The notes under the pieces are model-generated. The model was not told the origin of the DNA, made no database searches, and saw only the letters and a list, made by a program, of their open reading frames with translations. This document shows positions 1 to 64,000 of a stretch of 64,000 nt of DNA, piece by piece; the stretch's first letter is position 1, and every line of letters begins with the position of its first letter. The position numbers were made by a program, and so were the translations under genes. The stretch is from Candidatus Zixiibacteriota bacterium (GTDB lineage Bacteria > Zixibacteria > MSB-5A5 > GN15 > FEB-12): the NCBI GenBank assembly GCA_029860345.1, contig JAOUBJ010000019.1, forward strand, positions 1 to 64,000. The letters are read 5' to 3'.

Positions 1-43
1 CCCGCAAACTCATCCTGACAATGTCCTCTCTGGCCATATACAT
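1..43 (-). CDS. Insertion-sequence transposase, N-terminal fragment cut by the window edge
   Basis: Read on the minus strand, an open frame starts at ATG 43 (or ATG 37, which has a better-spaced AGGGA upstream) and runs off the window. The visible peptide MAREDIVRMSLR resembles the N-termini of ISNCY-type helix-turn-helix transposases. The call also rests on the tandem GGACAT repeats directly upstream, which are typical of IS ends. Only about 14 codons are visible, so the family is a guess from memory. Confidence 0.45.
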   Translation of the reverse strand, partial: MYMAREDIVRMSLR

Positions 44-56
44 CCCTGTCTTTTTG

Positions 57-128
57 GGACATATTATAGCTGATCAATAGGACATTTCTACTTTGCTCAA
101 ATAGGACATTATCACTTTGCGGGAACAG
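57..128. repeat. Tandem GGACAT repeats of an insertion-sequence end
   Basis: GGACAT occurs at 57-62, 80-85 and 104-109, spaced 23 and 24 bases. The last two belong to imperfect 24-bp units that both contain ACTTTGC. They lie just upstream of the truncated transposase start, where transposase-binding repeats are expected. The exact element tip and any target-site duplication cannot be fixed from this side alone. Confidence 0.55.
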
Positions 129-246
129 ACTTGAGAGATCAGGGTAGTGCAAAACGGTGTTGCCGAAAAGTGACAACACCGCCTTGGTGTCAGTATATTG
201 AACAGAGTCGACTGTTGTTATTCTGTCCCGAACAGCCGGGACCGGG

Positions 247-792
247 CTACCTTTTCGTATAGATCGCCTTCCCTGCAACTGCCCACGTTTCGCCACCGTC
301 CATGGACATCTCAGAAGTCCAGTCGAACTTGGCTTTGGATTCATCGGTGCTTGTTATGCGCGAGAGATACTCCATTCCTTGCCAGACATCAGTACCGGTG
401 AAGACCGCTTTGCCGTCGGCGTGACTGCCTTTGTACAAAGTCAGCCGTCCACCCATGTTGTCAACCCAGGACATCTGCCACGATTTTGTCTCCCGATCAT
501 AGCACTCGGTGCCGAGTCCCGTGAACGAGTCATCCAAAAACTCAGTCTCGAACAACATTTCCAAAGCAGCGCCATCGAGAACATATCGATAGGTGCAGGT
601 CCCTGTGGACTTGACCCAGTTTTCGACAGTGTCACCCATGTTCCATTCCATTTCAACATCCCAGACTCCGACCAGGTACTCCAGTTGTTTCATTTCCTCC
701 GGCGGTCCGGTCGGCCAATCCTGAGCCGATACTGACTGGTAACTAAGGCCTACCAAAGCCAGCATAACAAGAATCAACGTGAGTCGCTTCAT
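247..792 (-). CDS. Secreted DUF1579-like protein
   Basis: This 181-residue protein starts with a clear signal peptide (basic MKRLT, hydrophobic core, cleavage probably after SVSAQ). The mature part has the pattern of DUF1579 proteins: a conserved YLVGVWDVE segment near the start, a TGTCTYRYVLDG segment, then several aromatic-rich beta strands, which suggests a lipocalin/THAP4-like barrel. The biochemical role of the family is unknown. The start is supported by AAAGGA about seven bases upstream of ATG. A plausible sigma-70 promoter lies at 844-872. The gene is monocistronic and divergent from the TPR lipoprotein gene to its right. Confidence 0.75.
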   Translation of the reverse strand: MKRLTLILVMLALVGLSYQSVSAQDWPTGPPEEMKQLEYLVGVWDVEMEWNMGDTVENWVKSTGTCTYRYVLDGAALEMLFETEFLDDSFTGLGTECYDRETKSWQMSWVDNMGGRLTLYKGSHADGKAVFTGTDVWQGMEYLSRITSTDESKAKFDWTSEMSMDGGETWAVAGKAIYTKR

Positions 793-843
793 AATCCGTT
801 CCTTTGGTTTGTTTGAACCTGCGCTTTAGAGTAATCTTTACAC

Positions 844-872
844 CTAATACGCATCTATCGGTCTGAGCGCAA
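844..872 (-). promoter_or_regulatory. Sigma-70-like promoter for the DUF1579 gene
   Basis: On the minus strand TTGCGC (872-867) and TATTAG (849-844) are separated by 17 bases, about 50 bases upstream of the ATG at 792. This is a visual consensus match only. Confidence 0.4.
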
Positions 873-907
873 TCACATTTTGAGTGGTGCCAGGCTCAAA
901 ATATGGC

Positions 908-936
908 TTGGCCCGAAGTCAACTCAAGTCTATATT
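908..936 (+). promoter_or_regulatory. Sigma-70-like promoter for the TPR lipoprotein gene
   Basis: TTGGCC (908-913) and TATATT (931-936) are separated by 17 bases, about 40 bases upstream of the gene start. It is back-to-back with the promoter proposed at 844-872. Confidence 0.4.
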
Positions 937-977
937 TTGGCGGTTCAAGGATATAACTGTAGTTGGTACATTCGATA

Positions 978-2477
978 ATGAAGATAATGGAATATCGCAA
1001 GTTTACTCTGTCGCTGCTCACGATGGCAACGGCGCTAACCGTGGTTTCCTGTTCTGATAACCAGGCGGTGCGATTGCGTTATGAGGCCGAACGGTTGTAC
1101 TATCAGGCCGATCGCCAGATGAAGATTGCGGCAGACGCTCCCGAACACTCTCGGATGCTCACCATGAAATCGGCCGCCGATGCTTACGGACTGTCGCTCC
1201 AATTCGCCCTGGCTTCGCTTGATTCGATCTCGGCCACCGTTCATCCGGTAGAAGAGCGCGAGGTTCGCTACCTGGCTTTCCAGGCGGCCAACCGTTTGGC
1301 CTCGCTGTATTTCCAGGCTCGCAGTTTTGATACCTGTGTGTCTATTCTCAGTCGCCTGCTTGAGAAAGCATCTTACGATGGAGCCGCTCAGGTAACCACC
1401 AATCTCAGTTTGGGGCGGGCCTTGCAGGCATCGGGTCGCTGGGACAGCGCCCTGGCCGTCTATCATACCGCGCTGGATAGCTATTTCCCACCGGTGGATG
1501 ATTCTGGAAAGGTGGTTGATGTGCTGTTTCGTCTCCCCTTGCACATTTTCCAAATCGCTCAAGCCATAGGTGATTCCGCAGCGGCCAGGGAGCAGTATGA
1601 GATTGCTCGTGAGTACTATAAATCGCTAATTACCGAGACCCCAAGCGATCCAAGTACGGTAGCATCACACGCGGCTCTGGCCAAACTGTACCATGAGGTT
1701 GGTAAGTGGGGAATGGTGATCTCGGAGCTCAGACACCTGGCCGACAGCAACGCCGACAATTATATCGACATCCAGATCAATGTGGCCGATATCTACACCC
1801 GCCAGCCGCAAGGTAGTGACTCCGCCAAGGCGATCTACCGATCAATACTGGACAAACTCGAACCGGCCGACAGTCTGTATGTTCCGCGTCTGCGATTCAA
1901 GATTGCTCTTATGGAAATGGACGACGGCGAATATCGGCAAGCCAGGGAACGTTTGGTCGAACTCAAGCGAGAGCATCCCATCTACTACAACTCCACCCCC
2001 CAGGTGCAATTCACCATAGCGCGGTGCTTCGAACTTCTGGGCCGCTGGAACCGCGCCGAAACCGAATACAAGTACTTGATCGAGAAATTTCGCGGTTCCC
2101 AGCAGGCGATGGCCACCTACCTGCACCTGGGCGATCACTACCGCGACCTGGACCGCAATGATGAAGCCCAGAAGTGGTATCGGGACGCCGAGAAATACTA
2201 TGATCAGATTGCAATGCGCGGCTCCGGGACGTTGGTCGAAGCCAGGGCCTTGAGCTTCAAAGCCGACCTGTACAGGCGTTGGGATGACCTCAAAGGATCG
2301 GCCGACCTACTCATCTCACTGTTCGAGAAGTATCCGGAGTCCGATCCCGGCCGCAACAGCCTTTTGCAGGCAGCCGCGATCTACCGTAACCAGTTGAACC
2401 AACCCGACATGGCCGATTCACTCGTGGATCGCCTGCGTTCTATGCTATTGCAGCCTGAAGAAGGCTGGGGAACTTAA
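978..2477 (+). CDS. TPR-repeat outer-membrane lipoprotein
   Basis: About 499 residues. A short basic start and hydrophobic stretch end in TVVSC, a lipobox, so the mature protein is probably lipid-anchored at Cys. The rest is alpha-helical and built of degenerate tetratricopeptide repeats (for example around YHTALDSYF, AIYRSILDKL, AETEYKYLIEKF and AQKWYRDAEKYY), resembling BamD/YbgF-like scaffold lipoproteins. ATG 978 or ATG 987 fits the signal peptide best; a TTG at 963 with AAGGA upstream would add a few residues. It probably scaffolds an envelope complex; the partner is unknown. The next gene begins 62 bases downstream on the same strand and may be co-transcribed. Confidence 0.75.
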   Translation: MKIMEYRKFTLSLLTMATALTVVSCSDNQAVRLRYEAERLYYQADRQMKIAADAPEHSRMLTMKSAADAYGLSLQFALASLDSISATVHPVEEREVRYLAFQAANRLASLYFQARSFDTCVSILSRLLEKASYDGAAQVTTNLSLGRALQASGRWDSALAVYHTALDSYFPPVDDSGKVVDVLFRLPLHIFQIAQAIGDSAAAREQYEIAREYYKSLITETPSDPSTVASHAALAKLYHEVGKWGMVISELRHLADSNADNYIDIQINVADIYTRQPQGSDSAKAIYRSILDKLEPADSLYVPRLRFKIALMEMDDGEYRQARERLVELKREHPIYYNSTPQVQFTIARCFELLGRWNRAETEYKYLIEKFRGSQQAMATYLHLGDHYRDLDRNDEAQKWYRDAEKYYDQIAMRGSGTLVEARALSFKADLYRRWDDLKGSADLLISLFEKYPESDPGRNSLLQAAAIYRNQLNQPDMADSLVDRLRSMLLQPEEGWGT

Positions 2478-2539
2478 GGTCGTCTATCTTGTGTAAGTGT
2501 AACGAATGTTTAAATATAACCTGAGAGTGCGGAGGAAGG

Positions 2540-3112
2540 ATGAAACCTAAAGCTAACGTAATCTTGATCATCTGTCTGGTGTGGTTGTTGCCCGTGGTCG
2601 CCCTGGGCCAGAAGGACGCCTTCGGTAAACCGGATTCACTGTTTGCCGACCTGTCCAAAGTCGATGACAACAACTGGAAAATCGATATCTCGTTCGTCAA
2701 CGACGAATGGGTGGAAGCATTGTCGATCCCGCTGAAGCTGAAAGGCGGCGACATCCGTCTGAAAGGCGACTCGGCAATCTTCACCGGTGGCCGGATTGAA
2801 AAATTCGACTACAAAGGATTTCGGGCCGACACGGCTATCCAATGTGTGACCCTGGGGCTGGTGGCCAATCTGGGACCCAACCAGAAATCACTGCCGCCCG
2901 GAAGTGGTCGCATAGTTACGGTTTTTGTCTCATCACCGGACAAAGGGCCGATCAAAGACATGAACATCGATACCACTTTTACTCGACCGAACAACAAGCT
3001 TTTGGTTATCGCCAAGCGGATTCAGCCGGGCGAACCGCCGGACACGATTGGTTATGATCGGGAGGATGAAAAGCAGATCATCCCGGTTTGGGTGGTCACG
3101 AAACCTGAGTAG
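2540..3112 (+). CDS. Secreted protein with cohesin-like beta-sandwich pattern
   Basis: 190 residues with a clear signal peptide ending near ALGQ. The mature part is about 150 residues, beta-rich, with the order: short hydrophobic-alternating strands (WKIDISFVND), ALSIPLKLKG, a segment of small and charged residues, LGLVANLGPNQKSLPPGSGR, then IVTVFVSS. That LPPGxG-IxTVxF pattern occurs in cohesin-like domains of secreted proteins of this bacterial group, which is a weak, remembered resemblance. If correct it could bind the dockerin-like tails of the two peptidases encoded just downstream. GGAGGA precedes ATG 2540 at normal spacing. The C-terminus (IIPVWVVTKPE) is not a known sorting signal. 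Confidence 0.6.
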   Translation: MKPKANVILIICLVWLLPVVALGQKDAFGKPDSLFADLSKVDDNNWKIDISFVNDEWVEALSIPLKLKGGDIRLKGDSAIFTGGRIEKFDYKGFRADTAIQCVTLGLVANLGPNQKSLPPGSGRIVTVFVSSPDKGPIKDMNIDTTFTRPNNKLLVIAKRIQPGEPPDTIGYDREDEKQIIPVWVVTKPE

Positions 3113-3607
3113 GCCAGGTCGTTCACGGCCTTGAGGCCGGATCGTCAGGACCACAATCCGCCACTGCGGACTGACCTGCTGCTCCTTGATGGCGTGGCGC
3201 ACGAGGACGTACACCACGCACAAAATGACACTGGTTCGAACAAATGTAAGGTGGGTCCGTCTTCGGACCCGGCCGGTCAAGCCGGCTCTCCGGCGTTAGG
3301 CGCCATTCACATGTTACCCCTCGACTGCGCTCGCGGTGACATGGTGAAGACTGGATTCTGGCCTTCGCCAGAATGACAGGACGGCGAGTGGCGGGTACGA
3401 AAACGGCCCCACGCGATCTGAGGATCACGCGGGCACCACAAGCAGGTGTCGGGCGGGGTCGCCGCGGGCACCACAAACGCTCCAGGAGAAGATGGATGCC
3501 GGATCAAGTCCGGCATGACAGGGGAAGATGATTGCCGCCCACAGCACCCACGCGATCTGAAGATGACGCGGGCACAAGTCGCAAAATCCGCCGCTCCAAC
3601 TTTCGGT
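3113..3607. repeat. Intergenic region made of dispersed repeat pieces
   Basis: No convincing gene. The stretch is a patchwork of segments found elsewhere in the window: the GTGGCGCACGAGGACGTACA box (3194-3222, also at 44202-44230 and, diverged, 61934-61961), a CTCGACTGCGCTCGCGGTGAC box near 3319, GGTGGGTCCGTCTTC near 3250 and a GGTGTCGGGCGGGGTCGCC box near 3447. Several are short palindromes. Open frames across it are by-products of the repeats. Confidence 0.6.
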
Positions 3608-3637
3608 TTGGAAAAAGGGTCATAATAGTTATATTAT
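3608..3637 (+). promoter_or_regulatory. Sigma-70-like promoter for the first M1 peptidase
   Basis: TTGGAA (3608-3613) and TATTAT (3632-3637) with an 18-base spacer, 33 bases upstream of ATG 3670. GGAG at 3659-3662 is the matching ribosome binding site. Confidence 0.45.
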
Positions 3638-3669
3638 ACGCAAAATACCTATCTTTCGGAGATCATGCC

Positions 3670-5925
3670 ATGACCGTTATTCGTACACTACGAATTACCC
3701 TCACCGCCGCCCTGCTACTGTTCGTGACCGCCGCAACCGCCCTGAGCCAAGCCTCACCAAAGCTCAATGACGGCGAAATCCCAAACCCAAGAGAAGTCCA
3801 TAAGTTTCTCAGCGAAGGAAAATCTCGAGGAGTTGCCGACCGCGTCTTTACCGAGAAGCTCCTTCAGGACAAAAGCCGTACCAGCACCCAGACCAACTAC
3901 GATGTCAAAACCTACGACATTGCCATTCGCGTAAACGACACCATTGAGACAATCTTTGGTCGGGTCGGGTTCAGAGCCTTAGCTACCGAAGACGGCGTCA
4001 GCCAGGTGGAAGTCGACCTTCTGGACAACATGCCGATCGACTCGATCATATCACCGGCCGGCGCGCTCTCGTATAGTCGTCTCGACAATACGGTCACCAT
4101 TACGCTGGACCAGACGTACAATACCGATCAGAGTTTTGAGTTCGACATATATTACTGGGGCGAACCGGAACAAAGTAGTTCCAGCGTTTTCAACGGTTTT
4201 GCCTGGCATGTGAAATCAAGCGGCGAGTACAGCATCAGCACCGTGTCGCAACCTTACGGCGCACGAAGTTGGTGGCCGTGCAAAGATCGGATGGACGACA
4301 AGGCTGACAGTTTCTTTATTGCCATTACGGCCGACTCCCGCTTCTACGTCGCCTCCACCGGTACTCTGGACTCGACGGTTTTCGGCCTGGGTCATGTTAA
4401 GACCTACTACTTCACCATGCCTTACCCGATGGCATCCTATCTGTTTGCCATCGGCGTGTCCGACTATGCGGTGTGGTACGATGAATGGATTTACAACAAC
4501 GATCAGGATACCATGCCGGTGGTTCACGCCGTCGACCCGGCCTGGTTTGAATACTCGCAGGACAACTACGATGTAACGCCATACGCCCTGACCATTCTCT
4601 CCGACAATTACGGCCTGTATCCGTTTACCGATGTCAAATATGGTCATGCCTCGATGCAATGGTACTCGGCAATGGAGCATCAATCGATGAGCTGGATGTT
4701 GGGCAGCCACACCTGGGGATATTCAGAGCCGGTAGTGGTGCATGAATTGGGCCACCAGTGGTGGGGAGACTATATTACCTGCGAGTCATGGTCCGACATT
4801 TGGCTCAACGAAGGCTGGGCCTCTTACTCTGAGGCGCTTTACTATCAAGTGCGGATGGGCTGGAACTACTATCACGACTACATGGACAACATGGACTACG
4901 CCGAGGGCACGAGTCTCTATCGGGCCGACACCACTTGGCCTAACTACGTTTTTAGCCTGATCGTCTATGACAAGGGAGCCTGGGTCTGCCACATGCTCCG
5001 TGGCGTGCTGGGTGATTCGCTGTTCTTCCAGGCTATCAATGACTACTACAATTCTCAGTATGCCTTCGGGGCGCTGACCACGCTGGAGTTCAGAGATGTT
5101 TGGGAACAGTCTTCCGGCATGGAACTCGACTGGTTTTTCGACCAATGGATATTCGGCGAGTACCGGCCTTATTATTACTTCCAGTATTGGGTGGAGGCAT
5201 CGGCGGGTGGCGGCTACGATGTTTTCCTGGCTGTCGATCAGGTGCATACCACTGACCCGCAGGTGTTCAAGATGCCGGTTGACTTCACATTCGAGACCAA
5301 CGCCGGCGATCCGGACACACTCACGCTGTGGGTCAATGATCGCTCTAATACTATTGTGTTGAACTTTCCAGACTCCGTTACCGAAATCAACCTTGATCCA
5401 CGCGGTTGGATTCTCAAGTACGAACGCGATGTTCCATGGTATATGCAGTTTGTCGTCATGTCGGAACTGCCGGCAGCGCAGTTGGCTTTGCCATACGAGA
5501 CCCTGCTGGACACGCGTGGTGGGACCGGGAGTAATACATTTTCGATATCCGGCGGCGCTCTGCCTACCGGTCTGAGTCTTGACAGTGTGACCGGGCTAAT
5601 CACCGGCACACCGACCGATACCGGCCTGTTTACTTTCACCGCTTTTGTCGACGACAACGGCAGCAGCTTTGAGGATGAAGAGATTTTCACCATCTATGTC
5701 GAACCGACTCCCAACCTTCCCGGCGACATGGACCTCAGTGGAGAATTGGACATTGCCGACCTGATCTACTTCGTCGATTACAATTTTTCCGGCGGGCCAC
5801 CACCACCCTTGATGAATCTTGCCGATGTCGATGGTTCCTGTGCAATCGATATTGCAGATATGGTATACTTGGTTGACTACATGTTCGCGGGTGGGCCTGC
5901 ACCTTTAATGGGATGTGTAGAGTAA
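3670..5925 (+). CDS. Secreted M1-family zinc aminopeptidase with putative Ig domain and dockerin
   Basis: 751 residues from ATG 3670, chosen because it has GGAG seven bases upstream and begins a good signal peptide (hydrophobic core, ALSQA). Order: N-terminal beta domain; gluzincin catalytic domain with H358-E359-x-x-H362 and E381 eighteen residues later (NEGW), the M1 zinc site; an SAMEH variant of the GAMEN motif at the substrate N-terminus site; a C-terminal beta region; a putative-Ig (He_PIG) domain (about 600-680, GTPTDTGLFTFTAFVDD); and a dockerin-like tail with two Ca-binding loops (DMDLSGELDIAD and DVDGSCAIDIAD). It is probably exported to cleave peptides outside the cell, anchored or assembled through the tail. 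Its paralogue is the next gene. Confidence 0.88.
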   Translation: MTVIRTLRITLTAALLLFVTAATALSQASPKLNDGEIPNPREVHKFLSEGKSRGVADRVFTEKLLQDKSRTSTQTNYDVKTYDIAIRVNDTIETIFGRVGFRALATEDGVSQVEVDLLDNMPIDSIISPAGALSYSRLDNTVTITLDQTYNTDQSFEFDIYYWGEPEQSSSSVFNGFAWHVKSSGEYSISTVSQPYGARSWWPCKDRMDDKADSFFIAITADSRFYVASTGTLDSTVFGLGHVKTYYFTMPYPMASYLFAIGVSDYAVWYDEWIYNNDQDTMPVVHAVDPAWFEYSQDNYDVTPYALTILSDNYGLYPFTDVKYGHASMQWYSAMEHQSMSWMLGSHTWGYSEPVVVHELGHQWWGDYITCESWSDIWLNEGWASYSEALYYQVRMGWNYYHDYMDNMDYAEGTSLYRADTTWPNYVFSLIVYDKGAWVCHMLRGVLGDSLFFQAINDYYNSQYAFGALTTLEFRDVWEQSSGMELDWFFDQWIFGEYRPYYYFQYWVEASAGGGYDVFLAVDQVHTTDPQVFKMPVDFTFETNAGDPDTLTLWVNDRSNTIVLNFPDSVTEINLDPRGWILKYERDVPWYMQFVVMSELPAAQLALPYETLLDTRGGTGSNTFSISGGALPTGLSLDSVTGLITGTPTDTGLFTFTAFVDDNGSSFEDEEIFTIYVEPTPNLPGDMDLSGELDIADLIYFVDYNFSGGPPPPLMNLADVDGSCAIDIADMVYLVDYMFAGGPAPLMGCVE

Positions 5926-6230
5926 TATTAGTGGCCGGACGGCGAGATTGACGCCGTTGTCAGACCTACCGGCAATGACCGATGGTGCCCTCACCGGCAT
6001 CTGTCGGTGCTCATACAGCAGTCATTCCTCGGCCCGATTGGGGGGAGAGGATAGACGACTTATTCTGTAAGATTCATGCATTACCGGCACCATAGGGGCG
6101 GAACATAACGCAGGCGCGGGTCCGGCAGATCTACGTGTGCAGGGTTTTCCGGCGTTGTTGATTGTCGCAAGCGCTGCGACCGTGTGATACGACCCCGGAC
6201 GTCAGACGCAGACTCTGCGATACAAACCTG
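5926..6230. other. Intergenic region between the two M1 peptidase genes
   Basis: About 300 bases with no open frame of note, no strong terminator and no repeat shared with other parts of the window that I could see. Confidence 0.5.
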
Positions 6231-6259
6231 TTGGATCAAATGTGACCACCGCCTATACT
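6231..6259 (+). promoter_or_regulatory. Sigma-70-like promoter for the second M1 peptidase
   Basis: TTGGAT (6231-6236) and TATACT (6254-6259) separated by 17 bases, 39 bases before the start codon at 6299. This suggests the paralogue is transcribed independently of the first copy. Confidence 0.5.
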
Positions 6260-6298
6260 ATAGTAGACAGACCACGATGACACTTCGCGAGGTTTCCA

Positions 6299-8560
6299 TT
6301 GCTTAAATCAACAGCTATTTTACTCGTCTGCATTTTTCTCCCTGCATTAGCGGCGGCGCCTTTGGCCGACAGCAACTCTGCTTCAGCCGACCACCCGACG
6401 CCCAGCGCCATCGAAGCACATCGCTGGCTGAGTGAGGGAAAAGCGCGGCGGTTGGCCGACCGCTCTTTTGTGGACAAAATGTTTTCGCAGAACAACGGCG
6501 AACGCATTCAGGAAAACTACGATGTCAGGATTTACGACATAGCCATCCGTGTCGACGACACCACCGAAGTGCTCTACGGTCACGTGCGGTTTGTTGCCGA
6601 AGCCACCCTCGACGGTACAAGTGAGATCATTTTCGATCTGCAAGAGCTCATGTTCCTGGACTCTGTGGTGAATGCTTCGGGGCCGCTTGCATACTCGCGC
6701 ACGGGCGACTACGTGACGGTGACACTTGAGCGGCCGTACAGTACCGGCGAGCTGTTTGAGTTTACAGTCTATTACCACGGGCATCCGCTTGATCCGACCA
6801 TGTGGATCGGTGGTTTCGCCTTTCATCAACGGCAGGTCGGAGGTCCCGGCTCGACCGACTACCGCCCGGTGATATCCAGTCTGTCGCAACCGTATGGAGC
6901 CCGCACCTGGTGGCCCTGCAAAGATCGGGTGGACGACAAAGCTGACTCGTTTATTGTAGCTATTACCGTTGACAATCGTTTTTGGGTGGGTTCCAACGGC
7001 AGGTTGGACTCAATCGCCCTTGGCCCCCATATCAAGACTTTTCATTATGTCGAACCGCACCCGATGGTCACAGAGTTGTTCATGATTGCAGTGTCGGACT
7101 ACTACGTCTATTACGATGAGTGGATATACAACAACTACCAGGATACAATGCCGATTGTCAATGCGGTTTACCCGGAAGTATTGGAGCAGGCACAACTGTC
7201 GTTCGGTATCGTGCCGGAGGTGTTAACTATCTGGTCCGACAAGTTTGGGTTATATCCGTTCGCCGATGTCAAGTATGGGCATGTCAACTTTGGTTGGGGT
7301 GGTGGTGCTTTGGAGCATCAGTCCATGACGTCGATCACCGATAGCTGGTATGGTTGGTCGGAGTATGTTGTTATTCACGAACTGGCCCACCAGTGGTACG
7401 GCGACTTTGTGTCGACCAAGTCCTGGGCCGATATCTGGATAAGCGAAGGCTGGGCCACTTATGCCGAGGCGATTTACTATGAAGTAAAAAACGGCCACCA
7501 GTACTACCACGACTACATGGATTCCATGTACTGGTTCAACGACGGTTCCGTCTATCGGTACGACACGACCAGCGCCTACGATATCTTTGACGTGATCATC
7601 TATTACAAAGGGGCCTGGGTGGTTCACATGCTGCGCAATGTGCTGGGCGACTCGGTGTTCTTTGACGCTTTGCAATACTACTACAACTCAGAATTCGCTT
7701 ATGGCAGTCTGGACACCTGGGATCTCTGTCAGGTCTTTGAAGATGCCACCGGTCGAGAGCTTGACTGGTTCTTTCAACAGTGGATATTCGGCGGATACCG
7801 ACCCCATTACCTGTACTGCTATTGGACAGAACCTTCAGACTCGGGCGGCTATGATCTGTTCCTGTCGGTCGATCAGTCACACACAACCGATCCCGAAGTA
7901 TTCATCATGCCGATTGACTTCACTTTCAAGGACGTCAACGGGGATGAGGATACTGTCTCGGTTTGGATTGATGAACGTAAAGACGTTCAAAGACTGAACT
8001 TCCCCGATTCGATTGTTAAGGTGAGATTGGACCCCGAGCACTGGATACTGAAGACCTTCACTCAGTACACCTGGCGATTGAACTTTGTCACCGAACGAGA
8101 ACTGCCACAGGCTCAGCAGGATCTGCCTCATACCCAGCTGCTGGACACCCGTGGCGGTACCATGAACAACGTCTATTCGATTATTGACGGCAGCTTACCT
8201 CCGGGACTGACCCTGGACACATCCAACGGTATCATCTCCGGCGTGCCGACTGACACCGGACTATTTACGTTTACCGCTTATGTTGACGATCTGGGTTCCA
8301 ACTTTTGGGATGAAGCTGTCTTCGATCTTCGGGTGGAGCCCACGCAGCTGGTGCCGGGTGACATTGATATCAGTGGTTCTGTGGACATCGCTGACCTAAT
8401 CTTCTTTGTGGACTATTCTTTCAGCGGCGGGCCGGCTCCACTTATCATCAACCTGGCTGATGTCGACGGGTCCTGCGCCATTGATATTGGTGACATGGTG
8501 TATCTCGTCGATTACATGTTCGCCGGCGGCGGCGTACTCATAATGGGGTGCGTTGAGTAG
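6299..8560 (+). CDS. Secreted M1-family zinc aminopeptidase, paralogue, with Ig and dockerin domains
   Basis: 753 residues starting at TTG 6299, with GCGAGGT five bases upstream; the signal peptide begins at once (KSTAILLVCIFLP). The architecture matches the upstream gene: the M1 zinc site at H360-E361-x-x-H364 and E383, a GALEH variant of GAMEN, a putative-Ig domain (GVPTDTGLFTFTAYVDD) and a dockerin-like tail with two Ca-binding loops (DIDISGSVDIAD, DVDGSCAIDIGD). The tails and catalytic cores are more alike than the N-termini, so this is a tandem duplication that has diverged. Role: extracellular peptide hydrolysis, probably with a different specificity from the first copy. Confidence 0.87.
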   Translation: MLKSTAILLVCIFLPALAAAPLADSNSASADHPTPSAIEAHRWLSEGKARRLADRSFVDKMFSQNNGERIQENYDVRIYDIAIRVDDTTEVLYGHVRFVAEATLDGTSEIIFDLQELMFLDSVVNASGPLAYSRTGDYVTVTLERPYSTGELFEFTVYYHGHPLDPTMWIGGFAFHQRQVGGPGSTDYRPVISSLSQPYGARTWWPCKDRVDDKADSFIVAITVDNRFWVGSNGRLDSIALGPHIKTFHYVEPHPMVTELFMIAVSDYYVYYDEWIYNNYQDTMPIVNAVYPEVLEQAQLSFGIVPEVLTIWSDKFGLYPFADVKYGHVNFGWGGGALEHQSMTSITDSWYGWSEYVVIHELAHQWYGDFVSTKSWADIWISEGWATYAEAIYYEVKNGHQYYHDYMDSMYWFNDGSVYRYDTTSAYDIFDVIIYYKGAWVVHMLRNVLGDSVFFDALQYYYNSEFAYGSLDTWDLCQVFEDATGRELDWFFQQWIFGGYRPHYLYCYWTEPSDSGGYDLFLSVDQSHTTDPEVFIMPIDFTFKDVNGDEDTVSVWIDERKDVQRLNFPDSIVKVRLDPEHWILKTFTQYTWRLNFVTERELPQAQQDLPHTQLLDTRGGTMNNVYSIIDGSLPPGLTLDTSNGIISGVPTDTGLFTFTAYVDDLGSNFWDEAVFDLRVEPTQLVPGDIDISGSVDIADLIFFVDYSFSGGPAPLIINLADVDGSCAIDIGDMVYLVDYMFAGGGVLIMGCVE

Positions 8561-8833
8561 GCGACTTAGCCGGAGTCGTTACCACGTAACAAAACGGGGC
8601 AAAACAACAGAAAACAAGCCCAAACACCTGTCACTGCGTATACTGCAAGTCCTTGTTGTCAATGCACATAAGTGCTCTCTATCGCTTGGACAATAATCAG
8701 GGCGCATAGATAATAGGCATCAAGAGGCGATATATCCTCATTTTGCCGGTTTCGTACTGCCAGGCACTGGCACCATAGCCACCGACGCTATTGTATACGG
8801 GAGCGACTTATCGGGAGGTGAAGGAGTCAGACA

Positions 8834-9700
8834 ATGAAGGCCTTGAATCGCATGAAATTGCTCTCTGAGCTTGGGAAGGACTCACGAAGTTATAAGGGTG
8901 ATAGGGTATCAACATCGCGAAGGCTAATGCGTACAACAGACCTCCGGAAGAGTATTCTTGTCATTGATGATCAACCTGAGATGGTTGAATCACTCTCTGA
9001 ATATCTGTCATACGGTGGCTACAAACCTCATGGAGCGTTGTCTGTTAAAGAAGGGATCGAAAAGTTGCAACGTTACGGTGATATATGCCTGATAGTCTGT
9101 GACCTTATGATGCCGGAAGACGACGGGTATTCAATGCTTGAGTTCCTGAAGGGTAGTTTACGGTTTCGGCACATACCAATCATAGTAAGCACCAGCCTCA
9201 ACGACATGGATGCAATAGACAAAGCCTCAAGACTTGGCGTTCGAGAGTATCTTATCAAACCTTACACTTCAGAAATGTTTCTTTCAAGAATCCGAGACAC
9301 TTTACTCTTAGGGCTTGGTTCAATCCTTATTGTTACAGAAAGCTCCACTTCCTCAAAACTTCTCTCAACGGCACTCTCCCGGATTGGATACCGAGTATTA
9401 TCGGCTGAGAATGGTAATGTGGCTCTGGAAATTCTGCACCAAAAACCTGTTAATGGTGTTTTGTCAGAGTTGGCGCTTGTGGATATGACCGGCCTGCACC
9501 TGATGCTTCAAGTTCAAGACATACAAACCGGGATTCCTTTTTTGTTCATTGAGGATCATCTACTTGAATTAGCAGAATGTGACGTAATCTCAGCCGGTGG
9601 ACATGGGATACTTCGAAAACCTTTCAACAATGCGGATGTAGTCCGAAGAGTAGCTCATTTACTCTCTGATAGAAAAACGCTATTAGGTCCCCGAGGGTAG
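8834..9700 (+). CDS. Response regulator with one intact and one degenerate receiver domain
   Basis: 288 residues, with a strong GGAGGTGAAGGAG ribosome site before ATG 8834. After a 38-residue basic leader the first REC domain (39-160) is complete: acidic pair D45-D46, phospho-acceptor D90 (CDLMMPE), T120 and K142 (IKPY). The second REC (163-275) follows directly but is altered: the acidic pair reads T168-E169, the acceptor position is E212 (VLSEL) and only the Lys is kept (RKPF, K262). It therefore cannot be phosphorylated in the usual way. There is no output domain, so it would act by protein contact. The hybrid kinase at 10605-14063 is a possible partner. Base composition is more AT-rich than its neighbours. 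Confidence 0.8.
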   Translation: MKALNRMKLLSELGKDSRSYKGDRVSTSRRLMRTTDLRKSILVIDDQPEMVESLSEYLSYGGYKPHGALSVKEGIEKLQRYGDICLIVCDLMMPEDDGYSMLEFLKGSLRFRHIPIIVSTSLNDMDAIDKASRLGVREYLIKPYTSEMFLSRIRDTLLLGLGSILIVTESSTSSKLLSTALSRIGYRVLSAENGNVALEILHQKPVNGVLSELALVDMTGLHLMLQVQDIQTGIPFLFIEDHLLELAECDVISAGGHGILRKPFNNADVVRRVAHLLSDRKTLLGPRG

Positions 9701-10037
9701 AGACAGTAGTCTTATCAAGTATCAATGAGCTTCTTTGAGGTTGCGATCTTCCGCTAAATCCCCATGCTAAGACCTGGGAGGCCCGACAACGGCTCCCTCA
9801 AGATGAAGATGCTGCCGTCTTGAATCCACGTTTGTCGTTGCGGCAGGTCCTGCGACTCCGTGCCGGTGGATTCGTGCCCATTGCCGCTCTTGCCTGACAT
9901 ATGACCATAACGGAGAACATTGACCCGCAAATCTATACTCGACGAGTATCTCCATGTTTTCCCTTGCGGAAACTCATCTTCGGACTATATTGAGGGTAGG
10001 CTGGCAGGCATTGGATTTGGCGAAAGGAATGTTACTG
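9701..10037. other. Intergenic region without recognisable features
   Basis: About 340 bases between the response regulator and the small lipoprotein. I see no convincing gene, terminator or repeat here. Confidence 0.5.
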
Positions 10038-10439
10038 ATGAGGATGATTCTGGTCGTGATGACGGCGGTTGTTCTTGCAGGTGGATGCAGGAAGGTCGAG
10101 TTCGTGGGCGAGGTATACCCGGCCACTGGTCATGTCGACTTGTACTGTTCGTGGCAGGATGTTCAGGAATTGCATCGTGTGATTGGGCATTTCGTCCCGG
10201 TCGATGAGGACATGTCAAACATCCCGAAAATGCGCAAGCAAATGCTCCAGGCTGCTCGGATGAAGGGTGCCGATGCCTTGGTTATCGTTGGCGCCGGTCC
10301 CTGTTCGGAGGGTGTTGACTCGGACAACAAGGCGGGTACTCAAGCTTTGCGGGCTCATCAGGTGACAGTAAGCCTGCTTCGCTATAGAACTGCACAAGAC
10401 AACCCAACCGATTCTGCAGAGGTTACTTCTGCCGATTGA
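10038..10439 (+). CDS. Small lipoprotein, hypothetical
   Basis: 133 residues from ATG 10038, which has GAAAGGA nine bases upstream; an ATG at 10029 lies too close to that site. The leader is hydrophobic and ends in VLAGGC, a good lipobox. The mature part contains GADALVIVGAGPC and an alternating hydrophobic C-terminal segment (HQVTVSLLRYR), a pattern seen in small periplasmic YbjQ/DUF-type lipoproteins that handle heterologous heavy-metal or stress signals; I cannot name the family. It faces the histidine kinase gene on the opposite strand. Confidence 0.6.
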   Translation: MRMILVVMTAVVLAGGCRKVEFVGEVYPATGHVDLYCSWQDVQELHRVIGHFVPVDEDMSNIPKMRKQMLQAARMKGADALVIVGAGPCSEGVDSDNKAGTQALRAHQVTVSLLRYRTAQDNPTDSAEVTSAD

Positions 10440-10604
10440 TCCCGACCAGGCGTTACGGTTTGGTGTCGGCCGATAGCTATGTTATCCCACAGGTGCGACG
10501 GTCGGCTGTGGACCGGCGCCTGCTCTGGCGTGGCTGTAGTTGTTGAGGAACCGGCTGGTGGGAATGTTCCTGTATGAAGAGTCGATGGCGGCTGTGCGGG
10601 TATC

Positions 10605-13600
10605 TCAAGAACAATACTCACCGGACGTGATCTCGACCCGCTTGTCCAGTTCCGTTCGAACCGCTTCCGCGATAGACCTCTTGGTAAACGGCTTCCTGAC
10701 AAAAGTCCCAGCCCCCAGTTTCTGAGCTTCGATAACTCGTTCAGAAGATGAGAACCCGGAAACGACAATTGCTCTTTGATTGGGATCGATCTCGATGGCT
10801 TGTCGATATGTTTCGGTCCCGTCCAGGCCAGGGGGCATGATCATATCAAGGACCAGGAGGTCCGGCGAACTCTTCTTGAGGAGTTCGATGGCTTTCTCGC
10901 CACTTTCGGCAATGGTAACCTGGTATCCAAGTTTGCGCAAAATCTGGGCGGAGACCCGGCGTTGAGTGTCGTCATCATCGACAACCAGTATTGACTCCGT
11001 TCCACACGGAATCTTTTCCGGATGCTGTTCGTCTCGTGATTCGCGAGTGACCGGAAAGTAGAGATAGAATGAAGTTCCCACACCCACCTGAGTATCCAGA
11101 TCGAGGTATCCACCGTGATCTTTGATAACAGCATCGACCACGCTCAGGCCCAGCCCGGTGCCACGTTTCTTGTCGCTGGTTTTGGTCGTGAAGAATGGAT
11201 CGAATATTTTCTGGACAATGTCATCGGTAATGCCGCAGCCGGTATCTGCTATGGTCAACTTGACAAACTCACCTTTGGGAACACGGCCGTAGGCAACCGA
11301 AACATCGTCGACATAGTAGTTCTCCGTTTTGACGGTAACCTGACCGATACACCGCATGGCATCAATGGCGTTGTGCAGTAGATTATTGATCACACGATGA
11401 AGCTGGGCGCCACCGCCACGTATGTTCATCAGGTTCGGGCCGAGAACTGTCTTGATGACCAGGGTGTCGGAATGTGGTTTAATGTCCTTTGTGGCCTGAA
11501 GGATGATCTCATTCAGATTTAGAGTCTCGGCGTTGTAATGACCTCTTCTTCCCAGGGTCAGCAGTTGCTGGTTAATCTCGGCGATCTGCTTGGCGGAGTT
11601 TTCGATGTCTCGCACATAAGCCAGAGCAGGGTGATCCCGGGGCAGGTCCTCGCGAATGAAGTCCGGGTACGCCATCAACGGAGCCAGCAGGTTGTTGAAA
11701 TCGTGCGCGACCTGTCCGGCAATGGTCCCTGCCGTTTCAAGTCGTTCGGCCCGCGATTCCAATTCACGCAAGCGTCTGGTTTCGGTTATATCGCGGACAA
11801 TGCCCTGGATAGTAGAGTGTTTGGGATCGACTATCTTGGAACTGATGCTCACGTTTCGAATCGTTCCGCCGGCAGTTATGAGCGATGATTCGAAAACCGT
11901 AGAACCCTCTTGCTCGGTGGTCCTGATGGCTTGGGTACACCTGGCCTTTTCACTATCCGGGTGCAAGCAGGGTACCGTCATCGACAGTAGTTGCTCGCGA
12001 CTGTAACCAAGCATTTCACAGGCAGCGCTGTTGACATCAAGGATCACCCCCTCGGGTGAATGAACGAATATGGGATCGTTGGAATGCTCGAACAAGCGGC
12101 GGTGTTTTTCCTCGCTCTGGCGCAGTTTTTCAGCGGCCTGTTTACGATCGGTGATGTCCTCATGGGTGATAACGATACTCGTAACGGTGCCTGCGGAATC
12201 TCTCAGCGGGTAGATTTTGGTGCTCAACCAACGTACTCTGCCCAATCCTCCGGATTCTGTTGCGCCGGTCGGGTCGAACAGATATTCGGGCGCTGTCACC
12301 GTTTCTCCGGCATACGCCCGTCTGACATATTCCATCAGGCCGGTCTCTTCTACTTCCTTGCTATTTAGCACGTTGAACTTGTTTACCGTGGTGTCGGCCG
12401 GGAACCCCCACAGCTCTTCGTAGGCCGTGTTCACTTCAATCTGAAGGCCGTCGAGATCGTAGATTTCCATCACCAAGGGAGATTGCATCATTTGGGTTCT
12501 GAATCGTTCCTCGCTCACTTGCAGCGCTTCCTGGGCCCGCTTGCGCTCGGTTATGTCGAAAACGTAGTGGACGTAGTGATCATCGTCCAACGGCACCCAA
12601 ACACCATGATACCAGACACCCTCACACTCCACTTCAATATCTTGCTTCTGACCTGTTGCCCAAACTTCAGGCGCCCGGCAGAAGGTGCAACTTTCCTGAC
12701 GCTGTGCGCACGTGCCATAGCAGGTTGTGCCGGGAACGGCGCCAATTGAGTGCGCGGCGTTGTTACTGGCTACTATCTCCCTGGTTCCCTTCCTGAGAAT
12801 CATGGCCACGCATGGAAGATTGTCCAACAGCAGGCGCACTCTGTCCTCGGCCCGCTTGCGTTCTGTATAATCGGTGATAACAGATGAGAAACCGGTAACA
12901 CACCCTTTGGCATCACGTTTGTAGTTCCAGTCAACAAGTTGGTCGATAATCCGGCCGTCCCTGGTCTTGTTCTTTTGCATGTAGGTCGTAGGTTCAGGCT
13001 GATCCTTGACCAGCAAGGGCAGATAGGCCCGAAGACTATCGCGCGCTTCGTCGGTATCAAGTAAATCCATAATGGACTTGCCCTGCAATTCCTCTTCGGT
13101 ATAGCCGAGCATTTTCTGATACGCGGGATTACTGAGCGTGATACGTCCGGAAACGTCGATCACCTGGAACCCATAAGGATTGGTTTCAAGGAGTGTCCGG
13201 TACTTCTCCTCACTCTCTTTAAGTGCCTCTTCGGCTTTGAAACGGTCGGTGACATCCTGCGAGAAGCCCCAGATGTAGGTCAGGTTACCATGATCGTCGA
13301 ATTCCCGGTCAGCCTGGGTATGGATGTATCTCAGTTGACCGTCTTTTCTGAGAATTCGGTATAGGATATCCATGTCGGCTTCGCCTGCGTACACTTTGTT
13401 CGCAGCTTTTGTCAGGCGATCACGGTCTTGGGGATGAACAAATCCCCAGTAGGTTTCATTGTCCGGTTCGACTTCTCCGGGTTTGAGTCCCAGCATGCGA
13501 TACACCTGATCAGACCAATTCAGATCCTCGGTAGACACCTCCACCACGAAACTGCCGACTGCGGCTATCTCCTCCGATTTGCGATACTGACTTACTTTGA

Positions 13601-14063
13601 ATCTGAGAGTTCTCTCTGCCTTTTCTCGGTCATTAATGTCCAACGCACAGAGTTGAACGGCCGGCTTTCCCAGATAAGTTATCAGGCTGGTATGTGCCTC
13701 CACCCACACTGTGTCACCGCTCTTTGTGAGAATGCGAAAACGGTGAACCCCCGACATTTCTTTGCCGGCCAGGCGATCCCGGGTCCTCTGGATTACTTGC
13801 TCACGATCATCCGGGTGAACGAGTTTGGGTAATTCGGGTGGGGTAAGTTTCTGTAGTTCTTCCTGGGTATAACCCACCAGTTTGGTATAGGCGGGATTGA
13901 CCAGCGCATGTTTTCCGTTTTGCACGATGGCCACGCCCTGAAGGGAATCGATAAACAAGTCTCGAAAGCTGTTCTCGCCGGCCAGCGATTGATCCACTTG
14001 ATCACGTAAAGCTGCCAACTCTTCTATTAGCTGACGCTTCGTTTTCTGATCATCTCGCAGCAT
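10605..14063 (-). CDS. Hybrid sensor histidine kinase with six PAS domains and a receiver
   Basis: 1152 residues, no membrane segment, so probably cytoplasmic. Order: PAS1 (about 30-150), PAS2 (155-280), PAS3 (282-405), PAS4 (407-510), PAS5 (512-645), PAS6 (647-765), dimerisation/phosphoacceptor domain with GQVAHDFNNLL (His near 780), HATPase with N-box HRVINNLLHNAIDAM and G-boxes DTGCGI and GTGLGLS, and a C-terminal REC (about 1035-1150) with VVDDDD, LDMIMP and RKPF. PAS4 carries a Cys cluster C-x3-C-x7-C-x2-C that could bind metal or sense redox state. Each PAS is joined by the usual DITxRK(R)AExxL linker. It probably phosphorylates its own receiver and then other regulators; the response regulator at 8834 is nearby. 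Confidence 0.88.
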   Translation of the reverse strand: MLRDDQKTKRQLIEELAALRDQVDQSLAGENSFRDLFIDSLQGVAIVQNGKHALVNPAYTKLVGYTQEELQKLTPPELPKLVHPDDREQVIQRTRDRLAGKEMSGVHRFRILTKSGDTVWVEAHTSLITYLGKPAVQLCALDINDREKAERTLRFKVSQYRKSEEIAAVGSFVVEVSTEDLNWSDQVYRMLGLKPGEVEPDNETYWGFVHPQDRDRLTKAANKVYAGEADMDILYRILRKDGQLRYIHTQADREFDDHGNLTYIWGFSQDVTDRFKAEEALKESEEKYRTLLETNPYGFQVIDVSGRITLSNPAYQKMLGYTEEELQGKSIMDLLDTDEARDSLRAYLPLLVKDQPEPTTYMQKNKTRDGRIIDQLVDWNYKRDAKGCVTGFSSVITDYTERKRAEDRVRLLLDNLPCVAMILRKGTREIVASNNAAHSIGAVPGTTCYGTCAQRQESCTFCRAPEVWATGQKQDIEVECEGVWYHGVWVPLDDDHYVHYVFDITERKRAQEALQVSEERFRTQMMQSPLVMEIYDLDGLQIEVNTAYEELWGFPADTTVNKFNVLNSKEVEETGLMEYVRRAYAGETVTAPEYLFDPTGATESGGLGRVRWLSTKIYPLRDSAGTVTSIVITHEDITDRKQAAEKLRQSEEKHRRLFEHSNDPIFVHSPEGVILDVNSAACEMLGYSREQLLSMTVPCLHPDSEKARCTQAIRTTEQEGSTVFESSLITAGGTIRNVSISSKIVDPKHSTIQGIVRDITETRRLRELESRAERLETAGTIAGQVAHDFNNLLAPLMAYPDFIREDLPRDHPALAYVRDIENSAKQIAEINQQLLTLGRRGHYNAETLNLNEIILQATKDIKPHSDTLVIKTVLGPNLMNIRGGGAQLHRVINNLLHNAIDAMRCIGQVTVKTENYYVDDVSVAYGRVPKGEFVKLTIADTGCGITDDIVQKIFDPFFTTKTSDKKRGTGLGLSVVDAVIKDHGGYLDLDTQVGVGTSFYLYFPVTRESRDEQHPEKIPCGTESILVVDDDDTQRRVSAQILRKLGYQVTIAESGEKAIELLKKSSPDLLVLDMIMPPGLDGTETYRQAIEIDPNQRAIVVSGFSSSERVIEAQKLGAGTFVRKPFTKRSIAEAVRTELDKRVEITSGEYCS

Positions 14064-14532
14064 TTGCGGTCCTGTCTGATCCGGAGTTTGATGAGCGGCT
14101 GCGTAGCGTCGTCATTTCCTTTTTCCACCCGGCTGTACTGACCTGCCCTCGGCCCCTCTCGGTGCATTAGCACTATGATAATCAATGGTCTATCTATCTA
14201 CATGGAATCGGCACATTGGGCAAATAGGTTAGCCTTGAAGTCCAGTTGGATAGCTATCTTCAGGTCCATGCTATTACTTCCTGTCGGTGCAGACAGCTCA
14301 CTGTCAAGCGGACGTCACGGTCTGTTCATAACCAGCGAACCATGGCGGTTCACGCCCCCCTCTGGTACCGAGCATATAGGCCTGCGTCGGGTTTGTTGAC
14401 TGTTTAGTGCCTGTGGTCGGCAATAATCTGATCCAACCTCCGGATAGTCTGCGTATACAGTTAAGAACAGACTGAATCTGTTTGTGTATGGATAGCCGGA
14501 AGACTCACTATTAGTTGCCAAGAGATGAAAAG
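14064..14532. other. Intergenic region without recognisable features
   Basis: About 470 bases between divergent genes. Slightly AT-rich; no open frame has a credible ribosome site and no strong promoter was found by eye. Confidence 0.5.
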
Positions 14533-14946
14533 ATGCCGTGCCGTGATCTTACTGAAAGAATAAAACTAACGCTTGATAACGATAACCGCATAGAGTCCTA
14601 TTCTCTCTCCAAAAAAACATGCGGTGGAGCCATCGGGCTTGAATCCTTATTGTTGGATCACCTTGGCGGGCGATCTATAGATGAAGTCACGGGGAGTCGC
14701 GGTTTGTCACTTCTGCAGACAATTGTAGCGGAGGATGAGATTGAAGTATACCTAAAGCAAAAGCATTTCCACACCATTCAGTCTGTTCTGAACACCTATG
14801 TCGGTAACTCGCCCGGTGGAATTGGTGATTTGTGTACTATTGCCGGGATAGAATACGGCAGCGGGCATACCGTCATTGAGGCCGAGATTAAGATCGAGCT
14901 TTTGACTGATCGAATTGAACCCTGTGACCATTGCGGACCAGACTGA
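14533..14946 (+). CDS. NifU N-terminal-like small protein
   Basis: 137 residues from ATG 14533 (an in-frame TTG lies 18 bases upstream). The first 60 residues follow the NifU/IscU N-terminal pattern: a strand running into KKTCGGAIGLESLLLDHLGG and then RSIDEVT, matching the first cysteine region of the Fe-S scaffold. The later scaffold cysteines are not in their usual places; instead there is one Cys in the middle and a C-terminal CDHCGPD. It may therefore be a derived scaffold-like or metal-binding protein. No Fe-S assembly genes are nearby. Confidence 0.5.
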   Translation: MPCRDLTERIKLTLDNDNRIESYSLSKKTCGGAIGLESLLLDHLGGRSIDEVTGSRGLSLLQTIVAEDEIEVYLKQKHFHTIQSVLNTYVGNSPGGIGDLCTIAGIEYGSGHTVIEAEIKIELLTDRIEPCDHCGPD

Positions 14947-15018
14947 GGGTCGCATTAAACCATCCGGCGGATGGTGAACAGGATGACCTTACCACACCTA
15001 TCGCATTCGAACACGGCC

Positions 15019-15582
15019 CTACAAAACCGTCGAGACCGTTTTCAGGTTTCCCGGTTCCGCTTCTGCGGGTAAGTGAGGCTGTCGCACGCCTGCTTCCAGC
15101 TCCAGCAGGTACTTCTTGCGCCAGACTTTCCCGCCATAGCCGCGCAGGTTGCCGTTGGCTTCGATCACTCGATGGCAGGGGATCACAATCGAGAGGTAAT
15201 TGGCGCCGTTGGCTCGGCCCACCGCCCGTGCGGCGCCCGGTTTGTCCAACTTGGCGGCCAGTTCACCATAGGAGCAGGTGCGGCCATAGTCGATTTTCTG
15301 CAGTTGCTTCCATACAACTTGTTCAAACGATGTGCCGGTGATGTCGATAGCCGTTCGGAACTGTTTCAGATCGCCGGTGAAGTAGCGAGATAGTTCATCG
15401 GTCAAACTCGTCAGATGATCGTTGTGGCCGGGGGCAACTTCTGTCTTGTAGCGCTTGCGAACCCGGTTGAGAATGACATCGACGCCGCCCCGGTCGTGCC
15501 ATTCCAGAAAACAGATGCCCTGGTCGGTGGCGCCGCCGATCATGGGACCGATTGGGCTCTCAAAATCCTGATAGAGTATCAT
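15019..15582 (-). CDS. ogt: Methylated-DNA--protein-cysteine methyltransferase
   Basis: 187 residues. The C-terminal half has the full MGMT signature: helix-turn-helix region with RAVGRANGAN, the active-site SIVIPCHRVI with the methyl-accepting Cys136, and GYGGKVWRKKYLLELE closing the fold. It transfers methyl groups from O6-methylguanine (and O4-methylthymine) to Cys136 in a suicide reaction. The start codon overlaps the stop of the upstream Ada-N/AraC gene by four bases (ATGA), so the two are translationally coupled and together equal a full Ada protein split in two. The adaptive response is the expected regulation. Confidence 0.93.
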   Translation of the reverse strand: MILYQDFESPIGPMIGGATDQGICFLEWHDRGGVDVILNRVRKRYKTEVAPGHNDHLTSLTDELSRYFTGDLKQFRTAIDITGTSFEQVVWKQLQKIDYGRTCSYGELAAKLDKPGAARAVGRANGANYLSIVIPCHRVIEANGNLRGYGGKVWRKKYLLELEAGVRQPHLPAEAEPGNLKTVSTVL

Positions 15583-16124
15583 TGGTTTATCTCCTTGATC
15601 CCTCCCGGTGGACGGCCGAATTGTTTGGCGAAAGCGGCTCGGAACCCCGACGAGGATTCATAGCCGCAGGCAAAGGCGGCGCTAAGATAGTTTTCGCCGG
15701 CCGTTAGCATCTCACGGGCATGCAGCAGCCGCTGGTAGCGATTGAAAGCCAAAGCTGTCATTCCAAGATGCGCTTTGAAATGACGGCGAATCGTACTGAT
15801 ATTGACCCCGGCGATATCGGCCAAATCGGTTTCGGTAATCCGAACGGTACGGTTTTCTCTGAGATGCTTGATCAACCGCTTGACCCAATCGGGCAAGACA
15901 TCGGGATACCTATCTGACCGGCAGCGTTTGCAACCTCGCAACCCGGCCGCGACGGCTTCTTCACGGCTGGGGAAGAAGCGAACGTTTTCCCGTTTGGGAT
16001 TCTTGGCTTTGCACGAGGGGAGGCAGTAGATACCGGTGGAGAGAACACCGACATAGAACTTGCCGTCGAACGACTGGTTGCGTTCGATCATCGCTTTGAG
16101 CATTGTTTTATCTGTGTACGTCAT
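15579..16124 (-). CDS. ada: Ada-type methylphosphotriester sensor fused to AraC HTH (split Ada N-half)
   Basis: 181 residues from ATG 16124 (a GTG nine bases upstream is the alternative). Residues 1-75 are the Ada metal-binding domain: C34, C38, C65 and C68 keep the exact spacing of Escherichia coli Ada C38, C42, C69 and C72. In that family the first of these accepts the methyl group from DNA phosphotriesters and turns the protein into an activator. Residues 80-180 are an AraC-type double HTH (ADIAGVNISTIRRHFKAHLG and the YESSSGFRAAFAKQFG motif). The ogt gene follows with a four-base overlap. Likely role: methylation-triggered activator of the pair. Confidence 0.92.
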   Translation of the reverse strand: MTYTDKTMLKAMIERNQSFDGKFYVGVLSTGIYCLPSCKAKNPKRENVRFFPSREEAVAAGLRGCKRCRSDRYPDVLPDWVKRLIKHLRENRTVRITETDLADIAGVNISTIRRHFKAHLGMTALAFNRYQRLLHAREMLTAGENYLSAAFACGYESSSGFRAAFAKQFGRPPGGIKEINQ

Positions 16125-16275
16125 GGCGACCACAAGATATACGTGGTTAGCCGATCCTGTCTACCGAATTTCGGGCAGGGAAGTAGGTTTTTTGGGGTGG
16201 GTGGGGTGTTTTGTTTCAATTAAGTCCAACCGTTGTCATAGGCTACTTTCCACATCTAGTATGAAGGGCTTTTCC

Positions 16276-18336
16276 CTAATCACCGTGGAAGCCAATTTCA
16301 ATATCTGTGCGAATCTGGTGACACTCGAAAAAGAAATCCAGCCCTACTACGTCGTCTTCAATTTCAAGCACCCTCCCGTCAGGTCCTGGCTCAAGGTAGA
16401 TGCCGACAATTCCAGATGTATCAGGAGAGTTCACAATCAAGAAAGTACCAGACCAAAGACCCCTTTCACACCAAAGCGGCACCGACTCGCTACTGATCTC
16501 CACGTTATCGCGAGCGAGGAGAGATCTCATGACCCTCTGAGCAGACTCCCTATCTGCTATCTCAGGGATTATATTGGATTCCGTCAATAGGTAGAGCAAG
16601 AAATCTTCCGTAGATCTCTCTCCCAAGAAATCCCGGTTCCAGACCTTTCCAATCCAGCTGGCCGCGACATTCGAGAACTTCTCTCTCCTAGCCTTTTCTG
16701 TAGGCTCATCTAGCGTTTTAAACAGTGGAATAGCCTTTCCTCCTTGGAAGGACGCAAGGCGTGCCTTTGCTACCGCTCGTTGCCACCAATCGCCGGCCTG
16801 ATCCCCCCTCTCAGCCAGAAACAGCTGAATGCTCTCGATCGCACGGCTGGTATCACCGGTCATATCGTACACATCCGCAAGCGCCGACTGTACCGCCGCA
16901 CGAGATGCACCAAGATCGAGCGCTTTCTCTAAGTGTTGAATCGCTGCTGCACCCTGGCCATATGCCGAGTGCACGTTTGCTAAGGCGAGCCGTAAATCTG
17001 CATGATCTCCCCCTTGGTCGATCGCTTGCATCAGGAACGCAGAGACCTCTCGGAGTGTGTTGCGATCAAGAAAGTCACCGTACCGTGCGTACAAACTCAC
17101 TCTCATGAAAACTGGCCGATGAGAAGAGGGATCCTTTTCCATTGAGACACGCAGGTAGTCGTCCGCTCTATCAAAAAACTCCGGCATGTCAGCGAAAGCG
17201 TACGGGATCTGCAACATCGCTTCAAAAGTCAAAAGACCGGCAATATAATAGGATTCGGACGAGTTTCTTGATAGCTCTATTGCCGTCTTCAGTTCCTCCT
17301 CAACGACTGAGAAGCCCGTGTTCTCATTCAGGAAGAGTTCGGCGCGGCGCCAGTGGACAGCCGGCAGTTCGAGCCCCAATTCAACTGCACGATCATAGTC
17401 CTGGTCTGCTTGGTCTGCATCCGAATGTATGTAATGGCAAATCCCACGGAGATAGTGAGTCCGAGCTGTGAGCCGGGCGTCCTCGGAGCGATCGATAACT
17501 TCGGAGAAGTGATCCTTAGCTCCGGCAACGTCTCCAGAAATGTAGAGGTGAATACCTTTAATAAAGATGGCTACAGGAAGCAAGTGGGCCGACAATGCGT
17601 TTACTGGAATGTTAAGGGAAATGGGGCTACCGTCCAGGCGGACCCCTATATGCGTCAAGTCTTCATCCAGAATGAGGAGGCTCGGTTCAGTGAGTGCGAG
17701 CTTTAGATTCAATGTTTGTCCATCATGACTACCGGTTATCACAAAAAGTGCTCGCAGTTCCTTTCCCAGTGCTGTTGCGTCGGAAATTGCGAGGGCTCGC
17801 CGGGATTGCTCAATTCGCCACGGGCTCATCAGAGCCACGACGCCGCCTGTCGGACCGTATTCGAGTTCAGCCTGAAGAGTGCTCGCGACAGCCGTCGTAA
17901 TGTCCGCAGTGTTTGCGGGACCCTCGATTCCGAAGACCACTACAAGAGACTCCCCAGGTGCAGTAGGAGCGATATCCTCGAAGTACGGCTGACTTGAGAC
18001 AAGCCATGTGGTGATCGCTACGATAGCTACTGTTTGGATGCCAGTGGCTATCGCAGCGACGAGACGTATGGTCGGACTGAACCTAGCGACGTAGGTGATG
18101 TTTTCAGCTCCGAGGATGACAGGCTTTGCTCCGGGTATGCGCGCAACGATCATCCAAGTTGTGTACACGATACCCATGCAGCAAGCCAACGCTAGCGAAA
18201 TGGCAGCCGCAGAGGTGTTCTCGAAATAGTAGGTCACCACCGCCATCAAGGTAGCAAGGATCCCGACTACCTTAGCCGTTCGGTCAAGAAATCTGTACAT
18301 GGTGCCGGTCACCCGTTTCGTCGTGTGTTCGCTCAT
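16276..18336 (-). CDS. Membrane-anchored TPR protein
   Basis: 686 residues. Three membrane helices near the N-terminus (about 22-38, 45-63 and 91-112) are followed by an alpha/beta domain (130-245) whose LGKELRALFVITGSHDGQTL segment resembles the FlgO/TolB-like domain found between the membrane or regulatory part and the TPRs of many adenylate-cyclase-type and winged-helix TPR proteins. From about 250 to 560 there are tandem tetratricopeptide repeats (YISGDVAGAKDHFSEVI, YGQGAAAIQHLEKALDLG, DMTGDTSRAIESIQLFL). The C-terminal 120 residues are unassigned. The catalytic or DNA-binding half usual for such proteins is absent. Function unknown; probably scaffolding at the inner membrane. Confidence 0.7.
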   Translation of the reverse strand: MSEHTTKRVTGTMYRFLDRTAKVVGILATLMAVVTYYFENTSAAAISLALACCMGIVYTTWMIVARIPGAKPVILGAENITYVARFSPTIRLVAAIATGIQTVAIVAITTWLVSSQPYFEDIAPTAPGESLVVVFGIEGPANTADITTAVASTLQAELEYGPTGGVVALMSPWRIEQSRRALAISDATALGKELRALFVITGSHDGQTLNLKLALTEPSLLILDEDLTHIGVRLDGSPISLNIPVNALSAHLLPVAIFIKGIHLYISGDVAGAKDHFSEVIDRSEDARLTARTHYLRGICHYIHSDADQADQDYDRAVELGLELPAVHWRRAELFLNENTGFSVVEEELKTAIELSRNSSESYYIAGLLTFEAMLQIPYAFADMPEFFDRADDYLRVSMEKDPSSHRPVFMRVSLYARYGDFLDRNTLREVSAFLMQAIDQGGDHADLRLALANVHSAYGQGAAAIQHLEKALDLGASRAAVQSALADVYDMTGDTSRAIESIQLFLAERGDQAGDWWQRAVAKARLASFQGGKAIPLFKTLDEPTEKARREKFSNVAASWIGKVWNRDFLGERSTEDFLLYLLTESNIIPEIADRESAQRVMRSLLARDNVEISSESVPLWCERGLWSGTFLIVNSPDTSGIVGIYLEPGPDGRVLEIEDDVVGLDFFFECHQIRTDIEIGFHGD

Positions 18337-18646
18337 CGGCGGGACAATTCACGATTATCCTAATGTTCAGGTTCACATGTTTAAATAATATGATACGACA
18401 CTTTTTCATAGCGATTTGACACGCCACGGGTGAATGTCAAGAGTATTAGAGTTGGGCTGCCATTGCTCCCAGCCATCTGTATCTCCAACAGGACTAAGTA
18501 GTACAACAGATTACAGGAGAAACCACTAGACAGATAAACTCCAGTTAGTCTTTGCTATCACTACGGGTTTCTATGGCGTACTTGCTGTTAAGCGAACCTG
18601 CAAAAGTGCTCTTGATCCTCAGGTCGTTTTTCTGTTCTACCCCCCT
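18337..18646. other. Intergenic region without recognisable features
   Basis: About 310 AT-rich bases upstream of the membrane TPR gene. A TATTAT-like -10 is present on the minus strand near 18385 but lacks a good -35 at proper spacing. No gene or repeat seen. Confidence 0.4.
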
Positions 18647-20185
18647 TCACAGCCACAGCTTGCGGTCAAGCGAACGGTAGTGGATGGCCTCGGCGATATG
18701 GCCCAGTTCGATATCCGAAGCGCCGGCCAAATCAGCTATTGTACGCGCCACTTTGAGAATCCGATCATACGCCCGCGCCGATAACCCCTGCTGCTGAATG
18801 GCCATGGCCAAGAGCGATTGGGACTTTTCATCTACTTTACAGTAGGTTCGAATGTCGCGCGATTCCATGTGAGCGTTGCAGAACATCTTCTTCTCGCTTT
18901 CGAACCGGGTTAGTTGCGCCTGCCGCGCCCGATTGACTCGTTCGCGGATAGCATCGGATTTCTCCCCGCTGGTCTCGGAAGAGAGTTCCTGGAATTTCAC
19001 CGACGGAACCGTGATATGGATATCGATTCGATCCATCAGGGGACCGCTGATCCGCGACATATAACGCTGAATCTCGGTGGTGGAGCAGTTGCACTCATGG
19101 GCCGGATCACCGTAGTAGCCGCACGGGCAGGGGTTCATAGCCGCCACCAGCATGAACCCGGCCGGATAGGTCAGAGTAGTCGCCGCCCGTGAGATGGTCA
19201 CCGCGTTGTCTTCCATCGGCTGACGGAGCATCTCAAGAATATCTTTCTTGAACTCGGGCAGTTCATCCAAGAACAGCACGCCATGATGGGCCAGCGAGAC
19301 CTCGCCCGGTTTGGGAATGGCGCCGCCGCCGATCAGTCCGGCATAAGAGATCGAGTGATGCGGCGATCGGAACGGTCGTGTCGCAACCAGCGATGATTCA
19401 GCCGTCAGTTGCCCCGCCACCGAGTGGATTTTGGTTGTCTCAAGCGCTTCCTCAAGTGACATATCGGGCAGAATCGTCGGCATCCGCCGGGCCAGCATGG
19501 TTTTGCCGGAGCCGGGCGGTCCGATCATGACGATATTATGGCCACCGGCGGCCGCGACTTCCAGCGCCCGTTTGGCTGATTCCTGACCCTTGACATCGGC
19601 AAAGTCGATTGTGTATTTGTGGGCGGCATCGAAGGCTGAGTTGATATCGACGTGGAACTGTCGGATGCTCGATTCATCTTCCAGAAAGTGGATCGCCTCT
19701 TTTAGCGAGCGCACCGGAAACACCGGCAGGGTACCGGCCATGGCTGCTTCTTCGGCGTTTTGCCCGGGGACGATCAACCCTTTGAGGCCGTTGTTGCCGT
19801 TGAGTACCATCGCCATAGGCAAAACGCCCGGTACTGCCCGGAGGGCGCCGTCGAGCGACAGTTCGCCCAGGATCACGAACTCATCGCAGCGGTCGCGCAG
19901 CACTTGTCCGGTGGCGGCCAGGATACCGACTGCGATAGGCAGGTCGAAAGCCGAGCCTTCCTTCTTGATATCCGCCGGAGCGAGGTTGATGGTTACCCGT
20001 TTGGAGGGAAAGATAAAATCGGAGTTTTTGATAGCCGCGGTCACCCGTTCCTTGGATTCCCGTACCGCTCCTTCCGGCAGCCCGACGGTGACAAAAGCGG
20101 GAAGCTGCTGTTGAATGTCAGCCTCGACCTCGACCCTGTAGGCATCGACGCCCATGGTGGCGGATGAAATCACTCTGGCCAGCAT
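18647..20185 (-). CDS. comM: ComM/YifB-family Mg-chelatase-like AAA+ ATPase
   Basis: 512 residues, the normal family length. The N-terminal ChlI-like/Lon-protease-fold domain ([12 protein letters not shown] through about 190) is followed by the AAA+ core with Walker [16 protein letters not shown] and Walker [12 protein letters not shown], sensor residues, then the C-terminal Mg-chelatase domain ([20 protein letters not shown]). ComM is a hexameric branch-migration helicase that helps integrate incoming DNA in natural transformation; orthologues are widespread also in species not known to be competent. No other competence gene is in the window. Confidence 0.95.
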
Positions 20186-20742
20186 ACAGACTCTCTTTCC
20201 TTTTTGAGCTAACCTGTGTCTTGTAGGCAGACTGCACCGTATGGTACCAGACGCTGGGATTGGCAGGTCTTAGCTCTCTTGGTTCAACCTCCGGGGCCTG
20301 AGCGCTTTCAGCGGGAGAGGCGGCCAGCACGTGATCCGCCTCTCCCTGATCGAAGGTCCGCGATGTCATTTCCGACCCGCGGGCGCCCCGCAAGCCCCTC
20401 TTGTCTGCGCGGATTATAACCCCCACCACTGACAGGTACTGTCAGTCAAAAATACTGAACTTGTAGTTTTTTTGTGATACGGTGCTGGTCAGTAGGGTAG
20501 GTCTGTCTTCAGACCTGCCGACAAAGTCTGGTTCACGCCGCGGCGCGCAGGCGAAGACGGACCCGCCCTGCTTGTAATGAAGTGGCTACATATTCAAAGA
20601 CAACTTCCCAAGCTTCAGCTTGTCAAGCTGGAAGTCCCACTGAAAGCCGATGTGTGGTCAGGCCACTACCTCTGGTTGTGTGACCATCACGCCAAAGAGT
20701 ACGCTCTGTAGCCGACAGCCCGCCCACCAGAGAATAAACATC
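20186..20742. repeat. Intergenic region with one dispersed repeat copy (20530-20575)
   Basis: No gene. At 20530-20575 lies the reverse complement of a GTAGGGYGGGTCCGYCTTCG repeat also found at 25116-25161 and 58488-58533. A related GTAGGTCTGTCTTCAGACCTGC palindrome lies just before it near 20500. The rest shows nothing recognisable. Confidence 0.6.
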
Positions 20743-20770
20743 TTGCGAAAAGCTCCAACCTGGGTATAAT
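20743..20770 (+). promoter_or_regulatory. Sigma-70-like promoter for the 20842 lipoprotein gene
   Basis: TTGCGA (20743-20748) and a perfect TATAAT (20765-20770) with a 16-base spacer, about 70 bases upstream of the start codon. Confidence 0.5.
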
Positions 20771-20841
20771 CTTATAAGCATGCGAATGTCCATGCGATGC
20801 GATAATCCGCATCGTGAGGGCGCAATCGGAAGGAGGAGGCG

Positions 20842-21468
20842 ATGACATGCGAAGGTAGATTCATTCAACGATGGTTCCCGAGATTGATAGTCTGTTTGAT
20901 GGCCGGGCTGTTGTGGTTGTCTTGCGGCCAGTCCGGTGTGTCGGACGATGGTGATGGTTTTGTTCAATCGTTGCCGAAACTGCCGGCCGATCAGGCAATT
21001 CTGTTTGAGGTCGGCTATGTCAACGGGGCTTGGGGCTACAGGTGCGAGGGTTGGTATATCGATGGATCAGGGCGGCGTTACTCGTACCACTACGAACATG
21101 ACGATGATCCCTGGCGACCAGAGAACCACGAAGCAATCACCGAACAGGAACTGTTGGAGAAATTTAGCCACGGCGCCGAGTTTCTGGGGGTTGTCGATCC
21201 GGCGGAGGTGGCAGCTTCCAAAGCTCTGATACCGGCCAGCGCAGTTGGGACTATGTCCGATGTTGCTCGCCGTTGTGCCGACTTCGGTACAGCCAGGTAT
21301 CTTGCTTATGTGCGCGACGATTCGACACTTACCTATCGCACGGTTCTGTTATACCAGCACGGTGATATGGCCTACAGGAATCTCTCTGTGGAGGCGAGGA
21401 CACTCTTTGACTGGTTGCGCGAGGTGTCTGATCAACGGGGCGAAATCCCCTGCCCAGCCCCGGAGTGA
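20842..21468 (+). CDS. Hypothetical lipoprotein
   Basis: 208 residues, preceded by GGAGGAGG. The leader (basic residues, then a hydrophobic stretch) ends in LWLSC, a lipobox. The mature domain contains an aromatic-rich middle (GWYIDGSGRRYSYHYEHDDD) and a helical second half; no enzyme motif is visible. It ends convergently with the TPR lipoprotein gene at 21515. I do not recognise the family. Confidence 0.65.
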   Translation: MTCEGRFIQRWFPRLIVCLMAGLLWLSCGQSGVSDDGDGFVQSLPKLPADQAILFEVGYVNGAWGYRCEGWYIDGSGRRYSYHYEHDDDPWRPENHEAITEQELLEKFSHGAEFLGVVDPAEVAASKALIPASAVGTMSDVARRCADFGTARYLAYVRDDSTLTYRTVLLYQHGDMAYRNLSVEARTLFDWLREVSDQRGEIPCPAPE

Positions 21469-21514
21469 GGGGGGCAACCGGGACACCTGTTGCCAGCCCC
21501 GCTGGCACTGTGCA

Positions 21515-22087
21515 TCATTGGTCTTCGAGTGCTTTTTCCAGTTCTCGGATTTCCTCTCTGGCCCGCTGGACTGACCGCTTGTCTTCATCGCGGCTTCGAA
21601 ACATGTACTTCTTGTAGTCCAAAAGAGCGCCCTCCAAATCACCGACACGCTTCCGTGCATCAGCACGGAAATAGTACACCTTGGCATTATCAAGCCCGAG
21701 TTCTACAGCTTTGGTGAACTCTCTTACCGCACCGGCAGGATCTGTCTCGCCATCCTCACGGGCGACCAGGTGACTGAATCCGCGATGGAAATAGGCCCTG
21801 GCGTTGTCAGGGTCGATTTTAAGAACCTCGTCATAGTCAAGCATGGCCCGTTCGGGATCACCGAGCTTATCATAGGTATGCCCACGTCGTATGTAGGCCT
21901 TTATCAGGAGAGAGTCTATCGCAAGAGCTTCGGTATAGAGAGAAATCGCCTCTTCAAGGTCGCCGTTATCTTCAGATTTCATTGCGTACTTGAGATATGC
22001 GGATGCGCTTTTTCGGCCTCCGGTGCAATTAATCGTCAGAGTAGCCACAATGCTGACAGCTATCAGTGAACATGTTGCTTTTGACAT
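21515..22087 (-). CDS. TPR lipoprotein
   Basis: 190 residues from ATG 22087 (a GTG twelve bases upstream is possible). The leader ends in LTINC, a lipobox. The rest is three to four canonical TPRs: DNGDLEEAISLYTEALAID, AYIRRGHTYDKLGDPERAMLDYDEVLKID and YFHRGFSHL through ALLDYKKYMFRS. It is a small protein-interaction lipoprotein of the periplasm or outer membrane. Partner unknown. Confidence 0.75.
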   Translation of the reverse strand: MSKATCSLIAVSIVATLTINCTGGRKSASAYLKYAMKSEDNGDLEEAISLYTEALAIDSLLIKAYIRRGHTYDKLGDPERAMLDYDEVLKIDPDNARAYFHRGFSHLVAREDGETDPAGAVREFTKAVELGLDNAKVYYFRADARKRVGDLEGALLDYKKYMFRSRDEDKRSVQRAREEIRELEKALEDQ

Positions 22088-22159
22088 GATACCAGTCACT
22101 GGCGAATGGTCAATGACCTATTAGATTCACACCCAAGAACACGACAATCGACGGTCCCC

Positions 22160-22825
22160 CTACCCCTCGACTTGTTTGCGAGCGGCGTTCTTGAGCTTGT
22201 CGTTGGCGAAGATGGCTATGTCGACCCGGCGGTTGGCCTGACGCCCGGCGTTGGTATCGTTGGTCGCAACCGGCTGATCGGGACCATACCCCATCATGCG
22301 AAACCGCGAGGCAATAACGTTCAGTCCGGTCATGTGATTGGCCACCGACTGGGCCCGCCTAAGCGATAGATCCATGTTGTGGTCGTGCGTTCCGGTTATG
22401 TCGGTGTGCCCCTCCACCAGGACATCGGTGTCCGGATACTTGTTCAGCACTTCAGCCAGCCGAGTGAGATTGGTTTTGGCTTCCGGGTGCAAGCCGGATG
22501 AGTTCACATCGAATAGAATTCCCGAATCAAAAGTGATCTTGATTCCCTCGCCGACCCGCTCGACAGTGGCGCCTTCCAAGTCCTTTTCAATCTCCGCCGC
22601 CTGCTTGTCCATGTAGTTACCGATGTAAGCCCCGGCTGCACCACCGATAGCCGCGCCCAGAATTGCCCCCACGGCGGTGTTACCGGCTTTGTCTCCGATG
22701 ACACCACCAAGTACCGCCCCCGCACCGGCCCCGATGACGGCGCCCTTGTTCTTTCGTGACCATCCGCACCCCATGGAGCTTGCCAACACCAGGGCGCACA
22801 ATCCGACAATAAACACTCGTTTCAT
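22160..22825 (-). CDS. OmpA-family peptidoglycan-binding lipoprotein with glycine zipper (YiaD-like)
   Basis: 221 residues. Lipobox near residues 17-20 (ASSMGC), then a long Gly/Ala-rich glycine-zipper segment (about 30-75, repeated GAxxGxxxG), then an OmpA C-terminal domain (about 95-210) with FDVNSSGL, VLVEGHTDITG, LSLRRAQSVANHM and NRRVDIAI. The last region carries the conserved Asp and Arg that bind diaminopimelate of peptidoglycan. It would tether the outer membrane to the wall. Monocistronic by spacing. Confidence 0.9.
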   Translation of the reverse strand: MKRVFIVGLCALVLASSMGCGWSRKNKGAVIGAGAGAVLGGVIGDKAGNTAVGAILGAAIGGAAGAYIGNYMDKQAAEIEKDLEGATVERVGEGIKITFDSGILFDVNSSGLHPEAKTNLTRLAEVLNKYPDTDVLVEGHTDITGTHDHNMDLSLRRAQSVANHMTGLNVIASRFRMMGYGPDQPVATNDTNAGRQANRRVDIAIFANDKLKNAARKQVEG

Positions 22826-22962
22826 TTGGACAACTCCTTCGTTTTAGTCATGACATCCAATCAGCCATCCGCCGATTGCATGATAAAACGGTAGCCCCCG
22901 GTGTCATCAGGGTCAAGTTTTAAGGTTGGATTCCGGGGATTCCTCGATTTTTGGAAATTCCG

Positions 22963-24075
22963 CTACTTTTTCTGCAATAGGGCGAAAATCTCATGCCCGA
23001 CATTCAAGTGAACGGGCAGGCGAATGATACATCGATCCCGGAAACGACAGTACCAGGGCGCGAGCGATTTTAGTTTGGGATGAAGCCACCACTCGTTGAG
23101 AACTTCTCGTTTGACAACATCGAACGCTCTGAGTTTGCCTTCGTTTTGACGTACCATAGACGCAGCCGATTTCCGTGTCGATGGCGTGCATGCGTTCTTG
23201 TCCCGCAACCCCCAACCACGTCCCCTTCTGGTACCTTTTAGACCATAGTTGTAGAAATCGACCGTCGCGAATCCCAGTTTGTTCAAAAACCGTTCAAGGC
23301 CGCGGCCATCGAAATAGTTGACGTGATTGATAAGTATCTCCGATGGTTGCGCGCTCAGACGCCAGCGGGCAAAGCCGGCCCAGGCATCTTCATGTCCGTT
23401 CGGTGTGATAAAATGGAAATAGCCGCCATCGTCCAGGATTTCCAAAACGTTTTTCGTCACTTTCGATATATCGCCGACGTGTTCGATTATGTCTCTGGCC
23501 ACCACAAGATCGAATCGTCCGCAGGCACTGGTATCGATTGTCTCCGGGGTCGCCTTGATCGTCTTGAAACCATGTTCCGCTTTGATCCGGTCCAGCACTT
23601 CGTCGAGAACATCAAGAACGGTGAATTCAGCTTGCTCAAATACGAACTGCATTCCCGCTGCGAAGTAACCGCTGCCGGGGCCGAGTTCCAACACCCGCGA
23701 GGGACGAATTCCCTTGGCTTTCAGGCGCGATGCAAAAGCCACCCCCCGCCGATAGTTCCTTACGCAATTCCTGAGTTGGCTGTGGCGCGATTCGGCCATG
23801 GTTTCCTGAATGTAGTATGCGTAACAACCAAGAGCCGTCTCTTCATCGGTCAACATTGGATCAAACTGGGTCAGGTTGCATTGGGGGCAGGTCATCAGGT
23901 CGCACTCTTTGATGTCCCAATAGTGAACTTCCGATATCTTGAGCCCTTCAAGGCACCCGCACATTCGGCAGGGTTCCGCCCGCCTATGTCGTTCCCCGGT
24001 CATCTTGCGTGGAATTGGGAACAACGACAGTAGACCGCCCCACAGCCTTCGGACCAGCGGGATGTTCTTACTCAT
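22963..24075 (-). CDS. Class I SAM-dependent methyltransferase with N-terminal zinc-binding region
   Basis: 370 residues. Residues about 35-75 carry paired cysteines (CRMCGC and CPQC), a small zinc ribbon typical of sugar or polysaccharide C-methyltransferases. The Rossmann methyltransferase core follows: motif I VLELGPGSGYFAAG (about 130-143), an acidic residue at the end of the second strand (TVLDV), and LVVARDIIEHVGD. The C-terminal 120 residues are family-specific. The substrate is not evident; Zn-ribbon members often act on nucleotide sugars or polysaccharide. No sugar-synthesis genes adjoin it. Confidence 0.75.
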   Translation of the reverse strand: MSKNIPLVRRLWGGLLSLFPIPRKMTGERHRRAEPCRMCGCLEGLKISEVHYWDIKECDLMTCPQCNLTQFDPMLTDEETALGCYAYYIQETMAESRHSQLRNCVRNYRRGVAFASRLKAKGIRPSRVLELGPGSGYFAAGMQFVFEQAEFTVLDVLDEVLDRIKAEHGFKTIKATPETIDTSACGRFDLVVARDIIEHVGDISKVTKNVLEILDDGGYFHFITPNGHEDAWAGFARWRLSAQPSEILINHVNYFDGRGLERFLNKLGFATVDFYNYGLKGTRRGRGWGLRDKNACTPSTRKSAASMVRQNEGKLRAFDVVKREVLNEWWLHPKLKSLAPWYCRFRDRCIIRLPVHLNVGHEIFALLQKK

Positions 24076-24264
24076 CGGGTTGAATTCTTGTTTCTTGATA
24101 AAGGGTAGAGGCTGTCACGTGAGCAAGATTAGCAGTCTGGTTGCCGTTTGTCAAGGTTCGGGATTTGGCCATAAGCGCCGAAACCACCCCACCTAAAAAA
24201 ACCACCGAATCCGCCGATTAGTACCTTATATGTTCTATGGGTCCAAAGCAGCAGGAGGGAATCC

Positions 24265-24663
24265 ATGAACGATAAGCGAAGACAGAAACGACACGAAACA
24301 AGCGATCTTCTGAAAGTGCTTGATAGGGACTCCGGGCAGCCCGTAGCAAACCTGGCCAACCTGTCGACCGAAGGGGCTATGTTCGTCTCGCACGGGCCGG
24401 TGAAAGTCGGCCGGTTGTTTAAGTGCAAGCTTGATTTGCCGCAGCCAATTATGGATCAAACCAAGATCGAATTCGATGCGGAATGTCGCTGGTGCAAACA
24501 GGATGTCGTTCAGAACCGTCACGAATCCGGATACAGCCTAACCAATGTCTCGGACACAGACAAAGAGATAATCTCTTATCTAATCCTGCGATGTGTTATC
24601 GACGAATGGTCCCAATCGGATACTCAGCCGCGTACTCGAACCGAGGAGTCGGTCGATCGATGA
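24265..24663 (+). CDS. PilZ-domain protein, first of a tandem pair
   Basis: 132 residues and a single PilZ domain. The c-di-GMP-binding signature is complete: R5-x-x-x-R9 in the leader and NLSTEG (N-x-S-x-x-G) about 40 residues later, then the beta-barrel strands (IEFDAECRWCK, SGYSLTNVS). An upstream GGAGGG suits the start at 24265. It would act as a c-di-GMP effector. The following gene is a homologue 10 bases downstream. Confidence 0.85.
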   Translation: MNDKRRQKRHETSDLLKVLDRDSGQPVANLANLSTEGAMFVSHGPVKVGRLFKCKLDLPQPIMDQTKIEFDAECRWCKQDVVQNRHESGYSLTNVSDTDKEIISYLILRCVIDEWSQSDTQPRTRTEESVDR

Positions 24664-24673
24664 GGGTTTTTCT

Positions 24674-25039
24674 ATGATGGACCGGCGAAGACTGACGCGC
24701 TACGAGGTCGAGGAATACTATCCGGTAGTGGAGAGGGAGACCGACCGGGCAGTGGGGCGGCTGGCCAATCTTTCGATTGAGGGTGTCATGCTGATCACTG
24801 AAGAGCCGGTGAAAAAACGGACACTTCTCAAGCTGACCCTCAAACTTCCGACACCGGTTTTGGGTCACGCCACGGTCGAATTCGATGCCGAGTGTCGCTG
24901 GAGCCGCAAGGGGAGAGGTGTTGACTGGTTTGAGTCGGGCTACAGACTGAAAAATGTCCCGATAGAAGACCAGACGACTATCTTGTGCCTGGTGATGCAA
25001 CTCCTGGCCGACAAGACCACCGACCAAGAACTGGCCTGA
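24674..25039 (+). CDS. PilZ-domain protein, second of a tandem pair
   Basis: 121 residues from ATG 24674, preceded by GAGGG at seven bases; the frame is open further upstream but only into the first gene. R5-x-x-x-R9 and NLSIEG give the intact c-di-GMP motif, and VEFDAECRWSRK and SGYRLKNV align closely with the first gene, so this is a tandem duplication. The two are probably co-transcribed and respond to the same messenger with different partners or affinities. Confidence 0.85.
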   Translation: MMDRRRLTRYEVEEYYPVVERETDRAVGRLANLSIEGVMLITEEPVKKRTLLKLTLKLPTPVLGHATVEFDAECRWSRKGRGVDWFESGYRLKNVPIEDQTTILCLVMQLLADKTTDQELA

Positions 25040-25081
25040 CGCGGGACTGCACGAACCGACTAGCAATCTCCAATCACACTT

Positions 25082-25194
25082 GTAGGTCAGGAGGCCTGTC
25101 CTCCTGACGAGTTCTGTAGGGCGGGTCCGTCTTCGCCTGCGCGCCGTGGCGTGAACCCGCCGATTGTGTCAGGACAACAAGGGTCCTGACCTAC
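25082..25194. repeat. Composite palindromic repeat bounded by inverted GTAGGTCAGGA
   Basis: The outer arms GTAGGTCAGGA (25082-25092) and TCCTGACCTAC (25184-25194) are inverted. Inside are a smaller hairpin (GTCAGGA..TCCTGAC) and the GTAGGGCGGGTCCGTCTTCG unit (25116-25161) shared with 20530-20575 (inverted) and 58488-58533. Related bounded palindromes are at 34758-34829 and 44000-44028. Confidence 0.7.
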
Positions 25195-25199
25195 AAAGA

Positions 25200-25652
25200 T
25201 CACGGCTCATAACTCACATGGTGGACACTCTTGAGTGTCTTGCGGTGGGGGAATTTCGATGACGGTATACAAAAATCCGCGCCCTCTTTACGGCGCATCC
25301 GGACAGTATAATCCTGGCAAGCCTGACATCGACGGATCGACCCCAAAGCCTCCCGTTTGATCCGACGGCGTTTGTTGTGGTTCGGCGCAAATACCGGCTC
25401 GCCGATAATCTTGTATCCCTTGGTCGGGTCGTCGTTGTCGTGGTACTTCACGCCGCCGATAACGTTGTTGGTGCCCGGTTCGTACAACGTGGCGCCGGGA
25501 CATTCGATAAAGACACTGTCTTCAGATTCCTGCTGATCGACGAATATACGTGAAACATCGATCTCGTCCGAATTACATTCAAAGCACAACCAGACGCCTT
25601 TCTGTTTCAAAAGAGGTCGGTTGCAGTTGATGCATCTTTTTTTATCGTCCAT
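25200..25652 (-). CDS. Zinc-ribbon protein of unknown function
   Basis: 150 residues. The N-terminus is a zinc ribbon with two CxxC pairs (CINC at 8-11 and CFEC about 15 residues later). The middle is beta-rich and a third CxxC (CQAC) lies near residue 113, followed by another Cys. The TATA-less, short, metal-binding layout suggests a nucleic-acid or protein adaptor, but no family is recognised. It precedes (in transcription order it follows) the two small membrane-associated genes at 25849-26413. Confidence 0.55.
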   Translation of the reverse strand: MDDKKRCINCNRPLLKQKGVWLCFECNSDEIDVSRIFVDQQESEDSVFIECPGATLYEPGTNNVIGGVKYHDNDDPTKGYKIIGEPVFAPNHNKRRRIKREALGSIRRCQACQDYTVRMRRKEGADFCIPSSKFPHRKTLKSVHHVSYEP

Positions 25653-25801
25653 CTGTGCCGTTCCGTGGTTTTCAGATTGCTCTTTCTGTTTGTCTTGTGT
25701 TTCAGTTAGGTATAGAGCAAGCGACCTGCCGGAGTGGGGAGAGGTGGAGTAACGGGCTGTCGTTCAGCCGATTTGTGTGGCGGGGCGATATCCCGGCGGG
25801 C

Positions 25802-25828
25802 AAAAAAACAGCCCCAAAAAGGGGCCTG
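25802..25828 (-). terminator. Rho-independent terminator after the 25849 gene
   Basis: Read on the minus strand, CAGGCCCC-TTTTT-GGGGCTG forms a hairpin (one bulged C) followed by seven T. It lies 20 bases after the stop codon of the 25849-26184 gene. Confidence 0.85.
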
Positions 25829-25848
25829 AAAACCAGACAATGTCGGAC

Positions 25849-26184
25849 TTAACCCTTGAACAACATAATCAACGAGCAGCCAACAACCGTCACCGGCAGC
25901 AGGCTCACAAACGGCGACCCCAACACAAAGCTGCCCACAGCGGCCAGCGCGACAGACGGAATGACCACATACTTGAGAGCATCAAAACCAATCTTGACCA
26001 GGCGCCAGACTAATACCAGAGCCAGCACGGCGGCGACAATGTAGGCTGCCGTAAGTCCGTTGGGTCCGAAGTAGTCGAGAATCAGCGCCTTGATCGAACC
26101 CAGACCGCCGGTGACGCTGTCGGCTTCGGCGGCCGCCCGATCGCCCAGATCGGAAAGTTGGGCCAGTAGGTTTGCTTTAGACAT
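25849..26184 (-). CDS. Small membrane protein, hypothetical
   Basis: 111 residues with an acidic, soluble N-terminal 40 residues and then two to three hydrophobic helices (AAYIVAAVLALVLVW, VVIPSVALAAVGSFVLG, VSLLPVTVVGCSLIML). No motif recognised. Its start overlaps the end of the upstream 78-residue gene by eight bases, so both are expressed together and end at the terminator at 25802-25828. Confidence 0.65.
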   Translation of the reverse strand: MSKANLLAQLSDLGDRAAAEADSVTGGLGSIKALILDYFGPNGLTAAYIVAAVLALVLVWRLVKIGFDALKYVVIPSVALAAVGSFVLGSPFVSLLPVTVVGCSLIMLFKG

Positions 26185-26413
26185 CGGCGGTGTCTTCCAT
26201 CGGCTCGATTGTTAACGACGACTCACCCACCCGGGTCAGGCCGACCATCCGTTGGGTCAGGAAGTTTTGTGAGGTGATCCATTCATGCGACAGTTTGAGA
26301 ATGTCACCCTGGTCGACATCGGTTTCCCAGTCGAAAATAACGCGATCGATGTTGTGGTCGTCGACGACCAGATCTTCCATTGTCAGTATGAACTTGACTT
26401 TCATATTTCTCAC
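26177..26413 (-). CDS. Small acidic protein, hypothetical
   Basis: 78 residues (or 75 from the second Met), acidic, with the look of a small alpha/beta domain (KVKFILTMEDLVVDDHNIDRV). It overlaps the membrane-protein gene downstream by eight bases, which supports its being real. No family recognised. Confidence 0.55.
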   Translation of the reverse strand: MRNMKVKFILTMEDLVVDDHNIDRVIFDWETDVDQGDILKLSHEWITSQNFLTQRMVGLTRVGESSLTIEPMEDTADV

Positions 26414-26567
26414 CTGTCTGACGGTTTCCTCTTGCGTTCAGACGGGGTTGAGCAACCGAGATGCCGTTTATCCGGCTAGGTTGAGGTGGTTTGGTAACTG
26501 GTTTACTTACAGCAGCTTGGTGGGCGGATTGGCCGGCTATTGAACAGCCGGTCAGATATTTCCCAGT

Positions 26568-26607
26568 GGGGTCTATCAGACAACTATGGGGTCCATCGGA
26601 CAACTAT
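26568..26607. repeat. Two tandem 20-bp repeats, possible IS-end remnant
   Basis: GGGGTCTATCAGACAACTAT (26568-26587) is followed directly by a copy with two changes (26588-26607). The format, short tandem copies containing a GACAAC or GTTGTC core in non-coding DNA, resembles the end of an insertion sequence, like the GGACAT repeats at the window start. No transposase is next to it. Confidence 0.5.
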
Positions 26608-26642
26608 TGGATACATCCCACATCCGACAGGCTAAGATAAAA

Positions 26643-26668
26643 GCCGGGAGCTTTTTAGGGCTCCCGGC
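26643..26668 (-). terminator. Strong hairpin with T-run on the minus strand
   Basis: GCCGGGAGC (26643-26651) and GCTCCCGGC (26660-26668) form a perfect 9-bp stem; on the minus strand TTTTATCTT follows. There is no obvious minus-strand gene that it would terminate, so it may be what remains of a lost gene. Confidence 0.6.
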
Positions 26669-26788
26669 CAGTCGTATTACGGAACTGAGTTAGCTACAAT
26701 CGAAGCGTCTCAAACGTCCCGGCTGTGCGCCGCCATTTTACCCCCTCGGACGATAGATGAGCGTGTGCAGGTTTGTGCTGATGTGTAG

Positions 26789-27070
26789 ATGATGCCTGGG
26801 GGATCAGTCCTTGATCCCACAAACCTGATGGGCACTCAGCCGATGGTCCAAGACGACTCCGATCGAGCTGCAAAAATGTCTTACGTTTTTTGCATGTGCT
26901 TGGGTGTCCACGGCATCATCGAGTATCCGGGCTTTCAGATGACGCGGACGGAAAAGTGCATAGATGCTCCTCCTCAGATTTTGGTTCTTGCCAACTCGTT
27001 GGCGAAGAGTTGTTACGAAACTGGGGAAATCGTTATAGCCAATGCAAAGGCGGTCCGCAAGGCCGTGTGA
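26789..27070 (+). CDS. Doubtful short open frame
   Basis: 93 codons from ATG 26789. It lacks a clear ribosome site and a recognisable domain. A further short stretch in the same frame (GTG 27167 to TAA 27292, ending AEFAKWGTLK) looks protein-like, so the whole 26789-27292 region could be one decayed gene. Low confidence either way. Confidence 0.25.
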   Translation: MMPGGSVLDPTNLMGTQPMVQDDSDRAAKMSYVFCMCLGVHGIIEYPGFQMTRTEKCIDAPPQILVLANSLAKSCYETGEIVIANAKAVRKAV

Positions 27071-27291
27071 GGGATCTGTTGGTGTCTAAGGTGAGGTGGA
27101 AGAGCCCTGCTAAGCTTTCTTCCTGAGGGCAATTAACTATGCGATAGCGTTTTTGTCAAGCAAAAAGTGGAGTTTGAAGAACTGTTAGGCGATGATGAGT
27201 CTTCTGGAGAAAGCTATCTTGCTAACGGTTTGGACCTTCGGGCGATCAGCATGGCCGGCGCAGAGTTTGCGAAATGGGGGACGCTCAAATA

Positions 27292-27315
27292 AAAACAGGG
27301 CCGAGACCCTGTTTT
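27292..27315 (-). terminator. Rho-independent terminator after the 27367 lipoprotein gene
   Basis: On the minus strand AAAACAGGG-TCTCG-GCCCTGTTTTT followed by ATTT: a GC-rich core with A/T-flanked stem, about 50 bases after the stop codon. It may also work on the plus strand. Confidence 0.85.
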
Positions 27316-27366
27316 GCATCTAGTCGAACACCAGTCATGAATCCAATCATGACCGTGCGGTTTGGA

Positions 27367-27822
27367 TCACTCTGCTATCTTCAAAAGCCTGAGCATCTGA
27401 AGGGTAGTGCCTTCCTGCAGCTTCATGATCAGCGAATCACCTTTGGTCTCACGAACAAAGACACCCTCCGGATTCAACTCGTCGTTACAAGCACCTTCAC
27501 AGCCCTCCTCGGGCCCGGAGTTCTCCTCTTTGAGACGGATTCCTTCGGTAAGCGCATACTGGCCATCGACGGCGCAGAAGCACTCCTGCTCGGTGTAGGT
27601 TGTATCCAGGTTCATGTGATAGGATGTCTCGTCAAAGATGAAAATGACGTGAGACTTGATGGTTACCTGGTCCACACCGGCACCGAAGTTGGTGATATAT
27701 GAGTAAACACCTTCGTAGGTCCCCTTCAGAGGTGCCTCTTCCGGCAGCACTATATCGGACTGACAACTCATGAGCGCTACAATCAGGAAAAGTGCAGCCA
27801 TTAAAGCAAAGAAACGATTCAT
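27367..27822 (-). CDS. Hypothetical lipoprotein
   Basis: 151 residues from ATG 27822, with GGAG eight to ten bases upstream (an adjacent TTG is the longer alternative). The leader ends in VALMSC, a lipobox. The mature part is a beta-rich domain (KGTYEGVYSYIT, HVIFIFDETSYHM, SLIMKLQEGTTLQMLRL) with four cysteines clustered near CFCAVDGQY and GCEGAC, which could form disulfides in the periplasm. It ends at a strong terminator. I do not recognise the family. Confidence 0.7.
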   Translation of the reverse strand: MNRFFALMAALFLIVALMSCQSDIVLPEEAPLKGTYEGVYSYITNFGAGVDQVTIKSHVIFIFDETSYHMNLDTTYTEQECFCAVDGQYALTEGIRLKEENSGPEEGCEGACNDELNPEGVFVRETKGDSLIMKLQEGTTLQMLRLLKIAE

Positions 27823-27825
27823 CAA

Positions 27826-28235
27826 CCAAATCTCCTATTAAAGCACATACCTTTGAGCCAATATATGTAACCGACGCTTTCGGCACAACCGAAAAGTGCG
27901 GTCGGTTTCTTTTCGGACGAACCGGCCCTCCCTTTCGTGCAAGAGCTTTTGACCTGATTCTCAGGCTCATTTGCGGATGTAGTCAGGCCATTTCGGCAGG
28001 TCGAGACAAGCCCGTGATCGCCGCCGGTGGCGGAGTTAAAGCCACTTTTCGAGGGGCGCTGTTGCAGGCCTGCTGTGGTCTCTCCGCGCTCACACCGCCG
28101 CACTGCCATAAACCCCCCTAAGTAGGTGAATAACAATGCTATACGCTAACAACAAAGCACTATGAGGGGGCGCCGTGGTCTCAGCCTGGTTTGTCTCAAA
28201 AGTTGTCGGATTTGGTCAGGATTAGTGATTCGCTC
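27826..28235. other. Intergenic region upstream of the candidate small RNA
   Basis: About 410 bases. Open frames here have no ribosome site and no protein-like sequence. Nothing recognised. Confidence 0.5.
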
Positions 28236-28264
28236 TTGACAGTCGGTGAGTCAGGCCGTATAAT
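28236..28264 (+). promoter_or_regulatory. Perfect consensus sigma-70 promoter of the candidate small RNA
   Basis: TTGACA (28236-28241), a 17-base spacer, and TATAAT (28259-28264): an exact match to the sigma-70 consensus at optimal spacing. It is not followed by a coding start; a likely transcription start is 28270-28271. Confidence 0.8.
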
Positions 28265-28269
28265 ATATT

Positions 28270-28343
28270 GAAGTTTGCTGGAGGGCAACTTTCGGGGATC
28301 TCCCCCTCTATCCCCACAAGTCCTTTCGGCAAACTTCTTTTTT
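28270..28343 (+). ncRNA. Candidate small RNA, about 70 nt, with closed terminal stem and C-rich loop
   Basis: Seen: the base six after the consensus -10 opens GAAGTTTGC (28270-28278), which is exactly complementary to GCAAACTTC (28329-28337); a run of six T follows at once. The transcript would therefore be closed end to end by a 9-bp stem that also acts as terminator. The interior holds GGAGGG, GGGGA and two C-rich blocks (CCCCC at 28302-28306 and CCCC at 28312-28315). No plus-strand gene lies downstream within several kilobases, so it is not a leader. Inference: a free-standing regulatory RNA whose C-rich segments could pair with Shine-Dalgarno sequences. It matches no RNA family that I recognise. 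Confidence 0.65.
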
Positions 28344-28377
28344 GCGCCAATCTGAGTATGTGGGGTATACGGTCGAT

Positions 28378-28842
28378 TTAACTGCCGCTGACTGTCTTGA
28401 AGCTATAGATTTTCCATTTACCGTTGACTTTGTGAAGCCCGAAACGGGTCATGTAACCCTTTGATTTTTCTTTGTCCACAAAAGTGACGTCGACGGTGGC
28501 TGTCTCTTCACCCGTGAGATTCACACCGCTGATTATTCGTTGAAGAGCGAACCAGGTTTTTTTGGTCTTGCCCTCGCCGGTTAGATCATCGAGTATCTGC
28601 TCAGGATTGGTGAAGACGCGGGGGCTATCGGTCTGCAGAGCGTAGTCTTCGTTCAAGCTCATCATCAGCTCCGGCAGATCGAGAACATACAGAAGGGCCG
28701 CCTGATCGTCCTTTTCCATGGCGCCGAAAAGAGCGATGACTGTTTTTTTTGGCGCCTCGCTGTCTTTATCCGAAGCGCATCCGCCGATGAGTGCCAGCAC
28801 CATCAGAGCCGGCAGCAGCACACCGAGCCTGCGCATAATCAT
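28378..28842 (-). CDS. Lipoprotein with NTF2-like (DUF4878-type) pattern
   Basis: 154 residues; leader ending in LIGGC, a lipobox. The mature part begins with SEAPKKTVIALFGAMEKDDQAALL and closes with VTFVDKEKSKGYMTRFGLHKVNGKWKIYSF, the helix-then-sheet order and terminal KVNGKWKI strand of NTF2/SnoaL-like DUF4878 lipoproteins. Its ATGA start overlaps the stop of the PorV-like gene by four bases, so it is co-translated with that outer-membrane protein and may work with it. Confidence 0.7.
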   Translation of the reverse strand: MIMRRLGVLLPALMVLALIGGCASDKDSEAPKKTVIALFGAMEKDDQAALLYVLDLPELMMSLNEDYALQTDSPRVFTNPEQILDDLTGEGKTKKTWFALQRIISGVNLTGEETATVDVTFVDKEKSKGYMTRFGLHKVNGKWKIYSFKTVSGS

Positions 28843-29804
28843 CGGGGGAATCCTCCGGTGACGGTAATGCGATGGCTGTCCCCCAGGTCGGCTCCGGGTG
28901 CAAACGCGTAGGCAAAGTGGAGACGTTTGTAATCAAACCCGCAGCCTACACTTAACCCCGCCCACTTATCGTCGGAGTTGCCGGCGCGATAGTTCGAGCC
29001 GAAACTGTTCCAGCCGAGACGCAGGTAAAGCGGTTTGAGTTCATGGTACTCGCCGCCGATGGCAAAATCAAAATCGTTGTCGACCGGGAGGATCAGGTCG
29101 GTGGCCAAAAGGAGAGGCAGTCCGACGGGACGGTAGGAAACACCGCCACGGAAGGTTAGCGGCAGCCGATATTTCTCTTCACCCAACGATGAAAGCTGCT
29201 TGCCGAGGTTTTGTACCATTACGCCGCCGGTAAAGCGTTCGCGATCATCTGAGTACCTGGCGCCCAGATCAACAGCTATTCCGGATGCCGAGAACTCCTG
29301 GACACGCTCATAGATATATTTGGCTGTCACCCCGAGACTGAGGTTATAACCTATCAGCCGACTGTAGGTGGCCGCCAATACCATATCGGCGCCGCCGAAT
29401 GTGCCCAGTAGGCGGCCGCTGGTATCGGTTTCAACGAATTCACCGTATCCGAGATAATCCAGGTGACCGGCAATAGAACTCTGTTCATCCAGCGGGAAGA
29501 TCATGCCGAAAAAGCCTGATTGCATGTCGAGAAAATAGTTGTGGTAGCCGCCTATCCACCGTTTTTCTTTGAAACCTGTAATCCCGGCCGGGTTGTAATA
29601 CAAAGCCGCTTCGTCGTCGGCCAGCCCGGTAGCGGCCCCGCCCATCGCAATCGGTCGGGCGCCGATGTTAATCTTGAGGAAGGGAAAGGCACTGGTGCCC
29701 GCTTCCGAGTGGATCTCGCCGGACAGTATGGACAACGGCGAAAACAGCCAACCTATGATTGTGACAAGCAGGGTCAGTCGTGTGGTTTTGTTCAGCATCA
29801 ACAT
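28839..29804 (-). CDS. PorV/PorQ-family outer-membrane beta-barrel protein
   Basis: 321 residues. After the signal peptide comes the family hallmark AFPFLKINIGARPIAMGGAATGLADDEAALYYNPAG (shown here only as landmarks AMGGA and YYNPAG, residues about 40-75). The rest is a barrel of alternating amphipathic strands ending in HRITVTGGFPR, an outer-membrane C-terminus. In Bacteroidetes such proteins belong to the type IX secretion system (PorV) or the related UPF0164 group; other PorV-containing phyla use it less clearly. No other T9SS gene is in the window. It overlaps the downstream lipoprotein gene by four bases. Confidence 0.82.
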   Translation of the reverse strand: MLMLNKTTRLTLLVTIIGWLFSPLSILSGEIHSEAGTSAFPFLKINIGARPIAMGGAATGLADDEAALYYNPAGITGFKEKRWIGGYHNYFLDMQSGFFGMIFPLDEQSSIAGHLDYLGYGEFVETDTSGRLLGTFGGADMVLAATYSRLIGYNLSLGVTAKYIYERVQEFSASGIAVDLGARYSDDRERFTGGVMVQNLGKQLSSLGEEKYRLPLTFRGGVSYRPVGLPLLLATDLILPVDNDFDFAIGGEYHELKPLYLRLGWNSFGSNYRAGNSDDKWAGLSVGCGFDYKRLHFAYAFAPGADLGDSHRITVTGGFPR

Positions 29805-29889
29805 TTCCTATTCTGGACGTCTTTACACCTTATACTGTTTATCGACTTTCTCGGTCGACGCTCTTATGCACGGGGTCCACTTCATTTCT

Positions 29890-30378
29890 CTACCAACTCT
29901 TGGTGGTACGGTTAATAATCTCGACAATCAGCCGCTGGACGGCACTGTTTTGTCCGTCCTGTTCGGTCTGGCTGTCGACATTATACACACCTTCCTGCAC
30001 CATGTTTTCGCGCCAAATCTCAGAGTCGTTGTCGTTTGGGTTTTTCAATAAGAGATCGAAAGTCATGGTAACGCTGTAAGAGATCACGACGCCGTTTTCG
30101 TCGTACTCAAACGGTTTTCGCTGATAGCCGGTCAGCTCACCCACCAGAACGGCGTCGGCATTATCGGCTGAGACGACTTTCATGGTACCATCGGCCAGGA
30201 AGGCATCGATGACCAGGTCGGTCATGCGATCGGCCAGGTCATACTCGGTAGTCTTGTTGTCGAACCGCTCGACGGCAATTGCCTGAATACTCGACTTGCC
30301 GGCCGGGTTGAAAGTATAACAACCCACCAAAAGCAGCAAGATCGTCGGATACACTGTTAATCGCAGAGCCGGCATCAT
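29890..30378 (-). CDS. lptE: LptE-family lipopolysaccharide-assembly lipoprotein
   Basis: 162 residues. Lipobox LLLVGC then YTFNP at the start of the mature protein, the usual LptE entry (GCGYTF-like). The pattern IQAIAVERFDNKT, LADRMTDLVIDAFLADG, ADAVLVGELTGYQRKP and VTMTFDLLLKN matches the LptE alpha/beta sandwich that plugs LptD in the outer membrane. The start codon overlaps the stop of hutI by four bases. It is separated from PorV by 85 bases. Confidence 0.78.
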   Translation of the reverse strand: MMPALRLTVYPTILLLLVGCYTFNPAGKSSIQAIAVERFDNKTTEYDLADRMTDLVIDAFLADGTMKVVSADNADAVLVGELTGYQRKPFEYDENGVVISYSVTMTFDLLLKNPNDNDSEIWRENMVQEGVYNVDSQTEQDGQNSAVQRLIVEIINRTTKSW

Positions 30379-31685
30379 CCTTTCAACCCCTGAGTCTTCC
30401 GGACGTTCCCTTCTCCTGACGGACTGCCGACTACTTTGCCCCGCTTGATAACCAGTTGGGCCAGGTTGACACCGTAGTGATAGGGAAGCTCACGATAGTC
30501 GTCGATCTCCCACAGCACCATGTCGGCCAGACATCCGACATCCAGTCGGCCGATTCGGTCCTGACGTTTGATAGCACAGGCGGCGTTGACCGTGACAGCC
30601 GAGATTGCCTCGGCGGCGGTCATTTTCATTTGCAGCGCGGCCAGCGAAATAATCAACGGCATCGATTCGGTGTGGCTGGAGCCGGGGTTACAATCGGTGG
30701 ATAAGGCAACGACAACGCCGGATTCGATCATCGTGCGGGCCGGGGCATATTTGCTGCCGGCCAAAGAGAATGTGGTACCGGGCAGAAGTACCGCCACGGT
30801 ACCGGTGTCGGCCATGGCGCTGATGCCTGAGTCTGAGATATAGACCAAATGATCGGCCGACACGGCATTCATAGATGCCGCCAATTCCGCGCCGCCGGTG
30901 GACTTCAATTCATCGGCGTGGAATTTCAAACCAAGACCTGCATCTTGCGCCGCCTGCTGGATGTGTCGGGATTCGTCGACGTTAAACACACCCTCTTCGC
31001 AGAAGATGTCCGAAAACTCAGCCAGCCCTTCGGAAACGACTTTGGGGAGCATTTCATTGATGACCAGTTCGATATAAGCCTGGCGATTGTCGCGATACTC
31101 ATCGGGGACTTCGTGGGCGCCCAGAAAAGTAGGTACCATATCTATGGGATGCGACAGGTTCAGGTCGCGGATGATCTCCAGCTGTTTGATCTCCGACTCT
31201 GTCGATAGTCCGTAGCCCGATTTTGCTTCGATGGTGGTGATTCCGTGAGCCAGGAGACGATCCAGCCGCCGTGCGGTTCGCTGCTTGAGAAGTTCGGTTG
31301 GACTACTGCGCAGGTCACGCACTGAGGCGCGGATGCCACCGCCGGCCTGCGCGATTTCCATATAGCTCTTGCCGAGGATACGCATCTCGAACTCTTTCTC
31401 GCGCGTCATCGAAAAGACCGGGTGCGTGTGAGGGTCTATGAGCCCGGGCGTCATCACCATACCGCAGGCATCGATGACACGGCAGCCTTCGGCCAGTTGG
31501 GCGCGACCCTCGATTTCATCGGAGAGACCAACGGCCAGAATCTCATCACCGGTTACTGCGATGCCACCGTCTTCGATCAGCCCCAGCTCTTTCATTTGAG
31601 GACCCAATCGCGGGACGGCACCGGCCATAGTGATTAGTTGGCCGACATTCTTTATGAGTAGCGTTGCTTTTTTTTCCAGCGGCAT
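30375..31685 (-). CDS. hutI: Imidazolonepropionase
   Basis: 436 residues, an amidohydrolase-fold TIM barrel. Landmarks: metal-binding DPHTHPVF near residue 85, the family helix QAGGGIRASVRDLR, LKFHADEL and SADHLVYIS (metal His residues), and STDCNPGSSHTESMP near residue 325. It hydrolyses 4-imidazolone-5-propanoate to N-formimidoyl-L-glutamate, the third step of histidine degradation. hutU lies upstream on the same strand but a lipoprotein gene intervenes. hutH and the formimidoyl-glutamate step are not in the window. Confidence 0.96.
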   Translation of the reverse strand: MPLEKKATLLIKNVGQLITMAGAVPRLGPQMKELGLIEDGGIAVTGDEILAVGLSDEIEGRAQLAEGCRVIDACGMVMTPGLIDPHTHPVFSMTREKEFEMRILGKSYMEIAQAGGGIRASVRDLRSSPTELLKQRTARRLDRLLAHGITTIEAKSGYGLSTESEIKQLEIIRDLNLSHPIDMVPTFLGAHEVPDEYRDNRQAYIELVINEMLPKVVSEGLAEFSDIFCEEGVFNVDESRHIQQAAQDAGLGLKFHADELKSTGGAELAASMNAVSADHLVYISDSGISAMADTGTVAVLLPGTTFSLAGSKYAPARTMIESGVVVALSTDCNPGSSHTESMPLIISLAALQMKMTAAEAISAVTVNAACAIKRQDRIGRLDVGCLADMVLWEIDDYRELPYHYGVNLAQLVIKRGKVVGSPSGEGNVRKTQGLKG

Positions 31686-31937
31686 GTCACGAATATATGG
31701 TGTGAGCGGTTTTGATCAAAACGATTCTTGTCCGGCGACAAAGGGCTTGTTGATAAACCCGGTATACGTTGTGTCGGGTCCTGAACCCCGCGATAGCGGG
31801 GGTTGTGACCCGACACCTAACCCCATGTTGGACAGCGGCGGCGGGTCACACGGATTCGCTCGCGTCCGCCGCGGCGTACAGGACCCACCGCAACACATGA
31901 GGAGGCTTTGTCAACACTCCCCAAAGCCTGGGGTGGG

Positions 31938-32939
31938 TTACCTGGGATAGTCTTTGTTTAAGCTGTCAGCCCAGTGATCAAAAAACGGGTCGTCGGTCAT
32001 CCGGGCCAGATCGCGCAACTGGTCTATATGGACTCGGTGATAATTGACATCGAAGCGTCGAAAATGCAGGTTGTAGAAACTTATCCCGCCCGTTCGCCGA
32101 AACAGAGGCAAGTAGTTCTTGATGGTACTCAGGCAATCTTCCAAAACCATTTCCGCTCGCGGGTCAGCGGTGAGCAGGAAATAATCATACAACCCGTAGA
32201 TTGCAAAGATGAAACCATTCAGGGTCATACTGGGTGGTTGGGTGGGATACTCTTCGATCCAGTAGCAGCCACAACTGTCGCGAAAAACCGTCCAGGGACT
32301 GCTGTCTGAGCGAAGTCTGAGGAAAGAGCTGAAAACCCGATGTGAGAATTCAAGAAGAGTCGAGTCTTTGGTTATCTTAAACATGCGCACGAGAACACCA
32401 AGCGCCTCCCCCTGAGCCATCCCCGAAAACCAGGGCGCTCTCAAAAGAGCATCATCGCGCCGATGGACTTTGTAGTCTATGTGATAGGGGAAGTACATTG
32501 CGGTGTCGAAGATCATGGCTTCTTTAATCAGGCGGGTTGTATATTTGTTGGCAAGTTGCAGAAGTGTGGTATCGCCGGTGCGATGGTAGACGTCGATCAA
32601 GGCATATAGTTTGTGAGTCATGCCAACCGGATGGTAGTAGGCCTGGCCATCCCGTTGGCTGAGCATGACATTGTCGGCATCGCGTACAAAGTCGGTGTCG
32701 CGTGCGGCCGCCTCGGAATAGCCGGTGTTGGGAAGATCGTCGTAGCCAAGATCGACAATGTTGAAATCGTATGAAATGCAGGAATCAAGCCGGGGGATAT
32801 CACCGTAGTCGTGGCCTTCCAAGTCAACCCCGGAACCGCAGCCGAGTGAAAACAAGAGAGCTGTAAGCGCTACAAACCACAAGCAACGATGGATGGCCAT
32901 CGAGGCCACAGGGATATTGTAACCATGTCCGCCGGTCAT
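31938..32939 (-). CDS. Lipoprotein with D-glucuronyl C5-epimerase C-terminal domain
   Basis: 333 residues (ATG 32900 is an alternative that starts the signal peptide directly). The leader ends in LLFSLGC, a lipobox. The remaining 300 residues match the (alpha/alpha) toroid of heparosan glucuronyl C5-epimerases: WFSGMAQGEALGVLVRMF near the middle and WIEEYPTQPPSMTLNGFIFA followed by YGLYDYF, the catalytic-groove segment with conserved Tyr and Glu residues. Family role: inversion of glucuronic to iduronic acid within a polysaccharide. It sits 11 bases after hutU, an odd neighbour. Lipidation suggests a periplasmic or surface enzyme. Confidence 0.78.
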   Translation of the reverse strand: MTGGHGYNIPVASMAIHRCLWFVALTALLFSLGCGSGVDLEGHDYGDIPRLDSCISYDFNIVDLGYDDLPNTGYSEAAARDTDFVRDADNVMLSQRDGQAYYHPVGMTHKLYALIDVYHRTGDTTLLQLANKYTTRLIKEAMIFDTAMYFPYHIDYKVHRRDDALLRAPWFSGMAQGEALGVLVRMFKITKDSTLLEFSHRVFSSFLRLRSDSSPWTVFRDSCGCYWIEEYPTQPPSMTLNGFIFAIYGLYDYFLLTADPRAEMVLEDCLSTIKNYLPLFRRTGGISFYNLHFRRFDVNYHRVHIDQLRDLARMTDDPFFDHWADSLNKDYPR

Positions 32940-32950
32940 GGCTGCCGCTT

Positions 32951-34606
32951 CTACTTTTTTAGCATGGGGATCTTGACTTTGTGCTTACGAGCGAAGTCGG
33001 CTGCTTCTTTGTAGCCGGCGTCGGCATGGCGCATAATACCAGTACCGGGGTCGTTGGTCAAAACGCGGTTGAGACGCTCGGCCATCTCCTGGCTTCCGTC
33101 GGCCACCACAACCATACCGGCATGTATCGCGTTGCCGATACCAACCCCGCCGCCATGATGGATCGACACCCAACTGGCGCCGGAAATAGCACTGAGCAAT
33201 CCGTTCAACAGGGGCCAGTCGGCGATAGCATCGGACCCGTCGAGCATGCCTTCGGTCTCACGATAGGGGGAGGCGACCGAGCCGCAGTCGAGATGGTCGC
33301 GTCCGATCACGATAGGCGCGGAAATCTTGCCCTTCTTGATATAGCTGTTCATAATGTCGGCAAAGCGATCCCGCTCACCGTAACCCAGCCAACAAATACG
33401 GGCGGGTAACCCCTGGAATGGAATCCGTTCACGAGCCAATTTGATCCAGTTAACCAGCGACTTGTTTTTGGCAAATTCTTTCAGCACGATCTCGTCGGTG
33501 ACGGCGATATCTTTGGGGTCGCCGGACAGAGCCGCCCAGCGGAAGGGCCCGCGACCTTCGCAGAACAACGGTCGAACATAAGCCGGTACAAATCCGGGAT
33601 ATGCGAATGAGTTCACCAGCCCGCCGGTCTGGGCCTGGCCGCGCAGGTTGTTGCCGTAGTCGAACACGACAGAGCCGGCTTTCTGAAACTTGAGCATGGC
33701 GTCACAATGCTTGACCATCGACTCGAATGACCGCTTGATATACCCCTTGGGGTCTTTTTTGCGCATGCGATTGGCCTCGACCATGGTCAGCGCCTCGGGG
33801 ATGTAGCCGTTTAGTTCATCATGGGCCGAGGTCTGGTCGGTGACGATATCCGGCACGATTCCGCGGCGGAAAATCTCCGGAAGAATCTCGGCGCAGTTAC
33901 CGACCAAACCGATGGAGATAGGTTTTTTGGACTTGTTATGTTCCTTGATCAGTTTGATCGCTTTGTCCAGCGCCTTCACCTTGACATCGCAGAAGCCCTG
34001 TTTGATGCGACGGTTGATGCGCGACTCATCGACTTCGACAACCAACACCGATGCGCCGGCCATGGTAGCCGCCATCGGCTGAGCACCACCCATACCGCCC
34101 ATGCCGCCGGTAAGAATCCATCGTCCATGCAGGTCGCCACCGAAATGTTGATCGGCGATGGCTGCAAAGGTTTCATACGTCCCCTGGATAATCCCCTGGG
34201 TGCCGATGTATATCCAGCTACCGGCTGTCATCTGGCCGTACATGATCAACCCGAGCCGTTCCAATTGGCGGAACTTGTCCCAATTGGCCCAGTGTGGTAC
34301 CAAATGCGAGTTGGCGATCAGCACGCGCGGCGAGTATTCATGGGTGCGGAAGATTCCAACCGGTTTGCCGGATTGGACCATCAGAGTTTCGTCGTTATCG
34401 AGTTTTTTGAGCGATTTGACGATAGCGTCGTATGATTCCCAGTTGCGCGCCGCCTTGCCACTGCCGCCGTAGATAATCAAATCTTCCGGTTTTTCGGCCA
34501 CTTCGGCGTCGAGGTTGTTGTTGAGCATCCTGAGGGCGGCTTCCTGATGCCATCCCTTGCACGACAGTTTTGTCCCGCGCGCGGCTTTGACTTTTTTGGG
34601 TTTCAC
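32951..34606 (-). CDS. hutU: Urocanate hydratase
   Basis: 551 residues, full length for the family. Landmarks: [16 protein letters not shown] near the N-terminus, [21 protein letters not shown] (NAD region), [14 protein letters not shown], the catalytic-site signature [15 protein letters not shown] and [18 protein letters not shown] near the end. It converts urocanate to 4-imidazolone-5-propanoate using tightly bound NAD+ as electrophile. Product goes to the hutI enzyme encoded downstream. First gene of the minus-strand hut series. Confidence 0.97.
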
Positions 34607-34904
34607 TGACCAGCTCCTGCTTGCATTCCGCGAATATACGGCGCGGATTTCACGATGTCAAACGGGGTTTTTGTGGGTGATAAATCACCCATAAATGGGT
34701 TCCTGCGCTTCGCGGCCTGCGTCCATCATAGCGGTGTGGTCTTGTGGGCAGGTTCTTGTAGGTCAGGTCCTTTATGGACCTGACAGAAAATCAGGCTTGC
34801 CTGTCAGGACCACGAGGGTCCTGACCTACTGAGGAAACTGTCGAAACCTGCCCTTCGACTTCGCTCAGGGCAGTCCTTCGGGCCAGGGGTTTCGACCTAC
34901 TTCA
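34607..34904. repeat. Intergenic composite palindromic repeat (core 34758-34829)
   Basis: Between the 4Fe-4S protein gene and hutU. The core is bounded by GTAGGTCAGG (34758) and CCTGACCTAC (ends 34829) and contains two further hairpins (GTCAGGTCC-TTTAT-GGACCTGAC and GTCAGGACC-ACGAG-GGTCCTGAC). A CTTCGACTTCGCTCAGGGC box follows near 34855. No gene. Confidence 0.7.
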
Positions 34905-36002
34905 TTATTTCCTAAACCCGAAACTGATGGCGTCCTCATGGCAGGCAGTGGCGCACTCGCCACAAGAAGTGCAGTCCGGCAGCGCTTTCATGTTCTGTTC
35001 CACCAGCGGCTGGATCGTCGGACAGGGGCTGGCGTCGTAGCAGTCTTCACACCCGGTGCATTTTTCATGATCGATCCGGATGCGTCCGGGTGCGATTTTT
35101 TCAAGCAGCCAGGTCAAGGCGCCAATAGGGCAGAGCAGATAACAAAAGGGCCGGTAAAGCATCAGGCTGGCGACAATCAAAATCCCGAACATGACAAACC
35201 AGCGCACACTGTTCATGCCCCAGTGCAACAGTTCAAAAAAGTTGACCGGCTCATACAGACTGTAGGCCGCAAACGCCGTCCAGGTGTCCTGGGAGCCTTG
35301 CAGTCCTACCTGTCCACCCAGGAATTCAACGTGGTCTTTCACTCCGAAAAAGGTAAAGATAAACCCGGCCAATAAACCCAATCGCACGGCGTTGAACAGG
35401 GTAAAGTTGAACCGTTTGAAGCGCAGTTTGAACGGAATCTTGTTCACCAAATCCTGTATCGCACCCAGCGGGCAGACCCAACCGCAAAACAGTTTGCGTC
35501 CGATCAGACTTGGGATCATGATGGCGAAAAAGAGGGCCAGGAAAGCCGGGAAGAACTCACCCCAGGTAAACCGGAACATGAACAACTTGGTAACAGCACA
35601 CATGGGGGAGGGATGCAACGGATAAATGTAGTCAAGGCCGAAGAGCACAAAGGCCACCAGCAGGAGCGCGATGCGCACCCAGAGATGGACCCATCGCCTG
35701 ACGAGGAGGACCAGGGCAACGATCATCAAGACCGCAAAACCCAAAAACTTGCCGGCCATCAGAAAATCGATCGGGCCGGGATCTGTGCGCTCGCCCGGCA
35801 TCTCACCCTCGACTACCGGCTGAGCCTCTTCTGTCGCCTGGGCCGGATGTTCAACTTGTTCCGTGGACATTTGCCCAACAAGGCTGTCGTCGGTTATCGA
35901 GCCCGAATCCTGCGCTGCTGTCGGGACAGCAATTATCATAAGCCACGCAGCGGCAAAACAGATTGCCGCAGGGGCATTCCACCGAGTGTCTTTCGTCTTC
36001 AT
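34905..36002 (-). CDS. Membrane-bound 4Fe-4S polyferredoxin (NapH/NosR-like)
   Basis: 365 residues from ATG 36002, which begins the first hydrophobic segment; the frame is open further upstream. Order: signal-like N-terminus, an acidic linker, then five or so membrane helices with two CxxxCP motifs on the loops (LFCGWVCPLGA and FCYLLCPIGAL), and a C-terminal cytoplasmic pair of [4Fe-4S] clusters (CTGCEDCYDASPCP and CTSCGECATACHEDA). This is the layout of NapH, the NosR core and related quinol-to-ferredoxin electron transfer proteins. No terminal reductase is adjacent, so the electron acceptor is unknown. Confidence 0.82.
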   Translation of the reverse strand: MKTKDTRWNAPAAICFAAAWLMIIAVPTAAQDSGSITDDSLVGQMSTEQVEHPAQATEEAQPVVEGEMPGERTDPGPIDFLMAGKFLGFAVLMIVALVLLVRRWVHLWVRIALLLVAFVLFGLDYIYPLHPSPMCAVTKLFMFRFTWGEFFPAFLALFFAIMIPSLIGRKLFCGWVCPLGAIQDLVNKIPFKLRFKRFNFTLFNAVRLGLLAGFIFTFFGVKDHVEFLGGQVGLQGSQDTWTAFAAYSLYEPVNFFELLHWGMNSVRWFVMFGILIVASLMLYRPFCYLLCPIGALTWLLEKIAPGRIRIDHEKCTGCEDCYDASPCPTIQPLVEQNMKALPDCTSCGECATACHEDAISFGFRK

Positions 36003-36163
36003 GCGGCACAATATAGAAGACATTTGGGCGACGTCAACACGAACCTGAGCCTTTCTATCGCTAATCTGCAACCGGTCCGAACCCGGATTGTTACTATCAT
36101 GATAATAGGTTGCGCCATTAGATTTTGCCGGTATCTTAGGCGCTGGAAACGTAAGAAATAAGT

Positions 36164-37081
36164 ATGAACGAGCATCACGACCACAGCCACGTCTCCGGTT
36201 CCAAACTGTTCTGGACCATTCTGTTCAATCTCGGTATCACCATCGCCGAGTTTGTGGGTGGTATTGTCTCCGGTTACCTGGCTCTTTTGGCCGATGCCGT
36301 TCACAACCTCTCCGATGTAGCCGCCCTGATCTTAGCCTGGCTGGGTGTGAAAGGCTCGGCTATGCCAGCCACCAAGCGCTCAACTTATGGCTACAAGCGG
36401 ATTGAAGTGATGACCGCTATGCTCTCGGCGGTGGCGTTGGTGGTGATTGCCGTTTTCATTATCCGCGAAGCCTACCTGCGAATGATCGACCCGCAACCGA
36501 TCACTCACCCCTGGTTGTTTCTGTCAGTGGCCATAATCGGGCTGATCGGCAATATTGTCTCGGTTTGGTTGCTGCATAGCGAGAAGGGCAAGTCGCTGAA
36601 CATGAAAACAGCTTTCTTGCACATGGCCTACGATGCCGTATCGTCGGTGGGCGTGATTATCGGCGGCATCGTGATCCTGCTCACCGGCTGGATGATAATC
36701 GACATCATTTTGTCCTGCCTGATCGCCCTGGCTATCGTCTATTCATCCTATCTGGTAATCAAAGAGGCGATGCTGATCTTTCTGGAGGCGGCGCCGGAAG
36801 GCATAGATTTCGACGCCGTGCTCGATACAATCAAACGGGTCGACCATGTTCAGGATTGCCACCATCTGCACATTTGGTCGCTCTCATCGAAAGAGGTGGC
36901 ACTGTCTTGCCACGTCTGTATCGATGAATCCGATTTTCAGGACGGCCCGGAAGTCATCGGGGCGATCAATCGGATGCTGCATGAAAAGTATACCATTGGC
37001 CACGCTACGATTCAGATCGAAAAAATCCGTTGTGAAACCGACGATCCCAGCTGCAACAACCAGGAGCAGTCGATAACATGA
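36164..37081 (+). CDS. Cation diffusion facilitator (zinc/cadmium exporter)
   Basis: 305 residues. His-rich N-terminus (HHDHSH), six membrane helices and a cytoplasmic C-terminal domain. Site A residues sit in DAVHNLSDVAA on TM2 and HMAYDAVSS on TM5, the HDHD/DDHD-type pattern of CzcD-like transporters. The C-terminal ferredoxin-fold domain includes HHLHIWSLSSKEVALSCHV. It would export Zn2+ or Cd2+ in exchange for protons. The next gene overlaps its stop by four bases. Confidence 0.93.
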   Translation: MNEHHDHSHVSGSKLFWTILFNLGITIAEFVGGIVSGYLALLADAVHNLSDVAALILAWLGVKGSAMPATKRSTYGYKRIEVMTAMLSAVALVVIAVFIIREAYLRMIDPQPITHPWLFLSVAIIGLIGNIVSVWLLHSEKGKSLNMKTAFLHMAYDAVSSVGVIIGGIVILLTGWMIIDIILSCLIALAIVYSSYLVIKEAMLIFLEAAPEGIDFDAVLDTIKRVDHVQDCHHLHIWSLSSKEVALSCHVCIDESDFQDGPEVIGAINRMLHEKYTIGHATIQIEKIRCETDDPSCNNQEQSIT

Positions 37082-38439
37082 CCGCGTCGGATAAACTGGT
37101 CAAACTTAAGATCGTCGACCTGGCCTTCGACGGCAAGTCGGTAGCGCATCTCGACGGGAAAGTCGTTTTTCTCAAGGGTGGCCTGCCCGGCGAGACGGTC
37201 GAGGCCGAGATTGTTCAATCACGACGACGCTACGACCAGGCACTGGTCCATCGTATTATCGAAAAATCGGAATACCGCAAGGATGCCCGCTGCTCTCATT
37301 TCGGCCAATGTGGCGGATGCACCTGGCAGGACCTTGATTACGAACAGCAACTGTTGTTCAAACACAAACAAGTGGTGGATTGTCTGAAGCGGTTGGGCGG
37401 CTTTGAGGATATCAAAGTGGAACCGCTGGTTGGTGTGGCCGAACCGTTCTACTATCGTAACAAGATGGAGTTTTCGTTTCATGTCGACGATGATGATTCG
37501 CTCCGTCTTGGTTTGCATGAACGGGGCAGGTTTGATCGGATTTTCGATCTCTTTGAATGCTATCTGCAATCGGAGTTGTCCAATCAGGTTGTGGCTTGCC
37601 TGCGGAGTTTCTCGGTGGACAACGGTATTCCCGCCTACAACGTAAAGACACATGAAGGATACCTGCGTTTTTTGGTCATCCGCCAGACCGCCCGCACCGA
37701 TCAATTAATGGTAAACCTGGTTACCAACCAGGGAGACTTCCCGGATGTCGACAAACTGGTGTCCGAATTGACGGCCGCCGTGCCTCAGATCACTACGATT
37801 GTGCACAATCGCACCGGTAAAGTCTCGAACGTTGCCGTCGGTGAAACAGAAGAAATACTTTCCGGACCGGGTTATATCGAAGAGGAACTTTCCGGCCGTC
37901 GTTTTGTGATTCGCGCCAATTCGTTCTTCCAGACCAACTCGCTGCAGGCTGAGAAACTTTACAACGTGGCCTTCGAGATGCTTGAGCCGCAACCGGACGA
38001 GCGCGTGCTGGACTTGTTTTGTGGCGCCGGGACAATAGGTATTCTACTGGCCGACAAAGTGGCCGAAGTGCTCGGAGTGGAACTTGTCCAGGACGCCGTG
38101 GAAGCAGCCAGCCGGAACGCCGCGCTTAACGAAATCGACAATATCAGCTTTTTCTGCGGCCATGTGCGCGATTTTCTAAAAGAGACACCACCGGAGCAAC
38201 TGGGTCGTCCAACCGTTATCGTCGACCCACCGCGGGCCGGTCTGCATCCTAAGGCTGTTAAGCGAATAATCGAAATGCAACCGGAAAAACTGTTGTACAT
38301 CTCATGCAACCCGGCAACTTTCGCCCGCGATGCCAAGCTGCTTTGTGTGGCCGGTTATGACCTTCCCATGGTAAGGCCGGTCGATATGTTTCCACACACA
38401 ATGCATATTGAACTGGTGGGTCGCTTTTTCCGTAAGTAA
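37078..38439 (+). CDS. rlmD: 23S rRNA (uracil-C5)-methyltransferase, RlmD/RumA type
   Basis: 453 residues. N-terminal TRAM domain (1-60), Fe-S region CSHFGQCGGC with C-x5-C-x2-C and a fourth Cys further on (FECYLQ), then the SAM-binding methyltransferase with VLDLFCGAGTIGI, IVDPPRAGLHPKAV and the catalytic loop LLYISCNPATFARD, where the Cys forms the covalent bond with U. The fused TRAM and cluster favour RlmD (U1939) over TrmA, but RlmCD-type specificity cannot be excluded. Co-translated with the CDF gene. Confidence 0.92.
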   Translation: MTASDKLVKLKIVDLAFDGKSVAHLDGKVVFLKGGLPGETVEAEIVQSRRRYDQALVHRIIEKSEYRKDARCSHFGQCGGCTWQDLDYEQQLLFKHKQVVDCLKRLGGFEDIKVEPLVGVAEPFYYRNKMEFSFHVDDDDSLRLGLHERGRFDRIFDLFECYLQSELSNQVVACLRSFSVDNGIPAYNVKTHEGYLRFLVIRQTARTDQLMVNLVTNQGDFPDVDKLVSELTAAVPQITTIVHNRTGKVSNVAVGETEEILSGPGYIEEELSGRRFVIRANSFFQTNSLQAEKLYNVAFEMLEPQPDERVLDLFCGAGTIGILLADKVAEVLGVELVQDAVEAASRNAALNEIDNISFFCGHVRDFLKETPPEQLGRPTVIVDPPRAGLHPKAVKRIIEMQPEKLLYISCNPATFARDAKLLCVAGYDLPMVRPVDMFPHTMHIELVGRFFRK

Positions 38440-38493
38440 GACGGGACTGTTTTGGTACGGCGCTTTTGCCGACCTCTATATGAAGGAGAAAAG

Positions 38494-40209
38494 ATGCTTC
38501 GCAGAATCGTAGTCAGCTTCGTTTTGATCACATTTCTCACCGGATTGCCCGGGGGGCCTGCCGCGGCCAAGAAGAGTCGGACTTTTCAGGATATCTGCCT
38601 GGAGGTTCTTGAATCACTGCAGACTTTCTATCCGGTGCGCGCTACCGAGATGGGTATCCATGCTCATGACTTTCATCTGGCCGACTATTCATCGAAGTCC
38701 GTCAAAAGTATGATCAAGAAGCTGAAGGGGTTTGAGAAGAGTCTTTACAAGTACAAGGGCGCCGACCTCGAAGACTACCAGCGCATAAACTACCACCTGG
38801 TCAAATCGTATGTTGATATTGCCCTACTGGACCTTGAGAGAATCCGCTGGCATCAAAAGTCGCCGCAACTATATGTTGATGAAGCAATCCAGGGGCTGTA
38901 CCTGCTTACTATTTCATCACACGCCCCCCTGAATGAAAAACGGGTGGCTATGATGGCTCGCATGAAAGCGGTTCCGGGGATGTTTGCGACGGCCAAGAAG
39001 AACCTGAAGAAACCACCATCGATCTACTTGGAAGCGGCACAGGAGTCACTTGAATCCGGGCAGGTCTTTTATCGTAATGTGGCCGGGGAATTGATGAACC
39101 GTTTCCCGGACCATGCCGATCAGATACTGAAGGTTGCCACCGCCGCGCGTGAGGCCATGACCGACTTTGCCGCCTGGCTCTCGGAGCTTCAACCCGGTGA
39201 TTCTACGGCCTTTGCGATCGGCCAAAAGAACTTCGATTACAAACTATCCCACGAGTACTTTCTCGACATAGATTCGGACTCACTTCTCCGGATCGGCAAC
39301 AGGCTACTGGCTGAAGCCGACTCGGCTTACCAGGCGTATGAGACCCACATTGAAGAAAACCATCAGAACGGTTCCGATTCGGTCTATGTGCCGCCGAGTT
39401 TTTCTCGCGATGACATTTTGGCATACTACTCGTGGGAGACTCAGCAGGTGCGGCTGTTTCTGGAAGAAAGCGGCTTTATCACCGTGCCGGACGACATCGC
39501 GCCGGTGAAGATCGTCGAGACGCCTTCGTTTTTACGTTCCATGATCACGAGTATCGCCTACCAACCGGCCGGACCGTTTGACAGTATCCAACAGGGTATC
39601 TTCTACGTTCGTCCGGTCCCCGAGGATTTGGATAGACGCCAACTTGAAGCACGCTTTCGGTTTTCGCATCGGCGTGGGTTCCGGGGCTCCATCGTGCACG
39701 AAGCCTACCCGGGACACCATCTGCAAATGCAATTGGCCGGTCGGCATCCCGACCCGGTGCGCCGCTGGGCCTCCAGCATTATGATGATCGAAGGCTGGGC
39801 CTTGTATTCTGAGGAAGCGGTGTACCGCCACGGTTTGTTCGGCGAGGAACACCCGGTGCAATGGCTGGGCGTGCTGGGCGGTATACGTTTTCGAGCCATG
39901 CGAATCGTGGCCGATGTAATGCTGCATACCGGCCAGTTGGGCTATAATGAATGTGTCGACTGGGCCTGTGACGCCCTCCGGATCACCAGCGAGTCGGAGA
40001 AGCAATTCGTGCGGCGTGAGATCAGGCGCTACACTTTGTCACCGACCTATCAAATGTCCTATTTAATGGGAAAGCGCGAGATTATGAAGCTGCGTGAGGC
40101 AGCTATGGCCCGCGACGGCGAAGCCTTTGACCTGCGCGCTTTCCACGATGCACTTTTGGCCGAGGGCTCCGTCCCGCCGGCATTAATGTGGGACGTGCTG
40201 GGGTTGTAG
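38494..40209 (+). CDS. DUF885 putative zinc-dependent peptidase, secreted
   Basis: 571 residues from ATG 38494 with AAGGAG nine bases upstream; begins with a signal peptide (RRIVVSFVLITFLTG). The DUF885 core has VHEAYPGHHLQMQLAG (about 405) and IEGWALYSEE about 35 residues later; these hold the His, His and Glu ligands proposed for a zinc site. Members are thought to be extracytoplasmic peptidases, largely untested. Last gene of the plus-strand series; its 3' end overlaps the convergent gene 40059-41378 by 151 bases. Confidence 0.83.
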   Translation: MLRRIVVSFVLITFLTGLPGGPAAAKKSRTFQDICLEVLESLQTFYPVRATEMGIHAHDFHLADYSSKSVKSMIKKLKGFEKSLYKYKGADLEDYQRINYHLVKSYVDIALLDLERIRWHQKSPQLYVDEAIQGLYLLTISSHAPLNEKRVAMMARMKAVPGMFATAKKNLKKPPSIYLEAAQESLESGQVFYRNVAGELMNRFPDHADQILKVATAAREAMTDFAAWLSELQPGDSTAFAIGQKNFDYKLSHEYFLDIDSDSLLRIGNRLLAEADSAYQAYETHIEENHQNGSDSVYVPPSFSRDDILAYYSWETQQVRLFLEESGFITVPDDIAPVKIVETPSFLRSMITSIAYQPAGPFDSIQQGIFYVRPVPEDLDRRQLEARFRFSHRRGFRGSIVHEAYPGHHLQMQLAGRHPDPVRRWASSIMMIEGWALYSEEAVYRHGLFGEEHPVQWLGVLGGIRFRAMRIVADVMLHTGQLGYNECVDWACDALRITSESEKQFVRREIRRYTLSPTYQMSYLMGKREIMKLREAAMARDGEAFDLRAFHDALLAEGSVPPALMWDVLGL

Positions 40210-41378
40210 GGGGGGTAGTCAACGATCCACCATGAGAAGCCATCGGCAATATCCGCTCTGAGCGATCCGGCATCATAGAATTCGGACAAGTATCGGTCGA
40301 CCCACGCTCGAAGTGATCGGAAATACGGAGGAGGCGGAATCTGGGGGAGTAGACGGTAGGCGTATCTCAAGGCCAGTTTGGCATACTGGAAATTGTCATA
40401 CTTGGCGTGGACCAAGGCTATCAGATAAAAACGGTGAGCCCGGCCTATCCCCGTGGTTGGCTGCCACTGGTCGATGGCTCCTTTTGCACCCTCAAGATCG
40501 TTGTTGTTCAGGCAATCCAAAGCCCTTTTGATTTGGACGCCACTATCAGAGCTCAAGTATCCTTGTACTCCTCTCTTGTGGCCGCGTATAAGCCACACCA
40601 CCTCCATATTATCATAACAAGCACTTTCAGGGAGTTGGTAAGCCAAGAAGCACATAACAACCTTCGAACCCGGTATTGCATTTTCGGAATATACGTTCAG
40701 GACTCTATTGGCATAGTGTTCCGACCAAAAAAACATGTCCAATCGGGTATGTCCGGGTTCCACTGGGACGAAGCGCCCGGCGAAGACAGAATCTGAGTTG
40801 AGCGAAGGTGGCGGGGTATCAATTGTGTCAGCAGGATCGTAGATTTCATCGAGTCTACTCGAAACCGATCGAATGTGCTCCATGGGACAAATGATACTTG
40901 GCGCAAACTCGCTTGCCTTCTGCTGGACATAGGCTGGAGCGTCCTCGAACCCTACACGCTTGACGGCCATCTCTGTGAAATACCCCCACATCATTAACTC
41001 TTTCTTGGTATCACGATCCACCGGGGCTATTTGAGTTATGCAGTCAAGCGCGTCTGAGAAGCGGGCAAGACCTGTTTCGTACTCGCTCTTATCACATGCC
41101 AGCTTCAAATTCGCAGTATGTGTGCTTAACGCTGACTGCAAATCTTCACCATCGACCTCTGATCCCGCTGCCGTATTGATCTCGCTCTCCTCAGGGAGGG
41201 TGATGTGAATACTGTCGTCAAATGTTGTTTCAGATTCGTGTGTCCCCAGGTCGCAATCCTGTTCTGTGACATCGGCTTTTTCAGGGTCTTGTTCCACGAC
41301 ATGCCGGTCACAGACGACAAAAAACGTCAGCGCTAATACTGAAACGACAAGTAATACAACCGCTTTGTGACGTGCCAT
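40059..41378 (-). CDS. Hypothetical lipoprotein with helical repeats, overlapping DUF885 antisense
   Basis: 439 residues from ATG 41378 (open frame extends 60 bases further up). The leader ends in LTFFVVC, a possible lipobox. Acidic linker (about 25-75), then helical segments that look like degenerate repeats (LACDKSEYETGLARFSDAL, LNNNDLEGAKGAIDQW, AKYDNFQYAKLALRYAYRLL). The last about 50 residues, read from DNA that is antisense to the DUF885 gene, are rich in Ser, Ala and Lys and look non-native, so the true stop may have been lost by a frameshift near the G7 run around 40210-40216. Confidence 0.55.
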   Translation of the reverse strand: MARHKAVVLLVVSVLALTFFVVCDRHVVEQDPEKADVTEQDCDLGTHESETTFDDSIHITLPEESEINTAAGSEVDGEDLQSALSTHTANLKLACDKSEYETGLARFSDALDCITQIAPVDRDTKKELMMWGYFTEMAVKRVGFEDAPAYVQQKASEFAPSIICPMEHIRSVSSRLDEIYDPADTIDTPPPSLNSDSVFAGRFVPVEPGHTRLDMFFWSEHYANRVLNVYSENAIPGSKVVMCFLAYQLPESACYDNMEVVWLIRGHKRGVQGYLSSDSGVQIKRALDCLNNNDLEGAKGAIDQWQPTTGIGRAHRFYLIALVHAKYDNFQYAKLALRYAYRLLPQIPPPPYFRSLRAWVDRYLSEFYDAGSLRADIADGFSWWIVDYPPYNPSTSHINAGGTEPSAKSASWKARRSKASPSRAIAASRSFIISRFPIK

Positions 41379-41814
41379 GCGATTCACCGGGCCTTCCTGC
41401 GATCGCGCTAGCGTACCATGGTGTTTAGAGAGTTCCATTCTTTCCTCGGCTTCCTACGACAGATTTGTCGCTGTGTTCTTTCTCAACCGGCCAACGTCAT
41501 ATTGACACTGGCCTACAATCCCACTATCCACCGGCGAGCGCTTTTGTCCCGGTTTCTTCGCATCCTTATCCTTAGCCGGATTTGGTCCCAATGGGGCCAA
41601 CATCGTTCGATCTCAAGGCGAGCGTCGCGTGTGATTCACTAGCAGGGGAAGTGGGTTGATCTCAGTTGTCGTCGAATCCGCTCTCACATTATATGTACCT
41701 CACTGTAATGCGAAAATTCACTTACTTTCAGAAATTCGTACCCCCGACCGATTCCCAGCCGTATATTGAATTAGAGAGTGCGCACTGTTATGTCCCACCA
41801 AACGAGCCGATAAA
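41379..41814. other. Intergenic region between divergent genes
   Basis: About 435 bases. A TATATT-like -10 lies near 41762 on the plus strand without a good -35. No gene or repeat recognised. Confidence 0.4.
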
Positions 41815-42486
41815 ATGTATGTGACCGGAACCATCATTATAATTGCCTTGCTGATGGCAGCGATACTGTTGCTCAGACTGCGCATTCGCTTTGAGTTGGG
41901 CAACGGGCGGCGGCGGCTCTTCGTGGGCTTGGGACGAAGCGGGCCTCAGTTCGATTTTGTGCGTCGGGTGCAGAGTATCAAGCTGTTCGGCTTCACGATC
42001 TGGTCATCACCGATGAAAGATAGCGACGACTCGGAAGAAACCGAAACCGTATCCGACGTAAAGAAGAAATCAAAGCGCAAAAAGGCCGGGCGTGTTCGTT
42101 CCATCCGTGAGATACTCGCCGCCGTTCCAGCAATAAGCGGCGCTATGTGGCGGTACTCGATCGGACTCCTGAAGTCGATAATCGTGGAAGAGTTGGAAGC
42201 TGAGATCCAAGCCGGATTCGAGGCGGTCGACCTGACCGGCCAGGTTTTTGGATACTACCAGGCAGCGTTGGCCGCCGCGCCGACGGTGATGGGACGGATA
42301 CAATACAGGCCGGACTGGACCGGACCATCGTTTGCCGGACAGGCGCGGGTCTGTGTAGCCCTGCCCGTATATCGAATGGTGTTTTGTACGCTCAAGTTGA
42401 TTTATCAGTTGCCGTTAAGACGAATTGTGAAATTGGCGATAGGAAAGAAGAGAGGAGGCCAGGATGGCAGACAACAACGTAGTTGA
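41815..42486 (+). CDS. DUF2953 membrane protein (YtfI-like)
   Basis: 223 residues. One N-terminal membrane helix (GTIIIIALLMAAILLL), a charged middle (about 65-95) and the DUF2953 C-terminal part with AALAAAPTVMGRIQYRPDWTG and RMVFCTLKLIYQLPLRR. In Firmicutes this family (YtfI) is encoded directly before the GerW/YtfJ spore protein, as here: the next gene starts 23 bases before this one ends. Confidence 0.78.
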   Translation: MYVTGTIIIIALLMAAILLLRLRIRFELGNGRRRLFVGLGRSGPQFDFVRRVQSIKLFGFTIWSSPMKDSDDSEETETVSDVKKKSKRKKAGRVRSIREILAAVPAISGAMWRYSIGLLKSIIVEELEAEIQAGFEAVDLTGQVFGYYQAALAAAPTVMGRIQYRPDWTGPSFAGQARVCVALPVYRMVFCTLKLIYQLPLRRIVKLAIGKKRGGQDGRQQRS

Positions 42487-42910
42487 AATTCTCAAAGGCG
42501 TTGTCGGCGAACTCAAAGAAGTCGCGCGCTCAGAGACGATAATCGGTGATGCTGTTACGGTCGGTGACAAGACGGTGATCCCGATTGTGAAAATCTCATT
42601 CGGTTTCGGCGCCGGTGGCGGCCAGGGAGACGATCAAAAGCGCTCCGGATTTGGCGGTGGTGGCGGTGGCGGGGCACGCATTGAGCCTGCTGCTTTCATT
42701 ATAATGGACGAGTCCGGAGTCAGCCTGTTGCCGGCCGGAAAAGGGAAGTGGGATACGATCATAGATGCTATCCCCAACATTGCCAAGAAAATCTCCAAAC
42801 TGAAAGACAAGTTCAAGTCGGAAGGCACCACCGATGATGATGCCGACCTCTACGATTTCGACGACACCGATGATGATCCGGCGGCTACCGACGACAAAGG
42901 CGACGGATAA
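42464..42910 (+). CDS. GerW/YtfJ-family protein
   Basis: 148 residues. The core matches the YtfJ family: DAVTVGDKTVIPIVKISFGFGAGGG, a Gly-rich stretch (GFGGGGGGGARIEP), then PAAFIIMDESGVSLLP. The acidic C-terminal 30 residues (Asp-rich) are extra. In Bacillus YtfJ is a spore-core germination protein, but the family is common in non-sporulating bacteria where its role is unknown. Preceded by its usual partner DUF2953. Confidence 0.85.
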   Translation: MADNNVVEILKGVVGELKEVARSETIIGDAVTVGDKTVIPIVKISFGFGAGGGQGDDQKRSGFGGGGGGGARIEPAAFIIMDESGVSLLPAGKGKWDTIIDAIPNIAKKISKLKDKFKSEGTTDDDADLYDFDDTDDDPAATDDKGDG

Positions 42911-42981
42911 CAGGTATTGGATACCATTTTCATATATTGCTGAAGGCCGGCTGCCCGCCGGCCTTTGTTTTGCCATGATGT

Positions 42982-43048
42982 GGGCGACACAAGGCCGCCC
43001 CCTACGCGGTGTAACGCCGGGCACGAGGACGTATACCAGGCACAGGCG
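42982..43048. repeat. REP copy next to a dispersed box
   Basis: 42982-43009 is the reverse complement of the first half of the repeats around the RAYT gene at 53.8-54.7 kb (GCGTAGGGGGCGGCCTTGTG). It is followed directly by a diverged copy of the GCACGAGGACGTA box (about 43018-43048). It is a REP sequence 11 kb away from its likely RAYT. Confidence 0.7.
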
Positions 43049-43050
43049 TG

Positions 43051-43671
43051 CTAAAAAACCCTGGCGCGCTTGAGAGCCCGGGCGAACTTGCTTTCAGACT
43101 GGACTTCGTAAGGGATGGCCAACGATGAAAAGATGCGACGCAGGTTGTCATCGACTGTGTCCACCCGGCTGACATCGGGCAGTTCCACTTCGAGTTCGTA
43201 GTCTACCGAGCCATCACCGAATTCTGTTTTGTCGATTTCCAGCAGGTAATTGAAGTCGGCGATTTTGAAAAACTTCTTCTGCCTTAAGTTCTCGAACTTA
43301 ACCAAAGTCATGACCTCAAGCCGGCCGACTTTTTCAACCAGGTATTCAATCGGCAGCACCGGTTGGTCCATCACGTCAGATTGTAAGGCCAGAATGTCCA
43401 TTGCTTTGGAGCGGGTGATTTCGGACTCGACCTCCTGCCGTATGAAAGCGCTTCCGGACTCTTTGGCGATACTTTTGATGGTGATCAATCCGCGATGGTT
43501 TTCCGCGCGAACCCTGAGAGCCCAGCCGGCTTTTGACAGTTGGCGGTCTTCGGTGTCGAAAAATGCGTTGAGATGCCGTTCTTCCTTTTCGGTCTGACCC
43601 AAAAAACCCATCAGTTTGAGGTAGTTGGTGAACGATCCGAGGTTGAGCTTGATCTCAATCTCGTGACTCAT
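43051..43671 (-). CDS. CYTH-domain protein
   Basis: 206 residues from ATG 43671, chosen because MSHEIEIKL places the ExExK signature (E4-I5-E6-I7-K8) at the N-terminus as in the family. The tunnel-fold residues follow: DTEDRQLSKAGWALRVRAEN, GLITIKS, EVE.E in RQEVESEI, and a C-terminal LEIDKTEFGDGSVDYELEVEL. CYTH proteins are metal-dependent triphosphatases (thiamine triphosphatase, class IV adenylate cyclase, inorganic tripolyphosphatase); which one cannot be told from sequence alone. Confidence 0.88.
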   Translation of the reverse strand: MSHEIEIKLNLGSFTNYLKLMGFLGQTEKEERHLNAFFDTEDRQLSKAGWALRVRAENHRGLITIKSIAKESGSAFIRQEVESEITRSKAMDILALQSDVMDQPVLPIEYLVEKVGRLEVMTLVKFENLRQKKFFKIADFNYLLEIDKTEFGDGSVDYELEVELPDVSRVDTVDDNLRRIFSSLAIPYEVQSESKFARALKRARVF

Positions 43672-44346
43672 ATTGTGCTCCTTCGACATGGTTGTATATT
43701 ATAACGAAACCAGAGCGTCGAATGCACCATATTTTTTTTGGCGATAAATCGCTTTCTTGCGCCTCGCGGCGATAAATCGCTTTCTTGCGCTCCGCGGCGA
43801 TAAATCGCTTTCTTGCGCTTCGCGCATACCGATGTCATGCCGAGCGCAGTCGAGGTATGAGTCATTGACCCGTAGGGCCGAACCGATTCTGGTTCTGCCG
43901 ATATTCGTGGGCGGCAGACGCCTCCGTCTGGCCCAGGGCTTCGACTGCGTTCACCCTTCGACTGCGCTCAGGGTGACTTGAGAAACACGGCTTGACCGTG
44001 TCAGGACCGCCAAGGGGTCCTGACCTACAAGACTGCTGTTGATAAACCCACGGAGCCGTCATTGCGAGGTATCCCGCGCCGCGCGGGATGCCGTGGCAAT
44101 CTCATTTCTGTGGGCGGCAGACGCCCCCCTTAGAAGGGCCTGTTGGTCTGCCCCTGCTTCGACGGCGTTCACGCCTCGACTGCGCTCGGGGTGACATGAA
44201 CGTGGCGCACGAGGACGTACACCACGCACAGGTCGTGGAATGGCAGGTCTCCAGGAGAAGAGAGACCTGCCCTACAAAACTGTTTTTTGTTGGCTTCGCA
44301 TGCGGCGTCGGGTATCCTTGCTCAAAGTAACGCACGGAGGTGTTTG
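43672..44346. repeat. Repeat-rich intergenic region
   Basis: Contains three tandem 28-bp units (43741-43824), each starting with the palindrome GCGATAAATCGC. It also holds TTCGACTGCGCTCAGGGTGAC boxes near 43957 and 44173, a GTCAGGACC..GGTCCTGAC hairpin ending CCTAC (44000-44028) and a GTGGCGCACGAGGACGTACA box (44202-44230). No gene; open frames here are by-products. Confidence 0.65.
43741..43824. repeat. Three tandem 28-bp palindromic units
   Basis: Units start at 43741, 43769 and 43797 and differ only at two to three positions. Each holds GCGATAAATCGC and a GCGCYTCGCG-like end. Related diverged pieces occur near 34679, 62305 and 63700. Confidence 0.8.
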
Positions 44347-44505
44347 ATGTTCTTTGGTGTCTTGCTGATTGTCATGGGGATTCTCATGTTTCTGGATCAG
44401 ATAGGTGTTATCTACGGTGATTGGTGGGATTATTTCTGGCCGACGGTTATTGTAGCAATTGGAGTCTCGATGATTTTCAAACACAAGCGCCCCCCCACGC
44501 ACTGA
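44347..44505 (+). CDS. Small two-helix membrane protein (DUF5668/LiaF-TM-like)
   Basis: 52 residues from ATG 44347, with GGAGGT just upstream; the pattern FFGVLLIVMGILMFLDQIG, WWDYFWPTVIVAIGVSMIF (two hydrophobic helices around a W-rich turn) is that of DUF5668-type small proteins and the LiaF N-terminal membrane part. Its TGA overlaps the ATG of the BlaI-like gene (TGATG), so the two are translationally coupled and probably work together at the membrane. Confidence 0.72.
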   Translation: MFFGVLLIVMGILMFLDQIGVIYGDWWDYFWPTVIVAIGVSMIFKHKRPPTH

Positions 44506-44831
44506 TGTCGAAACCGTTCTACTTTAATCCCACCGCAGAGGGGTTGGCCGTTTTCATGGGACCGACCGAAGCGCGACTGATGGAAATAGCCTGGGCGCAG
44601 GATAGCTTAACCGTCAAACAGGCGCTCTTCCACCTCGGTGAAACCAACAAACGAGCGTACACCACGGTTATGACGATATTGAGCCGCCTGGCTGAGAAAC
44701 AGCTCTTGATGAAAGAACGGATCGGGCGCAGTTTTGTCTACCGTCCGAGTATTCCCAGAGAGAAGTATCTTAAGTCTCGGGTCAAAACGCTGACCGATTG
44801 CCTTGAGAACAATTTCCCCGATCTGAGATAA
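44505..44831 (+). CDS. BlaI/MecI-family transcriptional repressor
   Basis: 108 residues. The N-terminal winged helix (LTVKQALFHL, YTTVMTILSRLAEKQLLMKER, FVYRPSI) is that of BlaI/MecI. The C-terminal dimerisation part is about 20 residues shorter than in BlaI. The usual partner, a BlaR1/MecR1 membrane protease, is absent; a small two-helix membrane protein is coupled upstream instead. What releases the repressor here is unknown. Confidence 0.82.
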   Translation: MSKPFYFNPTAEGLAVFMGPTEARLMEIAWAQDSLTVKQALFHLGETNKRAYTTVMTILSRLAEKQLLMKERIGRSFVYRPSIPREKYLKSRVKTLTDCLENNFPDLR

Positions 44832-44897
44832 GCCAGGTTGTTGGCTGAGACAATCGCTATCGTTGTGAAAGAGCGAAAACAGGTCGATAGAATACCA

Positions 44898-45545
44898 ATG
44901 ATCTGCATGTGGCGTAGTATCCTTTTGCTCTTGCTCTCAACCAATGTGTTGGCCGATAGGTTGATCCGTCCGGCCGATCAGGTGGAGCTACCTTTGCCGG
45001 CCAGTTGGCTTGTCGGTGGCGACGAAGTCGGCTTCCCCATCGACCTGGTCAACGAAGATCTCACCGCAGAATTCCAGGTTTATCGAAATGAGTTGCCACA
45101 GGATGATGCAATCGCCGACGGCGCCCAACTGCGCCGGGCTGTCGATGATATTATCAGCGACGTTGTCATGGAACTGCCCAATGCACAACTATTGACCAAC
45201 ACCGGCTACGCCGAGGACAACCGCGTCTGGTTTGTTCTGGAATTCACATCAGGCGACACGGCTGCGGCATCAAGGGTCAGCCATCGGTTGGCCGGCGTCC
45301 TTTATCGTCTGCCCAACCATGACCAGCTGTTGTTTACGCTGTGGGGGAAAGCGTCGGCCAACGCCCCGGGCAGCGTGCAGTCGGATTTTCGTGTAATGCA
45401 ATCAGGCTTTCGGTATACCGGACCGTCGGCCGACCGTCCCTTCGAACAATCCAACGGGCTCCGATATTTCCTGGTTGGGTCCGGCCTGCTGGTGCTGATT
45501 CTGATAATAACACTGCGTCGAAAGCTCGTTCGACCAATAGGGTGA
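44898..45545 (+). CDS. Hypothetical membrane protein downstream of BlaI-like regulator
   Basis: 215 residues from ATG 44898 (MICMWRS; ATG 44907 also possible). Signal peptide (SILLLLLSTNVLADR), periplasmic part with regular hydrophobic alternation (AEFQVYRNELP, NRVWFVLEFTSGD) and a C-terminal anchor (YFLVGSGLLVLILIITLRR) with a short cytoplasmic basic tail. It may be the regulated target of the repressor 66 bases upstream. No family recognised. Confidence 0.65.
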   Translation: MICMWRSILLLLLSTNVLADRLIRPADQVELPLPASWLVGGDEVGFPIDLVNEDLTAEFQVYRNELPQDDAIADGAQLRRAVDDIISDVVMELPNAQLLTNTGYAEDNRVWFVLEFTSGDTAAASRVSHRLAGVLYRLPNHDQLLFTLWGKASANAPGSVQSDFRVMQSGFRYTGPSADRPFEQSNGLRYFLVGSGLLVLILIITLRRKLVRPIG

Positions 45546-45581
45546 GACGGCCACCCGCCGAACACAAAGCTGCCGGCGTTA

Positions 45582-45995
45582 CTACACTTTCTGCTCCAAC
45601 TCGATCAGCACGCCATGCATGTCCGACGGATGTACGAATGCGATCTTGTTCCCCTGGGCTCCAACTCGCGGTGTCTCGTCGATTAGTCTCACCCCGGCTG
45701 ATCTGAGCCGAACCAGCGCAGCCTCGATGTCATCTACCGAGATGCATAGATGATGCAGACCTTCACCCTTCTTTTGCAGAAATGACATCACCGGGCTATC
45801 CGGCGAAGTTGGAGCGACCAGTTCGATTTTCGAAGAGCCTGCAGACTGGCCCGCGAACATGGCTACTGTGACCTTTTGATCGGCTACTTCGGTTACATGG
45901 TCAGGTTCTTTTCCGATCAGCAGTTGATATCGTTGAATGGCGCTGCTCAGATCGGCCACGGCAATGCCGATATGCGAAATCAGATCGCGGTTCAT
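45582..45995 (-). CDS. mce: Methylmalonyl-CoA epimerase
   Basis: 137 residues from ATG 45995; ATG 46019 lies within the upstream gene. Two betaalphabetabetabeta (VOC) repeats: HIGIAVADLSSAIQRY at the start and GLHHLCISVDDIEAALVRL in the second, with the metal His and Glu positions (His of SHIGIAV, Glu of SKIELVAP, His of LHHL, Glu near VLIELEQ). It interconverts S- and R-methylmalonyl-CoA between the carboxylase and mutase encoded upstream. Last gene of the propionyl-CoA operon. Confidence 0.95.
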   Translation of the reverse strand: MNRDLISHIGIAVADLSSAIQRYQLLIGKEPDHVTEVADQKVTVAMFAGQSAGSSKIELVAPTSPDSPVMSFLQKKGEGLHHLCISVDDIEAALVRLRSAGVRLIDETPRVGAQGNKIAFVHPSDMHGVLIELEQKV

Positions 45996-45996
45996 C

Positions 45997-46572
45997 CTAC
46001 CAATCATCCCCGGCGTCATCGTCAGCTTGCCTCAACAGGGCATCGTAATCAAGCTGATGCTGGATCGTGGCCACATACGGCCTGATCCACCGACCGTGGC
46101 GATAATAGGTCATCAACGGCATCGGCTGGCCTGCCACATCATCAATGTTGTTGAAATAGAAAGCTGTTTCCACCAATGCTGAGTCCTTACCGAAGAAGAG
46201 AATGTCCTTTATTTCGACATACTCCAATCCGTCGACATTAGCCCACTGGACCTCGCCCCGTTTGAGATAGTCATCGAACGTTTCCTGCTCATGGAGGTAG
46301 CTGAATTCATTTTCCCATAGCCCGGATTTGTCGCCATAGCTGAGCCGCGTGATGACCTCGTCAACAACGGCATGGATGGCGGTCCAATCGTCGGCTAGTT
46401 CTCCGGTCGCCCCTGGTACTTCGGCTATGCGCACCAACGATCCCGACGCTTCCTGGGTCGTGACCACCGGTTCGGCCAACTGAGGGGCTTCGGTTTCGTT
46501 ACCCCCGCAGCCGATAAGTCCGTTCAGCAACGACAGTAAAGCCCCCAAGGTAAGTGACCTAATTCTTCGCAT
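45997..46572 (-). CDS. Lipoprotein in the methylmalonyl-CoA operon
   Basis: 191 residues from ATG 46572 (open frame extends a little upstream). The leader ends in LNGLIGC, a lipobox. The mature part holds [47 protein letters not shown] and [13 protein letters not shown], an NTF2/SnoaL-like (DUF4440-type) cone. The start lies within the end of the mutase gene and the stop is followed by the epimerase start, so it is part of the operon although no such lipoprotein is known for the pathway. Confidence 0.65.
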
Positions 46573-48139
46573 GATATTCACCCCACACTTTTCGAAACTG
46601 CTCGGAAATCTCACCGACAGTAGCATAGTTTTCGACCGCCTCGATAACAGGACCGACTATGTTGCCGGAACTTTCGGCGGTCTGTCTCAAACTGTCCAAA
46701 CAACTCTCGACCTTTCTGTTATCACGTCCGGCTTTCATTTTCTGCAGTCGTTCTTTCTGATTCTGTTCCAACAGCGGGTCGACTTTCAATACCTGTGGCG
46801 TCGAACTCTCTTGCCCGATGAAGCGATTGAGACCGACCACGACTCGCTCTTTATCCTCAATAGCTCTTTGTGTCTTATATGCCGCCTGGCTGATTTCGCT
46901 GGAGTAATATCCGTTCTCGATACAATTGACGGCGCCGCCCTGTTTGTCTATCTGATCCATGATTTCCGTGATGCGACCTTCCAACCGGCTGGTCAAATAC
47001 TCCACATAGTAGGAGCCGGCCAGCGGGTCGGCTGAGTCGGCGCAACCGGATTCGAAGGCAAGTATCTGCTGGGTGCGCAAGGCGATTTCGGCCGCCTTCT
47101 CAGTCGGCAGACTCAGCGCTTCATCGTATGAGTTGGTGTGCAAGGATTGCGTACCGCCCATCACCGCCGCCAAGGCTTGCAAGGTGGTGCGAACGATGTT
47201 GTTCTCCGGCTGCTGAGCGGTAAGCGTGGAACCACCGGTTTGCGTGTGGAACCTCAGAAGTGTCGATTTTTCGCTGGTGGGCGCAAAGCGTTCATGGATC
47301 GATCGCGCCCAGATCGTTCGCGCCGCGCGAAACTTTGCCACTTCCTCGAACAGATCATTGTGCGCTGCAAAAAAGAAAGACAGCTTGGGTGCAAACTTAT
47401 CGATGTCCAGTCCCGCTTTCAGTGCCGCTTTGCAATAAGCAAGACCGTTGGCCAGCGTGAAGGCCACTTCTTGTGCCGCCGTGGCGCCGGCCTCACGTAT
47501 GTGGTATCCGGAGATCGAAATGGTGTTGTACTGCGGCAGATTCGAGCCGCCGTAAGCAAATATATCGGTGATTATGCGCATCGACGGCTCCGGCGGCAGG
47601 ATATAGGTACCGCGGGCAATGAATTCCTTAAGGACATCGTTCTGTATAGTGCCCTTCAATCTCTCGGACGGCACTCCCTGCTTTTTCCCCACCACGATGT
47701 ACATGGCCAACAGGATTACGGCAGTGGAATTGATTGTCATCGAAGTAGATACTTTGTCCAGAGGGATACCGTCAAAAAGTGCTTCCATGTCCTCAAGCGA
47801 ATCTATGGCCACACCGGTCCGACCAACCTCACCCAGGGCCATGGGGTGATCCGAATCATATCCGATTTGTGTGGCCAGGTCGAAGGCAACCGACAACCCG
47901 GTCTGACCTCGTTGAAGCAGATATTTGAAACGTCTGTTGGTTTCTTTGGCGGTGCCGAACCCGGCGTACTGACGCATCGTCCACAGCCGTCCTCGGTACA
48001 TGTCCGGATAGACACCCCGCGTAAACGGAAACTCCCCGGGGCGGCCACAAGTGGCTTCTTTTTCCGCCCTGTCAGGGGGTGTAACAACAATCGGTATCTC
48101 AATGCCTGACGTGTTGAGTTTCTTAGTCGGCGCCATCAC
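46559..48139 (-). CDS. mutA: Methylmalonyl-CoA mutase, large (catalytic) subunit
   Basis: 526 residues: the TIM-barrel half of the enzyme without the B12 domain. Landmarks: [61 protein letters not shown]. Tyr58 (RQYAG) and Arg176 (EFIARGTY) are 118 residues apart and correspond to Tyr89 and Arg207 of Propionibacterium enzyme, the residues that read methylmalonyl-CoA. It would convert R-methylmalonyl-CoA to succinyl-CoA with adenosylcobalamin bound by a separate subunit. Start overlaps BCCP stop by four bases. The only B12 subunit in the window is at 54750. Confidence 0.93.
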
Positions 48140-48651
48140 TCAAACTCCATGAGCACGTCACCCTTTTCAACCGAAGCACCCTTGGTCACACTGACTGTTT
48201 TCACCGTGCCGTCGGCCGGCGCTTTGAGGACGTTTTCCATTTTCATCGCTTCGATTACGATCAACGGATCATCTTTTGCTACGGCTGCCCCCTCGGCAAT
48301 CTTCACTTCAAGAATCAATCCCGGCATGGGCGCCCGCAGAACCTTTTGAGCCGACGCCTCGGTGGCGATACCGGCCCTTTTGCGCAACTGAGCCAGATGA
48401 TACTGTTCAACCTCGGCAGCGATTTCGACGCCAAGCATGAAAACGACCCGGCTTTCATCGTGACCGTTGGATCGAACGTCAACTTCAAACGAACGATCAT
48501 CCACCAGGAGCACAGACCGCGTGTCGTTTAATTCGTGCGTGGATATCCTGACCGGTGAACCGTCGACCGTCACTGCATATCCGTCGGCGCGGTACTGAAC
48601 CTCGACATCGTATTCGTGACCTTCGACTTTGACCAGGTAGCGCGGCATCAG
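48136..48651 (-). CDS. Biotin carboxyl carrier protein of propionyl-CoA carboxylase
   Basis: 171 residues from ATG 48651, chosen because it overlaps the accC stop by four bases; the open frame continues upstream inside accC. The N-terminal 95 residues are a BCCP-specific extension as in PccA C-terminal regions. The biotinyl domain (103-171) has [10 protein letters not shown] with the biotin-accepting Lys136. BirA encoded at 60744 would attach the biotin. It shuttles carboxyl groups from the biotin carboxylase to the beta subunit. Confidence 0.94.
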
Positions 48652-50180
48652 CGGCTTCCTCCAAACCAACGAAGACGTTGGCGACGATGGACCGCGCTCC
48701 ATTGGGAGGTATCCTCTCTGTCGGTTCGTTTGGGCCCGAGGGATATCTTGCGCTCGTGCGTAAACTTGTTCAGCGCCGCCGCAATTGCCGCGCAACGCAA
48801 TATGTCGTCGTCCAGGATTTCGTACTTATTGTCGGGGAACTCCTCTGATAAAAAGCTGGTGGAAAGTTCACCTTTGGCGAATCTGTCGTTTTCCAAAACG
48901 GCCAGATGGAATCCAATAGTCGTTTTCAGTCCCGACACTCGATACTCCTGCAGAGCGCGGCGGGTGCGGTTGATAGCTTCGGCGCGGTCGCTTCCCCATA
49001 CCACCAGCTTGGCGATCATGGGGTCATAGAAGATAGGTATCTCATTGAAAATAACGACACCGGAATCGACTCGGACGCCGGGGCCGGCCGGGATGCGATA
49101 GTGGTTGAGCCTGCCGGTGGAGGGTGTGAAGCCCTGTTGAGGGTCTTCGGCGTAGATACGACACTCGATGGCGTGGCCGTCGAGTTTGATATCCTCCTGT
49201 CGATAGCGCAATGGTTCCCCTTCGGCAATGGCAATCTGTTCTTTGACCAAATCGATACCGGTGACCATCTCCGTGACCGGATGCTCCACCTGGAGCCGCG
49301 TGTTTACTTCGAGAAAATAGAACGACATGTCCTCAGCAACCATGAACTCGACCGTGCCGGCGCCGACATAACCGGTCTTGCGGGCTATGTCGACAGCAGC
49401 GGCGCCCATCCGTTGACGCAGTGGGGGCGTCATCACGGGCGAGGGCGACTCCTCGATCACTTTCTGGTGGCGGCGTTGTATCGAACACTCGCGCTCGTTC
49501 AGGTGTATGGCATTACCGTGTTGATCGCACAGTATCTGAATCTCGATATGACGCGGGCGTTCGAGGTATTTCTCCAGGTATACCCGTCCATCGCCAAAGG
49601 CGGATGTTGCTTCGCTTGAGGCGCGTTGCAGAGCGTCATCAAACTGCGCCGGTTCGTGAACGACCCGCATTCCTTTGCCGCCGCCACCGGCGGCTGCTTT
49701 GATAAGGATCGGATACCCTATAGCATCGGCCTTGGCGATGGACGACTTGAGATCGTCACCCTCGATAGTTTCACCCGGCACGACCGGCAGGCCCGCTTCC
49801 AGCGCTTTTGCCCGCGCCTGCAATTTGTCACCCAGCAACGTAATCGTCTCCGGCTTGGGTCCTATGAAGATGATCTTTTCGTCGATACAGCGCTGTGCAA
49901 ACTCGGCATTCTCTGCCAGAAAGCCGTAGCCCGGATGAATAGCATCGGCCCCGGCCCGTTTTGCGGCATCGATGATTTTGTCCTGAGCCAGATAGCTCTC
50001 GGCCGAGGGGGAAGGTCCTATATGATGTGCTTCGTCGGCCAGTCGCACATGATAGGCGGATTTGTCGCAGTCGGAGTAGACGGCTACGGCGTCGATACGG
50101 AGGTCGCGGCAACCGCGAATAATTCGAACCGCGATTTCGCCACGGTTGGCGATGAGTATCTTTTTGATCTTAGCTGCCAT
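48648..50180 (-). CDS. Biotin carboxylase subunit of propionyl-CoA carboxylase
   Basis: 510 residues. ATP-grasp biotin carboxylase: KILIANRGEIAVRIIR at the N-terminus, HPGYGFLAEN, the glycine loop KAAAGGGGKGMRVV, the active-site ECSIQRRHQKV and EVNTRLQVEHPVTE. It uses ATP and bicarbonate to carboxylate biotin on the BCCP encoded next. Together with the beta subunit (50202) it forms a three-gene carboxylase, alpha being split. Spacing to the beta gene is 21 bases. Confidence 0.96.
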   Translation of the reverse strand: MAAKIKKILIANRGEIAVRIIRGCRDLRIDAVAVYSDCDKSAYHVRLADEAHHIGPSPSAESYLAQDKIIDAAKRAGADAIHPGYGFLAENAEFAQRCIDEKIIFIGPKPETITLLGDKLQARAKALEAGLPVVPGETIEGDDLKSSIAKADAIGYPILIKAAAGGGGKGMRVVHEPAQFDDALQRASSEATSAFGDGRVYLEKYLERPRHIEIQILCDQHGNAIHLNERECSIQRRHQKVIEESPSPVMTPPLRQRMGAAAVDIARKTGYVGAGTVEFMVAEDMSFYFLEVNTRLQVEHPVTEMVTGIDLVKEQIAIAEGEPLRYRQEDIKLDGHAIECRIYAEDPQQGFTPSTGRLNHYRIPAGPGVRVDSGVVIFNEIPIFYDPMIAKLVVWGSDRAEAINRTRRALQEYRVSGLKTTIGFHLAVLENDRFAKGELSTSFLSEEFPDNKYEILDDDILRCAAIAAALNKFTHERKISLGPKRTDREDTSQWSAVHRRQRLRWFGGSR

Positions 50181-50201
50181 GCCACACGCGAACCACCCAC
50201 C

Positions 50202-51752
50202 TCACAACGGAATGTTCCCATGCTTCTTGGGTGGGTTGGTGTCCTTTTTGGTTTCGAGCATCTCAAAGGCGCGAATCAAGCGCGGACGTGTTGTCTTGGG
50301 CTCGATGACATCGTCGACATACCCACGCGCCGCAGCCATGTATGGATTGGCGAACTTTTCGCGATAATCGTCGGTCATCTTCTGTAGCTCTGCTTCGGGA
50401 TCGTCGGCCTCGGCGATATCCTTCCTGAAAATTATCTCGACGGCTCCTTTTGATCCCATAACGGCGATTTCAGCACTCGGCCAGGCGTAGTTCATGTCGC
50501 CGCGCACATGTTTGGAATTCATGACGTCGTATGCGCCGCCATACGCCTTGCGGGTGATCACCGTCACTTTGGGCACGGTTGCCTCACAATAGGCATACAA
50601 GAGCTTGGCGCCGTTTTTGATAATGCCGCCATGTTCCTGATCCATCCCCGGCAAGAATCCCGGCACATCCTCGAAGGTCAACAGCGGGATGTTAAAGGCG
50701 TCGCAGAACCTGATGAACCGCGCACCCTTGTTCGACGAGTTGATATCCAGCACCCCGGCCAGCACCGCCGGCTGGTTGGCAACAATGCCGATCGAACGTC
50801 CGCCCAGATGCGCGAAGCCGACCACAATGTTCTGTGCGAACTCCTGGTGCACCTCAAGGAAAGCGCCCTCATCGACCACCAGTTTGATAACGTCCTTGAT
50901 ATCGTATGGCACATTCGGATTGTCCGGCACGATTTTGTTAAGCGTCTCATCTTCACGATCCGGCGGATCGTCGTTGTCACCGAACGGCGGGTCCTCGCAG
51001 TTGTTTTGCGGAATATACTGAAGCAACTTTTTCAGTCTGGTGATAGCATCGGCTTCGTTCTCGCAGGCGAAGTGGGCCACGCCCGATTTTTCGGCATGCA
51101 CCATAGCGCCGCCCAACTCTTCCGACGTTACTTGTTCGTGGGTGACCGTTTTGACGACGTTGGGCCCGGTGACGAACATGTAGGATGTGCCTTTGGTCAT
51201 GAAAACGAAGTCGGTAATGGCCGGGCTGTAGACGGCTCCACCGGCACACGGCCCCAGCACCAACGACAACTGCGGCACGACACCGGAGGCCAGCGTATTG
51301 AGCAAGAAGATGTCGGCGTAGCCGCCCAGCGAGACAACGCCTTCCTGAATTCGCGCGCCGCCGGAATCGTTAAGTCCGATCACCGGCGCGCCCACTTTCA
51401 TAGCCATTTTCATGATCTTGCAAATCTTCTCGGCGTGGGCTTCAGAGAGCGAACCACCGAAAACGGTGAAATCCTGCGAGAAAATATAGGCCGTCCGTCC
51501 GTTGATCTTGGCGCATCCGGTAACGACGCCGTCGCCCAGAACCTTCTGCTCGGCCAGCCCGAAATCGGACGAACGATGGGTCACGAACATGTCGAACTCT
51601 TCGAACGAGTTCTCATCGACCAACAGCTCGATCCGTTCGCGCGCTGTCAGTTTTCCTTTGGCGTGCTGAGCGTCAATACGCTTCTGCCCGCCGCCGAGTT
51701 TGGCCTCGGCGCGGCGTTTTTCAAGATCGTTCAGTTGTTCCTCAAGTGACAC
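50202..51752 (-). CDS. pccB: Propionyl-CoA carboxylase beta (carboxyltransferase) subunit
   Basis: 516 residues with both crotonase-fold halves: [49 protein letters not shown] in the first and [33 protein letters not shown] in the second. Asp409 of GGAYDVM corresponds to Asp422 of Streptomyces PccB, the residue linked with propionyl- rather than acetyl-CoA preference. It transfers the carboxyl group from BCCP to propionyl-CoA to give S-methylmalonyl-CoA. First of the five carboxylase-mutase genes. Confidence 0.94.
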
Positions 51753-51775
51753 GGTGTATCCCGTTCGCTTTGGGT

Positions 51776-52615
51776 TCAGATTTGCTCGACCGGCAACGCT
51801 TTCAGGCGTTTGCCGTCTTTCACAACTCGGGCCAGCGGAGCGTTAACGTCGTGATCGAAAGCCATGACGACATTCTGATCGACAATCCGCGGCAATGTGT
51901 TTCGTTTGACATCCATCGTGTCCAATGGATAGAGATCGGTCGCCGGGACATAAGCCACGCCCATGTGTGCGGCACTGCAAAAGATATCGGCATAATAAAA
52001 AACCGATGCGCCCTCAGACTCCATTTCCAGAGCATAATGCGCAGCGGTGTGGCCACCGGTAAACACGGCTCGGATGCCCGGGAGGATTTCCCTGTCTTTG
52101 TCTATAAAGTCGACCTGACCGGCATCCTCCAGCGGTGTCAATCGTTCCGGCACATAGACAGCCGATGTTCGTTCGTCCGGCGTCAACGCCATCTTCCACT
52201 CTTTCCGGCCGACGACGTATTTCGCGTTGGGAAAGCGTGGGACGTAAGCGCCATCCGTTTGCTTCACGGCGCCGGCAGCGTGGTCGGTGTGCAGATGTGT
52301 CAGAACCACGTAGTCGATTTCGTCAACGGCCAGCCCGAGTGACTCAAGCCCTTTGTCCATGTGCGAAACGCCGTCGGTGCCGTAGATCTTTTTCTCTCGA
52401 TCACTAAGGGTGTCGCCCAGACCGGCGTCGAACAAGAGCTTCTTGCCATGGGCCGACAGCACGAAAAGGTTAGTGACCATCGGTATCAGGTTGTTCTCAT
52501 CGGCCGGGATCATCCGTTGCCAGATTACTTTTGGGATGACCCCGAACATAGCGCCGCCGTCGAGCTTAAAATGCTGCTCAACGAACGTTTGAATCTCAAA
52601 CTGACCGAACTTCAT
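51776..52615 (-). CDS. MBL-fold metallohydrolase, lactonase-like
   Basis: 279 residues. Metal motif H107-L-H109-T-D111-H112 ([10 protein letters not shown]), a third His in FTGGHTAAH, Asp in YYADIFCS and a C-terminal AFDHDV: the layout of N-acyl-homoserine lactonase/AttM-type and MBL hydrolases. Substrate not inferable; in this context a thioester or lactone is possible. Its start overlaps the acyl-CoA dehydrogenase stop by one base, so it is part of the operon. Confidence 0.82.
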
Positions 52616-53757
52616 CAGCGTCCTATGATCGTACCGGCGATTACCAGCCGTTGGACTTCGGAGGTACCTTCGTAGATTTCCAGCACTCGTTGATCGCGGT
52701 AGATTTTCTCGATTTGCGTGAACTCACCGATGTATCCATAGCCTGAGTGAATTTGCATGGCCCGGTCGACACAGAAGTTGGAAGCTTCCGACGCATACAG
52801 TTTGGCCATGGCCGCCTCGACCGAGAATTTCTCACCACGGTCCTGCATCTGGGCCGCTTTATAGGTGAGGGCACGAGCCGCTTCCAGACGTACCGCCATG
52901 TCGGCGATCATCCACTGGATGGCCTGCAGTTTGGCAATTGGTGCGCCAAAGGCCACGCGCTTTTTGGCGTAGGAGACAGACTCATCAAGTGCGCGCTGCG
53001 CGATACCGACACCCTGAGCGGCCACACCCACCCGAGCGGAGTCCAGTGTGCCCATAGCATAACGGAAACCCCGGCCGATTTCACCCAACAGGTTCTCCTT
53101 GGGCACCTTGACGTCTTTCAATATGATTCCACCGGTCGTCGCGGCGCGCATGCCCATCTTGTTGGCAAGGGTGCGACCCTGCCAGCCGGGTTGATCGCAG
53201 TCGACGATAAAAGCTGAGAGTTTGGGCTTGCCTTCGATCTTGCAAAAAAGCACGCCCAGATCGCACACGTCGCCGTGCATGATGAATGTCTTCTCGCCGT
53301 TTATGACATAACCGTCATCGGTCTCGACGGCCACCGTGGTCAACGAGGCAGCATCCGATCCGGCGTTCGGCTCGGTTAAAACAAACGAGGGTATCCGTCG
53401 ACCCATGGCGCAGTCGGGCACATATTTTTTCTTATGCTCGTCACTGGCATAATAGATGATCGGATGGGTGGCCAACTCGGCAACCGCGGCCAGCAGTCCG
53501 ATGGCGGCATCGTGGTAGCAGAGTTCTTCGACCAGCGTTATATACTCAAGGCTGGATTTCCCCTGCCCTTCGTACTCTTTGGGCATGACGTATCCGATGA
53601 ACCCGGCGTCACCCAGTTTTTTGTACAATTCGTGGGGGAAAGTTCGCGGTTCCGGCATTTCGTCGAGTTGGCGCGAGACGGGATACATCTCTTTTTCGGC
53701 AAACGCCTTGACTTCATCCCTGACAGCTTGTTGGCGTTCATCAACGTTCTTGTTCAT
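52615..53757 (-). CDS. Acyl-CoA dehydrogenase, short-chain type
   Basis: 380 residues, normal length. FAD-contact and substrate motifs: FVLTEPNAGSDAASL, YVINGEKTFIMHG, MRAATTG..LKDVKVP, AFGAPIAKLQAIQWMIADMA, QIHSGYGYIGEFTQIEKIYRD and EIYEGTSEVQRLVIA, in which the Glu is the base in the butyryl/short-chain group. It would oxidise a short acyl-CoA such as butyryl- or isobutyryl-CoA to the enoyl-CoA, passing electrons to ETF (not in window). Confidence 0.93.
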   Translation of the reverse strand: MNKNVDERQQAVRDEVKAFAEKEMYPVSRQLDEMPEPRTFPHELYKKLGDAGFIGYVMPKEYEGQGKSSLEYITLVEELCYHDAAIGLLAAVAELATHPIIYYASDEHKKKYVPDCAMGRRIPSFVLTEPNAGSDAASLTTVAVETDDGYVINGEKTFIMHGDVCDLGVLFCKIEGKPKLSAFIVDCDQPGWQGRTLANKMGMRAATTGGIILKDVKVPKENLLGEIGRGFRYAMGTLDSARVGVAAQGVGIAQRALDESVSYAKKRVAFGAPIAKLQAIQWMIADMAVRLEAARALTYKAAQMQDRGEKFSVEAAMAKLYASEASNFCVDRAMQIHSGYGYIGEFTQIEKIYRDQRVLEIYEGTSEVQRLVIAGTIIGR

Positions 53758-53822
53758 TGTTCCTCCGGCCGGCCATGAATGGCTCTTATTGAGTAACTCT
53801 TGTTTTCGTTTTTGGCTTTGTA

Positions 53823-54090
53823 TCCATCGCGTAGGGGGCGGCCTTGCGTCGCCCCTTTTGTCGGTGTTAAGGCGAGATAACGGCGGAGACTAGCCCCGCC
53901 GCTACGCGGAGTGGTCCAATCGCGGGTCAAGTTTCCTCCATCGCGTAGGGGGCGGCCTTGCGTCGCCCCTTTTGTCGGTGTTAAGGCGAGATAACGGCGG
54001 AGACTAGCCCCGCCGCTATGCGGCGTGGTCCAATCGCGGGTCACGTTTCCTCCATCGCGTAGGGGGCGGCCTTGCGTCGCCCCTTCTCCA
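53823..54090. repeat. REP array: 2.3 tandem copies of a 114-bp unit
   Basis: Units start at 53823, 53937 and 54051 (period 114). Each carries two hairpins, GGGGCGGCCTTGCGTCGCCCC and GGCGGAGACTAGCCCCGCC, the usual pair of inverted REPs. The third, partial unit runs into the 3' end of the RAYT gene and encodes its last residues. This region interrupts the otherwise tight operon between acyl-CoA dehydrogenase and the B12 subunit. Confidence 0.88.
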
Positions 54091-54529
54091 ACGCCGCAAC
54101 ATAAAGATATCGATATGTTTCCTCAACTTCAACCAAGCTTGCCCTGATTGGATTATTCACGATATATGTCAGCTTCTCCTTAAGGTCCACTGGACCGCGG
54201 ATAACGTGCTCGTGGTATCCTCGTTGCCAAAAAGACTCGGTGATGAGATTCTCTTGCTTCAGCAGATAAACGCTTTTGGACTTCAGTATACAAACCAAGT
54301 CGCTCAAAGCTGTACGGTCACTGTCACCCGCCCGGACCAGTACATGGATATGGTCTGGCATTACAACAAGTGCGTCGCAGGTGTACTCAGAATCTCCAAT
54401 AAGCTGCAACAGCGCTTCAAATAACTTGCTGCATACAGTCTCCTGAAGCGGCAATTTGAACTTCGCGGTAACAAAGTAAGCTTGGTTTGCAGCCCTATAA
54501 TCAAATCCCGAAAGTCGGACCGACTTCAT
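54041..54529 (-). CDS. REP-associated tyrosine transposase (RAYT)
   Basis: 162 residues of the IS200-like Y1 transposase fold: SGFDYRAANQAYFVTAKF, the HUH motif MPDHIHVLV (metal-binding His pair) and WQRGYHEHVIRG with the catalytic Tyr about 85 residues on. It acts on single-stranded REP hairpins; such genes are usually single-copy and domesticated. REP copies flank it on both sides (53823-54090, 54553-54579, 54613-54694). Its last residues (RRKAAPYAMEET) are translated from a REP copy. Confidence 0.9.
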   Translation of the reverse strand: MKSVRLSGFDYRAANQAYFVTAKFKLPLQETVCSKLFEALLQLIGDSEYTCDALVVMPDHIHVLVRAGDSDRTALSDLVCILKSKSVYLLKQENLITESFWQRGYHEHVIRGPVDLKEKLTYIVNNPIRASLVEVEETYRYLYVAALEKGRRKAAPYAMEET

Positions 54530-54552
54530 TGTTTTAATGCTCCGTTATTCTT

Positions 54553-54694
54553 GGCGGAGACAAGCCCCGCCGCTACGCGATAATGGGCCGTCGTGATTCA
54601 TTAGTTCTCCCCCGCGTAGGGGGCGGCCTTGTGTCGCCCCTTCCGTCATGGACGGGGCTAGATAACAGCGGAGACAAGCCCCGCCGCTACGCGG
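54553..54694. repeat. REP copies on the promoter side of RAYT
   Basis: 54553-54579 holds the GGCGGAGACAAGCCCCGCCG half; 54613-54694 holds a full pair (GCGTAGGGGGCGGCCTTGTG then GCGGAGACAAGCCCCGCCGC). They are variants of the unit downstream of the gene (ACAAG for ACTAG). Confidence 0.85.
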
Positions 54695-54749
54695 TGACAT
54701 GTGAGCCTTGCTCATCGTTTTCCGACAGCGCGAAAAACACATTTATGTG

Positions 54750-55154
54750 CTACTTCTTTTTCGCCTCAATCGTTTTGCGCAACCAGGCGATCGCATCGGT
54801 CGTCGGTGCACCCGGCGTAAAAATGTGCGCCACACCAAGTTTCTGCAACTCCTCCTTGTCGTCGTCCGGGATGATGCCGCCGCCGAACAACAAAATGTCC
54901 GATGCGTCCTTGGCTTTCATCTCATCCAGAATGGCCGGGAACAAAGTCATGTGGGCACCGGAAAGGATCGACACGCCGATAGCGTCGACATCCTCCTGCA
55001 CGGCGGCATCGACAATCATCTGAGGCGTTTGTCTCAATCCGGTGTAGATCACTTCCATGCCGGCATCGCGAAAGGCGGCGGCGATTACTTTGATACCTCG
55101 GTCGTGGCCGTCAAGGCCCGGTTTGGCTAACAGTACTCTGATTTTGTCTGGCAT
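54750..55154 (-). CDS. icmB: Cobalamin (B12)-binding subunit of acyl-CoA mutase
   Basis: 134 residues, the size of IcmB-type small subunits. D15-G-H17-D-R-G20 (DxHxxG) gives the base-off/His-on cobalamin site, followed by [36 protein letters not shown] and [15 protein letters not shown] with the other Rossmann-like segments that contact the lower face. It would supply adenosylcobalamin to a separate large subunit. It lies 78 bases after the mutase gene at 55233. Named icmB because of that gene; mutA at 46559 may share it. Confidence 0.88.
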
Positions 55155-55232
55155 TATTTCTCTATTTGCTACAGTGAACCGAATTCTTTGTCATTCCACG
55201 ACGCCCCAAGGGCGAAAGACAGGCATCGCCTG

Positions 55233-56930
55233 CTACGACGCGACCATGGCTGCGGCCGGTTCGACATACTCGCCCCACTCCTCGCGCAACAGATCGCACA
55301 TCTCACCCAGCGTTACATAGACGCGGCTGCAATCCAGAATGGCCTCAAACGTGTTGCCGCTGCCATTGGCAGCCTGACGCAGTTTCTCAAGCGTTGCTTG
55401 AACCGCAGCTGCGTCACGCTCGGCGCGGACTTTTTGCACGAAGGCTCTCTGGTCGGCTTCCACCTGTTTGTCGATATACAGAACCGGGATATCGATCTTC
55501 TCGTTTTCCTCTACATAGTCGTTGACGCCGACGATCACGCGTTGTTCTTCCTCGATCTCGCGCTGGTAGGCGTAGGCCGATTTGGCCAACTCGCGCTGGA
55601 AGAAACCTTCTTCGATGCATTGGAGCACACCGCCGCGTCGTTCGATCTCGTCGAAATACGCTTCACATTCGGCTTCCATCTTGTCGGTCAGCGCTTCAAT
55701 AAAATACGATCCGGCCAGTGGGTCGACGGTGTTGGCCACGCCGGATTCGTGGGCGATGACTTGCTGGGTGCGGAGAGCGATCTTGGCCGCTTTCTCAGAG
55801 GGCAGGGCCAGCGTTTCGTCCATCGAATTAGTGTGCAAAGACTGCGTCCCGCCCAACACACCGGACAGCGCCTGCAGGGCAACACGCACGATATTGTTTT
55901 CAGGCTGCTGCGCCGTTAACGAACAACCCGCCGTCTGAGTATGGAACCTGAGTAGCCAACTGCGTTCGTTTTTCGCTTTGTACTTTTCTTTCATCCGTCG
56001 CGCGTAAATGCGTCGCGCGGCGCGGTACTTGGCAATTTCTTCAAAGAAATCTGAGTGGGCGTTGAAAAAGTACGACAACCTCGGCGCGAATTCATCGATA
56101 TCCTGCCCGGCTTCGACAGCCGACTCGACATACTGGAACCCGTCGGCCAGCGTGAAAGCCAGTTCCTGCACGGCAGTGGCGCCTGCTTCTCGAATGTGAT
56201 AACCGGAGATCGAAATCGTATTATACTGCGGGACATTTTTCGAGCAGTAATCCATCATGTCGGTAATCAACCGAATGGACGGACGCGGCGGGAAGATAAA
56301 CTCCTTTTGTGCGATGTACTCTTTGAGGATATCGTTCTGAAGAGTGCCGCGCACTTTGTCAAACGGAACGCCCTGCTTCTCGGCGACACAGAGATACATG
56401 GCCAGAGCCATCGAGGCGGATGAGTTTATCGTCATCGATGTGGATACCTGCGAGAGATCGATACCGTCAAACAGTATCTCCATGTCGGCCAGGCTGTCGA
56501 CGGCCACGCCACACTTGCCCACTTCGCCGAGCGAGCGAACATGATCGGAATCGTAGCCCATCAGCGTCGGCAGATCGAAGGCTGTCGAAAGGCCGGTGCC
56601 GCCGCTTTTCAGAAGATACTTGAACCGCTCGTTAGTTTGCCTGGGCGTGCCCATTCCGGCAAACTGACGCATCGTCCACAACCTGGTGCGATACATGGTA
56701 TGATGCACACCGCGTGTATAGGGATACTCGCCGGGCAGACCTATCTTATCGAAATAGTAGCCGTCACCGTTGGCACCCACAACCGAGTCAGGCGTGTACA
56801 GTTCATCGATGTCGACACCGGAAACGGTAAAGAAACGGGGCTTCGATTTTTTCTGTCTTGTCTTCTCAGCCGTCCTGTTCCAATCGGTCAGGCGGGCCTC
56901 AAGATTGTCCAGTAAACTCTTGGTAAACAC
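55233..56930 (-). CDS. icmA: Cobalamin-dependent acyl-CoA mutase large subunit with isobutyryl-CoA-mutase residues
   Basis: 565 residues from GTG 56930, preceded by GGAGAGA at five bases; IcmA of Streptomyces is about 566. Same TIM-barrel landmarks as mutA, but Phe90 stands in RQFAG and Gln208 in YIAQKE, 118 residues apart. In the family these positions are Tyr and Arg in methylmalonyl-CoA mutase and Phe and Gln in isobutyryl-CoA mutase. It is thus predicted to interconvert isobutyryl-CoA and n-butyryl-CoA. First gene of the minus-strand series; promoter at 56962-56990. Confidence 0.85.
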
Positions 56931-56961
56931 AATAATCTCTCCACTATTCACACAGCCAAAG

Positions 56962-56990
56962 AAGATATGTAATGCGCCCGGCAAAAGCAA
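56962..56990 (-). promoter_or_regulatory. Sigma-70-like promoter of the mutase-carboxylase series
   Basis: On the minus strand TTGCTT (56990-56985) and TATCTT (56967-56962) with a 17-base spacer, about 30 bases before the GTG start. No cobalamin riboswitch box is visible upstream. Confidence 0.4.
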
Positions 56991-57153
56991 GCCGACCGGT
57001 TCATTTTTGGACGGCCGCCACCGCCTACTAACATTGTGGACCTCAATAGGTTATTAGCTGAGCTTAATAAGTCCATGGGAGCGCCGTCATGCTGCCGATG
57101 CTCGTCGATTCCTGGTTGACACTTTATTGCGACCAACCTACTTTGATGCCCAC

Positions 57154-58350
57154 ATGAATCAGCATGACCCGAAAGCCAAGCTATCAGAGCGATCCGAGTT
57201 CTCAATCGCGGCGGGAATTACGCTGGGTGTAGTTGTGCTTTCGTTTTTCCTGCATTGGAAATGGTGCGGCTCATACATGCAACTCTCCGAGGATATCTTT
57301 GTTGAGTCTCACCAGATGAGACTCAGCACTTATCCATTCTCAATACGTCCCTTCATGGCCAACTCGATTGAATTATTCGGAAGGTTGTTTTTGTTTGAAG
57401 TGAAGACGTCGTTCTTTGCCGTTCAGTTTTCGTTGGCCGCTGCTATCGGCCTGAGTTTCTACTACTATCTGAGACAGCTTCGATTCTCGGTCGGTTGGTC
57501 GCGGCTGGGCTTGTTTCTGGTTCTGAGCGCCTACCCGATTCTGGCTGCACATATCGAGCCGATGCACACCTGGGACGATCTGTGGGCGCACCTGTTCGTG
57601 ATGTTGGCGATAGTGGCATTGCTGAAGTCACGCTTGATCACTGGTTTAATCTGGTTCACACTGAGTTGTTTCGCGCGCGAACAAAGTCTTATTTTCTATG
57701 GTCCTATGCTGGTCACGGCCATGATGTACTGCAAACAAGTGCCGCGACGCAGGATAGTACTGATGTCGGCGGTGCCGGTTGTTGTTTATGCCGTCTACTA
57801 TCTCGTCGTTTGGCAGACCCCGGACCCGGCGCGCTATTCGCTGATACTGTTCAATTTCGAGAATCCGCTGCGAACCTCGGATACACTGTTCTCGCTTTTC
57901 ATATCGTTCGGTTTTCTCTGGCCGTTGGCGCTGGCCGGACTCGTGCGCAAAGGCGTCGATCCCTCGGCCCGCTTCTTGAAGCTTGGGACATGGCTCACCC
58001 TGCCGGTTACGTTGGTGCTGACCCTGTTCTTTACCAACGCGCGTGAAACGCGGATACTGTTTCCACCGTTTATTTTCATGATTCCGCTGACCCTGGTGGC
58101 CCTGAAGTCCGTCTACGACTGGCTAAAACCAAGATTGTCATGGCGCTTCGCCGCCGTGGGTTTGATCGTATTGGTAGCCCTGATGACGGTCGGTGTTTGG
58201 CTTGGGTATGAAGCTTTCCCCGAGTTCGAGTACCGGCGATGCCAGAACTTTCAGCGGATGTGGGCGGGGATTCACTTTGGGTTGATTTTCAGCCTGCTGG
58301 CGTTTTGGATTGTACGAATGTGGTCGCGGGGCAATGACCGATCAATATGA
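57154..58350 (+). CDS. Polytopic membrane protein, possible GT-C-like glycosyltransferase
   Basis: 398 residues from ATG 57154. About nine to ten hydrophobic helices. After the first helix a short loop contains SEDIFVESHQMRL, an acidic pair in the first external loop, as in GT-C-fold mannosyl- and arabinosyltransferases that use lipid-linked sugars. The C-terminal helix is followed by a short basic tail. The family cannot be fixed by eye. It is divergent from the mutase operon. Confidence 0.6.
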   Translation: MNQHDPKAKLSERSEFSIAAGITLGVVVLSFFLHWKWCGSYMQLSEDIFVESHQMRLSTYPFSIRPFMANSIELFGRLFLFEVKTSFFAVQFSLAAAIGLSFYYYLRQLRFSVGWSRLGLFLVLSAYPILAAHIEPMHTWDDLWAHLFVMLAIVALLKSRLITGLIWFTLSCFAREQSLIFYGPMLVTAMMYCKQVPRRRIVLMSAVPVVVYAVYYLVVWQTPDPARYSLILFNFENPLRTSDTLFSLFISFGFLWPLALAGLVRKGVDPSARFLKLGTWLTLPVTLVLTLFFTNARETRILFPPFIFMIPLTLVALKSVYDWLKPRLSWRFAAVGLIVLVALMTVGVWLGYEAFPEFEYRRCQNFQRMWAGIHFGLIFSLLAFWIVRMWSRGNDRSI

Positions 58351-58850
58351 GCCTGTATACTTGCGCGCTTGTTTTCGCAAGGAGATGGTGCTGTCGGGCG
58401 ACTCGCCTGACGGCCAGTAGACTGGAAGGCAGATGTCGGGCGGTGTCGCCCAACACCACTCAAACCGGATGAGATTGCAATCGATCTGTAGGGTGGGTCC
58501 GCCTTCGCCTGCGCGCCGCGGCGTGGACCCGCCTATGTCGGCAGGATCACAGTCCGCCGCGGCGGACTGCCCTACTTCTGCCGCCCACCCGGTCAAGCCG
58601 GGTTTCGCGCGCTTCGCGCGAAACCTCATGGTGAGCGGAGTCGAACCATGAACGCTTGGTAAGATTCACCCCTCGACTGCGCTCGGGGTGACATTGTCAG
58701 GAGCACAGGGCTCGTGACCTACTTGAGAGCGTCAGGTCACATCCCCGGCCTGTGGCGGGGGACAAGACCGGCCGCAACGTGCTGATTAGACTATTTCAAC
58801 CCACCCGTCGCAAAGCCTCTGGGTGGGGTACCGGATGAAATAGCAATCGA
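58351..58850. repeat. Repeat-rich intergenic region
   Basis: Contains a GTGCTGTCGGGCGACTCGCC plus GTGTCGCCCAACACCAC pair (58389-58460) that reappears inverted at 61986-62064; the GTAGGGTGGGTCCGCCTTCG unit (58488-58533); a TGGTGAGCGGAGTCGAACCA box near 58630 and CCCCTCGACTGCGCTCGGGG near 58670. No gene. Confidence 0.65.
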
Positions 58851-59804
58851 TCAATCCGAGTCTGAATACTTTCGTGCCTGTTTCTCGAATTGCGGATTGC
58901 TCAGTTGTTTGACCTTCTTGTCAAGCTCCGACAGGTCGCGCGCCGTGAGCTTGCTTAGTTCTTTGGGGAAGGTGCCAGAGGCGATGCTGTCGTATACTTT
59001 TTCCATCCGTCTCTGTACGGACTTGTCAATAACCTTGGGTCCCGTTTGCACAGCGCCGAAACGAGCAGCCACCGAGATGCGCCTAAGCATACCCTCGATA
59101 CCGTGCTTCTTGATGAGATCGACAATCAGATCAAGTTGGTAGGCTACCTCCAGATATGCGTTCTCAGCCGGCAGCCCTTTTTTTACCAGCGTCTCAAAAC
59201 CGCTCTTGACCAGCATGGCCAGCCCACCGCATAGCACAGCCTGCTCCCCGAACAGGTCGCCCAGTGCTTCGGCTTCGAAGGTGGTGTGCACGAGTCGTTT
59301 TTTGTCAAACCCGACAGCCTGAGCCAGTTCGCGAACTGTTGCCAAGGCTCGCCTGGATTTGTCTTGATGGACAGCGATGAACGCCGACAATGGCTTGGCA
59401 CTTCCATAATGCTCACGCACGGCCACGCCCGGAGCGTGCGGCGCCAGCATGACCACGTCGCATTCCCGGGGCGGTACTACCAGCATGAAATAGATCGACA
59501 TGCCGGCCAGGAACAGCAGCGTTTTCGCAGGCGTCAGCGTTTGAAGGATTTGTTGTTCGAAGACCGCGCTATGTAAATGATCCGGAAAGGCAAAAGCGAT
59601 GATATCGCCCTTATCGGCCGCCCGACGGACAGTGGTGATGTGGTCGATCCCATCGGCGCTTGCCTGACGTCGCGACTTGGAACGTGGTCGCAGCCCGACT
59701 ATTACGTCATAGCCTGACTCTTGCAGGTTGAGCGCAATAGCCCGACCCTGAGAACCATAGCCGATGACCGCGACGGTCTTGTTCTGGTGCTTGAGTTTTA
59801 CCAT
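58851..59804 (-). CDS. Ketol-acid reductoisomerase-like protein with altered active site
   Basis: 317 residues from ATG 59804 (a GTG 42 bases upstream is possible). The Rossmann half has VAVIGYGSQGRAIALNL and GLRPRSKS, and the class I C-terminal knotted domain TTFEAEALGDLFGEQAVLCGG through RRISVAARFGAVQTGPK. Compared with true class I enzymes: Asp183, Glu187, Glu219 and Ser244 are kept (canonical 190, 194, 226, 251), but the catalytic His is Ala100, the catalytic Lys is His123 and the second Glu is Gln223 (canonical 107, 130, 230). It should still bind NAD(P)H, but the isomerase step seems impossible. It is divergent from nadC. Confidence 0.8.
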   Translation of the reverse strand: MVKLKHQNKTVAVIGYGSQGRAIALNLQESGYDVIVGLRPRSKSRRQASADGIDHITTVRRAADKGDIIAFAFPDHLHSAVFEQQILQTLTPAKTLLFLAGMSIYFMLVVPPRECDVVMLAPHAPGVAVREHYGSAKPLSAFIAVHQDKSRRALATVRELAQAVGFDKKRLVHTTFEAEALGDLFGEQAVLCGGLAMLVKSGFETLVKKGLPAENAYLEVAYQLDLIVDLIKKHGIEGMLRRISVAARFGAVQTGPKVIDKSVQRRMEKVYDSIASGTFPKELSKLTARDLSELDKKVKQLSNPQFEKQARKYSDSD

Positions 59805-59860
59805 AGAAGGAATATAAATTCCCGATTGACATTTGCCAACCCACACGTTGATTATCTACT

Positions 59861-60742
59861 ATGAAACCCTGGGACCCATCAATGATCAACCTGGTCCGGT
59901 CGGCGCTGGAGGAAGACATCGGAAAAGGCGATGTAACCTCACTGGCGGCGCTGGAACCGGATGTGGTCAAGGGTGTCATAGTGGCCAAGTCAGAAGGGGT
60001 CCTAAGCGGCATGGCGCCGGTTATCCTGACGTTCGAGATGGTCGATTCGGCCAACAAACTTACTGCGCTGAAAGCGGATGGCGATAGTTTCAAGCCGGGG
60101 GAGACTGTTGTCGAGCTTGAGGGTTTGAATCAGACACTTTTGACGGCCGAACGTACCGCCTTGAATTTTCTGGCTCATCTCAGCGGCGTGGCCACGCTGA
60201 CCGATCGGTTCGTCAAAGCCGCTGGCGGCACCAACTGCACCATCCTCGATACACGAAAAACCACGCCCGGTTTTCGCAGCCTGGAAAAAGATGCTGTCAA
60301 GCATGGCGGCGGGGAGAACCACCGGCGAGGGCTGTTCGACATGGTGCTGATAAAGGACAACCACATCGCCGCCGCCGGGTCAATCGAAGGCGCCGTCATG
60401 CGTGTGCGGGAGTGGCTGGATTCAACCGATTACCGACTCCAGTTCGATGTTCCCGCTGATAAGATTGAAATAGAGGTGGAAGTTAGCAACCTGGAGGAAC
60501 TCAGCGAGGCGATCAACGCTGGTGTGCACAGGCTGCTGCTGGACAATCAAAGGCCGGACAGTTTGAAAGAACTGGTGACCACAGCACGACGATTAAACTT
60601 AGAGGTGAAACTCGAAGCATCCGGCAACGTGACGCTCGGGAATATCGGCGAGGTGGCCGCCAGTGGTGTTGACTATGTCTCGATCGGCGCTTTGACCCAC
60701 TCCGCCCCGGCGTCCGATTTCTCAATGAAGTTGTTTTCCTGA
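59861..60742 (+). CDS. nadC: Nicotinate-nucleotide pyrophosphorylase (carboxylating)
   Basis: 293 residues (286 from the second Met at 59882). Landmarks: LVRSALEEDIGKGDVTS, ERTALNFLAHLSGVAT, DTRKTTPGFRSLEKDAVKHGGGENHR (basic quinolinate-binding residues), VLIKDNHI and VDYVSIGALTHS. It makes nicotinate mononucleotide from quinolinate and PRPP in de novo NAD synthesis. nadA and nadB are not in the window. birA begins two bases after its stop. Confidence 0.97.
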   Translation: MKPWDPSMINLVRSALEEDIGKGDVTSLAALEPDVVKGVIVAKSEGVLSGMAPVILTFEMVDSANKLTALKADGDSFKPGETVVELEGLNQTLLTAERTALNFLAHLSGVATLTDRFVKAAGGTNCTILDTRKTTPGFRSLEKDAVKHGGGENHRRGLFDMVLIKDNHIAAAGSIEGAVMRVREWLDSTDYRLQFDVPADKIEIEVEVSNLEELSEAINAGVHRLLLDNQRPDSLKELVTTARRLNLEVKLEASGNVTLGNIGEVAASGVDYVSIGALTHSAPASDFSMKLFS

Positions 60743-60743
60743 C

Positions 60744-61739
60744 ATGAACGATAAAGCGCGTCTTGAAAGTCTGGCCGATGATATCCTGCTGACTATACGC
60801 TCCCGACCGGGTCGTGTGCGGACGATATCCTCCCTGGTTGAACGCTTCGGAGTCAGCGAAGATGACCTCAGCCGCGCCCTGCTTTATATCACCCAGTGGG
60901 GGTACCGATTGAAGCATGGCCGCAATGGGGTCACCTATTTGGACGCACCGGACCTTCTCACAGCCACCGAGATCGGCTACCAGCTTAAGACCAAGTACCT
61001 GGGGCGGACGATATATGCCTACAATTCGGTCCACTCGACCAACGATATCGCCGCTCGCCTGGCGGTCGAGGGTGCGCCGGAAGGGACTCTCGTGACCAGT
61101 GAAATCCAGACCAAAGGGCGTGGCCGTCTCAGCCGGTCCTGGCATTCTCCACCCGAGACCGGCATCTATGCGTCGATCATTTTGAGGCCGGGCTTTGCAT
61201 CCGAACAAGCGCCGGGATTGTCGATCATGACGGCCCTGGCTTTGGCCGACACGATAGAAGCATACTGCCCGGACCAGACCAAAATCAAATGGCCCAACGA
61301 CGTGCTGATATCCGGACGCAAAGTGGCCGGAATTCTGACCGAACTGGCCGCCGAGGGTCGACGCATCGAGCATGTCGTGATCGGTGTCGGCATCAACGTC
61401 AACCATCAGGCCGAAGATTTCCCCAGCGAACTGCGACCCACTGCAACATCGCTGCGCCGCGCTACCAGACGCAAACAGTCTCGCGTGGAACTCCTGCAAA
61501 AATTCCTGGTGCGTCTGGAGAAGGAGTATAACGGCTACAAAAAACGAGGTTTACGCACCAGCCGAACAAGATTGCGTTGGTATTCGTCGCTGATGGGCCA
61601 TCAGGTTAAGCTGGCCTTGGGGCGCAGGATTATCGAAGGTAGGGTGCTCGACTTCGACTTAGACGGCAGCTTGATCTTACAAACGGAACAGGCCCGGGTC
61701 ACTCTTTGCAGTGGTGAAGTAACTGTGGTCAAGGAATGA
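60744..61739 (+). CDS. birA: Bifunctional biotin ligase/repressor BirA
   Basis: 331 residues. N-terminal winged helix (1-65: RPGRVRTISSLVERFGVSEDDLSRALLYI) for operator binding, then the ligase core: SIHSTND-like VHSTNDIAAR, TKGRGRLSRSWHSPPETGIYAS (biotin and AMP loop), IKWPNDVLISGRKVAGILTE, VIGVGINVNH, and an SH3-like C-terminal domain. It biotinylates BCCP proteins, here Lys136 of the carrier at 48136. Having the HTH, it may repress biotin genes. Next to nadC, a common arrangement. Confidence 0.96.
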   Translation: MNDKARLESLADDILLTIRSRPGRVRTISSLVERFGVSEDDLSRALLYITQWGYRLKHGRNGVTYLDAPDLLTATEIGYQLKTKYLGRTIYAYNSVHSTNDIAARLAVEGAPEGTLVTSEIQTKGRGRLSRSWHSPPETGIYASIILRPGFASEQAPGLSIMTALALADTIEAYCPDQTKIKWPNDVLISGRKVAGILTELAAEGRRIEHVVIGVGINVNHQAEDFPSELRPTATSLRRATRRKQSRVELLQKFLVRLEKEYNGYKKRGLRTSRTRLRWYSSLMGHQVKLALGRRIIEGRVLDFDLDGSLILQTEQARVTLCSGEVTVVKE

Positions 61740-62106
61740 TGGCGGGTAGCCCCACTCACTGCGCCCACCCTTCGACTCCGCTCAGGGTGAGGTTATGGGA
61801 CACGGAGCGTGAGATTGCAAGTCGCGAGGCGCAAGGAACCCATTTATGGGTGTCATTCCCGCGAAGGGTGGCCGCCCCAAACCTTGTTTGGGGCGGGAGT
61901 TCATACTTCGACTGCGCTCAGTATGACCCAAACGTGACGCACGTCGACGTACACCACGCACCCGACCTTTTTTGGGGCGGGAGAATTCAGGTGGTGTTGG
62001 GCGACCCCGCCCGACACCTGTATGACAATAGACAGACTGTCAGGCGAGTCGCCCGACAGCACCGCCAATTGGATACAAAAACTAAACCGAGAATTAGGAA
62101 TCACAA
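61740..62106. repeat. Intergenic region of dispersed repeats
   Basis: Pieces: CCCTTCGACTCCGCTCAGGGTG near 61767, ACTTCGACTGCGCTCAGTATGACC near 61905, GTGACGCACGTCGACGTACACC (61934-61961), and the GTGTTGGGCGACCCCGCCCGACACC / GACTGTCAGGCGAGTCGCCCGACAGC pair (61986-62064), inverted relative to 58389-58460. No gene before the CDGSH protein. Confidence 0.65.
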
Positions 62107-62301
62107 ATGTCCGACCCCAATGTCAAAATCACAATAGTCCCCAACGGACCGGCCTTAATACAGACCGAAAAGGCCCAGATCAAATTAGTCGATGGTTCTC
62201 TGATTGAGAGGGAAGGGCGTTTTTCGATCTGCCGCTGCGGTTGGTCCGAGAACAAGCCCTTCTGTGACGGTAAGCACACCAGTTGCGGCTTCAAGGGGTG
62301 A
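62107..62301 (+). CDS. CDGSH iron-sulfur protein
   Basis: 64 residues, a single CDGSH domain. C42, C44, C53 and H57 (CRCGWSENKPFCDGKH) keep the exact spacing of the mitoNEET 3Cys-1His [2Fe-2S] ligands. A small N-terminal beta segment precedes it. Role: redox or Fe-S transfer protein; partners unknown. Isolated between repeat regions. Confidence 0.93.
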   Translation: MSDPNVKITIVPNGPALIQTEKAQIKLVDGSLIEREGRFSICRCGWSENKPFCDGKHTSCGFKG

Positions 62302-62742
62302 TGAATCACTCTTTCGCGCTTCGCGTGCCATTGACCTCACCCTGAGCGGAGTCGAAGGGTGCACGGTCAGGCCGTGTCTTGGTGGCTCAGCTTTTTTCAG
62401 AGACCGGCGTGAAGCGCAAAAATGCGACTTATCGCCACGCTCAAAGCCGCTTTGGGGGTGATTCACTTTACTTTCCGCCCCAAACAAGGTTTGAGACGGT
62501 CACGCGGCCGTGCGTAGTTACAGTACGACTGGGTACATGGGTAACACTTTTTTCTTATTCCCCTCTCGAGAGGGGTGCCCCGCCGACGGCGGGGCGGGGT
62601 GTGTTCTTCGCAGCGTCGAATCAATAACACACCCCTAAATCCCCTCTCAAGAGGGGACTTTTAAGCATGAGTCTATGGATTGTGTACCAACTTCAGACAA
62701 ATCCTGGCATCGAGCTAAATCGGATTTGTTCAGGAAGGTCGG
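62302..62742. repeat. Intergenic palindromic region (core 62560-62656)
   Basis: 62560-62575 is the perfect palindrome CCCCTCTCGAGAGGGG; 62596-62605 GGGGTGTGTT pairs with AACACACCCC at 62626-62635; 62641-62656 is CCCCTCTCAAGAGGGG. An inverted ACCCTGAGCGGAGTCGAAGGGT box lies near 62340. No gene. Confidence 0.65.
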
Positions 62743-63345
62743 CTACTCTGCGGTAACCGCGGTGGCCAGGTAGTGGCCAGGTTGATCGTCGATTACCACA
62801 TCGGTAAACTTACTTTTGTGGAGAATCTCAGTCAGCAAACTCTCAGGAGGAAGTTCATCATTAGCCACCACGCCACCGATTCGATGGTGTATGGCCGAGA
62901 GCTCTTTGGATGACTGTAAGTGTATGATGTAGAACTTGGACCCTTTCTTAAGCACCCGATGGACTTCATCGACTGTTTGCTGCTTGTCCGAAAAATACGG
63001 AAAAGCACTGAAGGCGACACCCAGGTCAAAGTGGTCGCTGCGGAACGGCAGTGAGGCCACATCACCATCAATACAGTTGACGTTGGAAAAAGGGAAGTTA
63101 CGATGTGCTTTAAGCACCATTTGCAAAGAGAAATCGACGCCGGTGACTGATCCTTGAGGGCCTACTTTGCGCCGGATCAGGTCAAATAATATCCCGGTGC
63201 CGCAGCCCAAGTCAATCACGTTCATGTCGGTTTGTACTCCAAGACCGTCCACAATGTGCGACAGCCGTTCGAGGTCCTCGGAGGTGAACATGAGGTCCCA
63301 CTCCGAAGCGAGAAGATCGAAGAATTCCTGGTGCGGGTCTTGCAT
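62743..63345 (-). CDS. Class I SAM-dependent methyltransferase
   Basis: 200 residues. Motif I VIDLGCGTGILFDL, the acidic end of strand 2 (VTGVDFSLQM), CIDGDVASLPF and HFDLGVAFSAFPYF identify a UbiE/COQ5-type or Methyltransf_11 protein. The HRVLKKGSKFYIIHL segment is the usual strand 5. Substrate unknown. Stands alone. Confidence 0.85.
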   Translation of the reverse strand: MQDPHQEFFDLLASEWDLMFTSEDLERLSHIVDGLGVQTDMNVIDLGCGTGILFDLIRRKVGPQGSVTGVDFSLQMVLKAHRNFPFSNVNCIDGDVASLPFRSDHFDLGVAFSAFPYFSDKQQTVDEVHRVLKKGSKFYIIHLQSSKELSAIHHRIGGVVANDELPPESLLTEILHKSKFTDVVIDDQPGHYLATAVTAE

Positions 63346-63528
63346 AACGGACGTAATAAATTGTTTACTGACGTTCTGTCAAGAAATTTCGCATGTCAAA
63401 AACGAATGCATGTTCGATTAAGCCGGTTGAAAAGTCTCCAATCACAGGTGCGGCAGGCCTTGCGGACCCCCGCAAGTGGACTTTAGTGAGCCGCCGGCCA
63501 TGGTCAGGCCGTGTCGCAATCGTGTGTT

Positions 63529-63573
63529 CCACCGGTTCCTGCGTTCGCCGAAGGCGAGCGTGTGAACCGGTGG
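63529..63573. repeat. 45-bp nested hairpin upstream of uvrA
   Basis: CCACCGGTTC (63529-63538) and GAACCGGTGG (63564-63573) are perfectly inverted; between them CGTTCGCC-GAA-GGCGAGCG forms an inner stem with one G-T wobble. Part of a palindrome-rich 528-base region (63346-63873) that otherwise has no gene. Confidence 0.75.
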
Positions 63574-63610
63574 TGCTTGAGGTTGCTCTCACAACACGAT
63601 GTCGAGAATC

Positions 63611-63651
63611 GCAGGGTCACAACCACGCCTAGGGCGTGGTCAGGACCCTGC
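63611..63651. repeat. 41-bp nested palindrome upstream of uvrA
   Basis: Outer arms GCAGGGTC (63611-63618) and GACCCTGC (63644-63651); inner arms ACCACGCC and GGCGTGGT (63622-63629 and 63633-63640) with a TAG loop. Both stems are perfect. No coding sequence. Confidence 0.75.
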
Positions 63652-63873
63652 GAAACCCTATTAAGACACAGACTGTCCGCTCAGGATGAGGCGGTGGACG
63701 CGCGAAGCGCGAGATAGTGGTTTATCACCGCGCAGCACGAAATAGTGGCTTACCACCTTGCCGATTTGTCGCCTTGTCGGGGTGCGAATATGTGATATGA
63801 TATTGCAGAAATCCGCTTTGAGCCGGAGTAAACTGTCCGTATATTACAGGTTACATTTTTTGGACGAGATGAT

Positions 63874-64000
63874 ATGGCCAACAGCAATCGTAATAGGAAA
63901 AACCAGCAGTACTTGCACGTCAAAGGCGCCCGCGAACACAACCTGCGCAACATTGACGTCAAAATTCCCCGCAACAGCCTCACCGTGATTACCGGGCTGT
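63874..64000 (+). CDS. uvrA: Excinuclease ABC subunit A, N-terminal fragment
   Basis: An open frame starts at ATG 63874 and runs off the window. The 42 visible residues ([20 protein letters not shown]... as landmarks) contain [21 protein letters not shown] and SLTVITGL, the conserved N-terminus of UvrA leading into the first Walker A. UvrA begins nucleotide excision repair by recognising damaged DNA. The promoter cannot be located with confidence in the repeat-rich region upstream. Confidence 0.93.

Follow-up and report, generated by a model that had tools for sequence, protein, structure and literature searches.

Positions 28270-28343 of the window (the whole stretch of 64,000 nucleotides of Candidatus Zixiibacteriota DNA that was analysed) represent a genuine new family of small RNA, of the known functional kind in which a C-rich loop faces a G-rich ribosome-binding site (RBS). 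The existence of the RNA gene is near certain. Its loop (UCCCCCUCU) is complementary to the unusual RBS AGAGGGGGA of a conserved gene, zf_Tbcl (Pfam PF13451), which on this complementarity is a well-supported predicted target. We consider it fairly probable that the RNA acts in trans and independently of Hfq, blocking translation of zf_Tbcl by pairing of its loop with the RBS. The own sigma-70-type promoter would give a transcript that forms one long self-terminating hairpin; the loop would then base-pair with the RBS in the mRNA of zf_Tbcl, a gene at another place in the genome, and thereby block ribosome entry and turn zf_Tbcl off. We infer the production of the RNA, the pairing and the repressive effect.

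The RNA gene and its hairpin

The gene and its parts lie on the + strand as follows.

28236..28241, + strand: -35 element TTGACA (exact consensus)
28259..28264, + strand: -10 element TATAAT, after a 17-nt spacer (sequence match)
28270..28343, + strand: small RNA gene, a 68-nt hairpin with a six-U tail (fold, covariance-model matches)
28270..28285, + strand: 5' arm of the outer stem, pairing with 28322-28337 (fold)
28288-28291 with 28318-28321, + strand: further outer helix (fold)
28294..28299, + strand: inner stem GGGGAU, pairing with AUCCCC at 28310-28315 (fold)
28300..28309, + strand: apical loop CUCCCCCUCU, ten bases, the proposed seed (fold; complementary to the zf_Tbcl RBS)
28322..28337, + strand: 3' arm of the outer stem, forming with the U run an intrinsic terminator (fold, relatives)
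28338..28343, + strand: terminator U run TTTTTT (sequence; kept in relatives)

A first-pass annotation of this DNA had proposed a free-standing small RNA here, with a consensus promoter, a self-closing terminator stem and no gene following on the same strand. Its description of the site was exact to the base. The promoter TTGACA-N17-TATAAT (28236-28264) is the sole 12/12 match in 19 kb, GAAGTTTGC (28270-28278) has its complement in GCAAACTTC (28329-28337), with TTTTTT (28338-28343) directly after, and the genes that come next (28378-30378) are without exception encoded on the - strand. The start of the RNA was placed at 28270 from the promoter spacing and the conserved base of the stem. Elsewhere in the window, an 11/12 promoter match (TTGACA-N17-TATATT, 34633-34661, - strand) adjoins, on the upstream side, a 551-aa - strand ORF at 32951-34606 that is urocanate-hydratase-like by eye.

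The whole RNA is predicted to fold into one hairpin of -34.8 kcal/mol, compared to a mean of -17.5 kcal/mol for dinucleotide shuffles (z -5.8; 0/200 as stable), and the apical loop is predicted to be wholly unpaired. Two C-rich blocks had been pointed out as resembling the loops of regulatory RNAs. Both are where they were said to be (CCCCC at 28302-28306 and CCCC at 28312-28315), but only the first is apical. Because the inner stem is formed by 28294-28299 with 28310-28315, the second block is in a stem, where it pairs with GGGG at 28294-28297. Since the outer stem begins at base 1 and its 3' arm is the terminator, the main single-stranded part of the molecule is the apical loop.

Distribution and covariation of the family

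Searches by blastn against 98 related genomes returned strong matches in the genus and, in other families, weaker ones centred on the loop. A first covariance model, built from 11 sequences, had single-copy matches across the order. A second, built from 46 sequences, found the RNA in 50 of 80 genomes of the order Candidatus Zixiibacteriota, one per genome at E <=0.01, recovering it also in G009, and in 0/52 genomes outside the order. On inspection, four weak matches (G020, G053, G076 and G100) turned out to be plain terminators or stretches of coding sequence, very short in their interior, and were rejected.

Changes on both sides were seen at 19 of the 21 base pairs of the 46-sequence alignment, which was fitted to the structure; an 11-sequence MAFFT alignment by itself gave 11/21. 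In the larger alignment, 92.5% of cells were paired and 0/500 shuffles were as good. Double-sided compensatory changes occurred in 13 of the 14 modelled pairs of the outer helix (28270-28285/28322-28337; 46 sequences) and in 6 of the 7 modelled pairs of the inner stem, in which 94% of cells were paired. Folded singly, almost all members took on this architecture, and one hairpin with one loop is the plan of every member of the family. The loop core CCCCUCU was invariant in the first 19 sequences, and the wider set contained one exception, CCCCUCG in G064. Over the loci of the order, the RNA measured 67-89 nt including the tail; the lengths vary in steps other than threes, and therefore the RNA is not coding sequence.

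The promoter has been kept along with the hairpin. The -35 element was an exact TTGACA in 48 of 49 homologous loci (shuffles: mean 0.9, maximum 5), mostly 28-30 nt upstream of the 5' end of the RNA. The -10 element was looser in the relatives than the -35 (TAAATT, TAGATT, TATATT), and 41/49 loci had at least 5/6 of the -35 together with at least 4/6 of the -10, compared to a shuffle mean of 1.6. Conservation of the promoter and the stem, on which the first-pass annotation had made its proposal depend, thus extends across the order, as do the compensatory stem changes and the C-rich loop that it had named as support to be sought in relatives. All this argues for a free-standing small RNA.

The RNA was not found at the orthologous place in 20 genomes with an intact operon, in stretches that covered first ~1 kb and then, if the contig was long enough, up to ~4.5 kb searched without filters, and scans for long hairpins at these places found nothing alike. 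Its presence in all four families suggests that the RNA is ancestral in the order and was lost several times.

The predicted target

The annotation had also suggested that the C-rich sequence may mask Shine-Dalgarno sites, to be followed by target prediction against ribosome sites; zf_Tbcl was the gene that such a prediction brought out. We searched 26 RNA-bearing genomes for the complement of the loop, AGAGGGGG, 2-10 nt before an ATG, blind to gene identity, and the downstream frames were translated and clustered. Among the ~55 ORFs of at least 55 aa obtained, 12 (from 12 genomes) were zf_Tbcl and the rest were essentially singletons. The recurrent protein is the small zf_Tbcl protein of 70-100 aa (PF13451, E 1e-14), the gene of which was detected by an independent protein search in 72/79 genomes of the order.

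The RBS of zf_Tbcl is GAGAGGGGGA or near it. By script count, GAGGGG precedes the gene in 44 of 46 RNA-bearing genomes, and AGAGGGG does so in 38/46 (37 by script, and G054 after correction of its start). In the background, which consists of 315 genes in the retrieved RNA loci, the two motifs precede 1/315 and 0/315 genes, respectively. All 44 of the 44 loop/RBS pairs taken from the same genome form 7-11 consecutive Watson-Crick pairs, while 8/315 background sites reach 7. In genus g4 there is a local match of AAUCCCCCUCU with AGAGGGGGAUU. Own-genome pairs were slightly better than swapped ones when Watson-Crick pairs were counted (6/400 swaps as good, among related genomes with kinship ignored), but with G-U pairs allowed they were not clearly better, swapped pairs being as good in 43/400. 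In the window's genome, the duplex with zf_Tbcl has a predicted energy of -18.7, and 3/316 background sites (relatives and window pooled) reach -17 or lower, so that other genes come close to zf_Tbcl and a ranking by energy in this one genome does not decide for it. The RBS is predicted to be partly folded in the isolated leader. In sum, the loop finds its complement in an RBS that is both conserved and unusual, as would be expected of an RNA that masks it.

It is rather unlikely, in our view, that the RNA is a real trans-acting C-rich-loop regulator whose main targets are other or many G-rich mRNAs, with the zf_Tbcl match one of many or incidental, or with activation as the outcome. Known C-rich-loop RNAs do control many genes (PMC3771888, PMC10470900), the motif also occurs at acetate/butyrate kinase starts in two genomes, and zf_Tbcl retains its G-rich site without the RNA too, GAGGGG preceding it in 26 of 27 genomes in which no RNA was detected. 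However, only zf_Tbcl recurred strongly when the genomes were searched for the motif. Moreover, the exact motif before ATG was not enriched over a reversed control (24 versus 65), and therefore it is not a general RBS. In favour of zf_Tbcl as the target, the longer AGAGGGG was kept less often in genera with checked absence of the RNA, 6/12 versus 28/32 (Fisher p 0.015, kinship ignored). As a separate observation, the acetate kinase gene of the window's own genome and a butyrate-kinase-like gene of G012 start directly past AGAGGGGG and may be further targets.

Gene neighbourhood and local explanations

The neighbourhood is conserved, with the RNA converging on an operon for a lipoprotein, a PorV-like protein and LptE. 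On the RNA's own strand there is no gene downstream in most genomes.

27367..27825, - strand: F2, lipoprotein-like, no Pfam match, upstream; near the RNA in 25/49 loci
28378..28842, - strand: F1, small lipoprotein-like, no Pfam match, convergent; beside the RNA in 35/49 loci
28839..29804, - strand: F0, PorV-like outer-membrane protein (Pfam below cut-off), convergent; near the RNA in 41/49 loci
29890-30378, - strand: LptE, after F0, in an operon with F1 and F0

The operon does not always come directly after the RNA: several families have an inserted gene there, for either a small rhodanese-domain lipoprotein or a cold-shock-domain protein.

Throughout the order the RNA and this operon are convergent, and the RNA might accordingly act in cis on F1-PorV-LptE, as an antisense RNA or by transcriptional interference. 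We regard this as very improbable, given that the RNA ends at 28343, before F1 (28378), and does not overlap it, that the adjacent gene varies among families, and that conservation falls on the loop, for which position by itself gives no reason. It is hardly credible that the element is merely an intrinsic terminator, or a convergent one for the opposite operon. The hairpin and U run do make a good terminator, lying between genes and 3' of a convergent operon, but a terminator would not explain the promoter held at a near-fixed distance in 48/49 loci or the near-invariant loop CCCCUCU, and the + strand has no gene to terminate. A bidirectional terminator was rejected, since in the window the hairpin, read on the - strand, is not followed by a U run.

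Other elements of the zf_Tbcl leader

A second conserved element, CANGGANG, is located ~15-25 nt upstream of the zf_Tbcl RBS (own genome, G000:C13 ~101715-101764). It sits in a small hairpin with short covarying arms (GUC-ACGGAA-GAC, AAC-AGGGAA-GUU) that, from its sequence, looks like a CsrA-binding site. A CsrB-like RNA that sequesters CsrA is the least probable explanation for the hairpin at 28270-28343, extremely so: CsrA is encoded in 73/79 genomes of the order and the zf_Tbcl leader has this CsrA-like site, but the loop of the RNA is C-rich in all members and lacks GGA, for which reason a CsrA sponge was rejected; GGGGAU belongs to a stem, and several members (G028, G033, G037, G047) do not have it.

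Outside the order, the zf_Tbcl RBS is GGGGGGA, and in several cases a hairpin formed in cis encloses it together with the start codon. In family f8, both the RBS and the start codon are in a stable cis hairpin (for example, CCAUAAACC...GGGGGGAUUUAUGG), which hints that genomes lacking the trans RNA exert control in cis. The G-rich site in RNA-less genomes and the GGGGGGA outside the order indicate that part of the G-richness predates the RNA or is independent of it. Probably the G-rich RBS came first, and the RNA may have been shaped in evolution to fit it. It is possible, if doubtful, that the RNA and zf_Tbcl form a one-RNA/one-gene switch, in which the hairpin co-evolves with the RBS, the CsrA-like hairpin of the leader adds a second control at the RNA level, and outside the order a cis hairpin may replace the RNA.

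Relation to known RNA families

The first-pass annotation recognised no family, and Rfam agrees with it: neither the window nor the RNA in the loci of 16 relatives gave a match at the gathering score of any family, and with E up to 10 just four unrelated weak matches were returned. The RNA combines its own promoter and terminator with a conserved single-stranded seed and no downstream gene, traits of trans-encoded small RNAs. Those that depend on Hfq need it in the host; however, Hfq (Pfam PF17209) was found in 0/79 genomes of the order, with 5 control genomes positive.

In Staphylococcus aureus and Helicobacter pylori there are C-rich small RNAs that use a C-rich motif to target G-rich RBSs; the Zixibacteria RNA shares this arrangement but is shorter and has no Rfam match. 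The 6C/B11 RNAs of actinobacteria are also hairpins with C-rich loops complementary to G tracts in the 5' region of mRNAs, and B11 pairs with such tracts, repressing the mRNAs, without a known chaperone (PMC10470900). Complementarity of this type is present here with the zf_Tbcl RBS. However, B11 carries C-rich loops on two hairpins, one on each, while the Zixibacteria RNA, from another phylum, has one hairpin with the core CCCCUCU and did not reach the gathering score of the 6C RNA/B11 model of Rfam. In Xanthomonas, sX13 is Hfq-independent and represses through C-rich loops directed at G-rich motifs near translation starts, and the C-rich small RNAs of S. aureus and H. pylori were named as structurally similar to it (PMC3771888). 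It differs in having 115 nt, three stems, three loops and a broad regulon, compared to the single hairpin of 67-89 nt in the Zixibacteria RNA, which comes from another phylum and matches no Rfam family. The best model would be a mechanism akin to those of 6C/B11 and sX13, with the RNA a member of neither family.

Significance

Our literature search found no paper on small RNAs in the Zixibacteria phylum and next to nothing on the zf_Tbcl protein family. The comparative evidence for the RNA is unusually clean, including a specific predicted target, and comes from a lineage without Hfq. The RNA would be another case, probably an independent one, of C-rich loops directed against G-rich RBSs, in a very small format. 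It would also be a first starting point for learning when these bacteria produce a zinc-finger protein that is conserved but uncharacterised.
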